Source of the DNA: Isoetes taiwanensis
Lineage: Eukaryota; Streptophyta; Lycopodiopsida; Isoetales; Isoetaceae
Direction: 5' to 3'
Assembly: GCA_021234155.1 (NCBI GenBank)
Contig: JAJEKV010000060.1
Span: 6,904,323 to 6,968,322, forward strand
Length of the DNA: 64,000 nt
A program made the position numbers and the translations under genes. Position 1 is the stretch's first letter; every line of letters begins with the position of its first letter. Positions 1 to 64,000 of the stretch are shown in pieces. The notes under the pieces are model-generated. The model was given only the letters and a program-made list of their open reading frames with translations, ran no database searches and was not told where the DNA came from.

Positions 1-3000
1 AGAGATTTCACGATGATGTGGCATCAGTAAAGTATGAACTGCAATGGCAGAAAACAAGAAATGAATTATTGGGGCCCACCAGTTGACTGCGCCTACATGG
101 CTTGATGTAATATAGGTCTAAAAATTGTAAAATCTCTTGCCTCCTCTTATTATGTAGGTGGTAGGCTGGATTAGTTCCAGCCAGCAAGAACCTTGCCGAT
201 TGCCCTGAGATTTCTCAGACAAGATAGCACATGCATCAAATACATGATTTGAGTATGAAAAATTAAATCTTCTACATCAGTATGTTTCGCGGGAAATATG
301 AAAATCTTTTAGAAGTTCTTATTAGCGGCCTAGGCTACAAAAGTGGTATATCCCTCTAGCCCAATTTACAAAAGCCAAAATAGAAAAAATGATCGTTCCC
401 CATTGCCTTGAACTAACTAAAGACCTACATGGCACACGGACCTCGAGATCTTTGCAATAGCATCTTTGTCCTTGCTTCGTTTTGGCATCTTTCCGCTGGA
501 ATCTTAGCATCTTCATCTAAGCTTCATTTGGCTTTCTTGTGTTAATCTTGTTCTTGATGTTGCTATCAAAATCGAGGGCAATGGTAATGGTACGCAAAAG
601 ATGCATCTTGAGGCTTTGATTACATGGCAAGGAGGGAAGGTCACGTGACAATATCGTAATGGAGATGTGCATTAACCCGCTAATCCTATTAACGTATCAA
701 AAATTTCTAGTTCAGATCCATCTTATTAAATTTAGAATCTAGTTGGTGGCTTGCCAAAAATTTTATAGATCAAGAAAGAAGCTTAACAATAAAGGAGAGA
801 GTAAAGATTCATCGGTTCAAGGATGTTTTTCTTAATAAATGAAAATTGAAACTTCATTTTTCATATGAATCATCAATGAATCTAAACTTAAAAAACACAA
901 TATTTGATGTTATATGGATTGCTATATGGAATTTAAAGATAGTTGCATGCATGTAAATGCTAAAAGCACATCATGCAATTCATGTTTGATAGGAATCTTC
1001 TTTATGGTAGGAATATATGTTGTCCAGATTGCATACGATGTCTCACTTGTGCACAGAAGCACGCCATAGAAAAGATGAAGTTACCGTACTATGTACCTAG
1101 AATGATCTGTGGATCTATGACCTCAACAGCAATCTATAATAATCCTTAAAAGCACTTTCGAGGCTCAAAAGGAGGCTCAAAAGCATTAATCAAATACAGG
1201 GAGAAAAAGAACCGAAATGCTTATTAAACATGAAAAGAAACAAATAAAATGGGATTAACCTTGAAGACCTGCCATCATTAACTTCATCAATAAACTTCAA
1301 CAAAAAGAAACCTTAATATTCAACGTAAGATCCACTCCACATGGTTAGAGATGAAGTAATTCTTTAAATATCTAGCGCATCCAGATGTCTCATCTCGAGA
1401 ATAATATAAAAACTATTCTGCGGTGATATAGTTTTAAACTTTCCCCATATGCCCCTGTCTGACCACTTCATGTGATGTTGGGCACAACTTCGATGGGGTC
1501 AGGATTGTATCTTAGGGAGGTGATGGATGTCAACTCATATGTTTTAGGCACTAGCTTAAAAAAATCATTGTATAATTTATCAACAACCTTATGCACTAAG
1601 GTTTTCCCTCAAAACCCTTTGAAGGCGAGGAGTTTTTTAATCTGACGATAATACATTTGTTGTCCAATAACTCTTTGATTGGTCCCATAGGCCTATTGAT
1701 CTTAAGTAGATGATTAAAACCCATTCAATTCAAATATTAAAAGCTACATCTCAAAAGAAGAACAAGTGAAAGAAAGTAATACTTGAAAGCGAATGAGATG
1801 CAACTCGATTCTCATAAAGATTCAATCCAATGGTATCTCATGCAAAATCATCGATTGCACTATCATTTTGTGTATTTCCAATAAGAAGAAATTAGAGTAA
1901 ATGGATATTGTATTATGGTCTAAAATGGAGAAATTTAAGACATATACATTTATGCTTGGCATTCTATAGGTGGAGGTACAAATTCGAGAATACATTGACG
2001 TGTCATGCTGCATCAAAAAAGTCCATAAAGTATTTTGTATTGGCTTGCTAACGTATTATGTTCCCTAATCAACATGATGTAATAGAAAGTCCTTAGTTAA
2101 ATGGAAGTAGAGGCGTGCAATAGAAAAGGGTCCTTAGTTAAATGGAAGTAGAGGCACTTTAGTTTCTGAAGAGTAGATTGGAGGAAAAAGTATCCTTTTA
2201 CAAAATTATTTAGATCCAAGAAGTGAAGAGTTATCAGGTCTCTTCTAAGTTTTATCTCTTATTCCTATTCTAATGATTTCCATTTGTCTAAAAGTCTAGA
2301 AGTGTTCTATCATCTAAATGTTTTATAAGTGAAGCTTCAAAATATTCATATGACATACAATAGGTTGAAGCTGAAATGGGAAAAATGGTTTAAGAACTTA
2401 GCACAATAACGAAATGTTCTATAAGATACAACCATAAACTCATTTACATATAAATCATCTAATCCTCCTTGTTTTTTTCTTTGCTCATTCAGCCCCTGAT
2501 TTTATTATCTTGAAAGGAAAAATGAACAATAACAAATTGCTATGTGGATAAATGTGCCATGTTATAGCTACAAAGAAATTTATCATGGCTGCCAAGGGCC
2601 GCTGCGAAACTTCTTTTAGTTCTAACCATGTGAAGTTGAATGTACCATAAGTTCTAGGCCTTGTTTAATAAGGGATTTGTGACCGCTCGGGTTACAAATG
2701 GCAATTTTGAACACATTGAGAATGTTGCACATATTGGCATTCATGCTTTTGGTTGTTAAGAATAAAAATAAAAAAAAATGTTGCGGTGCTATATAGCTTG
2801 CATTTGATATCTCAAAAAGATGTAAATCTCAACAACAATATATGGAGCACCCATAAGAAATTTCTTTTGTGACTATATATTATTGTCTTGTATTTAGTAT
2901 TTGATAATTGTAGTTCCAGTTATAGCTTCCCTATGTGGCCATGCTATAGCTTCCTGGCTCAAGTGCACCACCTATGTGGGCATGCTATTTTTCTCTAAAG

Positions 3001-3480
3001 AATTTTGCCTTCACATATCACAAGTTGATTGTACTTAGAGGCTTACATAAATATTTCAAGCATATGACACTCGTTGTGATGAGGACCAGCTTGTGCATGA
3101 AAAAGACTTGCTACAAAGAATGAAGTTTTACCCAAGAAAAAATGACATGTCTTATGTTCATGTGCACATAAGATAGGTCGGATGTTGTTTGGTCGCCATA
3201 TAAATATCACTATATCGACTTGAATCAAAACTGAACATGCACAAAACTCTCAGGAAAAAGAACAAATAGGCATGTTCAGTTTAGAAATATGTGCTCAGGG
3301 GAAGGCACGCCTAATTGTCATCGTCAGTAATATAAATATTTCTTTATCTTGTGAGCTTACAATAAAATACCTTACCTCCTACAAAACTGATTCATTTACA
3401 TGCTTCATCTATAATATTAACGAAGCACAGAACAAAGCTTTCATCGTATAAAGCAAAAATGCTTAAGATCTTGGTCTTCT
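1..3480. other. Gene-free AT-rich DNA
   Basis: I see no convincing gene. Open frames are short, overlap on both strands and match no family I know. One small direct duplication lies near 2089-2155, where a unit beginning 'ccttagttaaatggaagtag' appears twice about 48 bases apart. No transposon ends or RNA genes were recognised. Confidence 0.5.
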
Positions 3481-5930
3481 AAATCTTTATTCTTCCAGTT
3501 CAATAATCTTCCACCACAGATGCATCACCAAGCTTTTGACATACGACAATGCGATCATGTTGCTTGATAATACCCCAACTTTCCGTGGATCCAAAGCTAA
3601 TTTTAAGATTGACTCATTGGTTGTATTGCTCGATTCCACGACAAAAGTAATACATAAGTAAAGAGAACTAAATTCAAGATTGTTCTTAAATTCTACCGGC
3701 ACCAACTTCATGAATGCCTTGGGTCGCCAAGCATTGGAAATAGTCCTCTGACTGACAAGACATTACCTTGCCTACAAACAAAGATTAGAGCATCATTGAA
3801 TTTTCTTTTAACATATATATGGAACACATCACATAGAATCATTCTTTCACCAAAGAATTGGTAGGAGAAAAGCACTAGGGAGGAGAATTCCCTTTTGGCG
3901 GGATGCTCGACATATTCTTGGCATACCTGGAATGCTCCTATGAAGGTCCACCGCATGATGGTTTGTCACGAAGTCCTCGGATCACAAGTACCAAACTCGC
4001 ATAGGCGGCCCGTATTTAAATATCGACCTAAAAGCAACGTTACCTTATTAGAAAGTTACAATAAGAAAAATAGAATCACAAATAAGTTTTGAACATCATA
4101 CATCAAAGGCCTACAACGTAGAACTTGGACAAACTTAAACATAATAAAGGCAAATCGCCCTACTTTGCTTTAATCCAACTTTGAGATTTTTCTTATTGTG
4201 CTAACTCTATTCTTTGAGAAACAAGTATCGGCCGGAAGAACAATCACATCTGACCGCGACCGGATGAAACAACACAACAATTACAAATGACATTGACTTT
4301 TGTTCGCGGCTCTTACACGCAAGCACCCATAAGAATCAAAACAACTTGTTCTTATGAGATTATTATCTGAGTCGAGGCAAATGTCATGTGATTTGATATT
4401 TACAATTGCACACTTTTAAACTTCTTCCTTGTGGCACGAAGACACCAAGAACACTAGATTGATGTGCAGCAAAACCAACATGCATTTAAAGGGTGTCTTG
4501 GATGCATCACCCTTCATACTTCCAATTGAATAAAAACGTATTTAATTCGGGGGTTTTGTCTTCCCAAACCAAATGAATATTTCCATGTACATTGACATGT
4601 TTTTTGCAGACGGATAAGCAAACCGCAGCATGATGGAGGAAAGATCGGGGCCTCATCTTCGAAATGATCACGAGGCTCCATCCCTTGCCATGAGACTCAA
4701 AGAAGGAATTAATTGCAAAGGCGGCAAGATGAGCTCCCAAAATAGTCCAGAATCTGAATCCTGGCAATACAGAAGAGCCATATAAATCAAACTGTGAACA
4801 AAGAATGGATCTAAAGCTATCAATAAAGAAATGCACCAGATGGCTGGAAATCAACAAATGACTGGGAAAGATAGTAGTGATCCCCAAAATCCCTACGCAA
4901 GAATCACCTCGCATGGAACCCATGCCTTAGAACGATACAAATTAAAACCTGCGACCAATTTAAAACTTACAATCCGGAAAGCTCGCCGAGACCTCATTGT
5001 GAATGCCATGCACATACGCTACCACACCAAAAAAAACGAAATAATGAAATATTTCACTATCAAATGATTGCAAAAGATATTAAAGATATTGCTAAATCTA
5101 AACAACATGTCTACTTATAACATGTTGAAAAAAACCTTCAAGAACATGAAAATAGAATGAGCGCATGCAGCCTTATCCATGTAATTTTGGTCACCTTTTC
5201 AGCTAGTGAATAAGCCCGTGGAAGCTCCCTATGCTTATGTACTATCCGGGTTGATAGAACAACAGCAAAAATCTTAAATTCTTGCTTCTTTTGTTGCAAA
5301 AGCTCTTCAATAAAGTCTAAACAACTCGTGCCATCATGGGAATTGCTTCAACCATCTTAGGGATGAGTTCCATGTCATAACCTCCCGAAAGACCATTTCA
5401 ATTAATGTCTTACGCATTACCGAAGATGGTATCGTGAAGAATACCCGGAAGTGTAGAAGCTTAATAAGGATGCCATCGCCCACCTTCGATTTCCTATTCT
5501 GCTTCCACCAAAGCCATGGCATTAAAGAAATTTTAGATTCAAAATCATAGTTTTGAAGCCATAGCCGCTGCCATTTGGCTTTTGCCCCCGCTCTCATCCG
5601 CCCGGATCTCCATGGTACTCGCTTTTTGATCCGATTTTCATGTACCTGCAACTACTAATAGCTACCAACATCCACATGATCGAGAAGAAATTAAAGAAGA
5701 AGGGCGCCATCCATTGAGGCCATAGTTGCAGTCATTAAGCAAAATGAACCATGGTTTCTGGAAAGAAAATATTAGAGCCCCAAAGCACGGATGCCATAGT
5801 GTCTGGCACATGATAGAGTTCTTGGAGAGCGGGAACCTTAATTTGTGAGCCGGATTCCTCCGAGGCGGATAAGCACAAAAAACGTGGCTATTGCAATTTT
5901 TCTCAAGAAATTTTCCCTCCACGATTTTTC
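3480..5930 (-). other. Run of unrecognised minus-strand open fragments
   Basis: Several open stretches follow one another on the minus strand (5922-5662, 5651-5334, 4923-4507, 3956-3708, 3711-3487). The order could reflect a decayed multi-part coding element, but none carries a motif I can name and stops separate them. The fragment at 4923-4507 is 138 residues and Leu/Phe/His-rich, with no signal peptide or catalytic signature that I trust. This may be chance open frame; the evidence for a gene is weak. Confidence 0.2.
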
Positions 5931-8900
5931 CCCACCCGAGGAATCCCGGAATCGAATCTTAATGTGTCTCGATTATATATATGTGTAGATGAATTGTCTC
6001 AAGTGCTTCATATTTATCTTTCCTTTTCTTAGCGCAATAGCCTAAGCTTGAGTGTCACCGTATCTCTTAGGCCAGGCTATCCGCGTGCCTTAAACTTTGA
6101 CATGGACTTACCTTGAACCATTAGAACTTGATCCATAAAATGTGCGATTTCGGAAAAATTAGTTATTCTTAAATTGCCACCTACCTAATGCAACCTGTTC
6201 CTCCTTAACCTTTTGCTTCTCTTCTCGATTCCTCCCTTCTCCGGTTCTTTGTAGGAAGATCTTTTTTGGTTCTTTGAGGCATCTTGCTATCAATACCTTT
6301 TTTAGGAAATTTTGAAGCTTTTATAAGCAAAGGCTCAGTAAATCTTGCAAATCCACCTATCCACCCATAATCAATGCTTGTAAATCATAAATACTTCCAT
6401 CTTGGTTAGTTTTTTGGAGTAGAATTCTCAAAGCATGAAAATCGATGGAAAAGAAGTAAAAGCTCGGATATGGGATCTTTTCTTGTTAGGGCCGATTCAA
6501 GTCTATCCAGTTACTTTTGCTTATTACAGGGGCCCCAAAATGTACTAATGAAGATTGGAGGAGGCGTGGTGATGGGGTCCTCATCTTTAGCTTGTATCCT
6601 ACGTTTGAGGTTGTGCAAGTCAAAATTTTTGACAGCATTTTTTTCTTAAGTATTTTTCCTACAAAATTGCAAGTCCAAAATTTTGGCATAAGCGTCTTTC
6701 TTCTAGTATTTTCTTATTAGCCAACCATTCCAAATCTTGAAAGATTTGTTTCTCCTCAAAAAAGAGATCTAAATAGACAAAAATACAACAAGAAGGTATC
6801 TAAGCAACACCAATGGGAATTTGAATATTGTTGTTTTTAAAAGTACAAAAGGTGGAATAAAGGAATGAAGTGAAACCAATTTTCATAGAAATTAAGTTGC
6901 ATGGGGTTAACATAGAATGCTAATGGACAAGCCTCCAACTTGTTAACAAGCTAGACATGCTAATAAGCTTCAAATCGAATCGACAAGCTCTTTTGAAGAA
7001 AATAATCATCGAGGCTATGATGATGGCTAGTGAAGCCCTCGGTTCGGCTCCAACAACTATGCACTCCATCCTTCTTGCCTCTATTAGACATTACTGGAAA
7101 GAAGTTATTCAGCAACAAGTTGTCTTGTATTTCCTATTCATGGATACAGAAAAAATACATAGCTATTAAAATGCTTTTTTCCTATTAATAGTTTGCAATT
7201 CATTATTAAGAGCATACCTCTATGCGATTATGTATAAGCCCTCACAATCTATATAATGAATTTCTAAGTGTGCTTTCTAAATACTAATAGTGCTTTCTTT
7301 TACCATGATTTCCATCCCACTAAGAATATGCAAACCTTGTGAATATGCATGTGAGTGGCCTTCCAAACAACCCTCGTCTATTATTTCTAGAGTTGGTCCA
7401 ACTGATCTGGAAGGGAGGTCATCATGAACCTGGGAATATAGATAGAATTTTGCAAATACTCAAAATGTCTGACTGTTTTAAGAATCTTCTGTCCAACAAT
7501 CTACGATCAGTGATCTCAATAAAAAACTTATCTATCTATCTATCTTCATGAAGGAAATTTTGCGTGACGATTTACCCCTCTGACATCGTTGGTAGAAAAA
7601 GAGCCCAATTTAGTGAGAGCCACATTTCCCACAGAATAACATCCTGGCCTTGTAATTTGTTAAACAATTTCATTCATTTAGCTTCAAATGGCTGCTAACA
7701 ATTTTCATTTTTCAAATAAATCATTGGAGCTGCGTGAATTTTTTATGTAGTAAAAAATCAACAGGGAAAACGATATTTGCCCCAGATTTATTATTGTATT
7801 CCATAGCTAGAAATGTGCAGGATCGAAATGTATAGTTTTTCATGCATTTTTAAATCATTAATTCCCCCTAAGCGTAATGGTAGATTACCAGCTGTATATC
7901 TTTACATAAATGGTCGTGAGGGCCATACAAAATTTCATCACATTTGCTACAAAGAGTAGGTTAGCGGCTTGATTATTGTCTTAAAGCAGAGAAAATGACA
8001 CCTTTGAACCCATGTTATCAAAACAATAAGAATCGAGGCTTAGATTGTAAAACTGGTGATTATGGTTAGTCGTGGCATTTAGGTAAACTTTAATATGTTT
8101 GAGGGGCATTGAAATAAATACATTATAATACGGTGGTATTTTGTTGATTAATGACACTTGGGAGAATAATCGAAATACAAAGGGCATTTTAATGAAATAC
8201 GTAAATTATAGGGTCACTTAGGTAATTTTATCTTCTCAATAATAACCCATTAGAGAAGTCCTTACCGTTTGATTGGAAACTTAGACACTAGATGATTATG
8301 CAAAGTATGTAAAAAATGTGATCCACGACCATAGAGGTACCATATGTATATGGTCATAACCTATTTTTATCGACAATATTAGGTGTGCCCGGCATTCTTT
8401 GGCATAAGTTAGGTACACGTTGCATTGTTAGGCAAGATCATTCGTGGGACCATATATATTTGTCTTGTGTCAAAAACACTTCAACTGTGTTTGGCTATGG
8501 TAATGCTCACAATCATGTGTTACATTACGTCTTTTAAGAATATTGCAGTCACTAAAATTAAAACATGTATCAGAATAAGCCAAAGGTTATACAAGAAGTC
8601 AAAATCTATATTACAAAAATGACTACATACAATTACGTTTTTCAAGCTTATTGCAGTCACTGAAACAAAAATGTATATCAGAATAAGCAACTTCCATGGG
8701 CAGCAAGATAGAATAACTTATAGCTTATTAGAAGAATCAATCCATTTTCTAACAAATTATGATAAGTTTCTTTCATATCTTGTGTAGATTTATCAAATTG
8801 CCAGTACAATGGATAAACACATGCCTAGAAAGCCAAAATCATCTTCAAAAAACTGGCTTTTGAGGTTCGTAGCCAAACACAGCTACAAGCCTTTTTTGCT

Positions 8901-10440
8901 CAAAATGGAACTGCTTGCATGGTAGATTGCTCCAATCTATTCAACCCTAAAAGACACATTTAAAAAAATGGGTAGATTTTTAATAAAGGTAAATTTAAGA
9001 AGGAAGATGCTCTTTCAGTTTCATTCTATTTTATTCTATTCTATTCTGTAGTTTTGTTTTTTTATCTAGCAAGACGTTGATGTCCGCAGTTTGCTCTCAG
9101 GCCATGAGCTCTGAATTTGAAGAGACATGTACAACTTAACTAATAAATTGAGAGGCCAACTTTGCTACATTTGCATCTCTGCCTAGGTTGTCTGCTAATA
9201 CTTGCTTAATGCCAATGAAAGAAGAATATGTGAGTGCGAGAGAACATGATCCAAACCTTCACATTGAAATGATCTGGTGTTAATATCTGGCCGTCTTATT
9301 TTCGAATGAAAATCACATATCTGTGAAGCATAACCTAGTAAAATTGGCCCACATTCACACCATCTCTATACATCATAGTAAATAAGGAATGTTAGAAGCA
9401 AGCAAATGGAAGATGTTATTTCTGTTTTAAATAAGCCTATGCATTTTGTTCCTTTTCTAGCAAACTATTCATGTCCGCAGTTTAAGGCCATGACCTCTGG
9501 ATTTGAAGAAATATATACAACTTAACTAAGAAAATGAGAGAGCAACTATCCTACATCCCTTTTCCCTGCCTAAACTGTCTATTGAGAATAATATATATGG
9601 AGGACCAGTCATGTATAGACCAATCTAGATGTGCAAGAATGCCCCCCACAATCAAAATGCCACTCAATGCATCACCGATAACCTGGATTGCTATTTGACT
9701 AATTGATAATATTGCCTCACAATAATCGTTCCTTGTATATGAAACAATTGAACTTGGAGGAGAAAATAAAGCTTGCAAGTACACAAAACAAAATAAGACA
9801 TACATTGCTAACCTGTTCAGTGGTCAATAGAACAAGTCCATGTCCACTGGCCTCAAAGTAAATTCCCTTGTCTTTTGATGCAGATATTTCACTCCTGTAG
9901 AACTTATTGTCACATGAAGCCCAAGTTGTTTCTTCAGAAAATAAATTGATGCCTCATTTGCATAGGTAAGAGCGGCAAATAAAACTGGAATTCTGAAGAC
10001 CAAATCTCTGTGATTGCCAAACCTAAAATCTCAAAGCAACCACCCCTCAAGAAGTGCCCTCAAGATCGATCTTAGAAAGTTTCCCAATTGGCTTTGTGAC
10101 AGAGCAGAAACCGACGGACTATATAAAAGAGCTTGGAAACTCTAATCTAGAAAAATAAGTTGCAAAAAGGCATAATCCTGCACTGCATCCAGCTCTGTAT
10201 CCATCGTTTGTTGCTTGCCGCCATAGCCAAAGCAGTAGTTCTTGGAAGCCGAATCTAGCAATCGCCATAGCTTGTTCTGTCCCCGCAGAATCTTAGCAAA
10301 CAAAAAGGGCAAATGTGGAAAGGGCATATTTCGACCGTTGCACTGGGGAGGCGCCTTTTGGCATTTAAAAAAGGACACTTGGCATGCCATGTGGCACAAT
10401 CCCTCGATTACATTTGATGCTTGACATACATACTTACTGG
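5931..10440. other. Gene-free AT-rich DNA with old local duplications
   Basis: No recognisable gene. Two pairs of diverged direct repeats are visible: about 8515-8590 with 8625-8690 (shared core 'ttgcagtcactaaaatt' and 'atcagaataagc'), and about 9060-9167 with 9448-9556 (shared 'catgtccgcagttt' and 'acaacttaacta'). A short (TTCTA)-type run lies at 9026-9050. Confidence 0.45.
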
Positions 10441-10471
10441 ATAATTTTATAATATAAGGAGGATATCATAG

Positions 10472-10571
10472 GAACTTTCAGAAAGGTCCAAGAATATTCC
10501 TCTAGAACCTTCTAGAATATTCTCTAGAGGTCCCAAAAGTTCCAAGAATATTCTTTTAGAAACTTCGAGAA
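10472..10571 (+). promoter_or_regulatory. Heat-shock-element cluster
   Basis: Alternating GAA and TTC triplets with 2-base spacing define heat-shock-factor sites. Seen here: a perfect four-unit array at 10505-10522 (GAAccTTCtaGAAtaTTC), a perfect three-unit array at 10559-10571 (GAAacTTCgaGAA), and two-unit pairs at 10472-10479, 10492-10499 and 10546-10553. Thirteen well-placed triplets in 100 bases just upstream of a TATA box is far beyond a casual match. By family knowledge, HSFs bind such arrays and activate the nearby start site under heat. The downstream transcript is unknown; an LTR promoter of the ONSEN type is one possibility. Confidence 0.65.
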
Positions 10572-10589
10572 ACGCCTCCTAAGCTATAG

Positions 10590-10599
10590 TATATAAAGG
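10590..10599 (+). promoter_or_regulatory. TATA box downstream of the heat-shock elements
   Basis: TATATAAAGG lies 19 bases after the last heat-shock triplet. A start of transcription near 10620-10630 would be expected. No long ORF follows; the next 470 bases are repeats of a T-rich leader-like unit, as in the R/U5 part of an LTR or a long untranslated leader. Confidence 0.6.
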
Positions 10600-10675
10600 A
10601 CTTAGCATGGGGTTCGACATTCCAGTTCGATGATAGTTGTGAGCCTTTCATTGTTCCAATATCCTCGCTCTCTTG

Positions 10676-11092
10676 GCCGTTGTACATACTCATGTTCTAG
10701 ATATATATTCTTGATTCTTTGAGTTTTTGTTGTTTTCCAGTTAAGATCGTAGTTTTATCGTATTTGTTCTGTAGGTTGTTGTGAGCCCTTTCTTGTTCCA
10801 AAAACCTTTTTGTGGGTCTTTCATTGTTCCAATGTCCTGCTGTCTTGCGCCATTTGTGTATGTTGTACATACTCATGGTATGAATATATATTCTTGATTC
10901 TTTTGAGTATTTCTTGTTTTCCAATTGGTGGTTCTCTATTTCCAATGTTTATATCTTTTCCAATGTTTACATTTGTGTATGTTGTACATACTCATGGTAT
11001 GAATATATATTCTTGATTCTTTTGAGTATTTCTTGTTTTCCAATTGGTGGTTCTCTATTTCCAATGTTTATATCTTTTTCCAATGTTTATGG
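10676..11092 (+). repeat. 119-bp tandem repeat with a diverged older copy
   Basis: Two nearly identical 119-bp units run from 10855 to 11092, each beginning 'tgtgtatgttgtacatactc' and containing 'tattcttgattcttttgag' and 'ttctctatttccaatg'. A more diverged version of the same unit lies at 10676-10760. The repeat directly follows the heat-shock-element/TATA promoter, so it would be transcribed from it. Confidence 0.8.
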
Positions 11093-13735
11093 GTTTTGTT
11101 TTTAAGATTGAATATGAATCGTTGATCTCCAGCATATCCAGAGCATCATACTAAATCAACGACTAACATCTTTTTGGCAAAAAAAATCTTTGCCACTTTC
11201 TAAGGTCACTTTCAAACCCATGGTACGACAAAACAAATAAAACCAAGCTCTAGGCTTCACAGGCCAGGCATCCATCCAACTTTATGGCTTCGCGAAACCA
11301 TAGCTATGGCATGTCCCGGCCATAGTATAAACCGGCCCCGCCATCCTACACCCATCGCCGTCCCGCCATGGTACACCCATCGCCCATCCTCAAACACAGG
11401 CACCGCCGTCGGATACACCGAGAAGCGCCTTCCTAACAAACCATTTAGCTAGAACCTAAGAATTTGGGTAAACAGCTTCACGAGAATCTGGACAAGAAGC
11501 CGTAATCAATTTTTAAAGCGATTTTATTATGCGATCACAAAATTGGCATGCCACTTGTTTCGTCGATCCACGCTTTAGTTCCACGATTCCACCATGAATG
11601 CCGAATCATCTTTCTATAGTTTCCTTTGCCTCCTGCTCTGCGAGTCATCTCTCTATAGTTTAAACAAAACAAAGGAAGAAGCATGTGCAAATGACTAAGA
11701 AACATGTGCTCTTGTTATCTAAAAAAATAAGAAAACAAAGGAACGAGGGATCTTCACGCCAACCATGCCCTTCAACACAAGAATATGACGAGCAACGATC
11801 CACTGTCAATCGGATTTGCAAAGCCCTAGGGTTGCACCCATACCTCGCGACGCCCGCGAAAATAGAAAGGAGCGTGTCCTTTCATCCAATAATCGCACAA
11901 ATACTTCTTCTTTTCCAATCATAGCAAAAAAAAAATCATCAAAAAAACACACCAAAATAGCAATGTGACCACTAAACGCAATTAAGCTGCTCAAACATGG
12001 CAAAATATACCCTTTTTCATACAATACGACATCAAAATCATAGTCCCAACCAGAAGACCCTCCCACAATACGAAACTCAAACGTTAGAGGTTTATAGTAT
12101 TTGTTTCATAATCGTGAAGATGAAGATAAAAATAATGCACTATATTTGGCGTTTGCCAGTGTGGTACCAATTTTATTTGTCTAGATCATCACTATCCACA
12201 GGACGATGAGTACAGATTAGTGACCAAGAAGTGGACAAAAAAGAAGAAAATTAGTGGTTTTATCTCTTCAATTTGGAGGATGCAACAGGATAAGCCAACG
12301 CAACTTTCGATATCAATTGCATTTTCTTTTAAAGGGAAAGTTGTGAACAAAGCCTAAATGACTGGAAGGGGTCGGGGTCCAGGCTTGGCCAACATCTTAC
12401 AACAATATTGCATTCTCTTTTGAAGGGAAAGCTCTGAACAAATATAAATGATTGGAAGGGGTCCAGGCTTGATAAACAACTCTATACTTCTTACCACAAC
12501 ATCCATAGACCACAACCCCAGGCAACCCCTAGACTTGATATATGCACCTTAGGAATGTTAAAAGTATCCAAAGGGGTGTGTATAATACCATGGTCGGTTA
12601 TTTTTCATGGAACCCTCTACCCTTTACAAGTATATATTTCTTCTGATTCTCTACTAGGATGTAGTCCTTGATAAAGTAGGTAAGTGCAATAGGCATAGGG
12701 AAAGGTGTAATAATCTCCCATTCCATAGCAACTCCTCTCTTCATTTCTCTCTTTTGCACTTGCATAGTATACTCGTAACAACATGGAAACTGGCTCGATC
12801 GTTCCGCCTCCAGAATGGAAAATGGCATGGCATGGCGATTCTGCTCAGAAGGTAATTCGAAGGTAAATCTGAAGGCAAATCATCTGCGACCCAGTTACCA
12901 TGTTGCTGCGGCCGGGAACTAGGTTGTTGATTCCAGGACCCGCTCCCCGCTCCCACCAGTCGCAGGACTCCCTGGAATCCGCTCCCTAGATTCCATGCCG
13001 CCATACATATGTACAAACACTCGATAAACTTTCCTTTGATTTCTCTAGTCTGGTTAACTTCTTGATGGTGTCAAATCTACCTCATTTGAATAAAACAAGT
13101 TTTCAATTGACTTCTAAACAATTAGAAAGATTCTTGAACAGTACTTTTATAGTTCAGAAATTATCAAACACAAAAAAGCATCAGAAAAACAAGAGCAAAA
13201 TAGCAGGTCCAACTTGCATTGCTACTCATCCTGATGACAAAAATTTAAACAGGTAATTTTTGTAGTGTTATTACTCAAATCAGAATTTGGCCCCCATCGC
13301 CTAATTCCAGGCACAAAAATGCTGCACACATTTATGATGGATTATTTTGTTCAATGTAACATATGCTTTATTCCAGATAAGCTGACATCACTAGCTGTAG
13401 ATTGAAATGTATAACAGTGCAGAATACGTTGCCCTCCAATCTTTAAATTTCCCATAAAGGAACAGGGATAATGAAAGAGAACTAAAGGCTTCTCTTTGAA
13501 ATGATGAAATCACTAAAATTGGCTCCCTCTTAGTTTGATGCAAATGTTCAAAATAGTGCCTGAACCGATGTCTTTGAAAGATTGAAATCTTTATTTCATT
13601 TCAGGAATAAACTACAGAATCCCTGAGCTGATACTGAAAGTTTGTGCCGAAAAATGGCACTAGAATAAAGGCAAGGTAAACCAGTATATACAATATAAAA
13701 CACTATAAGCAGCAAAGATCATGGACATAAATAGA
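11093..13735. other. Gene-free region
   Basis: No gene recognised. A diverged direct duplication of about 75-90 bases occurs at 12316-12391 and 12407-12475 (shared 'gaaggggtc' and 'ccaggcttg'). The minus-strand open frame at 13016-12741 (91 residues, Gly/Trp/Pro-rich start) has no family match that I can see. Confidence 0.45.
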
Positions 13736-14222
13736 TCAATGAAATTGAGAAGGTAGGACAGACTTGGCCTTGATTCTATAGCGAATATATCGAGGAGATA
13801 CCTGGCTTGGCCCAAAGTTATACTGACCTCGGCTATTGTTAACAGTAGGACCATCATAGTATATATGGCCTAAAAGAGCACCACAGGATATGCACAACAG
13901 CTTGGTCCTTTTCCTCTGTATGCCCCAAAAATCGAGTGTCTCGAAAAAAGGCCAAATTTTACTTTCTATTTCCTGCCTGAATTTGGTCTCATCTGCTGCA
14001 AAAAAAGAAAGAGTACCTTTGTTTCCTGCCTCAAAGTAGGTGCCAGAAGGGTATAAGTTAGAAGAGCTGAGATTTAGCGCTGCATCACAGCTCGCACACC
14101 TATAAATCAAGAAATAAAAAATAGAAAAGGTATTGGTTACTGATCTTTGGCCAGGAATCTATATTCTACACAGATCTCAGAGCGCGCATCTAATATCCAT
14201 ACCTGTAGGTGATTTCCGACAT
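13736..14222 (-). CDS. At4g08330-like small zinc-cluster protein, two exons
   Basis: This is an intact gene of the plant family annotated as 'uncharacterized protein At4g08330, chloroplastic'. The main exon (14099-13736) reads back through a splice acceptor (TTTATAG before 14099). A 20-nt first coding exon at 14222-14203 starts with ATG and gives MSEITY, joined in frame to RCASC; its donor is AG/GTATGG. The intron is 103 bp and the product 127 residues. Two zinc-type pairs are visible, C8-x2-C11 and C76-x2-C79, with H85 shortly after, and the segment RTKLLCISCGALLGH is the family hallmark. There is no clear transit peptide despite the family name. The molecular function is not established to my knowledge; a zinc-binding role is inferred from the cysteines. 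The stop is TGA at 13738-13736. The leader contains AATTAGGGTTCGG, which resembles a plant telo-box (AAACCCTAA). Confidence 0.85.
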
Positions 14223-14622
14223 CGATCCGAACCCTAATTTCCTGTTGTGAGCAGAATGGTACGTTTGCCTCAATGCAGAATATTCCGGCGTATATCGCAC
14301 GAGGAAATCTAAGAAATGCTATTTTTGCTCCGCAAAAGGTTCCCCAATGAACCTTACGAAAATTTGAAAAAAAGGCACGTATACTTTATACGGGCAACCC
14401 CCTTGGGAGTATGGGGCAAGACGCATAGAGGGCCGCGATTGAAAAATGTTGTAGCATATCCCTTGTCAACGGCTCTGGACTTTTGGGATTTGAGGGACCC
14501 CTCAATACACTTAGACGGCATAGATTCCACACGAGCTTGGCGGAGGGTGGGGATGTGGTCGGCAGATCTCTCAGGCCCCAAGCCTGTCATCCACTGATGT
14601 CTGCTTCAGGGACGGATTTCGG
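14223..14622 (+). promoter_or_regulatory. Probable divergent promoter and non-coding first exon
   Basis: This stretch separates the minus-strand At4g08330-like gene from the plus-strand DCC1-derived unit. A strong donor (TTTCGG/GTAAGTTG) ends a possible plus-strand first exon at 14622. The 93-codon open frame at 14316-14597 matches nothing I know. Reading it as a shared promoter plus a 5' untranslated exon is inference. Confidence 0.3.
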
Positions 14623-15147
14623 GTAAGTTGCTATGGTCATAGGATCCTTTATTGGATCTGTTGTGTTGTTATTTTCTGGATTGGATTCGGGAAGGAGAAG
14701 GGCGTTATTCCGTATTCGCACGCAGCCCTTGAAGTGATTGATTCGTGAAAGATGTAAGCACTCCAAGAGAAAGATGTAAGCACTCCAAGAGGAGGTGACT
14801 GTTGCAGATTAGTATGGTCAAAAACATGGTCGCCAGCTGATATTGGCGCACACTTTTTGCCTTGATAAAAAATTGCATGGTCTTAGGGATCCGAGGTAGA
14901 AATTCACGTCCTCTTTGAGCTTCCCAGATTTGTTTGTTAACTTTAGTTTTCCATTTTGGCATGTTTCGGCTCTATTCTCGTGGTTGTGAGTCTTTGGAGT
15001 GGAAATCCCCCATCAAAAAACCCCATGTAAGAATGTACATTTACCTGTGTTTTTGTATGTGGTAATATGATGCTTCTGTTTGGATATGGTGAGACATGCA
15101 CTTGAATGCATGTTATTTCTTTCTTTTGCACTGTCTAAAGTTCTATA
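14623..15147 (+). other. Possible intron
   Basis: This lies between the donor at 14623 and a pyrimidine-preceded acceptor (GTTCTATAG) ending at 15147. It contains no recognisable coding sequence. A 22-base unit, 'aagatgtaagcactccaaga', is directly repeated at about 14750-14790. Confidence 0.3.
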
Positions 15148-15300
15148 GATTTTGATTTCTATGATTGTGATGAAGACAATAGGTCTAACTGGGGCAAGAA
15201 TTCTGAGACTTCTTGGAATGAAGAAGGGGAAGAAAAACAGAAATGGCAAAGGCAGGGGCGCTATTCACAAAATTATAACTCTGGAAAAGAAGACGTCTTT
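15148..15300 (+). CDS. Unrecognised acidic, Trp/Gln-rich open exon fused to DCC1 homology
   Basis: After an acceptor at 15147 the frame stays open for about 51 codons directly into the DCC1-like sequence. The residues are acidic then basic and rich in Asp, Asn, Trp, Gln and Arg (for example FYDCDEDNRSNWGKN and EEKQKWQRQGRYSQNYN). Normal DCC1 N-termini, as I know them, do not look like this. It may be an exon of another gene captured upstream, or a lineage-specific N-terminus. I do not recognise the family. Confidence 0.3.
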
Positions 15301-16272
15301 GTTAGGGTGACAATAAGAGGAGCACCAGATGATGAGGCTGTTTTATGCACTTCAAAAACTACATATGCCATTAAGTTTGTCTCTACATCAAACACCGTAT
15401 TGCTCATTCCCCCAAATGACTTGACAAATGGTGCTAAAGAAGAACCCATTGATGCTTTTGCAACAGTAACAGGACATCTGGAGGGCATGATAATGATTTA
15501 TATTCTTGGTATGATTTATTAGACAATGTGCAAGCAAGTGAAGAACAACTGAAAGAAGCTCTAAGGGATTTAGCTGCAGTTGAGATCAATGGGTACTGGC
15601 GTATCTTAGACCCTAAGTTGATGCAGTCCTTGCTTGAAATGATAATTTTTAAACTCTGTGCAACGTGAGTGGCCTCTTGATAGGATTCTGATTGATGAGG
15701 TTGTGTATGTCATGGAAGGTGATGGCTATTTACCTAACTTGGTAAGACATTGTTTAACAACATATGGACACCTGGCTGATTCTTCAGAGATTAACATATG
15801 GGCTCTTGATGAGAAGCAAGTTTCTCTGCAATTCGCAAGACAATTACTTCTTGGGGCATCAAAGTGGAGGATAAAAGATTTTATTCACACATGGCAACAA
15901 AAATTACCTTCAGGACTGAATTGTAACATTGACAGGCTACAGGGAGAGGCACTAATTGAGAAAATAGGGTCTGAGTTCTGGATACGGCCATATAGCATCT
16001 CTTCTTTGCCAAAGAAACCTGCTGCATGTTTTGCTGCATTGTTCAAGAAAAATCGAAGTGGGAATGGCAAGAATTGGAACCATATCTTCGGTAAGATAAG
16101 GCATACTGTAATTGAAAATGTCATCGTTTCTGTTTCAAGCAATGTAATACTCTCACTTATCTTTTCCAGGGATTTGCATGTTCCTGGACAATCGGTGGAG
16201 GCAATGCTTCTAAGGTACATTAGAAAGATCCAGCCGACAGCAGATGCACCCCTAGTGTACACTGCGAGGTAG
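15301..16272 (+). pseudogene. DCC1: DCC1 (sister chromatid cohesion protein, CTF18-RFC subunit), frameshifted
   Basis: DCC1 works with CTF8 and CTF18 in the alternative clamp loader RFC-CTF18 that loads PCNA and supports cohesion. The family signature is clear: VTIRGAPDDEAVLCTSKTTY at the start, then EEQLKEALRDL, INGYWRILDPK, EWPLDRI, LPNLVRHCLTTYG, LQGEAL, WIRPYSISSLP, DLHVPGQSVEAMLLRYIRK and the C-terminal YTAR just before TAG. Three single-base-scale frameshifts break it: near 15483 (G-run), near 15649 (A-run, one extra base) and near 16047 (A-run). After the third shift the sequence reads KWEWQELEPYLR, then a 79-bp GT-AG intron (16091-16169) that splices exactly into RDLHVPG. The intron means it is not a simple processed copy. 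It is a young pseudogene, or the indels are assembly errors at homopolymers. The usual N-terminal part is missing or replaced. Confidence 0.85.
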
Positions 16273-16608
16273 CGACTAGAAGATCTTTGAATGGATTAAC
16301 TACTTGGTAACATTGTTTACCATATATGTCCGCTGAATGGATTATATTGGGGTAACATTGTTACCCATATATGTATGTTCAAATTACCACCGGTGTAATA
16401 AGTTAGCTCCAAAGTGACTTGGCTAATAACACTTTTCTTTATAAAGCTCCACCAAGAACACTAGTGAGGCAAGATACATCCTTCCCTCAAAGTGACATGT
16501 CTTTCTAGGGCAGATCAATGTGAATGCAAAGGCATTAGGTCTAGTTATACCATAAAAGTCGAGGCATTGCGGCGTAAGTCATAACCAGTGACCAAAAAAT
16601 AACAAAGC
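16273..16608. other. Intergenic, nothing recognised
   Basis: This is 3' flanking DNA of the DCC1 copy. A short near-duplicate ('tggattaactacttggtaacattg' region and 'tggattatattggggtaacattg' region, 16293-16365) is the only structure seen. Confidence 0.4.
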
Positions 16609-16788
16609 ATGAGCAACCATCAAGTAGAAGTCGTATATAATGTGTTGGGATTCCAAAACATTAGAGCGGACATTCTAACACGTTTTACAACCCAGTATGG
16701 CAAGGATATGGGCATTGCCAAAATCAGAGAGCTTAATGATGGTTCAAGGTTTCATGCATCTATTGAATTTGTTGATTTGCATTTCTAG
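16609..16788 (+). CDS. Unrecognised 59-codon ORF
   Basis: ATG at 16609 opens a 59-residue frame ending at TAG 16786-16788. The composition looks protein-like (VEVVYNVLGFQNIRADILTR ... IAKIRELNDGSRFHASIEFV) and is balanced in charge. No motif or family is recognised. It may be a leftover exon of a larger gene or chance; the neighbours are pseudogenes. Confidence 0.3.
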   Translation: MSNHQVEVVYNVLGFQNIRADILTRFTTQYGKDMGIAKIRELNDGSRFHASIEFVDLHF

Positions 16789-17183
16789 TGTTTAATTATA
16801 AGGCTGCAAATTGGTAGTGGAAATGTTTCAGTTTTTTATTCTTGGAAAATTTGAATCAAAAGTGCTTCACTTTTTTGCACTCTTCCTACAAGATTGTGCC
16901 TTTGATGAATGATTTGCAAGTTACTTAAGTTGAGGACATGCTTGATTGTTACGTCATGCTATTTCCGGTCAGGTTAATGTGTTCAATTAACAACTTTTAG
17001 TTGTTCAGGTCTCTTTGAGAACTTGATAAAACATATTCAAATCGAAGACATATTAATCTTATAATAAGGACAAAGCGATTCATCTTTTTAATATATACCA
17101 TGTTTGCTGATTGTAGCATCTACAAAATATCCGATCCTTATAGAGAGGCGATTTAGATATATTACATGTGTCTCAAATTGTTA
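16789..17183. other. Intergenic, nothing recognised
   Basis: AT-rich sequence between the small ORF and the polygalacturonase relic. No motif seen. Confidence 0.4.
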
Positions 17184-18510
17184 TCATATTTTTCCGAGTT
17201 TAGTCAGACAACTTTGAGGTACTATATCACCTAAGCTAAACCCGATTCCACTTTCACAAAATGAAAGCGCCGGATCAGTTTATGTGTAAGACTAACATCT
17301 TCTAGAACAATATGTTCACATGCTACGCTATCACTACATGCAAAACGCACTGCCACATGACTCGATGATGTACCCGTGATATTCCTATATAGTACTCCCA
17401 TCACTTGAACTGCAAAAGTCTGTAAATTCAAGATCCCAAAATATAATTACAGTGTTAAGTTTTTCTTATATTTTGAAACATATCTAGACAATTAGATTTG
17501 AGTTTGCCTGATTTTGGCAAGGTGTTGCAGAATCGCAATAATATTGATCAATGAGGATTGGATTTGTGACGTTTATCATTTGAACATTTTGGTATCGAAA
17601 GCCATAAGCTCGGCCTTGTCCACCCTAGAACAAGAACAATGATTAGCACCTTAAAGTTAATGTTTCCAATAAAATACTTGATACTACCATTTCGATGTGC
17701 ACCACCAATGCTTTGACCATTCCCTATGTGGCTTATGAAAATCCCCATAAGGAGGATAGGGTGGATGGGTTTTTGTCCAAGAAGTTAGTGAATCTTGTCT
17801 ATCAAAAGGTTGTCTATCAAAAGGTCTATACAGTACCTCACTTTCAACTCATAAGATCTTAGCCCATCTTCATTTCTCTATTATAACAAGATTCTGATGT
17901 GATCTCATGACACTCGTTGTGAACACTGAATTAGGTGTGTCTGAGATTAATCCTCTTGTTATAGGCATGTCCAGTCCAATAGGTCCAAAACTGGACTTGA
18001 CCATGCACCCTTTCTAAGGCAGAGGAAGTAGCGCTCTTTGATCTTGACCGTCCTCGGAGCTTGATGATTAGAGACGAAACCATTTGTGCATGCCTTTGTC
18101 TCAATCAAAACTAAATACGAGAAAGAAACATGCTGATTAAATTAGAACTGGATTGCATGCTAGATATGCTTAGGCTTTTCTTATATGCTATGAAGCTCAC
18201 ATTAAGAGCATACATGCATAACATTTGAAATAGAGGCAAGGGTATTCCCTGTAGGCCACAGACAACTTGGTCTGTGTGATGATAGTTCCATTCATTCATA
18301 GGCCTTGGGGATTATCTAATCATTTATTACTAGGGTCGTTAGCCTTATAATAGATTCATGAAGATGTATGCCATCTGTATTAGGGCTATTATATGGAGCA
18401 TTAATGTTCAACCCTATAGCACGTACTCCATTGCATTTGTCAAATTGAAGATGCATTTGTTGGCTGTCTTGTATGTTCAATGCAACTACTGATAGATATC
18501 AACCTACAGG
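17184..18510 (-). pseudogene. Polygalacturonase (glycoside hydrolase 28) relic
   Basis: GH28 enzymes hydrolyse pectic homogalacturonan in the cell wall. Fragments appear in the correct order on the minus strand. 18510-18330 holds HLQFDKCNGV, INAPYNSPNTDGIHLHES (the catalytic NTD motif). 17750-17655 holds NGQSIGGAHRNGSIKYF (degenerate GHGISIG). 17624-17508 holds GGQGRAYGFRYQNVQMI and PILIDQYYCDSATPCQN. 17419-17184 holds YRNITGTSSSHVAVRF, IVLEDVSLT, then after a frameshift SFCESGIGFSLGDIVPQSC and a stop. The GDD and RIK motifs are absent and the GHG histidine is lost, so no activity is expected. Between the last two fragments an 88-bp intron would use a GC donor (CAG/GCAAAC) and TTTACAG acceptor. 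Signal peptide and N-terminus were not found. Confidence 0.8.
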
Positions 18511-19552
18511 CGAGACTAGTGTGGTTCATGTACCAGGTAAGTCTGAGAAAATTCTATTAAGTCCTTGATTAAGAAGGTTGTATGATGCCAATTAGAGCCT
18601 AATCCTGGAAGTCAAAAACAATAGTATGGAATAAGCTTGACAAAATCTAAAGAAGTGAAAACAATAAAAAGTTGCTCTGTGTTTATGGGATATTTTGCCA
18701 TACCAAGTATTTATAAGTGCCAGGGGTACGAAGGATTCCCGAGAGAAATGTTCAAGTGACAGGAAACAGATGATGTGTGTAAGTTACAAATTTGTTCCTA
18801 CAATTCGAGTTACTTTCCCGTGCTAACCAAACTTAGATCCTTTACAAAGCACAACCTGTGTAAACTCTTAAAATTACCATTCTACAAAAACCATGCCATT
18901 ACACATAAATCAATCCCTTTATCCAAATCATAAGGCCCACAAAAGACCATGTGGAGTAGCTTTTAATGGCGTAATGTGGTTTTGATTGTTCCCTTTTTTT
19001 TTTTTAAAAAGTCAACGGCCCTTCTTTAGCAAAGCGTGCTTTTAATTTGTTCCTCGCACCATAAGTAGCCACCTTCACTACTAAATTACAATGGGTTCGA
19101 ACCCCATAAAATGCGCTACTGCTACTATTATAGAAAACCCATTAACGATTCAAATCCCATTATTGATACATGTACCTATCACGTGGAGATGCTGCTCCAA
19201 GGAAGCAAAATGTCCATCAACATATATTTATAACAAGTCTATAAGCTGTAGATATGCTCGTTGCTTATTCCATATTGTGAGCCCTACTAGGTGTTTATGA
19301 TTGTTGCCTTACACATGCTCTTCTAACCACGCAAACCTTATTTCAATATGATTAAAGCAAGTTGAAGTTGAAGAATAGGAACATTGTTCTCATCCCCAAG
19401 ATCCCAAAGGGTCCAATGCCAACGGGCAACCCCTTGATGCGTTAGCATCTTGTTTTTTTGGCTTGCTCGATGGCTGCGGCCAATTTCCTTCCTGACAGAG
19501 GCAGATGCAGCTGGTCAGACCCCGATTTTGGCGGAAACCTTTACGTGGCTTA
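18511..19552. other. Intergenic, nothing recognised
   Basis: AT-rich with a T/A run near 18997-19008. 'gggttcgaacccc' at 19092-19104 resembles a tRNA T-arm, but no tRNA body surrounds it. Confidence 0.4.
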
Positions 19553-19694
19553 GGCTGGGTTCACATGCACATTCACGACCCTCACCATCACGTAAAAGAG
19601 CTCACCGTTTTACGCCCACCATCGCCCACCATTGCCAATTTGCACTGGGCAAAACAGGCCCCCTCTCCGGCGATGGTTGCATGTGAACCAGCCC
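19553..19694. mobile_element. PIF/Harbinger-type (Tourist-like) MITE, 142 bp
   Basis: The left end GGCTGGGTTCACATGCA and right end TGCATGTGAACCAGCCC are near-perfect inverted copies. The element is flanked by TTA on both sides (19550-19552 and 19695-19697), the 3-bp target duplication typical of PIF/Harbinger elements. It is too short to encode a transposase, so it would have moved with help from an autonomous relative elsewhere. The interior is GC-richer than its surroundings. Confidence 0.8.
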
Positions 19695-19697
19695 TTA

Positions 19698-20532
19698 CTC
19701 AATTTGGTCTGGTTTTGGTTCTTTGGAATTACGGGTAGCAGGGATGGTGCAGGCGGCTTCATCATCGGTTGTTTCGTCAGGTGATTGACGGTGAAGAAGT
19801 TCCGTCGTATCAGAAGATTATTTCTTCCAAATTCAAGAGGTAAATTCAAGCTATTCTTAAATCTGATAATAGGATAGCTATTCTCAATCTGATAATAGGT
19901 TTTTGCATTCATCTGCGGTATGATCTATTTGCATGCAGGTGTGATTGATTCTTTTCCCTCCTTCTGTGTTTTATAACGCTTGAGCTTACAGCCTGGTTCA
20001 GAGGAAGAAAAGATTCTGCCCCCAAAGGTTCGATTCCTCCACCGCCATTGCTTTTCCAAGTCCGCCACGTGTACCACATCTGTATCCATATGTATAGAGC
20101 TATTGGATACCATCCAACGGCTGAGGACATTTTGTGCTAGGTAACCGGTCGGATTGAGGGGTTTCCGGCCGACTGCCGGTGTATCAGCCAGAAACTCCGA
20201 AATTCGGCCGACTACCAAACGTAAGCCAGCTCATTGAAATTCCGTTTACCCTACCCAAGAAGTTTTCCGGTCGACATTTTTTTTTCTTCTCCTCCTTTGA
20301 CAATGGAGGATGCCGGAGCTTTTGGCGGTGACGCTTCCGTCGTCCATTGAAGCATTGCACGCCATTTTGCTATTTTAAGGTTCTTATATATGGCACCTTG
20401 AGTTCTTGTAGTTTTTTTTTTAAATTTGTGTTGTTATCTCTATTCTAACATTCTTCTTCATCTTTTGTAGGTTCTGCCGTTCTTGCATAGGACTGCAAGT
20501 GTTCTTGAAGTGAAGTTGAGGAAATAGAGAGG
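19698..20532. other. Intergenic or leader of the next ORF
   Basis: The GC-richer patch at 20120-20225 holds repeated 'cggccgact' words. There is no gene signature. The last part may be the 5' leader of the ORF at 20533. Confidence 0.35.
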
Positions 20533-20946
20533 ATGGCACTTGAGAAAGCTAAAGCAGTTGCAGGTGCAGAGCCTTCAATGACTGCTGCAACAGAAACACT
20601 TTCATCACCAAGTGCTAAATTAGTAATTGGAGAAGCTCCTTCTGTCTCAGCATCATCTGCAGGTGCCAGTTCTGGACCTGTTACAGAAGCTACAAAGGAC
20701 ACGGATCCAGATTTTATCCCAGGAGATACCAGGGAAGAGGAAGTTGAGTTGGTAGTTGAGTCCACTCCAAAGAGGAGGCAAAAGAATGCTGGTGATGTAA
20801 CTCCAAGAGGAAAAAAACAGGCAAAATCTCCAGCAACAAAAAAATGTCCTCCGAAAAGAAAATCTCCAGGAAAAAAAGTGCCACCACCACCAAGAAAGAG
20901 GTATGTCCAAGATGAACTAATTTTGTTAAACATCTCAGATTTGTGA
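20533..20946 (+). CDS. Low-complexity acidic-to-basic ORF, probably transposon-derived
   Basis: The 137-codon frame has an Ala/Ser/Thr/Glu-rich first half and a Lys/Pro-rich second half with AT-hook-like basic clusters (TPKRRQKN, TPRGKKQ, PPKRKSPGKK, PPPPRKR). A donor (AAAGAG/GTATGT at 20901) suggests the coding exon really ends at 20900 and the last 15 residues are intron read-through. Such low-complexity basic regions often precede the Ulp1-like protease domain in plant transposon genes, and a Ulp1-like fragment follows at 21465. The function is inferred from that context only. It could also be an unrelated nuclear protein fragment. Confidence 0.4.
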   Translation: MALEKAKAVAGAEPSMTAATETLSSPSAKLVIGEAPSVSASSAGASSGPVTEATKDTDPDFIPGDTREEEVELVVESTPKRRQKNAGDVTPRGKKQAKSPATKKCPPKRKSPGKKVPPPPRKRYVQDELILLNISDL

Positions 20947-21329
20947 TAATTAACCACATTTTTTTTGTACATAGGACACGATCACGGTAGTGAAAGGAAG
21001 CTGATCTTGATCCCGGGCCGAACCTCGAACCTAAGAGGAAGAGGAGCTACAAGCAAATATTGATGTGATAACAAATAAGGTGCAAGATCCACGAGATGAT
21101 CTTTGAGTGTGATGAATTTACAAGGTGAGTAATATACAATTGATTACAATAGATATATTCTTTTGCTAATGCCGTTGTTTCCTTGTACGCTTTAGTGAAC
21201 CTCTTGAAAAGGTTGGTTCCATTCACTCCTTATAGGGGATCGGCCCTCCTAAGCCCGCACCCTCTATCTTTCAAAGTGATGTTGGACGAGTTACTGGCTG
21301 GAAGCCGGACTTGACCTCTAAGATGGTAG

Positions 21330-21990
21330 ATGTCTATGGGAGGTAGGCTAGCATTTCAACATATTTATGTTATTTCATTCCCTAAGTCACTCATCTTATG
21401 TATTAATATGTATTACGGATTTGTGTGCGTGTACCTTTGTAGCGGTCTTCCATCCGATTGGAAACACAAGTTTTTATGGTTCGACCGGACACCTTCGAAT
21501 TTTGTGAATTCCCTCAAGAACGCGGGGGGATGCACGAACACTAACATAAAGGAAGGGTTGGATGGCATTTTGATTGCAAGATGCCAATACATATTTGTTC
21601 CAATACGCAAGGCCCAAATGTGGTATTGGCAATACTTGTGCTTGCCGGTCGATGAAAAGCTCTTTTCCATCTATAGCTAGCCAAGTATCTGAGATCCTCT
21701 CTCTGTCAAGGCTATGTACCCGATGCTAAAGTGGTCCAGAAGTAAGTATGAGTTTCTATTTTGTTTTTATGATTTGATTATTCTCATATTGCAATTTCTT
21801 ATGCTTGTGATCAATAACATGATGCTCGGATCCAACAGCTTAAGCCATGGTAGGAAGAACTTTGATGCTCCCCTGTTACTGTCCTAAAATGCGAGAAACT
21901 AGTACCAAAGAACTTGCATGTACATTGTGGCTTACATGCACAAATTCATAGATGCCGTGGTTGATGCCGCGAAGCTCCATTTTTGTAAGT
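21330..21990 (+). pseudogene. Ulp1-like cysteine protease fragment of a DNA transposon
   Basis: The segment at 21465-21680 reads FLWFDRTPSNFV, then CQYIFVPIRKAQMWYWQYLC and LFSIYS. This is the pattern of C48 (Ulp1/SENP) proteases around the catalytic His, where family members have 'IFVPI...HW...V'. Here the His position is changed (MWYW) and the Asp-Ser pair is interrupted by a stop. A further piece at 21905-21990 (MYIVAYMHKFIDAVVDAAKL) is compatible with the C-terminal helix region. Plant Mutator-like and CACTA-like elements often carry such domains. It is degenerate and not expected to be active. Confidence 0.4.
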
Positions 21991-23880
21991 AGAACATGTT
22001 ATTTTCCTATTAGTTATTTGTTGGTATAGTCCTCTAATACTTGTGCACCATGCGAGATGACACCCGGTTGGTTCAGCGATGCCTATGCCAAGTCCGGAGG
22101 ATCATCTAATGGAGGCATTAATTGTAGAAGGCGAGAGAGAATATACAAGCGATTGTTCCTACACACGGGGTAGATAGTCTCTTTGACTTGTTTGTAAATT
22201 ACAGCTTTGTATGAGCCATGCTCAGAGCTTCTTTGTACTCAATAAGTAATGAAAAAATTAATTTATTTGTCTCACTTACACTGTGCAAATAACAATTGTG
22301 TAATTATCAATGTGTTTTCTCAATTGTGTGATCTGAAATGTAATTATAAATTGTGAATCTCAAGTGTTTTCTTCTGGCAGGGTGAATCATCTAATTGGGG
22401 AGAAAGCTCATTATCTTTGACTTAAATTACGTGTTGGGCAAGAGTTGTGCACAAGAATGAAAATATTAACTCAAGATACCAACGGATCCGGAAAGATGAG
22501 CTTCAATTTAATATAGGAAACATGTTTTTATTGCAGGCGTGGTTAGCATCACCGTTAGCATTTGTAAGAGAAGGGTTTGATGTTGCCATCCGGTCTTCAC
22601 TCACTTCTAAAAAATCTTCACCCAATTGTGGAACATATTTGTGATGCTTTTTCCATAAAGCTGAAGTTTGTTTCTGACCGGGAGCGGTGTTGTACTCGCC
22701 ACACAAACACCCCTATGAACCTCAAAAGGGTTGTTTGTGAAACCATTAAAACGTGGTATGGAAAGAGTACCCAGTACTATGGACATACGATTACGACGAC
22801 GACGAAAAGATACAAATCCACTTTGAATCCTGTAGGAAGCTACATATGTCCTTTCTCTTGGACACCGTGTTATTAGTCATGACAGTTGCTTGTCATGGAG
22901 CTCATTCCATGGCTTAATGGATTCAAAATGGTGAAGATGGTATACATTGACTAATGCGTGAGATAGCATATCGAAAGGGTGGAAATTTGATTTTGTTGGC
23001 AAACTATGGCAAAGAACTTGGGTGCTCTCTTTCCTAAATTTAGTCAATATCTGAACAAGGAATGGAGAAATCCATCATGTTATTGGCCTCTCGACCGCCC
23101 ATTGTTGGTACGGACTTTGACCGATGTACAAATTCAAATGTTATGAATATATGTATCAAAGTTTTTGTTCATTGCACTTGAGTACTGTTTTTTGTCTTTC
23201 TTATTGGTACAATTATGAGTGTGTATACATAATTAAGTGATCTTCATTTGCTTTGTAGATGAATGGACCTAAACACAAAAAGACTATTAAGAAACTAAGA
23301 GATAGAGTTCTTCTCTTGCACCCGGAGGTAATACAAACCAACACAAGCCGCAAGTACATAGGGTTGGGGACCGATTATCGCCTCTATAATTTCCGTTCTC
23401 GAACTTTGGGAAAAGGTTGAGCATATTGAAAATTATGAGGAACGAAAGCAACCATGAAATGTATATTGGCAAAAAAATCACTTGTTGCACAACCCTTGGG
23501 GAAGGAACGGTCCCTGGAAGATGCAGGGCCATGTAGGATGGAAAGGTTTGCCGCTGGCACGCTATAGAAACCGCATGGACTACGCGCTTTAGAGGATATC
23601 TCTTCACCTCTTGGCGGGCTGGAAGACATGATGCAATAGTCATAAGATATCGCCCCACCGACATTTTGAAGCTTGGTCATGAATTATGAGCCATGCTCAT
23701 TTTCTGTGTTGTATTTATGTCCACAATATAAATATATCAACCATTTGTACATGAAAACCTGTCCCATTTCTTATCTTTTGCCATGATTGAAACTATTTTT
23801 AATGTTTATGCAATTCAACTTTCTTATGTTCAATTCTAATCAACTTACACTTAACAAATTTTTATAATATTTCTGAATGT
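21991..23880 (+). other. Probable downstream remains of the same element
   Basis: Short open pieces and donor-like sites occur on the plus strand (for example around 23261-23400, starting ATGAATGGACCTAAACACAA), but no domain can be named. The long open frames on the opposite strand at 23287-23680 look like shadows. Confidence 0.25.
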
Positions 23881-23888
23881 ACAACGAG

Positions 23889-23929
23889 ATGTACATAAGA
23901 TGTACATTTGTTGTACATCTTATGTACAT
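23889..23929. repeat. Perfect 18-bp inverted repeat of TGTACAT units
   Basis: ATGTACATAAGATGTACA at 23889-23906 and its exact reverse complement at 23912-23929 are separated by 5 bases. Two further TGTACAT words follow to 23940. The same word is heavily repeated at 28690-28935 and appears at 30093. Confidence 0.85.
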
Positions 23930-24030
23930 TGATGTACATAATGCACTTCTGAAGTAGTCCAGTTCTTCAGTTCTTATCTTTTATATGAACAAAGTATTAC
24001 AATATTTCTGGAAAGTACTACAGATCTGAC

Positions 24031-24228
24031 TTAGTCCATGTCATCTACAATTGCTGGAAGTTGTGATAACAATGTCTCATGGACTTCATCTGGCAAGTGA
24101 AATGCTGTGCTTGCCCCCTTCAGCTTGTGTTTTACTTTCTTGAATGGGATTCGAACCCCAATCACAGATTCTGCAGGTACCAAAACATTCTTAGTAGGAA
24201 GCAGTTTATATGTAACGGACCTGGCCAC
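24031..24228 (-). CDS. Unrecognised C-terminal coding fragment
   Basis: An open frame of 65 codons ends in LPAIVDDMD and TGA (24033-24031). Its sequence (VRIPFKKVKHKLKGASTAFH, LPDEVHETLLSQLP) looks like genuine protein. It lies on the same strand and downstream of the SDG-family relic at 26949-29898, and could be the last exon of that gene, cut off by later insertions. This link is inference. No domain is recognised. Confidence 0.3.
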   Translation of the reverse strand: MARSVTYKLLPTKNVLVPAESVIGVRIPFKKVKHKLKGASTAFHLPDEVHETLLSQLPAIVDDMD

Positions 24229-26948
24229 CTAATGGTTCAGTATACGCATTTGTGTATGGTACGTATATGAGTTGTATATGTACTTGTGGCATGCATGCAG
24301 CATGAGCTCATGTAAACAAAGGGTTTATGAAAAAAGGCAATATTGGAAAATAGGGCTTTTGGTGGTACGTGAAGCTCTTTGCAAGAGAAGGCTATTTGGG
24401 AGCATCAAAGCAGAGAAGCAGTTGAGCTTATCGAAGTCGGAGACGGAGAACGGAACTGCACCAAATCCTCTCTTATCAGGTGGGGTTTTTCGTTGCTTGA
24501 TTTAACTTGAGGCACATGGGCTGCCGTGAAAAGATTTATATATGTTTTGCTAAGAGGATTATGGCATCTGCGTAGTCTAGTAAGCAAAGGATGATTGGAA
24601 GAAAGCCACAATTGGTTGTGTTGTCCAGAGATGACCTTTCTGAGGCCGGATTTGTAGAGGATGCTGCATCAACCGAAACATGGATATGAAGTCTAGATTT
24701 GATCCAGTGTAGAGCCAGGAGATTTGAAACAAAGGGGAGTTAAAATAGCATGCAAACTGAGATGGGTCAGGTCGAAATTGCTCCTTAAAGCAACCAGATT
24801 TAGAAGGGTAAAGGCAAATTGATTGCTTCTGGATAGAGCCCAAAAGATGGCACAGAACTGAAGCAACATCAATCCGATCTGGGAGACTCTTGCAAGTGGG
24901 CTGCAGCAGCATAAAAGGGGCTGAAATTGTGCTCTAAGGTGCTGTTTGGTAGAATTAAGGGTCGGCAAAGCCGTGTTGCAGAATTAGAAAAGCTCTGGAA
25001 GCGACCCAACTGGCCCAAAATGCTTCAAAATCAGCTCAATCAGGCCGATTTGGGCCCGAAGCAGATCTATTGGGTTGTGGGTCATATCTAGATGGTGAAT
25101 CGATGCCAAAATCAGAGCCCACGGAGGCCGAAACATGTCTACCTTGTTTACTTGTTTGCTGTTTTTTCGTTTCCTGTCATTTCTGTTGGGTTTTGGTCTT
25201 TGCTTTGTTGTTTATATTTGGAATTGATAACTTGTTGCTTGTTAACCAAATGTTATTTTAAGATACATAAAGATAAGAAAGGGAACATGAAAGTATAAGG
25301 TGTTGGGATCTAGCAGGCCATCCACCGAGTAAGTAAAGGCAAGCTTGGGTAAAACAAAGGGACGAAAATATGTAAGAACTTGTATTGCTTCTGAATTTAC
25401 GTAATAAGGAATAACATGTAATTTAAGACTAATAAGTCTAGAACTCTTGAAAATGGGTAATTCTTGGCTCCTGGAGATGGAACCTTGTCTAGGGATCAGT
25501 TGACAGATGTTATATGTAGTTACGGTCACAAGACCCTGTGGATTTTTAAGTTGGAAGTGCGGGTTTTTGAGTTTTTACATTAAGACGCACTAATAAATCC
25601 TTAGCTATGGAAAAGTAGGTTTTTAATGGAGATATTAAAAACCTTAGCTAATAATTTTAAAGAAAGAAAGCATGTTGGAACTTTGGAGACCTGGAGAAGT
25701 TGGGCCGAGAGAGAGCAATATGAGGTATATGGAGTGTCCAGATGAGGCTATGGCATGGAGCACTATTAGTCTAAGTGTATACCTGTAAGTTTCTAAGTTG
25801 TTGCAATATTGTAACAAAGGCATCGTAGCTAATGGATTATCCTCATGGGAGAATGGTTCCGAGGGTAAGTTTGCATTGTTTGGAATGTTGTTTTCCTTGT
25901 TCAAAGAAGTACATAGGGATGGGAGCTACATCAATGATAGTTAGGCTTGTGACTTCCTCAACATGTTTGGATCAGTAAGTTAGCTACCTCAACATGGGCA
26001 AGTTGTACAGGCAACATCGGCAAGAGTATGATCTAGGCACATTTATAGTAGATTGTCTAATGAACTTCACATGTTATGGTCTTGCATTGTCCCAATCGTT
26101 GATCTTGATCTTTTGTTATGTACTTGGAACCTCCGGCCTGACCTCTAGGTTCGGTGGCCTAGGTTGCTCCGGCATGCTTATGTTCATCCTGTGATTCTCC
26201 TCGTGGTTCTTGTGCTCGTGTGACACCGGGCATAGTTCTCCGGCGGGGATGCTATGTCACCTCTCAGTGACTCCATGGTAAGAGGTCCTCCGGCGCCGGG
26301 CGTGGGGCTGGGAAGGGTATCGATCTGAGGTTCACCCCACCAACTCCGCCAACGGGGCTCTAATGTGAGTGGGCCCGGGCATTTCTCTCGCTTCTTGTGG
26401 CCTCATGTAGGTCGGGCCGAGCTTCCCATTGTCCCGGAGCTATGTATCATGATGGTTTGGTATTTTTGACTATGTCTTTGCTTCTGATGTTCATATTGAT
26501 ATTTCTTTGGATTATGTTGTCATTGTCTTAGCACTGTACTCACGTAGGATTTTCCGTCTGTGTTTATGCTTATCCGAGATTTCCAGAGTATTTCCATGCA
26601 TGCGAAATGCGGCCGGGGATCCCCACTTAGTCACGAGGACTAACCCCAAAGAGTGCATGTGCGAAGGAATAAGCAAGGGATGGCAGCGGTGCAGCTGAGG
26701 ATCGTGGTTGAGCGAAGCTCCTGGGTTGAATTGTTCACAACTAGATGTTATATTTGTTGAGAATATGGATTCTTTGGATGTTAATGTTATCTGATTATAT
26801 TGAGATCATAAGTATTTTGCTTATTGAGTTTTGAACGTGTCATTTCAACTGTGCAAGAGGAAGATTCAATTCTTCACCATATCCAATTGTTTGTCACACC
26901 AACCTAGAATTAGCACAGTTTTGACAAGATCCCGAGTTGCCAGGAGGG
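24229..26948. other. Repeat-like non-coding DNA, possibly an LTR-retroelement relic
   Basis: No coding domain is recognised. The GC-rich patch at 26140-26430 (with 'gacctctaggttcggtggcc', 'ggcccgggcatttctctcgc') and the stretch at 26600-26720 resemble LTR or retroelement leader DNA in composition. I find no clear LTR pair, primer-binding site or polyprotein. Confidence 0.3.
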
Positions 26949-29898
26949 TCAACTCGGCAGGCTCGTCACATTATACTTATTGTGGCAGCCTGGGATTAGT
27001 TCATAATATTGTCCTTCAATGACACTAGTGCCAGCAGAGTATTCATTTCCATAGTCATCAATTGAATCTTCTTCCAATGCATGCTTTTCCCTGGTGCACA
27101 TGCGAACATAGTATGAAACACCTTCCACATTGTCCAGTCTTTGCAAAAGACACAAATACATCCTGAAAAAATTCTGGTATCATCTAAACCAGCCCTCGTC
27201 CTCTGCATACAAAACATCCACATCATTTTTCAGCTTCAACCACGAGGCAATATGATCCGTGGGCTCCAAACTTTTAGAGACCATTCTCCACAATGTTTAG
27301 TGTTCTCACAATTCAACCAATTGAAGTTCATGCAAGCATCAAAAAGCACGAGAGTGGTCTGCATAACAACTTTGTTTGGATCTGCTTTGGATTTATAGTT
27401 GACCTGAGAATGTATCTGGCGAGTACCGGGTAAAGTCTTGCAATTGAATGCTTCTTTGTTCACATCTGTTTTTCCAACCTCCCAAAACACCCTTTCACAA
27501 TCTGATTCCTTGGCCCTTAAAAGCGCACAAAGCCGTTTACACCACATCAGCGGCATGCCATTTTGTTTTCTCTGCTTTCGCTCTCAAGCCACAACTTTGC
27601 TATACCAGCCTACATCGCCATCATGTGTGCCTTTCCCATGGCGGATCCAAAGAAATTCCATATCACTTTCGAATTTTATTTTCAACATGGTATCTACTGA
27701 TTCCATACCATGCCAGTCTTGATTTGAATTGAGATGCACAACCATCCGACCACACATAATGAAGGTTTATGTGTCCACCTCCATTATTCTTAAGCCACCC
27801 CAAATGTAATTTAAAACCATGTTGCACAAAATGAGTGTCATGCTTCCCGTCATCCAAACATGGAAATGCACCTTTTTTTTTTTAGCTTACCTTCTATTTT
27901 CATCATTGAAATATGGACCAAAATACTAATTTGATCGAGGATTCCAATGCTCGGATTGCATTCCGTCCCTGGTTTCAATGTGTAGTTCTCTGCAAAGTCA
28001 ACAACGGGCAACACACTATTATCCGGGAGTTTTTCAACACATATTTTAAACTTTTGCTCGCCCGGTTAATTTGTAAAGTTATGATCGTAAACTTAGCAAG
28101 CTGATTTTCATGTTCTTTAACAAAACAGATGCTTTGTCATTCGATCAACTAATCTAAGCCTTCGGATGTACCTTTTTTGGATGGCTCATTGACATATGCA
28201 TATACTTGCCAGTCCACATTAAATTCCATCTTCCTCGTTTGGACGGATGTCTAATTTCTTCACTCCACATTCATCACATTCACCTTTGATGCATTTTAGT
28301 TTATGCCATTCATCCGTCGCATATTTCTAATAACCGTTGACCTCCACAAGATACTAACATTATCAAAAGTCTTCTTGTTTGCTTGACATACTCCATTGTT
28401 TTCTTTGGGATGCCACAGACAACAGCGCAAAGAAGTGCAATTAACATGTAGGGATCTCCTCATATCATTGAAGGCCTTTCTGTACAGATCTGCTTGCTCA
28501 TGTTTGACACAACAACATGTGTTTCTCTCCTTCAATTTCCTTATGCAATCAGGTTTGGATACTCGAACCGTCGAAGGCGAATTTTGGTATCGAGGATTAC
28601 GATATACAAACTGTTGATAAAGCTCAGACTACAATAACAAAAGCATTAAAGACCATGTTAGCAAAATGATGTCGGCAACCAGATGCCAAAAGAGTATTGA
28701 ACTATACTATTGTACATTTAATGTATGTTCTATGTACATAAAATGTCCATCCAATAGTTCCACTGATCTGTTACTTTACATCTAATGTACATCTAATGTA
28801 CATCAGTACATCTAATGTACAGCCAACAGTTCCACTGATCTGTTACTGTACATCCAATGTACATCCAATGTACATCTAATGTACATCTAATTAATGTTCC
28901 AATATTAGTACATCACATTAATGTTACAATATTAGTACAACTAATGTACATATGCATGATTTGTTTGGCTTCATTACCTGAAAGTACACTAAAATGTAAA
29001 ATGATGTAATTTTGATATTCAAGTACATGTAAATGCAGCTGCATGGACATGTAAGTGTTAATGGATGTACATCTAAAAAGTACCTAATAGCACATCACTG
29101 CAAGATTTTTGCTACTATGTAAACAATGTAAAAAATGTAAACAATGTAAAATGCAATACATTTCATGAGGTCACTCGGAACAGAACTAGAATGTACAGAA
29201 GAAAGTCATAAAAGACTTTTGGAAGAAAACATAATCTCCAAAACTGAATTGATTCAATTACAAGAGCAAACCTGTGAGATATCAAGGTATTGTATTGCTT
29301 GTGTTCTCCTCTTTGTGACATCTCTAACCTTTGGTGAAACTTTGGTATTATCAAGCCAAAATTCACGAACCTGACATTTGATTGAATCATCGATTCTATT
29401 TGATCTTGGCATCCTTCCTGCCAAAGCCCATACATTTGCTCCACTTGATGACACTATCTTCCTTCTTGCTGCAGCTTTGGATAAATTTCTTGAATGTATC
29501 TTTAGCAATTTTGAAGAAATAATTGATAACAGTGAATGTTTTGCAGCCAATTTATCTTTGTTATTAGCAGACTTTACTTCTTGAAGCCCATCTTTCAAGT
29601 TTCTGATCATTGATTTCATAACAATAACTTCGGAAGGATTTCCAATTACAGGTTCGAAAAAAGAAAAAAGCCTGTCATCTTGCAACAAACGAGCACAAAA
29701 AACTAATCTTTGATCTGGACGAAGCGTTTGCCAGCAACTGAGGATGCAATCCACCGACTTGTCAACACGCTGCTTTATTTGTTTTGTGGTATAACACTGG
29801 CCAATGTCGGCATACTTGCGCTTAGAACCATCACTTCCATTGGAATTCTCACCCTCCATGAACAGATTGAAATTGATTTGTATTTCTTGTAGATTCAA
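26949..29898 (-). pseudogene. Transposase-like gene of the SDG/FAENY family, decayed
   Basis: Ordered minus-strand fragments belong to a conserved family I know from uncharacterised animal and non-flowering-plant proteins, without a formal name I can give. 29898-29272: N-terminal 209 codons with a coiled middle and REFWLDNTKVSPKVRDVTKR, ending at a donor CACAG/GTTTGC. 28617-28260: PSTVRVSKPDCIRKL, NTCCCVKHEQADLYRKAFND and CIKGECDECGVKKL, a Cys/His zinc-like part. 28100-27900: VVDFAENYTLKPGTE. 27857-27663: HYVWSDGCASQFKSRLAWYG. 27556-27236: KTLPGTRQIHS and CENTKHCGEW. 27226-26949: VSYYVRMCTREKHALEEDS and IEGQYYE. The Asp of DFAENY and the Asp of WSDG sit where a DDE/RNase-H-fold transposase has its first two catalytic acids; that is inference. 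Stops and frameshifts between the fragments make it non-functional. Confidence 0.65.
28690..28935. repeat. TGTACAT-rich repeat array with 72-bp duplication
   Basis: The words 'aatgtacat' and 'gtacatctaa' occur about ten times in 250 bases. A larger unit beginning 'agttccactgatctgttac' is repeated with a 72-base period (about 28756 and 28828). The array lies between the first two fragments of the SDG-family gene, so it would be intronic if that gene were transcribed. Confidence 0.8.
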
Positions 29899-31429
29899 TT
29901 GGCATGTGTTTGCTTCTAGAATTCGTTCGGTGTTCGTCCTGTAAAAGGGGGGAATTTCGGAAAGGGAGGGACGGATCCATTCGAATTGGTTCGGTGGTTC
30001 GGTGGTTAACCAAGAATTTCGGGGGCACTGTCAGGGATGATCTTGCAATCATTGCAAACCTGACACAAAACAACAAACCATAGTATCTTGATGTACATCT
30101 AAAATGTACCCCAAAAAAGCACAAATTCGTCCTTCAATTCAGTACGATGTACGTACACCCTTTCATGCTTTTATCCCGCTGTAAGTTTCTTATATTTATT
30201 TAAGTTTTCTTTGCTCTTCCTTATTTCTAACACATTTTTTTTTTGTTGTATAGGATTTTTCGTGGCATTTCATAAACAGGTTAAGGTTTATCTCTAAGAA
30301 CCTTGTATCATGAAAAGCTTAAGGTAATGGTGTGTTCTTCCATAAATATTTATAAACTTCACTCATCTGTTTAACTTTGTTGCAGGTTTTAGGCTGCAAT
30401 TTCTAACATCACACTTAGGTAAGTGTTTTCGGTTGCATGCAGAGTTTTTTACTTTCTTGCAATAAACAAACATATAGTCATTGTTGCAAATTTGCAGCAG
30501 ATTTGTAATGGGAGAGCCAAGGTTGATGCTGCTATTTGCCTAACTGATGAGCTATTGTTTGCCAAACAGTGTTTATGAAACTTTGTTCTTCAAAATGCCA
30601 AGCAGGTCTTAATTTTTAAAAGTATGGAAGTCTTTTGTGAAGTGATTTTGCAGGCATTGTAATGTTGATGCATTGTATCCATTGAATCTATAATGAGAAG
30701 ATTACCAAATGGTTACTACCATAATGAGTTTTTCAATTTAAGATTTGATTAGTTTAGCAGTTTAAGGTTGTGAAGGTGAAGTGGCCCTAAGAGTTTACAT
30801 GTTCAGTTATAAGAAGGTTAAAAGTTATAAGAATTTACCAATGATTAAATGATTAAATGGCGGTGCTCTAAGCGGCGCCGCCAACAAGTTGCATTGAAAA
30901 CCAAAAAATTACCCAAAGTAAACAATTGCTCAAAAATCCAGGAATTTCAATGAGCTGGCAGTTTATGGAGTTTTTTTAAGTTCCAACTTTTGTTGAAGGA
31001 CTTCGTATAAATACCAACCCCAATTCCAAATTGTAAAATGTTTCTTACTTTCACCTTAGGCTTAACAAGTAGATAAGTTAATGTCAAACATTCCTGGCCT
31101 ATGGCTTATCTGGGACTATGTTGTGCCTCGTGGCAAACTCAGCCATGAAACTCGACATTCCCATCAGATTCAATTGACAAATTTCCGTTGATGAGCCCAA
31201 GTCGATCCTATATTTTTCAGATGATGGAGCACTACATCTAAAAAACTCAAGATGAATTGGGTTTGTCTTGTAGTGGAGGAAGCATCTTCTTCTAGCGAAT
31301 CTATCTTCTAGTAGGTTGAGCCATTTAAAAACCAGGCAGAAGAGAAATAGTCTCAATTTCTTCTTCTTGAATTTGATGATATGGCACAATGGTCAAACTC
31401 AGGCTATACCCTAATGGGGATCCGCCCTA
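29899..31429. other. Intergenic, nothing recognised
   Basis: 'ggttcggtggttcggtggtt' at 29988-30007 is a small direct repeat. A last TGTACAT word is at 30093. There is no coding signature. If the SDG-family relic had a promoter it would lie in the first part of this stretch. Confidence 0.35.
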
Positions 31430-31553
31430 ACCAACTCGAAAACCCTTCAGGCAGGGGTTTTTTAATACGGACAGTAATAATTCTGTTGCGCTCTTTCATT
31501 GGCACCCGTAGGCCGATTGGTCTCCGTGGACAAAATATCTAGTCTATTCTATT
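31430..31553 (+). mobile_element. LINE 3'-end fragment (family A)
   Basis: Only the 3' untranslated end is present: 'cgaaaacccttcaggcaggg', then a T-run, 'cccgtaggccgattggtctc' and 'cgtggac', ending in a (CTATT)-like tail. These blocks match the full 3' ends at 35026-35150 and, in reverse, 32680-32800. The insertion is heavily 5'-truncated and non-coding. The hairpin loop is TTCA here instead of TTCG. Confidence 0.75.
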
Positions 31554-32657
31554 CCTAACCAACTGGCCAAAACCATCCAAATGTATATGATCATGAAGAT
31601 ATATAAGGTCCAACGAATGATGCCCAATTTTTATGTTATAAGTGTCGCATAGGCAAATTGGTCTCCCAATTGATGTTAACAATACTTTAAATGAAAGGTA
31701 GATCCTTAAACAAATCTGGTTACGGATCATCTGAACAAACTAAAAAGTTAAAACGAATAATGCATGATTGAGAGGAACAAGATGAAGGCACTGAAAGTTT
31801 ATATAATGGCCAAATTTGTAGAGAATTTTATTTATGTAACAAGAAAGCCCCAATATGAGTTAATTTTGCAATTAGGGGAACCCTTACAAAAGCACCTCAT
31901 TGAAATGCAGTTTAAATATCTAGCATAAAACTTAGGAACTTGGGGATATCTACTCTTTTATTTTTTGTTTTATTTATTTATTTTTTTAATATGGTTTTGC
32001 TATGATTTGGTTGTTGTATTTACTTAGATGTACAACTAATATTGTGTACAAATTTGGCAGAGTTATTTGGATGGTCTGGATATTTGATGAGTTGCAGCCC
32101 CCTTTTTTTATTGTTTGATTGTTCGAAAGAGTTTAGATGTTATGTGATTATATGAGAATTGTTCATTTATTTTCATCCCTCAACTGATTTTGTTTTGCAT
32201 TAGTAGTCCAAATACTCTTAATTTTGTAGTACATAATTTTGCAAAATTATAAGTTTGCAAGGACTATATTTCTTCGATTAAAACATTTAAAAACAAAGTT
32301 TCAATTGAAAACTTTCTATAAAATGCAAGTCTTCAAATTGAAAACTTTGACACAATTAAAACTTTACTTAATAACGATTTAAATGCTCACAACAGGTATA
32401 TGTATTAGTGTATAGACTTTTTAGAAAATATAGTTTTCTAATCGGCTTTCTTTTTTAAGCCATTTTTCAATTGAAATGTTTAGATACAAGTCTTCAAGTG
32501 ATCTTTCTTTTCCCCTTTTTTTTATGCAAAGGAAATTTTCATTGAAATGCAAAAATTAAATGTATCAGTTGTTGTATAATGCTATGCAAGATTACTGGTT
32601 ATATGCTTTTAGTAACTTACTACTCCATCCATGCAGATTATTGATGCTTATGCAAAA
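31554..32657. other. AT-rich intergenic, nothing recognised
   Basis: Very AT-rich with poly-T runs. No gene, RNA or transposon end is seen. Confidence 0.45.
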
Positions 32658-33173
32658 GAATGAGAATGAGAATGAGAATGATTTTTTATCGTCCACTGAG
32701 GCCAATTGGCCTATGGGACCCACAAGGAGCGCAGCAAACTTATTACTGTCCGGGTTAAAAAACCCCCGCCCCGAAGGGTTTTCGAGGGAAAACCCGTGGC
32801 AGTAATAAGAATGCTGTCAAACTGTACAAGTATACATCAATGTATATATATATGTCAAGTGTGTGCCCGAGGACATAGCTGATCTCGCATCTGAAGGTAT
32901 GATCCCAGCACCCGTACGGATGCTGTGCTCAATGTCACATGTAATGGCTGGCCGGCCTGACCAACTCAGCATAGCGCGTCCGAATTTGATCATATGCTGG
33001 GCAACTTTGAAGGGTATGAGATTCATCCTCAATGACTCCCATTTGGCAGCATTGACAGAGCCTGTCCTGGCATGGTTCACCAATCCATTTGCCCGTCTCA
33101 ATTCGAAGATGATGTGCCCCTGTGCGAATGGAGGCAATGAGTCTGCGCCTTTTCATGGGCAAGTGGGTATCTT
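32658..33173 (-). mobile_element. LINE family A, 5'-truncated copy with (GAGAAT)n tail
   Basis: The 3' end is on the left: a tail of (ATTCTC)n on the element strand, seen as 'gagaatgagaatgagaat' at 32661-32678, then the conserved 3' end with a C(TTCG)G hairpin (32765-32780), then the C-terminal part of the reverse-transcriptase ORF. The zinc-knuckle-like C-terminus is clear on the minus strand: HHLRIETGKWIGEP, CQCCQMGVIEDESHTLQSCP, DQIRTRYAELV. Homology to the copy at 51325 stops at 33173. It is very similar to that copy, so insertion was recent. It encodes no complete protein. Confidence 0.85.
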
Positions 33174-33800
33174 GGGCGGTTAATAAAGGACAGTTGTGAG
33201 CCCAATTGTCAGACGGAAAAGGTCATGTTGTTGCTTTTCTATTTCTGCATGATGACGTAGAATCACTACCTAATCATTGATATATATTTGCTGCAATGAT
33301 GTGCCAATGAAGAAATTTGCAATGGTCTATTTGCCATTAGAGATGTTGTATAGGTATTTCTCTTGTTAATTTAGGTTTCATGAACTTTACAATCTGAAGA
33401 TACTAGTTTTTGATGACAAAATATGAAAGAATATTTAAATGGTATGGATTTTTCCTGTTAGTTGTGGTTGAGTCTGAATGGCTGAGAATATTATGGTAAA
33501 GAAAAGAGTCCCATAAAATGACGTTACTTCTTCAATTTTAATGCAGAGCCAGGCACTGAGATCCTTCTAAACAATCAAGACACGAAATGGTTGATTGTAA
33601 TCTATTATCTTAAGAAATACACACAACCCCATCCCTGCTTCTCTATCTAAACAGCTTTGTCCGGGAAGATGATTAAATTATATTTTTATGGACGTTCAAC
33701 ATCCTTTTGTGTGTGACAAGGAATTAGAAAGCTTTGAAGTGGTATAATAACTAATCTTATATTGTAGGGGGAGGAGATTACCTTTGATTATAATGACAAA
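33174..33800. other. Intergenic, nothing recognised
   Basis: AT-rich flank between two LINE copies. No coding or repeat structure was recognised. Confidence 0.4.
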
Positions 33801-35163
33801 CGACTTTATGGAAAAGCAACAAAAAATGCCACTGGTGATCTTGTCGATGTCAAGGGTGGTTCTCATATCCTCTTCACGCCACCCCACGCCTCTTGCACTC
33901 ACATATCGGGGACAGTCTGTGGAGGTCACGCCCACCTACAAGTACCTAGGGGTGGAGTTCCCCTCCTCGCTCTGTTGGGAGGCGTCCATCCGCTACGGTG
34001 TGACAAAGAGTGGAAAGCGCTTTATGTCATGCGTAACAATAGTCACCAGCAGCTCTATGATTGGGGCCATCGGTCACATCTGCTTTGGCGTTAGTCGAGC
34101 CCGTCCTTCCCTTCTGACGGGTCGAGGTTTGGGGTCCGGGCGCCTCTTTGGCGACTGGAATGACTTGGAACAGTGTGAGGGCATTTTTGGCACGGGCACT
34201 TGGGGTGAAACCTTCCAGTCCCCTATCGGATTCTGCTGCAGAAGCCGGATTCTTGCCGCTTCCACGGCAGCCCTTGATAGACACATCGCCTATTTTCGTA
34301 AAGTGGTTAATATGGGTGATGCTCGGCTCCCTTTTTTGCTTCTGCCAGGGCAATGGGCCCGCAGCGGCTCGGGGGCCTGCTGGAGGGGTAAGAGAGATCG
34401 CTGGTTCGCCAGATGGAACGCGGGGAGCACGAGTGTGTGTGCGGTGAACACGAGGCCGATCGTGGCGACTGCGGAGTGCCCGGACGCTTGCTTCCTTGGC
34501 AAGCTCGGGGACCCCGCGGCTCTAGAGCAGGTCAAAACGGCCCATTACAAGGAGCACATCAACACCGTGTTAGCCCGGGCCCGCAGGCTCTACTTATGTT
34601 CCCGGCGCCCAAAAAGCGCCCAGACTCATTGCCTCCATTCGCCATTCGGTGCCCACCATCTTCGCGATCGAGACGGACGGTGGATTGGGGAGCCCCCCGG
34701 GGGGACGGGCTCTGGCGATCTTTGCCAAACGGGTGCCATTGAGGATAAGTCTCACACTTTCCGAGTTGCCCAAAGATTCGGCCAGATCCGGGCGGAATCG
34801 CTCTCTAAATACGGCGGACTTGCCCCTACATTTGCCGATGAACACACCGCCGTCGACGCGTGCTCGGGGTCGCATATCTTCGGAGATCTTTGGATCTGCG
34901 AGCTCACCTTTGCCCCCGCCTAGCTGCCCGCTGATCAGGCACTACGGGTGCGATGCATGAGTGTATATATTTGTGTGTTTTTGCATTTCGTATATTGAAA
35001 CAGTTTTTCAGCAGGCTGATTGCTGCCACGGTTTTTCCCTCGAAAACCCTTCGGGGCGGGGGTTTTTTAATCCGGGTAGTAATCCGCTTGCTGCGCTTTT
35101 GTATTGGGTCCCATAGGCCGATTGGTCTCCGTGGACGATAAAAATACCTTCCTTCCTTCCTTA
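33800..35163 (+). mobile_element. LINE family A, longest ORF2 C-terminal copy
   Basis: An open frame of 379 codons (33784-34923) covers the region after the RT palm: QSVEVTPTYKYLGVEFPSS, DWNDLEQCEG, AALDRHIAYFRK, DARLPFLLLPGQW, ALEQVKTAHYKEHINT, GAHHLRDRDGRWIGEP and AIEDKSHTF. The catalytic YADD part is absent through 5' truncation, and frame slips occur at about 34020-34140 and near 34720, where the Cys/His knuckle is damaged. The 3' untranslated end (34924-35150) carries the C(TTCG)G hairpin at 35043-35066 and ends 'ggtctccgtggacgataaaa' followed by a (CCTT)n tail. Not active. Confidence 0.85.
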
Positions 35164-35948
35164 CCAAAAATTAAGATTTTCTACTACAGAATGTCCATTA
35201 ATTTGGCGAATTTAGTATAACTACAATGCAATATTATCAAATTTTGGCGTTTGTATAAATCTTTTAAGCTAACGCATCCTACTAAACCTTGTAATCTAAA
35301 TTTATAAAATTTGTGAAATATAGAATTTTTACGATATATCACACCTTAAAGTCATCGTTAATCCCATCGAATTAGGTGCTAGAGATTCTAGTGTAAAAAA
35401 AGTGCTAATTGTGCAAGATATGACCTTTTACCTCCATGGAAAAAAATGGAGATCATGGTGATAATGAAGTCCGGATCTTCAAGATACAATTTTTCTTTTT
35501 TCTTTTTCTTTTTTTAGAAGAAAATTTAATTTAGATTGTATAACTTTTGCAGGCTCAGCAATATGCTCGTCTTTTCCAAATTAATTGGTTGCCTTCTGAC
35601 CAGGTCATGATTGCTTTTCCTTTTATCAAGGATTTATATGGGTCAATAGATTCAAGATACCAATATCGAAAGTATAATGGGAAGGGTTTGAACTAGAAAA
35701 TACTTGTTGCAGTACTTCTACTTTGTTGTTATATTCCATAAACTAAAGTTATAATTTTTTATGCTGGGTTTTCAGGAAAAGATAGTTGTATCCTAGAAAA
35801 GCAGTTGCAACCACCTCAAAGATGTATCAGTATGCACTTCTCATCGCTGACTCGTATTGCATTTTATAAAGTTTGTTGCATGTTTGTTGTTTGGTATTTC
35901 TTGCACCTTTCATTTGGTCGATTGGTAATTACTTAAGAGTACTATCAT
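35164..35948. other. AT-rich intergenic, nothing recognised
   Basis: Pyrimidine-rich run at 35490-35515. No gene recognised. Confidence 0.4.
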
Positions 35949-36764
35949 TTCTTAAACTTGATAGTCTCGTCTCTTTGCATGCATGGTGGGCAGAATGCTG
36001 ACACTCGAGGATCAAATCTGTGGACAAGCACATTGACACAAGCGCATCTATGAAGAATCTGCCACCACAGCACAACCATCTTAGGAGAAAGTAGTTTATC
36101 CCAAGCCCAAGTCCACATATGTCTTCAACTAGGAGGCGGGAGCAGAAGGGACCACTTAGTGAATGGCGGAAGGATATCACCGTTAACAAGAAGCTTATAC
36201 AGAGAGTTCATAAGCCTATGCTCGTGAACACTTTGGTGAGAGATCCACATGCACCCTTCCATAGGCTCTGGAGCAACAATGAGCACTGTTTCTTTTTGTG
36301 TGACCATTTCCAGCCAGGTTAGTCTTGGCTGCTTTCTCCTTTTCATGTGACATTGACAAGTTAGCAAGTGCTCTTGGCTATTTATCCTGATACTTGCAAT
36401 AAGTTGCGAAGTCAAGCCTTTCACTTGGCATCAGGATGGTTGTTGCGGTCTATCTGGAAGCGTAGAAGATTGTGTATTTTTAACGGCTTGGATACTCCTC
36501 CTACTGTTGTCCTCTAGGACAATCAAGATAGAATTGCTAAGGCCTACCATTGCTCTTCCTTGCTCCTGCCAAGCGTCAGTTGATCTTTAAGACTTATTTG
36601 AGTGTGTTGTCTTATGCATAGGCTGGTGGTCCTACTCAGTGGATCATGATTGTCCTCTAAGATTTTAATCTCGACAGTGCAGTTGTATCTGCCTTTTGGC
36701 TTGGACTTTCAATATAGTTTGATGTCCTTCGCCTTTCAAAAAAATAATAATAATTCTTAAACTT
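35949..36764. mobile_element. L1-type LINE with 5' inversion and 11-bp target duplications
   Basis: TTCTTAAACTT occurs at 35949-35959 and again at 36754-36764, bracketing the insert. The left part (to about 36345) reads on the minus strand as the zf-RVT region of plant L1 ORF2: AWDKLLSPKMVVLWWQILHR, FDPRVSAFCPPCMQRDETI. The right part reads on the plus strand as a later ORF2 segment: SGWLLRSIWKRRRLCIFNGL. It is followed by 3' untranslated DNA and an A-rich (AAT)n tail at 36739-36753. The order [inverted 5' part][direct 3' part] is what twin priming produces. It is unrelated to LINE family A, and non-functional because of truncation and a stop. Confidence 0.75.
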
Positions 36765-38829
36765 TTTTTAGGGCTTCTATCTAAAGCTCAAATTATATGA
36801 GTTTCTATTTGAATGATGATTACTTAAGAGTACTATCATTTATTAAACTTGATTCTTTGAGCTTCTATCTATCGCTCAAATTCTCTTTATGCGTTTCTAT
36901 TTATGGGTTGCCCACAGGGCAAACCCTAGGAGAGGTGGGTTGATTGAATATTATTGAGATATTCTCATTGGACAGATGTTGTTACTGCTCAGTATCGTTT
37001 CTTCCCATTTATGGGCTTCATTATGTGGAATCATAATTGCAAGTGATATTGTTTGGAATTCTCACTTTGTATTTTATTTGCTTTGTTAAAAGGGGTGTAT
37101 ATTACCATTTGCACGAGTTGTAAGATGCCACTGCATTATGCTCACAACAATTGCCATTAAATTGCATTGATGCAGGTAAAAGGATGAATAGATTTGGCAG
37201 CCGGGTATGGCTGTGGTTACTGGGGCTTTATCAATGGGCGCATCTGGGTGCTCTTGGGATTGCAGTATGTCATGTTCTGGGGAAAATCTAATGAAATGCT
37301 TATTGCAACTTCTATGTACGTGGTCATCTATTTCCAACTTGCAGCTTCAATTTATATATTCATCTAGTTTATGCGCTCAAATTTGTATATTTATAGATCA
37401 CATTGCTTGCATACAATGATAATTCATAAATGATTCATATTTATGCAGTAGAGCAAGAACCAGTAATGTAAATCTAATAATGCTTTTCTTTCTTACTAAA
37501 TATGCATGCATCATCTAGAAATTTGTCTTTAAATATGAGTTGTTTGGGGCTAGATAGTCTAAATATTTTACATCTTTGCTTTGGCACTTATAAATAACTT
37601 TTGGCCCGAGAGAAGTGAGATTGAAGTGAATAAATGAACAACAAACCAATTATGGCAAATCATAAAAAGAAACTAAAAGAGTTACAATACAACATGTAGC
37701 TTCTTAGGAATTACTTCATATATGCCAGACTTTAACCTTTTTCCAACTATCATTACGCAAATAAACAATGGCTAAATAAATTTGGCTGATACTTGAATAT
37801 ACTCATCTAATATGTGCACGAAGCTCCCTTTTGGTGGATGAATAAACTCAACATTTGAAAGTATATTTTCATCGACATGTGAGAGGAAATATTTCTATGC
37901 AAATGTAAGGGCTAAATTAACCATCCACCTTCGAACATGGCCCAAGCATCTTATCGCCAAAAAAGGGAATACAAAAATATAAAAATACAAAGCGGGTCCC
38001 AAAGTACAATGTCTTTGCATATATTGATGAAACAACCTAAATTTGCCATGAAAAGCAAGAAAGTGGTATGATAATTCTATCGTAGGACAAAAGTGCTTTC
38101 TAGAATAAGTAGGAGAGAGAAGAGGTGGAGGAAATGACTTGATCTAGACTTATTGATCCCTCATTGTGGGATGGAACTGTAGGTAAAAGAATTTGCTTTA
38201 AGACGAAGAGCCTTTGCATTAATTTCTACATACTGTGTATTTATGCAAATTGACGTCTTCTCTGTGCAATCTGCTGCTGGAATTGAAGGCAAGGCATATT
38301 TTTGTGGTCTTTGCAGTTTGAAGTTTCAAAAAGGGAGTAACATGCACCAGGGGAAAGAAAAATTGAGGAGATTCCCACTATGGAAGTATGAGATAAAAGA
38401 AAGAGGAGATAGTGACACAAGCTAATAATTACGACATGCGACAAAAATGGCATATGGAATTGGCAAAAAAATACAGAGCAATGTTTGCATCTGCTGGATG
38501 GAATTCGACTCGTGCGCTTGAACTCCGACTCCTAATTGTTGGTATGCACTTCAATTACCGACATGAGTTAAACTATTCAACTTGGACGTAAACAATACAA
38601 AAACGAATTGTGCATGGTTTATGACTCCAGTGTAGGTAACTCAAAATTTTGACTTCCATAAGTTCGATATTAGTTCAGATGTTAAATCAAGACAATGGAA
38701 TAATGGGGTTATTTTATATATACAAAAAAAATATGTAATACGTATTGCCAGGTAGCTTGAAATATCTGCCACGTGTTTTCCATATATTCAAAAATTAAAA
38801 AATATTTTTTTTTCCCAATAGTCCACAGT
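36765..38829. other. Intergenic with one local tandem duplication
   Basis: The target region of the L1 insertion is itself a diverged tandem duplication: 'attacttaagagtactatca' at 35927-35946 and again at 36822, with 'gcttctatct' and 'gctcaaatt' following the second and the post-insertion first copy. The rest is AT-rich without recognised genes. Confidence 0.5.
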
Positions 38830-38954
38830 ACACTCTTCCTTCTAATCGGAGAAGGGGCGGCGCCGAGAGGATCGGGGGCCCTTATCTAGGCTGTCTGTGA
38901 TCTAGCTTAAGCTCTTCGATCTCCAACCCATACTTATCCGGCGCTCAGTCTCAG
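38830..38954 (+). promoter_or_regulatory. Putative promoter/first untranslated exon of the RING gene
   Basis: A sudden GC-rich patch (agaaggggcggcgccgagag near 38852) in AT-rich DNA, followed by a donor CAG/GTTTGG at 38955. The next acceptor is TTGTTCAG at 39106, giving a 152-bp leader intron before the ATG at 39190. The splice prediction is by eye; the donor is not strong. Confidence 0.45.
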
Positions 38955-39189
38955 GTTTGGGGCATTTTTTCTGCTTCTTATCTCCTTTTTCTTGCTTTTT
39001 TTTTGTGATGGGTTGTCGTCTTTAGGTCCTATACAGATCTGGTATCCTTTAGATGATTTAAAGATTACTGTTTGGTTTGTAAGCAAGCTCTGTTTGTCTT
39101 GTTCAGATTTGTGCTCCAGCATCGACCTTTTGGTTGAATAGAGTCAAATTTCAGTTCTGAGTTCAAGGTTTTATAATATTCGTAAAGTC

Positions 39190-40632
39190 ATGGGAGATTA
39201 CTCAGAACGGACACCAGTAATAGATGAACAAAATATTGCCCCAACTGAAGGGCTGCAATCTGAAAGAACGGAAGAAAATAGTGCTGTAGAAACATACTGG
39301 TGCTATAATTGCAACAAGGAAGTAGATGTAACAAGAGATGCGCAAAATGGTGTTGAATGTGTGGATTGCCATGGAGGATTTGTTGAGGCTGTGGAGGCAA
39401 GTCATCCTGATTTTCGTAGAGGCCAGCATAGACGCCGCCGTCGTAGAAATGGCGGCCCCATAGCACTATCTGATGCATTAGATCACATGTATCCTCAACA
39501 GATAATGCAAGTGCTACAGTTGCTAGGACATGCCGCCATTAGGGAAGCTCAAAATAGAAGAAACCCAGTTTCTAGGGAAGAATCTGTTTCAGAGCAAATA
39601 ATCTCTTCAACAGAGGATGGGGCAGATGAAGGAAGGCAGCTGGAGGTACGCACTTCCCTTGCAGAAGAGCAGGTAGATGGATTGCAAACATCACAGCCCT
39701 CTAGTGGGGGTAGCTCCCAACAGGATGAAAGCGAAAGCACGAGGCTTCGTGTTTCAGTGCAAGTAGATGAAATAAGACCTGCTTCAGAACCTAACGAAAA
39801 TGAAGGGGAGGAAGAAGAGTCAGAAGCTGGGGGCTCTGATGCTGCAAGTGAAAGTGGAAGTGATACTCAGGGTCTTAGGCTCGAAATAATTGAAGGATGG
39901 GGTAATGAAGAGAGTGAATGGGAGGAGATTGAAGATGAGGAGCAAGGTGAAGGAAGAGTTACAGCTGAATCTAGAGAAACACCTGCATCAGCAGAGGCTA
40001 ATGATAATGCGGAGCAATTGGAGCCACCGGTTAGAAGGCCCAGGGGTGATAACTTTCAAATGTATCTGCAAATGCTTGTCCAGAATTTGATGAGCCAGAA
40101 TGTTGAACTGAGAGTAGAAATGGCAGATGGTGCTACATATATAGGTAATGCAGGAGACTACCTTGATGGGCGTGGTTTTGAGCAACTTCTTCAACAATTG
40201 GCTGAAAATGACAATTCTCGTAAAGGTGCCCCCCCTGCTTCAAAGTCAGCTATTGAGCTTCTGCCTACTATATTGTTAGAGCAGCAGCATCTGGATAGCG
40301 AGTTAGCAGCATGTGCAGTTTGTAAGGATTCATTTGTTCTTGGTGAGGCATCTAAGCAGCTCCCTTGTGGCCATCTCTACCACGAGGGGTGCATTCTGCC
40401 TTGGCTCTCTTGTAGGAATTCGTGTCCTGTGTGCCGGTACGAATTGCCAACTGATGACCCAGAGTATGAAGAGCAGAAAAAACAACATGCTTCTGAAAAT
40501 AATGGAAGTTCAGTTACTAGTAATACAGGAATGCATGATGAAAATCCAGGCACATCAATGGCTACTAGTGAAGTGCAGGCACAACAGAATTCAAGCACAG
40601 GATCACAGAGAACAGGAGACATTGAGGATTAA
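39190..40632 (+). CDS. RING-H2 E3 ubiquitin ligase with N-terminal zinc ribbon (RING1/CIP8-like)
   Basis: An intact single-exon reading frame of 480 residues. The N-terminal zinc ribbon has C38-x2-C41 and C57-x2-C60 (YWCYNCNKEVDV, VECVDCHGGFVE), the plant zinc_ribbon_9 type. The middle is a long acidic, Ser/Glu-rich and probably disordered linker (about residues 95-290). The RING-H2 domain spans 375-415: C375, C378, C393, H395, H398, C401, C412, C415, with W405 and P413 for E2 contact. The C-terminal tail is Ser/Thr/Gln-rich. The layout matches plant RING ligases of the CIP8/RING1/RDUF group that attach ubiquitin to target proteins in cytosol or nucleus. The target is unknown. I see no DUF1117 tail, so RDUF itself is less likely. 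The start is the first ATG of the frame and is followed at once by the family-like N-terminus. It is the best-preserved gene in the window. Confidence 0.92.
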   Translation: MGDYSERTPVIDEQNIAPTEGLQSERTEENSAVETYWCYNCNKEVDVTRDAQNGVECVDCHGGFVEAVEASHPDFRRGQHRRRRRRNGGPIALSDALDHMYPQQIMQVLQLLGHAAIREAQNRRNPVSREESVSEQIISSTEDGADEGRQLEVRTSLAEEQVDGLQTSQPSSGGSSQQDESESTRLRVSVQVDEIRPASEPNENEGEEEESEAGGSDAASESGSDTQGLRLEIIEGWGNEESEWEEIEDEEQGEGRVTAESRETPASAEANDNAEQLEPPVRRPRGDNFQMYLQMLVQNLMSQNVELRVEMADGATYIGNAGDYLDGRGFEQLLQQLAENDNSRKGAPPASKSAIELLPTILLEQQHLDSELAACAVCKDSFVLGEASKQLPCGHLYHEGCILPWLSCRNSCPVCRYELPTDDPEYEEQKKQHASENNGSSVTSNTGMHDENPGTSMATSEVQAQQNSSTGSQRTGDIED

Positions 40633-41267
40633 AATCTGCCCTCTGTATTCTGTTGTTTTTAAATTCACATCATATAATGGCTAGTAATGAAATACACTAT
40701 TGATAATGGCTAAGCACAAGTAGGCTTATCATGATGAGCAGTGCAAAGCGTCAGATTCTGTCAAACACAGAACAAGGAAAGCCGTCAAATTGCTGACAAA
40801 CCAAATGACCTGAGGTAGTCAATCTCTATAGTGGTCTGCATGTTAATTTGTTCACTCTCTTTATCACATTACAGAATGAGATTGATTGTCTAATTAGGTA
40901 GTATTATTCATTAGAACTTATCGTGAATATTCAAAAGAGCGCTGCTCCATCATATGTTTCCCAAAAAACACTTGCAGAGTTATACGATGTTTAGATCCTG
41001 TTATAGATGCTAGTATTATCCATTACATTTGGATTTAGTGTATTAAAAGGAAGGAAAAAAAGCAATTTTTACGTTATGATTTTTTGAGGAAGCATGATTT
41101 TTACATCACATGCTTCACAAATACTTGTGGGTCTAAGAATTTAAAATGACTTCCCCTTAGTACAATGAGTCAAAACATTTATTTTTGTATCCAATTTTAT
41201 GAGTTCTTATGAACTATAGGATGGGTCTACGAACCCAAGGATTCTTCTTGCATATGCTTGGACATTA
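40633..41267. other. 3' flank of the RING gene, then intergenic
   Basis: AATGAAAT-type polyadenylation-like words occur near 40686-40700. Nothing else is recognised. Confidence 0.4.
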
Positions 41268-41430
41268 CTTTGAAGCACATTCATACAACATGGAAATGGG
41301 GTCGCAAATTCCGTGTGATTTTGAACCTTGACACCTGTCACTTGTCCATTGCTTTGAAGCACATTCATACAACATGGAAATGGGGTCGCAAATTCCGTGT
41401 GATTTTGAACCTTGACACCTGTCACTTGTC
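41268..41430. repeat. 84-bp tandem duplication
   Basis: The unit starting 'ctttgaagcacattcataca' at 41268 is repeated exactly at 41352, to about 41430. Because 84 is a multiple of three it creates repeated peptides in both strands' open frames; these frames are not considered genes. The near identity implies a recent duplication. Confidence 0.9.
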
Positions 41431-41595
41431 GACAGAGGGAAGCAAATTTCGTGCATATGAAATTTGACAGGCTACTCCCGGTTGTCCAAACAGTAACAGA
41501 GCAACCAAAGCAAAAAACTAAAATCAACAATACCTTTCAGCTATGGGGTTTGAACCCACAAATTCGAAAGCATCGTAGCAAAACTAAATCAGTGT

Positions 41596-42177
41596 AGAAT
41601 AGAATAGAATAGAATAGAATAGAATAGAATAGAATAGAATATGATTTTATCGTCCACGGAGACCAACTGGCCTATGGGACCCAAGTACAAAAGAGAGAGC
41701 GGCCAGCGTGGATACTACGAGGATTAAAAACCCCTCCCTCGGCGGGTTTTCTGGGAAAAACCTTAGTAGCAATAAGGATCTTTGACATCTTCATGATTAT
41801 ATACATAATCACAAGTAATGCCTCCCGAGGTTAATGCCCGGACGGGGGGCATAACCGAGTCCAGTCGGCAACGTCAGATCCATTACCTCCCCGTGAGGTA
41901 ATGATCCCAACAAGCCTACGAGGCCGCGGGTCGGTAGCTCATGCAAGGCCCGATGGGGCACAACTAACCGAAAGCATACCGAGCCCTGATATGCTCGCAG
42001 ACGTACGGGACAGGCCCCGGAGGGCGTGACTTTCATCCTCAATGGCCACGCTGACAAAGACCGGCATGCTCTGTCCCTCACGCCGGCTCCCCCTAATCCA
42101 TCTCCATGTCTCAATGCGAGGTGGTGTGCACCCATTGTCTTGAATGGAAGCAATCACCTGGCGCTTTTTCATGGGTA
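41596..42177 (-). mobile_element. LINE family A copy with (AGAAT)n tail
   Basis: The tail 'agaatagaatagaatagaat' runs from 41599 to 41640, then the conserved 'atcgtccacggagaccaact' block and hairpin region (with changed loop), then the ORF2 C-terminus on the minus strand: PPRIETWRWIRGSR, VAIEDESHAL. It is 5'-truncated at 42177, where the tail of the next LINE copy begins. Several frameshifts are present; it is not coding. Confidence 0.8.
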
Positions 42178-42542
42178 GATAGAATAGAATAGAATAGAAT
42201 AGATTTGTTATCGTCCATGGAGACCAATTGGCCTATGGGACCCAAACAAAAGAGAGCAAAGAAAGCGACGCTGCCAGATTAACCCCAAGGGTTTTCGAGG
42301 GAAAAACCTTAGCAGTAATAAGTATATTGGCACGCTGTACAATTGTATAGGATAGTTCAGTACTGTCCCGGAGGACACAACTGAGTCCGTGCATCCATAA
42401 TCTCCGGAGGTATGACCCCAACAAACCCACTAAAGCCGTATTCAATAACTCATGCAACGGTTGGCCAGGCACTAGTAATCGAACATACCGCTCTCGGATA
42501 TGGGCAAACACTGGGCAGATCTGGAGGGCATGACATTCATCC
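42178..42542 (-). mobile_element. LINE family A copy abutting the previous one
   Basis: The tail (AGAAT)n at 42178-42203 is followed by 'ttatcgtccatggagaccaa' and a partial hairpin that has lost its loop. The ORF2 tail follows: FAHIRERYVRLLVPGQPLHE, VGLLGSYLRRLWM. Homology ends at 42542. On the element strand its tail runs straight into the 5' end of the copy at 41596-42177, so that copy most likely inserted into this tail. Confidence 0.8.
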
Positions 42543-43127
42543 TAGAACATTAGGAAAATGCGATAAATCATGAAAACTCCGCAACATTTACTGTGATGGC
42601 CCTCAAACGGGGCTTAAAACAGCATATAGCTGCCGGATTTGCTGCCAAGATCAGCCTAAAGTAGATCTAGAAGGCCGATTTTCTCTATAAAAGCATCGTG
42701 GAGCGAAAATATGGCACCGCTACCTGCATGCAAGAAATATTAGCACTGGACAAGCCGCAGAAGTATATCCTAAGCTTCTGACTGCTACCCTAGAAGGAAT
42801 CGGCCTCAAAGCATCCTTACCTTGGAAAAAACCGCTATTTGCCATGCAAACTCTGGATATCTGTAAGCAGAAACCAAAGAAAGGTTGAAAAATAAGGCAA
42901 GCGCCATAGAAACAATACAAAACTGAAGAATAGGGCGCATCCGAACTTGGAAAATCCAAGGCAAATACCAAGTCATTGAGTGCCATAGCCATTGAGCTCC
43001 AAGGGCTACAGAGCGCCATCAAACACCACGGGCTGCCCACTGCCATAGTCGGCCACCGCCATCGCCGAACCTCCGCTGGAAAAAATGTGTTTTGGAGGGG
43101 GGCAAATTTGCTCCCCATTTCCATATT
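42543..43127. other. Intergenic, nothing recognised
   Basis: No coding signature beyond chance open frames. Confidence 0.4.
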
Positions 43128-43246
43128 ATGGGGGCATGGCCATTAGTCCTCCATTCCAGTGTGGCCGGTGACCCGCTCCCGGCTCTGCTGGTCGGGGGGC
43201 CCCACCGGTCTGCACCGGAATGGGGTCCCAATGGCCATGCCCCCAT
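43128..43246. repeat. Foldback (inverted-repeat) sequence
   Basis: The left arm starting atgggggcatggccatt (43128) is matched by the reverse-complement right arm ending aatggccatgcccccat (43246). Arms of about 44 bases enclose a GC-rich centre. It is probably a short non-autonomous transposon (MITE-like); no target duplication was identified with confidence. Confidence 0.65.
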
Positions 43247-43785
43247 CTTTAAAGAAACTATTTTTAGCCTATAAGCAATCTACCAATGCCAAATATTCTC
43301 TCTCAAAAAGCAAAGTTAGAGAGAGAAAGGTGCACATTTTCTATCACAAAGTTTAAAAAGGCAAAGTTGGCCTAAGCAATACCAAAATTTCAAAGATTTG
43401 AAGTGCACTCGCCATTTTGACATCACATTATCCACCTCACCAAAAAAATGCCACACTACCACATGTCATCCACATCACTGTATACGTGTCATCCACCTCA
43501 TAAAATGTTTGACTAAGAAAAAAAATTCTATGCCACTTTGGTTGCCACATCATCATCTCATTTATGACATGTCACTATGTATTTGCCAAATTACCTCTTA
43601 CCTTTGCCACCTCATCAAATTTGTACCATTTTGCACCAAAAAGTCAAAGTGCTCTTTTTCCAAAAATGATATTTCCATCTTGAAGAGCATGAAAAAAATA
43701 TGCTATTTGGGATAAAAAAAAAAATTCAAAATGGCCTTATCTTGACCTTCAATATCCATTTCTTGGAAATCGTGCAGATGATCAC

Positions 43786-43857
43786 AAAAAGGGGGAGAGG
43801 GGTGGGGGTGGGGAGGGGGAGGGGGGAGAAGGAGGAAGAAGAAGAAGAAGAAAAAAT
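43786..43857. repeat. Purine-rich low-complexity tract with G-runs
   Basis: About 70 bases of almost only G and A: several G4-G6 runs (ggtgggggtggggagggggag) followed by (GAA)n. It could form G-quadruplex or triplex DNA. A candidate satellite-like slip site; no gene is attached. Confidence 0.85.
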
Positions 43858-44264
43858 CCTATCTACCCCTTCCCACCAGCCTATTCATCCATCCGCCACG
43901 TGGTATTTCTGGGTGTGGGGCAGCAATGGGCCGATACCACGTGGAAATAGCACGTAATTTTATAGATTCACCTATATTTTTCTATATATACCTTGAGCTT
44001 CCAAAGTGGTTTCAGCCTGTGGGATATGACAAAAAAATCTAAGAACCCTAATAAGTTCAGGCCAAGATCCGGCCTTTTTGGCAGATTGGACGTGCCAATC
44101 ATCACCCAGGCTCCAAATTTAATCTTATTAATGCCAAGAAACCCAACACATTAAAAAAAGACAGAGATTAGAGCCAAAATTGCCAAGAACAGATCGAAAA
44201 CAGGGGAATTTAAGAAGGGCCCTACCCTCCCTGTATCATACTACCCTATTGAAATTAGAATGTT
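43858..44264. other. Intergenic, nothing recognised
   Basis: The word 'ccacgtgg' occurs twice (around 43898 and 43938 in part), a G-box-like core. No gene is associated. Confidence 0.35.
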
Positions 44265-44760
44265 TTATGGATGCAGAAGTACTTTCTTGTATTTTGATAG
44301 TAATTTGATAAGGTCTGATATGTCATATGGAAGTCCAGGAAAATTGTTGTATCTTAAGGTCTTGAACGCGATTCTAATGATGTCCTTTCTAGGGAAACCA
44401 CTGTTTTGAAAGGCCATAATCAGCCTCCAAATATTTTCTGCTATAGAATCAGGACTTGAGTGTGCATAAGCATATGGGAATACCTGTGAGATACCGACTT
44501 TGCAGGCCTGTCCATATGGTCTGCAACTACTGGCCTTTATAAATTTGCTAATATGAAAAGGCAATTTTATACTTTTATCATACCTTGTGAAAGAATACAG
44601 TCCAATGTTCCTATTCATGATTTGAATTGAGACATTCAAGAAATTAATTTTGTCTTCCACAAGTGTTATTTTAAGGGCTCTTGCTGCCCGTCTGTCTATA
44701 ACTCTACCCTTATTTGTAAGCCTCAGAATTTTTGGGAAGCAACCAGGTTTGTATCGATTG
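44265..44760 (-). mobile_element. Penelope-like reverse-transcriptase fragment
   Basis: A minus-strand frame open from about 44750 to 44265 reads ARALKITLVEDKINFLNVSI, then LPFHISKFIKAS, PYGQACKV and FQNSGFPRKDIIRIAFKTL. This order (an 'INFLDV'-like strand, a 'H..FIK...YGQ..R' helix, then 'L...GYP...I..A') is the thumb-side part of Penelope-like element RTs as I know them. The catalytic palm with YxDD and the GIY-YIG endonuclease are not visible, so this is a 3' fragment. The next 700 bases upstream show no more of it. A different non-LTR RT remains possible. Confidence 0.45.
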
Positions 44761-47700
44761 TTCTGAAAGCTTCCTGGGCGTCAACACTAAACTCTGGAAG
44801 GTTCTAGAAGCGCCAATTTGTGGCTATAAAGATGAGCGACAATGCCAAGAATGGTGCAAGCTTCAAACAAGGTCCTAAATCCCATACAGTAGCGCCTTTT
44901 TGCAAACGATCTGCAAGGATTGAAAAGGGATGGAGAGGCCCACTCCGGATTTGTAGAGGTCACCAAGCATAGCCTAATATTCTTGGAGTGAAAAACCTTC
45001 CTGAGTAGGCATCGACATGAGCTCTTTGGTGTGGATGACATGGAGCTTTGCCATGGCAGAGAAATCGCCAAAACAGGTTCAATCTTTTCAAGAAATTCTT
45101 TCTTTGCATTTTGGGGTTACAGCATGTGGCAAGAAAATGACACATGATATTGTGGATAGAAGAAATAAACGGGCGTTTAATGGAGTTTGTAGAAAATCTA
45201 AATCTGCAGTGGCATTTCGGGACCGGCAAATCATACGCACACTTCAATGCAACTAACTGTGAACCCACAAATCGGGCTTCAGAGCCCTCGATCAGACCTT
45301 TGAACCCCTGTTTTGTTTGATGGGTCTGAAAATCGACATGTGAACCATGTTCTGCTTGATGGGTCTCCAAATTCGTCTCTGACAATCCACAAATCCGGTC
45401 TGATATTTACCCAAATGAGATTGGCCTTAGCTTTTTTGTAGCCATGAACGATGCAAGGCATTCTATTGCCTCAAACACCCGCAATTTGGTATATCTATCT
45501 ATATTTTTGAGTTTATTGCAGGGCATAAGGAGGAAAGTTAAAGTTTTATGCATTTTATTCACAATGGCATGATAAAACATAGCTAAAGCCATCGTCTCAT
45601 GAGGAAATCTTAAGGATGTCCATATGTTATAACTTACAGGCAGAAACGGATAGAAGAACTCAGACCAGGTCATCTGTCTCTGGGCATTAGATATGGGTGG
45701 GCTCATCAATGATTTGTCGAGGGAAACTTTTAGTAGGAAAGAACTCTTTATGCAAATGGTATAGCACATCTTACCTTATCATATATAGTCACCTACATAT
45801 GGAAACACAAAGGACAATTAATCACAATCATGGATTTTCCTTATGATAATTGTAAACAAGGTGCTGCGCACGGAGGATTGCCCTCCATGGCCGGAGGGTG
45901 AAGTGGCTTAAATCATACTTGAAAGTCATGTTTTAACAATCAATCAAAGTTTCTATTTTAAGACATTGACATTTTGCGAAGGTGATGGTAGCCATTTGCA
46001 TTACTAACTCCTCCTTAGATGTTGAGCTCCTGTTGGACTAGGATCCAGCTGGACACATGGACTCTGGGGTTTCAGTGTAAAAACATATTGTTACTAGGTT
46101 ACTAGTAATTATAATAGCAGTGTTGTCAGGGGTTGGTTATTGTGTGGAGGAAGTATTTACAAGTTTTTCTTGAAAGAAAACTGTGGTGTTGTTCCTTTTT
46201 GTCCTCCATGATTCAACCAGTCATATATGGGCCTGAAAGCATCCTTCCAGCATCTGTTCAAGTTATTCAGCAAAACATGGAATACAACAAAATCATAATA
46301 TGCCGGAGAACTATTTGGAATGAACGTGGGTGTAAGATTTGTTGGATGTCTGGCGCATTGCCTAGACACCCGGAGACCTGCCCCCATGCTTATTAATTTC
46401 GTAATAGCATTCAACGTTAGCCTCATTGTTTCCCTATCCTTGGTAAGTGACAACGAAGCATTCATGCAATAACTTGGATAAAACACAAGTTGGCAAAGTA
46501 GTGTCAGGAATTCATATATAAGAAGCGTCATGTTATGCAAAAAAAATGCATTATTAGAAGTTCACCGAATGGAGAACATATATGCACTAAAAGAAATAAC
46601 AACCTTTCGTCTGCTACATCATCTGTCCTTGAAGCTGAGTTCCTCTGATCTTGTTCAAGACTTCTCAACTCAATATGAATCATGGTTATGAGCCTCCATA
46701 CAAGACTCTCAGATTTCCCTTGCTTTACTATAGGTTTTGTATTACACAACATCTTCTTTCTTATTTTTGGATATTTTCTTTCTTATTTTTGGATAGAGTT
46801 GGTATTTGTGCCCGGGAATGCCGCATGTAACGCCGCATGCGGTGTTCCCTTTGCCCCTTGCGGGACGCCTGCGCTATTCCCTGCAAATTTTGAATTTTAT
46901 TCAAGCCTTGCTTCCTGTCTCTCGAATACCGAGAGCACCTGGAGTGGCATTTCCTGTCTCACGGTCGACAACCTGGAGTGGCGCTTGAAGCCTTCTCCTT
47001 CTAAGGTTATGGATGCAGAGTAACGACACTGCAAGTTGCAGTTTTTGAAAAATGCTTTTTGCTCTTTCTGATATTTTCTGATATGAAAACTGCAGGTTAT
47101 TGCTTCATCAGGACTTTTTGGGAAGTCTTGAGCGATCCTTGAAGATAACGGATGGAAAGTAATGGCACTGCAAGTTACATGTCCACGGTTATTTGTTCTA
47201 AACGAATCTGTACCGAACCGAAGGTAACCCTTTTTTTCGCTAACTTTTTCTGTTTTCAAACTTGCACGGCTCATTCATTAGCAGTTTGAGGTCGTTGGTC
47301 GTCTCCTGCAAACATGAGTAGCATGACAAGTTCATCCGTGCAACTCTGTATTATAGAAAAGAAGAGTTCACAAAGAGAAAAAACTCGGGTCATAGGTAAA
47401 CCATTTGGAACAAAATCTGGCAAAGTTTTTGGTTCTGCATGTTTTTGTTTTGAATGCCTTTTTTTCCTCTCTTGCTATGGCGCAGCTCTTCTTTGATGCA
47501 CTCTTCCTGCACATTTTTTACTCTTCTTCAATGCCCTCTTTCTGCACAGCATCTCCCGGGTGAGCCCAAGGAAGTTCTGGGTGCTCTTCGGCCTTGCTCC
47601 ATTTTCTTGAAGAGATTTGGCACCGGAATGAAAGAGCTTGCTCTATACTCCAAAGCATCATGCCAGGTCGCTTCAGCATTGTGCAAGAAGGTGAACCCAT

Positions 47701-48253
47701 CTTCTATCATTTGCTCTTATTCTTTGTTTGAACTGATGATGATTTGATTTGGAATGTCCCCAATAAGTGGTTATTCTTCTCAAGGTTTGTGGGCTTCATC
47801 TTCTGTTGTTCATCTTATCATGTAAAGGTGAGAAACTACCTATCTGATATCAATTCATTCTTTATTCTGATGGAAGGGTTTGAAGAATGGCATACCGACC
47901 ATTTTGAAGATGGGTTTGCTGAGATGGGCTCAGGTAATCTCCCAACTCTGTTTGTTAAACCTATTATGTCTTAGTTGCAGGATAATTTAGATGTTTTAAC
48001 ATAATAATATGAGCATATCCTGCATCCATACATGAATCTCTATAGTTGCAAATGTGCAATTTTGGTCTCTAATTCATGGAAATTTGGTCATCATATTCTC
48101 AAGCTTTCTCAGTAAACTGGAAAATAGGGGCAAGGAGTTTCTTTTTACAGTTTTAGTGGTTTTGAAATACAGCTTGATCTTCTATCAGCTTTGCTTCTGG
48201 GTGTATATTGGTATTGTAATGCAATATCATTCAATTAGGTAGGCTCCAAAATC
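44761..48253. other. Long stretch with unrecognised open pieces
   Basis: Moderately long open frames on the minus strand (45769-45407, 45385-44960, 46540-46157) and on the plus strand (46682-47023, 47454-47747) do not match any family I know. The minus frame at 45769-45407 (MTWSEFFYPFLPVSYNIW, TKLRVFEAIECLASF) looks most protein-like, and the piece at 47544-47690 ends at a donor-like AAG/GTGAAC. No gene model can be supported. Confidence 0.25.
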
Positions 48254-48739
48254 CTAGAGGATGATTAGACTTAGATTCTTACATTAATTTTTATGAATCA
48301 GAGACTTGACTATGCTTTAAGCCAAAAAAATTGCTAGAGGATGACTAAAATTTGATTCTTACATTAATTTTTGTGAATCAGAGACTCGACTATGCTTTAA
48401 GCAAGATCCACTTAATCCAACATATTGCATTATATTTTAAATATTGTATTGTTTTGTACAATATTATGAGTTTAAACTGTGCGTCTGCAGGGGTGAGGGT
48501 CAACTTGATGTTTTGCAAATTTGGAGGTTGCTTCAGTTTTTTATAAAGAAAGATTTGCTCTCAAAGCTTAAAAGGTCAAAGGTCACTTGCTCTTCCATTT
48601 TGATCCTTCTGATTTGTTCTTAGATCTGCATTGGCATATATTTTTATATATTCTCTATCATTTATAGCTTTCTTCTGATTTGTTCTTAGATCTGCATTGG
48701 CATATGTTTTTATATATTCTTTATCATTTATAGCTTTCT
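48254..48739. repeat. Two local tandem duplications (80 bp and 66 bp)
   Basis: A unit starting 'ctagaggatga' at 48254 is repeated at 48334 (period 80, diverged). A unit starting 'ttctgatttgttcttagatc' at 48607 is repeated at 48673 (period 66, nearly identical). Confidence 0.8.
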
Positions 48740-48991
48740 TCTTTGATGTGGAATCATCTTCTGATCTTCATTTGGACAGAGGTAGAACCCCGTATGTGTT
48801 GTGTACATGATATTTACTTGCATTTGAAACTGCCATCAAGCATGGTGTATCTGCTATTGAATCTGGCAATTTAGATCTTCAATTCTTTGTTATATCTACA
48901 GTTGATGCAGATAATATTTTGCACAGGAAAAATGGGCTTATGCTAGATTTAGATTGAAGTTAGATTGATGAGGTAGATCAATTCACTAAAA

Positions 48992-49710
48992 CTTCCAAAG
49001 TATAGACAATTCCAAAGGATTTTTATTAAGGATAACTTTAAACCAAAGCCAAGTTAAATTTGTACAGGCAATACCCTATGTAAGATTACACTAGCCTTCT
49101 CTACAAATGTATTTGAAAACTATGAGGGAGTCCTTTCGTTGCACCTACTACCTTTACGATGTGTAAATTTTTGTAACTGTGGAAGAGTTAAGTGTTAAGT
49201 GGTTTTGGGGTTAGGGTTTATGGATTTAGGGTTCAAGGATTTATCATAACATGAAGCTTGAAGAACTACGTGGATGTAACAAGCAACTCATAGATGGAAC
49301 AACAATTATACGTACCAATGACAAGTTAAATTTGTGCACGCAATATCCTATGCAGGGATTACACTAGCTTTCTCTACAAATGTATTTGGAAACTATGAAG
49401 GAATCCTTCTGTTGCACTCAACTACCCTTTATGACGTCTTTGTTAATAGCTATAAATTTTTGTAAGTGTGGAAGGGTTAAACGGTTTTGGGATTAGGGGT
49501 TTAGGGTTCAAGGATTTATCATAACATGAAGCTTGAAAAACTGCGAGGATGTAACATGTAACTCATAGATGGAGTCTTCCAAAGGTAGAGACAATTCCAA
49601 AGGGTTTTTATTAAGAATAGAATAGAATAGAATAGATTTTTAGCATCCACGGAGATCGAAAATACTAAACTAATGCCAAGTTAAATTTGTGCACGCAATA
49701 CGAAAATATA
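48992..49710. repeat. Diverged direct repeats, about 270-350 bp spacing
   Basis: Blocks recur in order: 'cttccaaag...acaattccaaagg' at 48992 and 49576; 'aagttaaatttgt' at 49051, 49323 and 49678; 'tttagggttcaaggatttat' near 49227 and 49501. This is a two-to-three-copy tandem array, with the last copy disrupted by a tiny LINE insertion. Confidence 0.75.
49616..49658 (-). mobile_element. Very short LINE family A insertion (tail plus ~23 bases)
   Basis: 'aatagaatagaatagaatag' followed by 'atttttagcatccacggaga' matches only the tail and outermost 3' end of LINE family A. It interrupts the repeat copy at the point where its sister copy reads on without it. Confidence 0.7.
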
Positions 49711-50810
49711 TCCTTTCTCTTGAACTGATTAAGCATATAAGAATAGAGCTTATGCAAAAGTCTTAGCATACCATTGAACTCGCTACAAACGCTTGTCCTA
49801 AACCCTAAAGTTGGTCATTGTTTGTTTCATGAACCATTTACAATGGATTTTCCTTTTTGTGTTTAATACCCCTACAACAAGCTTGACTAAGATCATGTGA
49901 ACTCTCAAACAAACGAATACCTTGCTCAATGGCTACATGTACACACATGACTATCATTTCAGGCTTGCAAACTCACACACTGCAACTTACCATGACATCA
50001 CACACAAACATTACCTACACACATATTCCACCTCTCATTCCACACAGATTCAATATTTCAATATCCAATTTTCCACTACAATCCCGTTGCGATTGTGTTG
50101 ACTATGCATTGGGTCTATGTTCTTCAATAAAACTATATAGTTTTACAAGCGCCAAACAATAGCCTAAACTTCATGCATTCCATTATGTCTATCCATTTTA
50201 TCCGCACTATGCATTCTATAATTTTAACCATTCCACGTGCCTAAGGGTAACATACATGATTACATCTATCAATTTCACACATCCATGACTAATGCCCGGC
50301 ATCGCCGGGCACACGTTACTAGTCTTTATTCCCTCCCTTACCATCAATCCCTTGCAATGACATGCTCAAGTTCCTCTCCAACCAAAGAGGAGCAACCATT
50401 GAACACTTATGCAATCACACAATGGTATGTCAGACAATGGTTCTGTTAACTTCGATGTAAATAATTCACATGATATTTTAGAATGTAGCACAATAATTAC
50501 CTTTAATTGCAGAGCTTCTTTCGATGTTGTTGTAGGAAAACTGTTGAGAGGCATGTCAATTACAGTCGTTGAACCACCTAATAACACATAGAAAATCTTG
50601 TTACTGATATTAGTATCTTGGAACAAGGATGAGAGTGATATAAAATGCTGATGGAAGGATTTCCAAGCAGCTTGTAGGTGCCAGTCGAGAATTTAATCTT
50701 TGTTATTCTGATTACATTCATAATGTTTTGGTCGATCTTACTAGTTTTTGACTAAGTTTGCAAAACATTTGTACCTGAGGTTTGAGTATAAGTAAAAATA
50801 CAACCACTCA
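49711..50810. other. Intergenic, nothing recognised
   Basis: AT-rich. Open frames are short and unrecognised. Confidence 0.4.
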
Positions 50811-51010
50811 CCAGCAGCTCTTGTACCAGTCTTGAATCCCTCCCATTCTTCTCTTCCTTTTTGCTAAATCTTTCAGTAGCTTTGCCTGTCTACTCACACC
50901 ATTTCCTGCCAGTAAAAGCTGCCCAATAGTTCGTGCAGCTAGAAGTCTACTTGCTAAATACAGTGGCCTCAACCATGCTTCTGTTTCGTTGGGTAGTCCT
51001 GATCCACGTA
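50811..51010 (-). CDS. Putative unrecognised exon
   Basis: A coherent open stretch on the minus strand, EAWLRPLYLASRLLAARTIG, QLLLAGNGVSRQAKLLKDLA, KRKRRMGGIQDWYKSC, ends at a donor-like AGCTGCTG/GTGAGT. A possible acceptor (GGATCAG) lies near 51000. Composition (amphipathic, Leu/Ala/Arg-rich) suggests a helical protein. I do not recognise the family, and no neighbouring exons were found. It could be a single relic exon. Confidence 0.3.
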
Positions 51011-51324
51011 TAACAGACAATTTCAACCTTACAAGACAGAGCAAGTAGAGGCAAAATCACCCTACAACTAGCAAAATAATTAGTGGCTTGTATAGTAGCA
51101 GGTATTTTCTCACTGAGGACATAAAACATGTCAACTATTGTGTAAAGAACCTCATCCACAATAATTGCACAATGGCAAATATGGCTGTAGCTTGTGGAAA
51201 ATATGATTGCTACTTGTATCACAAGTGAAACTTGCAAAGTAGAGGACATAATAATGCCATACAATATGATGGAAAATTTGGAAAATCAGAATACAAGATT
51301 TGAGCACTAGCATTCCTTGATCTT
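51011..51324. other. Intergenic, nothing recognised
   Basis: Flank of the LINE copy. No features. Confidence 0.4.
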
Positions 51325-52431
51325 GAGAATGAGAATGAGAATGAGAATGATTTTTTATCGTCCACTGAGGCCAATCGGCCTATGGGACCCATAAGGAGCG
51401 CAGCAAACTTATTACTGTTCGGGTTAAAAAACCCCCACCCCGAAGGGTTTTCGAGGGAAAAACCGTGGCAGTAATAAGAATGCTGTCAAACTGTACAAGT
51501 ATACATCAATGTTTATATACATGTCAAGTGTGTGCCCGAGGACATAGCTGATCTCGCATGTCCATAACCTCCGAAGATATGATCCCAAAGCACGTGACGG
51601 ATCTTTGTGCTCAATGTCACATGTAACGGTGGCCGGGCGACCAATTCGACATATCGTGTCCGAATTTGATCATATCTTTGGGCAACTTTGAAGGGTATGA
51701 GATTCATCCTCAATGACTCCCATTTGGCGGCGTGACGAGCTGTCTGGCGTGGCTCACCAATCCATCCGCTTTGTCTCAATTCGAAGATGATGTGCCCCCG
51801 TGTGCGAATGGAGGCAATGAGTGCGCACCTTTTCATGGGCAAGTGGGTACGCAGGTAGCATTGGGGGCCACGTTCCAATATGGGATTTATGTGGCGCCGG
51901 TAGTGTGCTTCTTTGTCTTGACCTGTTCAAGGGCATTGGCATCCCAAAGCTTGGCGAGGAAGCAATCGTCAAGATATTGCCTCAAGCTATGGCGATCGCC
52001 TCTGTTTGCACATGTATGCACCTCGCTCTGCACATTCCATCTAGCCAACCATTGAGCTCTCTTTTCCCTCCAAAGCGGGCCTTGAGGCGCTGACTCCATT
52101 GCCATGATATAAGCTAGTTTAGGGAGACGAGCATCGTCCCATATTGACCACCTTCGAAAATAGACAATGTGGCGATCAAGGGCCCCCTCAAGAGGCAAGA
52201 ATCCTGTCTCCTGCAGTAGAATTTGATATGGGACTGTGGACTTCACCCCTAGTGCTCGTACTAAGAAGGCTTTCGGACTGCTCCAAGTCATTCCAAGTAG
52301 CAAGTGATACTCTTGGGCCCCATACTTCCACCGTTAAAAGGACAGGCTCCACTAAGACCTTGAACAGGCGTGACTGATGGGCCCAATCATACAACTCCGC
52401 TCTATGACCATTGACATTAATTAACACAACC
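51325..52431 (-). mobile_element. LINE family A, 1.1-kb copy with (GAGAAT)n tail
   Basis: The tail 'gagaatgagaatgagaat' (51325-51349) and the hairpin-bearing 3' end (51438-51448 core) are followed on the minus strand by the ORF2 C-terminal half: AELYDWAHQSRLFKVLVEPV, ATWNDLEQSE, ALDRHIVYFRRWSIWDDARL, ANALEQVKTKKH, HHLRIETKRM. Homology to the copy at 33800-35163 ends near 52431, where the arm of a foldback repeat begins. Frameshifts break the frame, and the RT catalytic core is missing. It is very similar to the copy at 32658 over the shared part. Confidence 0.85.
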
Positions 52432-52823
52432 ATTGTGTCCAACACATTTAAATTAAAATCCCCCTTAAACCCCCTTTGGTTTGGGTGCATATTCACACGG
52501 GGGTGACTCAGAGAACTTGAGAGTCGTTGGATAGGCATATTCACCCCTTATTCCTTAATCTATACCGTACGTAAAGTTCCTCGTTTGTGGGGTATGCAAG
52601 TACAAAATTTGCTATACTGTATAACAAGATTCGCAAAATACTATAAGATTTCAAGCGGAATACTATATGGTGTTGATTTCGTACGTGCAAAATACAATTA
52701 TGAGGGCTCTGGCTGCCCTACGTCACCCCCCGTGTGAATATGCACTCAAACCAAAGGGGGTTTAAGGGGGATTTTAATTTAAATGTGTTGGACCCAATGG
52801 TTGTGTTAATTAATGTCAATGGT
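52427..52823. mobile_element. Foldback element with ~100-bp arms
   Basis: The arm at about 52427-52527 and the arm at 52722-52823 are inverted copies (shared blocks 'cgtgtgaatatgca', 'aaaccaaagggggtttaagg', 'gggattttaatttaaatgtg', 'taattaatgtcaatgg' in the right arm). The ~195-bp centre includes 'ctcgtttgtggggtatgca' and 'aaaatactataag'. A relative at about 56150-56478 has the same centre and right arm but lacks the left arm. The LINE at 51325-52431 cuts the outer edge of the left arm. Confidence 0.75.
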
Positions 52824-54021
52824 AGTTATGTGTTGGTTATTAATGTCAATGGTTGTTATGTTCTTTAAGAGGGATGCCTCTCGAGATGTAAATTCAGTAC
52901 TCAGTCTCCCTTTGTACTTACAAAAATCCAGGTATTCTATCAGCAAAGAAATTAGTGTGAGTACCAATACCATTAAGTTGGATTTATATAATTGGAAAGA
53001 ACCTTCAAAGCTACCATACAAATCCCATTTTCTGTCATACTTGTCTCCAAGAACATGCTTATGAGTAGTGGCCAACAACTCCAAATCATATTGAAAGTGC
53101 AGCTTGATCCACATAATAGAGAATTTGTTCCCCCCATATAAGACCCTATTCCTTGATTTCCAAATATTTCAAAGGGCAAGAAAGATAATAGTATTTTTGA
53201 AAGTATTCTCATTTTGAATACAACTTAATAGGGAATTATTATAAGAAAGGTTGAACTTAGTAGAAAACCAGGACCAGAAGCTATTAAGTTTAGAATCGAA
53301 GAAAATGTGATCCATGGTTTCAAGCTCATTATAATCAGGGGGCATAAAGGGGAGAGAGAGGAGTCTCTGTTATCCAAGAGCACAGAGCTCATGAGACTAT
53401 CATTGCCAACAAGTCACATAATGTAACTGACCTTTGGATGACAGTAAGAGTTCCAGATATTAGAGATGAGGTTTTAGGAAATGATGACATTAAATTTGTC
53501 ATTATTGACAGGCAGCACTCTGTTGAGGCACAGAAGGCCCTAATTAGGCAGGTAGAACAAACAGGTCAAAATATGTTCTACAATCACTATATAGGAAGTG
53601 TCAATTCTTGGATGCCAGTACTTCATCAGCAGATATAGCTGAGATTACTGCCACCTTAAACGAAATGGGGAAGACATTTCTATACAAAAGGTATTTTACT
53701 ATCAGAAGATGCTATGTTATAGGATTTCATGCATGGCGTGCTTTCAGTATCTATCTTTTAAATTTGGATTTTCCGGTCTGGAGGAAAAAAATTTGGAATT
53801 TTTTTTTAAGTAATTTTCCAAAGGTTTTCGGGCTTTTGGCTACCGGGAAAAAAACCGGATCTTCCAAAAATCGGGAAAGTTTCTTTTGCGATAATTTAGA
53901 TTTCCATTTTCTCTTTTCCTATCTAGGCGCAGATCGATTGCCCCCTTTCAATTTTTGGCATGCAATGATTTGCTCCCGTTCAATTGTAAGCATGCTATAA
54001 GGATCGTTAGGTTTTTCTTGC
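52824..54021. other. Intergenic with one unrecognised open piece
   Basis: The plus frame at 53438-53638 (WMTVRVPDIRDEVLG, IKFVIIDRQHSVEAQKALIR) looks protein-like and extends upstream without ATG to about 53370, but I cannot name it; a transposon-encoded protein is possible. Nothing else was recognised. Confidence 0.3.
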
Positions 54022-54600
54022 AACAGATTTTGGCCGGAGCAGCGCCAGGTATGGATGATAAGCTTCCATGGGTTTTACCAGGTAAATCTCTTTGGTTTCC
54101 CTTCTGATCGATTTTGTCTCCCTCTAATGTTTGCCTTCTCTAATGATTTTGGTGAGGCGGTAGCATACAAGGATCCAAAGGGTTGTGGGAGGAGGCAAGA
54201 TCTGATACAAGAGGATGCAGATGGGAAGGAGCAAGAACAAACTAACACAGGTAAATGCCGATTTTGCTATAATCAATCTATTTGTTTGCTTTAGATTCTA
54301 TTTTGGCATTCAATCTTGGGACATCTTCCCATCGATTCAAGCAGAGATTCATGTTACGGCTGCATGTGTAAAGCACAGAGTTGGATTTTGGCTGGCATTC
54401 CTTTGCATCGTTCTTATTCAGACCCTATTGATGGCATGTTGTATGAGTTGGAGCAAATACGTCACGTGTTTATACTCAGCCTATAGTCTGGGCACGAACC
54501 TCTATCTGTGAAGTTGCCCAGCCTCTGCAACAGATTTTGGCTGGAGCAGCGCCAGCTATGGATGATAAGCTTCCATGGGTTTTACCAGGTAAATCTCTTT
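54022..54600 (+). repeat. Duplicated exon-like segment, two copies 508 bp apart
   Basis: A ~71-bp block at 54022-54093 recurs at 54530-54600 with few changes. Each copy begins with an acceptor-like CAACAG and ends at a donor-like CCAG/GTAAATC. The second copy reads QQILAGAAPAMDDKLPWVLP up to the donor. The flanks differ, so this looks like exon duplication or a template-switch event. The gene is unknown. Confidence 0.6.
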
Positions 54601-55560
54601 TTGATCAATCTTTGTCAACTGAAACCAGACAATATATCTTGAATAACATAAGTCAACATGTGCTGAAGTTACCATTCTTTTAATATATTGATGACACAGT
54701 TCCTCAAAAAAAAAAACATGTGCTGAAGTTTTTCTCTGGAGTTTTATACCTATCACAAACATTTGCATGGATTTTGAAAATCATTTTCTTTATAAACTTC
54801 ACATAATCATTGGAACTGTCCTGCAGATCATTAAAACTTTCAGCAACTACCCTGTGCTAGAACAGTATTACAATATATTAAAATTCCTAGCAAATAGAAA
54901 TAATCTTAATGCGTCATCAAGTTTCTTACTGCAGTATCATTAGTTTTGACCCCATCCTTGTCTTCGGATGCATTAAAGAACTAAATGCTTGGGACTGTGA
55001 CAATGCTGCAAAATCTTTCTCTAGTTTCTCCTGGAGATTTACGCTTTCTTCTTTTCTTTAACTTTCAGGGCCTACAATAAGTAATATGTTAACCAACCAA
55101 AACTGTAAACTGTAAGTAGTCTTGAACTGAAAAGCATAACATGTGCAATGGTTACAACTTCTAAGGAGGACCCTAATATATTGTTAATAAACTGAAATTA
55201 CGATTAAATATTGCAGTTTTCTCTTCTCAACATTTTGCTTAATTTTACAATAAAAATGGGTGGAAATGGTTGTCAAACTCTGAGAATAAGGCATATATTC
55301 AGTTGGGATCAGCAAAACCTAGGAGGATAGAAACAAACAATATAACAGAATGTGAACAAAATGTTGCTAATCAACCTGCATGGTCTGGGCAGAAGAAGAA
55401 GTTCTTAGGAGAGCACCCAGGAAAAGAAATAAAATCCATGCCACAATTGTATAAACTTAAGCAATTTAAAGAGGCCCAATTTAAAGCGCTGAAGTGTATC
55501 AAAGGCGAGAAAGACATGCATTTCCAAATTGGAAGCATGTTGGATGTTAATGGTTTGTGT
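54601..55560. other. Intergenic, nothing recognised
   Basis: AT-rich. The open frame at 55270-55692 runs into the GC-rich hairpin repeat and shows no recognisable domain. Confidence 0.35.
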
Positions 55561-55563
55561 TGC

Positions 55564-55650
55564 AAAAAAAAGAATTTTGGCCCCTTCGGGGCCTTAGGAC
55601 GCCCTCCTCCCCGGGGCCTTAAGGGCGCCCCCCTTCCCCGGTGTGACAAA
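55564..55650. repeat. GC-rich hairpin repeat next to a homopolymer
   Basis: An A8 run then 'ggccccttcggggcc' (perfect 5-bp-plus stem around TTCG), followed by further GC-rich inverted pieces (ccccggggcc, gggcgcccccc). On the minus strand this ends in a stem-loop plus T-run. It is similar in layout to 56482-56703. Confidence 0.6.
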
Positions 55651-56149
55651 AATTTTAGAATTCAAACCAGAAAAAAACTAGAATTCATTTGAGGCTTTCA
55701 TCACCTGTAGCTTTTGAATTTCACCACAATAAAACAAATAGAACATAAGTAAAACTCACCATAAAGATAGAGCAGATTGATCCCATTATTCTGAAAGTCA
55801 TAAAGTTTGCGACACCCATACATAAACATTTTTCAACTGGAATTTAACAGCAGCCTTTGGTCTCCATGGATTCTTGTGGTGAGAAACCAAAGTGGGAAAC
55901 TTTTTTGCTTGTTCGCACAAGGATCTAGAAGCCTTGGAATTTGTTTGATAACTGCCTCAAAATCTAAAAATGCATGGTAATTTTTTGCAAGCTTCATTCG
56001 GAATGAGCCATAAAACAATATCCGATAGCGCAATCCTGTATTAATCAATTGGTAGGATGTGAAAGCCTACCAAACCCGGCCGAAAAATTGCTGTTTTAGC
56101 ATAGATAACTTAACCAAACATATCCATATCATACACTATCAACGAGAGC
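55651..56149. other. Intergenic, nothing recognised
   Basis: No coding or repeat structure recognised. Confidence 0.4.
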
Positions 56150-56478
56150 AACGAGAGCTGCCGGATGGGCATATTTGCCCTTTATTCCAAGATCTGGAAC
56201 GTACATAGCGATCCTCGTTTGTGGGGTATGCATGTACAAGTTTAAGTATACTGTATATTAAAGTTTGCAAAATACTATAAGGTTTGAGAGAATGTACTTA
56301 ATAGTGTTAATTTTGTACATGTATTGTAAATATATTTTTGGGGCTCTCGCTGCCCTACGTAACCCCCCGTGTGAATATGCACCCAAACCAAAGGGGGTTT
56401 AAGGGGGATTTTAATTTAAATGTGTGAAATGCAATGGTTTATGTTAATAATGTTAATGGTAGTTGTGTGTTGATTGTT
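56150..56478. mobile_element. Relative of the foldback element, one arm missing
   Basis: It shares 'tcctcgtttgtggggtatgc', 'gcaaaatactataagg', 'gctgccctacgtaacccccc', 'gtgtgaatatgcacccaaac' and 'gggattttaatttaaatgtg' with 52520-52840 in the same order. The inverted left arm is absent. Its right edge touches the hairpin repeat at 56482. Confidence 0.7.
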
Positions 56479-56481
56479 ATA

Positions 56482-56703
56482 TTAAAAAAAATTTTGGGCC
56501 CTTCGGGCCCTAACTAAAGCAAACATAGGTAAACTTTATGGGTGTAAACATTAATTACTAAAAAGGACAATAACATCAAGACAAACAAATTATTTCCATT
56601 GCATACCAAGAGCCGCCCAAATATACGCAAACAAACTGTTATAAAATGGGCAAAAACAACAATAACATCATAAGGTTTACTTGGAGGGGGGCCATGGCGC
56701 CCT
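56482..56703 (-). mobile_element. Putative non-autonomous element ending in stem-loop plus T-run
   Basis: On the minus strand it starts GGAGGGCGCCATGGCC (56703), runs through AT-rich DNA, and ends with GGGCCCGAAGGGCCC, AAAA and T8. The terminal hairpin and poly-T layout recurs at 55564-55650. The boundaries are by eye; no target duplication was confirmed. It could be a SINE-like or other short element. Confidence 0.4.
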
Positions 56704-57318
56704 CCACTCAAAGAACATGATCATTTTATCTGACGGTGCCTCTTTGTAAAAAGGCCAGACCACATTTTCTAGATGGAAACTCTCTGGCGAACTTCTGGAA
56801 TAGATGATGTCCTGCTTGAAGGTTCTCATGTCTAGTATAAGCTAATATCATAGCATTAAATGAATCTCATGTTATTTATGGCTTCAAATCGTTGAGTAGC
56901 AATGCTCCTTTTTTTCCCAAAAAGGCTTTTCCCACACACGGAGCATTTTAAGAACCTTATTATTCTAGAAAAGAATCAAAATAGGCATTTGATAATTGTA
57001 ACATACTTTTGTTACGCTAAATCCTAAGAATAAAAACAAGGCGTCTTGATATGGACATACGGGACACTTGAAACACTGCGAAATAACACTTGAAACACCA
57101 CGAAATCCCCGAACATATAGAGACTCTGGTTGCAGTAGTAAGAATCAAGCCTCAAAACTCAATGGACTTTGTTCAGGATGAAAAAAACAAACACAATGAA
57201 TACAAACTTTACTTCAAATATGAACACGGAAAAGCTCACTAATACTTGACAAAGCATGCAAAGAGGAATACTATCAGTTAAGCAAATAATACAACACAAT
57301 AGCAAGGTAAAAACATAC
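56704..57318. other. Intergenic, nothing recognised
   Basis: It lies 3' of the DUF829 relic. I could not find further exons of that gene here. A short direct repeat 'acttgaaacac' occurs at 57067 and 57088. Confidence 0.4.
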
Positions 57319-57813
57319 CTGGGGATGCGGATCTGCTTTCGGTGCGAGAATCAACCCACACAATGTTCGTTCGAACAATGCCATATCTGTAAAGTGCAAA
57401 CTTAGTGATCAACTAGTGGCAGCTTATGGAGTTTACTAAGTACAGCATACTTACGTGAGCCAACCTGTATTGCTGAAGGTATGAAAGAAAAGATGCTTTT
57501 CTTTGTCATCACCTTCTTCCTTTAACCACGTTGCAAGATGATGAATTTGTTCCTCATCTTGCCAACCTTGACACACAAGAGGTCGCTCATAGGAAGCACA
57601 AAAGTAACAGCATTGAAATAACAATGCAGCATCAGAGCTACATTGCCAGAAACGTGAATAGCCAGATGCAGCAAAAGCTCTTCTTGGAAAAGCTCCTGAA
57701 GATGAAACCCCTCCTGCGGGTAGTATCCTTGAATGAATAACCGCTGAAACAGCAGATGGCAATCCTGGCCCAGAACCGATAAAAAGACTCAAACTGTAAA
57801 AAATCCTGAACAC
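57319..57813 (-). pseudogene. DUF829/TMEM53-like alpha/beta-hydrolase relic
   Basis: Plant DUF829 proteins are TMEM53-related, predicted alpha/beta-hydrolase-fold proteins of unknown activity. Signatures here: NAVTFVLPMSDLL in one frame, then EEQIHHLATWLKEEGDDKEK and HLFFHTFSNTGWLT in another, up to a good donor (CTCAC/GTAAGTATG at 57455/57454). The next exon (57386-57319) has an acceptor TTTACAG and reads ALFERTLCGLILAPKADPHP in a shifted frame, then a donor CCCCAG/GTATG. Two frameshifts and no later exons make it a pseudogene, although splice sites are retained. HTFSNTGWLTYG is the family hallmark; the nucleophile-containing part is preserved. The region upstream of NAVTF is not clearly recognisable. 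Confidence 0.75.
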
Positions 57814-58767
57814 TTGATGATGCTAACTTTCTTTCCCATTCGTCAAACTACTAATCTCTCGCATTGCCTGTCTCAATCTGTCTGCAGCTTCTCCTTCTCC
57901 TGAATCTTCTGATTGGTGTTTTGGAGAGACGCAAGTGTCTTTCTTTCTGCATTGAATGGACCTACTTTACACCTGCACTCTGAGGAGGCCAAAGAATGAA
58001 CATGGAGATGCCCGGATCCCAAAACCATTATAACATTTGACCGGAGCTAAGAACTCTGTGACAGATTGAAATTCATGGCCTTTTGCTTTTCTGCTCAATC
58101 CGATGCCTAGCTAGGTGGTGCACTTATCCCTTTTCTCAAATGGGTGCTCGAAATATTCTATTTGTTTGCTTAGTTATGAACCACGCAGTACAGAAAAGCC
58201 AGTTTCGGAGGGGCCATAGCCATATGTATCACTTCTGTTTTTGGTATGAACTTTAAGCCCTATTACGGTGAATCACCCCTTGGGCTTGTTCTTTTGGTAC
58301 GTTCTTCTGGAAATCGAATTGGAGACCCTATTTTGCCTTTGGTTCTATTGGGAGAAGCGCATCACCGAAGGCTCCCATTCCTGGACAAAGGCCAAGGCCA
58401 CCTTCCATTCCCCATACCCACACGCTTCCTGCATCATCTGTGACATGCACAAGAATGAAAAAGACCACATTTGCCTTGAAACCCACCAGACCATGCCATG
58501 GAAACTTTGAATATGTAGCACAAACTGCTGAAGCAAGCATCCGGCCGCATCATCCTCTGCACCAAAGCAAGAACAATATGTAGCATAGCATATCCAAGAG
58601 GCTTGCATGTTCAGCCCCTAAAATAAAAAGAGGGCTTTTGTTGTGAGCCCTTGGATGTTGGACCATTGAAAAAAAAAAACTAAATCGACGACTAAGAAAT
58701 GGTGCACTCTAGACGTACGCATTAGTACATCCATTCGAATACGTCATGAAATCTTAGGAAAACCTTT
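57814..58767. other. Intergenic, nothing recognised
   Basis: Overlapping open frames on both strands at 58246-58608 have no family match. Confidence 0.4.
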
Positions 58768-59442
58768 GTGAAAAGCGTACAAAAACACAAAAAAAACCCC
58801 CTGTTATTATGCTACATATTCATGATCGCTGCATATGTCAGGCTTGGGCAGGCAGAAGGGGCAATTTGGTTGTTTTGGAGAATGCAGCATGAAGGTGTGA
58901 AACCCAATAAATATACGTTCAGCACTGCTTTGCATGCGTGTTCCTGCTTGGAAATCCTTGAAGAGGGTAGAAGGGTACATTATTGCATTGAAAATAGTGA
59001 ATTGGACCTACATGTTGTAGTTGGTACGACCCTTGTGAGCATGTACTCCAAGTGTGGCAGTTTAAGTGATGCAAGGTGGGTGTTCGAAAGAATGCCCGAG
59101 CGGAATGTTGTCTCCTGGAGTACCATGATCTCATCATATTCCAAAGGATCCATTATTGCAGATAAATATGCGTTTGTGGGTATATTAGATGCATGCACCT
59201 CTTTGGGAAATTTAAGAGAAGGCAAGTGGATCCATTCCTGCATACTTCGCAGTGGCTTTGAATCAAATATAGTTGTCAGAACTGCTCTTATTGACATGTA
59301 CGAAAAAGTCTGGAAGTCTAAAAGTTGCGAAGATGCTGTTTAACAGGATGTCTGAGAGAGATGCAGTGTCATGGAATGCAATTATTACTGCATACAACCA
59401 TAATGGAAATGGAAGAAATGCCTTGGAGCTTTTTAGAAAAGC
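58768..59442 (+). pseudogene. PLS-type pentatricopeptide repeat (PPR) gene relic
   Basis: PPR proteins bind organellar RNA; PLS-class members guide C-to-U editing. Repeats seen: GAIWLFWRMQHEGVKPNKYT, HACSCLEILEEGRRVHYCI, GTTLVSMYSKCGSLSDARWV, FERMPERNVVSWSTMISSYS, DACTSLGNLREGKWIHSCIL, RTALIDMY. A piece between SSYSK and DKYAFV is missing (about half a repeat), and a frameshift near 59300 in an A-run moves the frame to GSLKVAKMLFNRMSERDAVS, WNAIITAY. There is no start codon in a sensible context, no transit peptide, and no E/DYW domain. At about 59440 the homology ends and a hAT transposase tail begins. Not functional. Confidence 0.85.
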
Positions 59443-59692
59443 ACACTCAGAACTTACATCTTATGGCAATGTTGCATCCTCATTCTTGGAAGCACAACAA
59501 GTTTTGAGAGAGACTTTTCTTGCCAAAACGATATCAATTGTGATACAAGAGCTCGTATGAACCTAGCATCAGTTGATGCACTTATGTTGGTGTTATTATG
59601 GGATGCACCATTCGAATCCATAGATTGGCAAGCATGTTTTAAGGATTGGTATGCAGCAAAAGATAGAAGAGCAATGTCGCTTGTAAGTTGAT
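59443..59692 (+). mobile_element. hAT transposase C-terminal (dimerisation) fragment
   Basis: After a frame change the sequence reads GSTTSFERDFSCQNDINCDT, RARMNLASVDALMLVLLWDA and DWQACFKDWYAAKDRRAMSL, ending at a donor-like CTTGTAAG. 'STxSxERxFSxQNxI' followed by 'R..L....LD.LM.V' and 'W....K.RR' is the hAT-family C-terminal dimerisation region (ZNF862-like branch). It is fused to the PPR relic with no intervening element end. Only this tail is present. Confidence 0.65.
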
Positions 59693-62600
59693 CAATTTGT
59701 GTTTATAAAGCTTACTTATGTACTCTTTTTTGGTATAAATCTATCTAGCACTTTTTAACATATAATTTATATGTAAGTAATACAAATGTGTAATTGTCTA
59801 CGTTTTCTTATTAAAATTTTGGATTCTGTCATTTTAAATTTTTGTTTGGCATATGAAAGGTTGGAATTTGAAAACTTTCTATCATGCAAAAAAGCATTAA
59901 ATATTTTGCCTTGCCCCTTGAAAACCATCAAATCTAAGCATTGTATGATATCTAGGTCATCTTACTAAAAAAAAATAAAGCCCCTACCAACTTTTTGTTC
60001 ATTCTACTTTTGAAGGAGTAACCATGCAAACTGGAACTTTCATGCAAGTGCTTTATACAAATAGCCATTAATTAATGGAATAATTATGTCCTGCTTTGTA
60101 CAGGCCGTCTGTGCCATCTTTATTAGTTCGCTTCTCAAATGTAACTCGTAATCAAGTTTTTTTAAATCAAGGAATCGCCTTCAACATCCAGCCTTCAAAT
60201 TTTCATGTATAGTCTAATTAACCTTTGACAAATATGTCCGAAACACGATCCAGAAATCTCAATTATTCACGATGATCCCTCGAGAGGAATTTCCTACATT
60301 TTTTAAACCAATCATATAGGACAATTTGCTTCGGGCATCCCCATCCTAATTTGCATTTTACAAGCTCCCAAGGCTTAAACTTTGTCATCAAAAAGCATCA
60401 CGGTGACCATGAAAATTGATGTGCTCTTCTCGAGCGACTCGATATAGATCGATCAAGATCAAAATATTTTATAATCATCGCCTGCAATCGGGAACAAAAG
60501 CGGTTTCCAAAACTCATTAGAACAAGACAATACCTAACCATCTCCATTTAGAAAGAAACTATTCATGAACAATCTCCAAGTGGTTCACCTCTAGTAAACC
60601 ACTGCTCCACTCCCACACAATGAAATTCTCTCATTCAATAAAGTTTCTGAACATTCTAAACTTTTGTTCCCGGCGATTTGGGCTTTACTTCACGAACATT
60701 CTAAACTTTTTGTTCTGGTGATTTTCTTGAATTTGAACCAGCGGTATATATCATCATGGATAAAATAGCGACATCGTGCACTTCTTTGGCGGTGATACTT
60801 GTAACCATCAGTTTGTCGTTCGCGGGGTTTTATAAGTCTAGTCTAACCAAGGAAAAAAGCGCTAATACATATGATATCTGATGCAAATGTTCCTTTCAAT
60901 AATTCTTGCTTTTGCTAAATGTTGATAGACTAAAGACCCATAGACACTACACGTCCCCAAGGGAAAGAAAATAAGGGCATAAACCAAAGTGCCAAAATCA
61001 GATTTTCAATATGGTGGCATAAGCGGACACAAAAGGCATTTGCCAAGTTATAAATTTGTAGCATTCCTTTTCTATTTGTTTTCTTGGAGCAAGAAAGCAA
61101 ACCTTATTAAAGTTAGTTTTACGCATAGTTCCATCATAATCGGCTCTGGAAAGGCGTGATATTTTAGTTCCTCCTTTGAAAAAATGAGTGTTGGTAATTG
61201 TCTTACCACCACTTTATTAATCCGAATAATACACATCGAAAATAACAAGTAAAAGATAAAAAGTGCTCATAAAAGAGACCCACCATCAAAGTTAATTCCA
61301 TATTTTGCGGTTTGCATTGGGAAACCGACTTAATTCAATTCTCCCAAACTGAATTACGTTAGAAGAGTACCTAGTGAAATTATACAAAGACAAAAAATAA
61401 GGAACACACACTATGTGCATTACTAGAATTGCTGAAAATATCAAAAACATACTCTATCTGACAGGTCTCTTTGTTACACACTACATAATGCAAAAATGCA
61501 TATCTAACTATTAAAAACTATTAGGAACATTAGCGTGACAACCAAAACTTTGAGGATAGCACAAATAGTTTGTGCACTTGTTGGCCCTCACATCTGCGGG
61601 GAACATGATGTCTCTACAATGCCAAGCCTCTAAAACTAAGCAAAATCTTGGTAATTCTTTTTCAATATCGTTACTTAGTTGCAAAGCGAACAACAAGAAA
61701 ACGTGTCTTATTGTTGCTATCCCATTTCTATCCCATTTGATTTATAGGAGGCGCGAAAACTCACAACAACATTTTAATCTAATACCTACCGCACAGAAAG
61801 CTCTGCAAAGAGCCTCCTCATTCTAGCATAGCGCGGTGACCATGCAGTTGAGAACTCCACCTGAAAGACCTCAAAACTTTAGTCTCCACTTCAGCCCACC
61901 AATGCATCTCATTTACGACCGTTCCAAGCATGTTTTTATGTAAATGTTCATTATAGATTTACTTCCTCTTGGAAGAAATTAGACCTTTAAGCAGATCTGT
62001 TTGCTTTTGAAGTAATGAAAGCCAGAGAACTTATATTAATAAACAATATCAACAAGAAGCAAATGCAAAGTCTTGTTATGGTGTCTAGCCTTTCATATCG
62101 AATATACACAGCATATGAAAGAACATTAACTTAGCAATTGTAGCATGCATCTTAATAACATAGAAAAGTGGCAAGATCCTGACCAGCCAGCACACATTTC
62201 CATTCCCATCAACAAAATGATTCTCCAGTTCCAGTGGTGTAAGTTCACTAATGTTTTCTGCAATGACGTAATTAACCGACTTTTAAGACCAATAAAATAA
62301 GAACAACCACACAGCATAAAACGCAGTACTGGCTAGTATTCTAATTAGATAACCCCATGGAGAACTCACTTCAAGCATCATTTGATACTGTGATTAGAAC
62401 CTCCCAAAGATAACCTCGCGTGCAAATTTATGGCTACAGCAACTAATGCAAATAGCATAATAAGCATGTGAGGCATTCAATAGGAATGACCTCTCACACC
62501 TTCACAAGCCATTGCAACATGCCCGTTGCTTGAGGTATCTGAGGTATTGCACTTTGTGCAACACATGCATTAAGTAAAAAAGTCCTTTGGAGATGATAAC

Positions 62601-63850
62601 TGGAACTATGATGAGAACGACATACATCTTTGAACATGATAAGTTTGATATACAACTCAAAGTTCAACGTTCACGGCATACGGACCACTATATGAAGGTG
62701 AAGGCGGATAAGAAACAATACTGAAAACAAACCAAGTCAACGTCACCATCTTGAGTTAAGATAGAGGTCAATATGCATTATTGTAAGAAAAAAAAATTTA
62801 CTTGCAAAGATAACAAGGTACCAAGCGAGTAAGCGGTAATCCAACATAAATGCCAGGCAATAACCACGATTCCACCCACGAAATTGCATTTTCTTAAGAA
62901 TTGGTTCAATAAATTACATTATACTAGATCTGTAAAAGCTCAAGCTCAAGCTCCTTGCCTTTCCATACGAAAGCATCACGCTAAAAATGCCTCCAAATTG
63001 CACAATTAATATCTTGAAATATAGCAAAGAAGATTGTTTATACAATTGGCGTCATTACATTGATAAGAAGATAAGATCTGTACTTTTTTAATCCAATGTA
63101 ATTGTAATACCTTTATTAGCGACATGGTGGCTAGACTTAAGATAGCTTGAATCTCTGAAATCGTCAAAACCCATTTCTGGTTAATCCCCAAGGTCTACAT
63201 TAAATAATAAAATCGAGAAATGTGACAAAAAGCGGGAAAGCTAACCCATTTGATCGGTAAAACGTCTGGAGGGTATAAGCGGTTGCGGGGCAATGTGATG
63301 AAGAAAGAAGTAAGATGCAAAGGTAAAAGTGTGAAGCGGACAATAGGGATGGACCAAAAGACTCCAAGGACTTGAAAAATGCTTCCTTCCGGCATCCATC
63401 ACCGAGATGGGGTGAGCCGGAAATAGGGCCGATTAGATTTGTGGCTACTTCTCTACAGCTCCGCCATAGCTACCATAGTTGCCGCTACATCTCCGACATA
63501 TCTGCAGCCTAAGATCCGACATCAAACTCACTAAAAGAACCTTGCAAACTTCATTAAAACTCACGCAAACTCACCAAATGTCTTACGAATGCCAAGAACT
63601 GGTAAGAAGCTCGTTATTTTAGCTGCAGAACACCAATCCAACTGCTAAACTCCCACACTGGTTGCTGACCTCTCAAAATAGCCGTTAATTTAAAAACGTA
63701 AGCAAAGGCGCCCACAAAGAGTGCCTCCAAGGGCCATCGCCAGATGAAACTCGAGCCAGCGAGAGACACACTCAAAATACTTGCCCATCTGCCCAAGAGA
63801 CATCTCTAGTTAGCCGGTTTCGAGAGCGGCTGCCCACCAACAGAAGTGAC
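59693..63850. other. Gene-free AT-rich DNA
   Basis: No recognisable gene, RNA gene or transposon end in about 4 kb. Open frames are short and overlap on both strands. A repeated 'gaacattctaaacttt' occurs at 60650 and 60698. Confidence 0.45.
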
Positions 63851-63869
63851 CGAGAGTTTACAGGCAATC

Positions 63870-64000
63870 ATAAGTTTGGAGCAGTCACCAGCATATCCTA
63901 GGGATATTCTAGCATATACGTAGGATATGCCAAAAGCCCATATAAACAAGGGTTTGCCCCCTAGGGGCAACCCAAAAAATTGTTTCTGCAGGTTACTACA
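63870..64000 (+). promoter_or_regulatory. Promoter/LTR-like edge
   Basis: Inverted 'catatccta' (about 63892) and 'taggatatg' (about 63921), a TATA-like 'catataaacaaggg' near 63939, then a hairpin 'ttgccccctaggggcaa' (about 63953). This resembles the U3/R part of an LTR or a TATA promoter. The window ends here, so the call cannot be tested further. Confidence 0.3.

Follow-up and report, generated by a model that had tools for sequence, protein, structure and literature searches.

A 64,000-nucleotide window of the Isoetes taiwanensis genome carries on its minus strand the remains of an intron-bearing gene that is most likely an ordinary transposon fossil. Our preferred reading, to which we assign a probability of about 0.6, is that this gene belonged to an autonomous cut-and-paste DNA transposon and encoded a large transposase with a putative Asp-Asp-Asp (DDD) catalytic triad. 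A first-pass annotation of the sequence had described a decayed, transposase-like gene in this region, an observation that is real but incomplete and that our analysis confirms in part.

We read the three minus-strand frames together with stop-to-stop ORFs, which placed the coding fragments in order along the minus strand. Exon 1 (29272–29859, minus strand) comprises 196 codons from a Met at 29859 to a GT splice donor and lies inside a stop-free run of 258 amino acids. It contains FWLDNTKVSPKVRDVTKRR, which possibly represents a helix-turn-helix; the AlphaFold prediction for exon 1 is mostly helical with a mean pLDDT of 41.6 and is hence weak. The intron that follows (28629–29271, minus strand) is a 643 bp GT-AG intron in phase 0 and is rich in the hexamers ATGTAC/GTACAT. 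At its donor CACAG is followed across the junction by GTTTGC, while at its acceptor TTATTGTAG is followed by TCTGAG; the joined frame is open through both exon 1 and the opening piece of exon 2. Exon 2 begins with a 105-codon open frame rich in Cys and His (28314–28628, minus strand; CCCVKH and NCTSLRCCLWH) that is a possible zinc-binding region, and it continues in a different frame with a piece carrying CIKGECDECG (28222–28326, minus strand). Downstream of the Cys/His piece, exon 2 changes frame several times as one reads through VVDFAENY, QSEHW, ISILVHI, WSDGCASQFKSR, WNFF, HGKGTHDG and GTRQIH. Beyond the core lie a 115-codon open frame with LPGTRQIH (27239–27583, minus strand), a short C-terminal piece found by reading the frames (27183–27260, minus strand) and the upstream half of a C-terminal exon (26971–27179, minus strand). 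The fragments named in the first-pass annotation, namely VVDFAENY, WSDGCASQFKSR (around 27749–27718), GTRQIH, the Cys/His region and a splice donor after exon 1, are thus all present and ordered on the minus strand.

The same annotation let the gene end at 26949, which proved too short. The frame of the last exon is interrupted by an insertion at 24211–26970, and 59 additional codons are found beyond it (24034–24210, minus strand) before a stop at 24033–24031. The insertion is 2,760 bp long with LTR-like TG..CA ends and a 5-bp duplication, TTATA; its termini, TGTAACGGAC..GCTCGTCACA, match inverted at 8 of 11 bases. The tested span offers two TG..CA pairs flanked by a 5-bp duplication, of which only 24211–26970 gives an empty site that is in frame and free of stops, at which the downstream half of the exon is in frame with 26976–27179. 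No internal repeat was found in the insertion and it is therefore possibly a solo LTR; no other copy of it was found in the window. The window records a nested history in which an LTR-like element sits inside the last exon of a decayed transposon-like gene.

The middle of the gene contains three candidate catalytic Asp residues. The first lies in VVDFAENY (piece 27889–28065, minus strand; Asp codon 27999–27997), the second in the WSDG of WSDGCASQFKSR (27666–27881, minus strand; Asp codon 27746–27744) and the third in HGKGTHDG (27587–27667, minus strand; Asp codon 27622–27620). The third, putatively catalytic acid (HDG) is an addition to the two Asp residues noted in the earlier annotation. Within 27889–28065, QSEHW follows VVDFAENY in a second frame and ISILVHISMM is again in the first frame, and WNFF occurs in a frame overlapping the third-candidate piece (27587–27667). 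About 83 residues separate the first Asp from the second in the read-through and about 40, as measured by coordinates, separate the second from the third. Judged by this order, the Asp codons are consistent with a DD(about 40)D arrangement and with the order of an RNase-H-like core with a putative DDD triad. The succession of D, a strand-like stretch, D, a helix-like stretch, WNFF and HGKxxxDG would likewise be as in RNase-H-type transposases. Proteins that carry DFSENY, SDGxxxQ(F/Y)K and HGKxxxDGxG probably occur in animals and seedless plants, which we treat as a lead. AlphaFold run on the single sequence of the core read-through gave a pLDDT of 37.0 and was uninformative.

The distribution of ATGTAC/GTACAT ties the noncoding parts of the gene together. 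There are 80 copies in the window, 37 of which fall within 1,105 bp belonging to the intron, the region past the stop and the leader, where an even spread would put about 1.4 copies, with the regions having been picked after the cluster was seen. The intron holds 23 of the 80 copies, a cluster directly past the stop (23877–23939) accounts for the 10 found in 23860–24030, and repeats in the 5' leader (30091–30152) account for the 4 found in 29860–30150. The coding pieces counted contain a single copy. Leader, intron and 3' flank are therefore linked by a shared repeat, and this repeat would suit a role as putative repeated binding sites for the transposase. A small second cluster of 4 of the 80 copies is located at 56201–56320, away from the gene.

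Under the transposon reading, a gene with at least one intron would have coded for a large transposase in which an N-terminal and Cys-rich region served in DNA binding, followed by an RNase-H-like core with the candidate Asp-Asp-Asp triad (VVDFAENY, WSDG, HDG) and then by a C-terminal domain. The intact transposase would have bound to repeats close to the element ends, perhaps ATGTAC/GTACAT, excised the element and joined it elsewhere. The gene would later have decayed through frame changes and through insertion of the LTR-like element in its last exon.

The ends of such an element are not evident in the window. No inverted repeats beyond the shuffle range were detected between the gene flanks, a comparison that a short or decayed repeat could escape; the best inverted match scored 26 in both flank pairs, as compared with shuffle means of 25.8 (maximum 33) and 22.7 (maximum 31). 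A joint search for element ends and a target duplication, with 10 shuffles per setting, also yielded nothing convincing. For a 4-bp duplication, three levels of stringency gave 0, 1 and 2 candidates versus shuffle means of 0.3, 0.2 and 0.8, and for a 2-bp duplication there were 10 versus a shuffle mean of 5.8. A 6-bp duplication gave 2 candidates versus a shuffle mean of 0.1, both within the ATGTAC repeat itself.

Searches of family libraries with the gene pieces returned no credible match in Pfam, NCBIfam or PHROGs (best E-values 0.08, 0.07 and 0.03). For the GTRQIH piece, Pfam gave no credible match (best E 0.17). Neither this piece nor exon 1 matched any PDB sequence at E up to 1. Even at E up to 10, Pfam showed no match to an integrase core or a transposase for eight pieces or for the 133-residue read-through and three more, a search of low sensitivity on decayed pieces. 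Searches of Rfam and for tRNAs returned nothing. DUF7869, a conceivable Pfam name for the gene family, was returned by no Pfam scan and the term is absent from the literature searched. The earlier description of a transposase-like decayed gene agrees with the motif order, the three Asp residues, the Cys-rich part, the intron and the repeat common to leader, intron and 3' flank; transposase homology was obtained from no search.

A phmmer comparison of the read-through with the PDB did return an Epa-type yeast adhesin (4a3x, E 1.5e-4), and Epa1/Epa6 make up 9 of the 17 PDB sequences listed for the read-through. We rejected this match because it is without Pfam support (no family for the read-through, even at E up to 10) and covers only 66 residues (54–119 of the read-through, about 27906–27708); it is probably due to chance. 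Relatives were also sought in viral, genome, phage and plasmid collections, none of which is meant for plants or animals, with patterns that mixed letters of the window with motifs from outside it. In viral contigs the 72-residue WSDG piece used as query gave 8 pattern stretches and 0 relatives, and further motif-pattern scans gave 0 matches each. Genome contigs gave one pattern match (L001), which we rejected as chance since the motif lies close to the beginning of an ORF resembling, by eye, a bacterial dehydrogenase. Phages and plasmids gave no protein match at E up to 1, and plasmids also gave none by DNA. These negative results are weak because the patterns were partly built on motifs from outside the window.

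Sola, a superfamily divided into Sola1, Sola2 and Sola3, is the most likely named home of the gene, an assignment that we make from published descriptions and hold tentatively, at somewhat less than even odds. According to one review, Sola elements encode a DDD transposase, generate 4-bp duplications, are mostly 2–9 kb long and have terminal inverted repeats reported at 11–1124 bp; the same review gives their range as bacteria, metazoans and the moss Physcomitrella, with seemingly few in flowering plants (PMC10741241). Two other sources give a mean length of 5,445 bp for Sola1 in bivalves (PMC10294476) and list 2,739 Sola elements in the fern Ceratopteris (PMC6890710). This argument from distribution is loose because Physcomitrella Sola1 is listed, in a further source, also in Capsicum, a flowering plant (PMC9033089). 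For convergence in profile comparisons of transposases, the Repbase criterion is E below 0.005 (PMC4455052). Compared by description, the candidate DDD triad of the gene would resemble that of the Sola DDD transposase, whereas nothing clearly above chance was found at the gene for the 4-bp duplication typical of Sola or for ends to go with it. If the gene is Sola, it would be one more decayed plant copy, mainly of use for annotation, that no library used here had labelled.

The failure of the Pfam, NCBIfam and PHROGs searches to recognize any gene piece credibly, together with the absence of motif strings of this kind from the literature searched, would also be expected of a DDD/E transposase superfamily that is without a name and distinct from Sola, as the first-pass annotation suggested. 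We regard this as rather unlikely. Rarer eukaryotic superfamilies are few in Pfam. Silence of the searches says little because this coverage is thin, because decayed pieces score poorly and because papers rarely spell out motif strings. The more specific proposal is that an unnamed DNA-transposon superfamily common to animals and seedless plants would have a DDD transposase of large size, built of N-terminal helices, a Cys-rich part, a DFAENY/SDG/HGKxxxDG core and a C-terminal domain, with ATGTAC/GTACAT as its binding sites, and this we consider unlikely. Were the family indeed unnamed, it would constitute a new cut-and-paste superfamily and would explain many uncharacterized animal and plant proteins said to carry these motifs.

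A former host gene, or a domesticated transposon gene, that is now a pseudogene would account for the presence of an intron, for the lack of clear element ends and for the absence of a second gene copy in the window (tblastn with nine pieces; best matches elsewhere E 0.12 or more). We nevertheless consider such an origin improbable, as a short repeat common to leader, intron and 3' flank would be unusual in a host gene and the disruption of the frames suggests that selection did not last.

It is also quite improbable that the gene is a remnant of some other named superfamily, integrase-like or otherwise (IS3EU/GingerRoot, IS481EU, Ginger, Academ, Kolobok, hAT, MuDR, P or Dada). The D-D-D/E order, with the last two acids about 40 residues apart, would be like that of integrase-type cores. 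However, Pfam gave no integrase or transposase match even at E up to 10, and the first two Asp residues of the gene are about 83 residues apart. In retroviral-type integrases the first two Asp residues are closer together than this. The candidate triad would also be shared in kind with hAT, MuDR, Kolobok, P and Dada, which are eukaryotic DDD/E transposases. By eye, the stretch from the second Asp to the third showed no C/DxxH motif in the three frames of this decayed copy. According to one source, C/DxxH is a motif of the hAT, MuDR, Kolobok, P and Dada group, GingerRoot is known from a clubmoss, which favors an integrase-like identity, and IS3EU/GingerRoot and IS481EU have an integrase-like D-D-D/E order similar to that of the gene, differing from it in the two respects given above (PMC10045372).

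None of 500 dinucleotide shuffles of 26900–30140 contained a stop-free run as long as the 258-residue run enclosing exon 1 (longest run per shuffle: mean 112, maximum 217). Single pieces of 26–115 codons are no rarity in a stretch of this kind, but it is very unlikely that chance open frames merely spell transposase-like words, because the length of this run beats all shuffles and because the frame is preserved across both the intron and the empty site. A codon score whose training set was just 4 ORFs from this window ranked the claimed frame first of six in 8 of the 10 pieces, with some of the margins thin; the piece with the first Asp and the last C-terminal piece are those in which the claimed frame is not top. 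A degenerate WSDGC..QFK pattern, composed after the match was seen, has 1 match in the window versus 0 in 100 shuffles.

Several other features lie elsewhere in the window. An inverted dispersed repeat (34056–35144 versus 51352–52391) is 68% identical over 1.1 kb and is overlapped by ORFs of 390 and 148 amino acids; Pfam returned nothing at E up to 1 for the 390-residue ORF, and by eye we take the repeat to be LINE-like. A direct repeat (32657–33169 versus 51326–51849) is 89% identical. A 496-residue ORF at 39142–40632 matches a zinc ribbon (Zn_ribbon_19) and a RING domain in Pfam, so that its predicted product is likely an E3 ubiquitin ligase; this match and those of the two ORFs given next are in keeping with a land plant. 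ORFs at 15646–16272 and 13736–14158 have Pfam matches to Dcc1 (sister chromatid cohesion) and to At4g08330, respectively.
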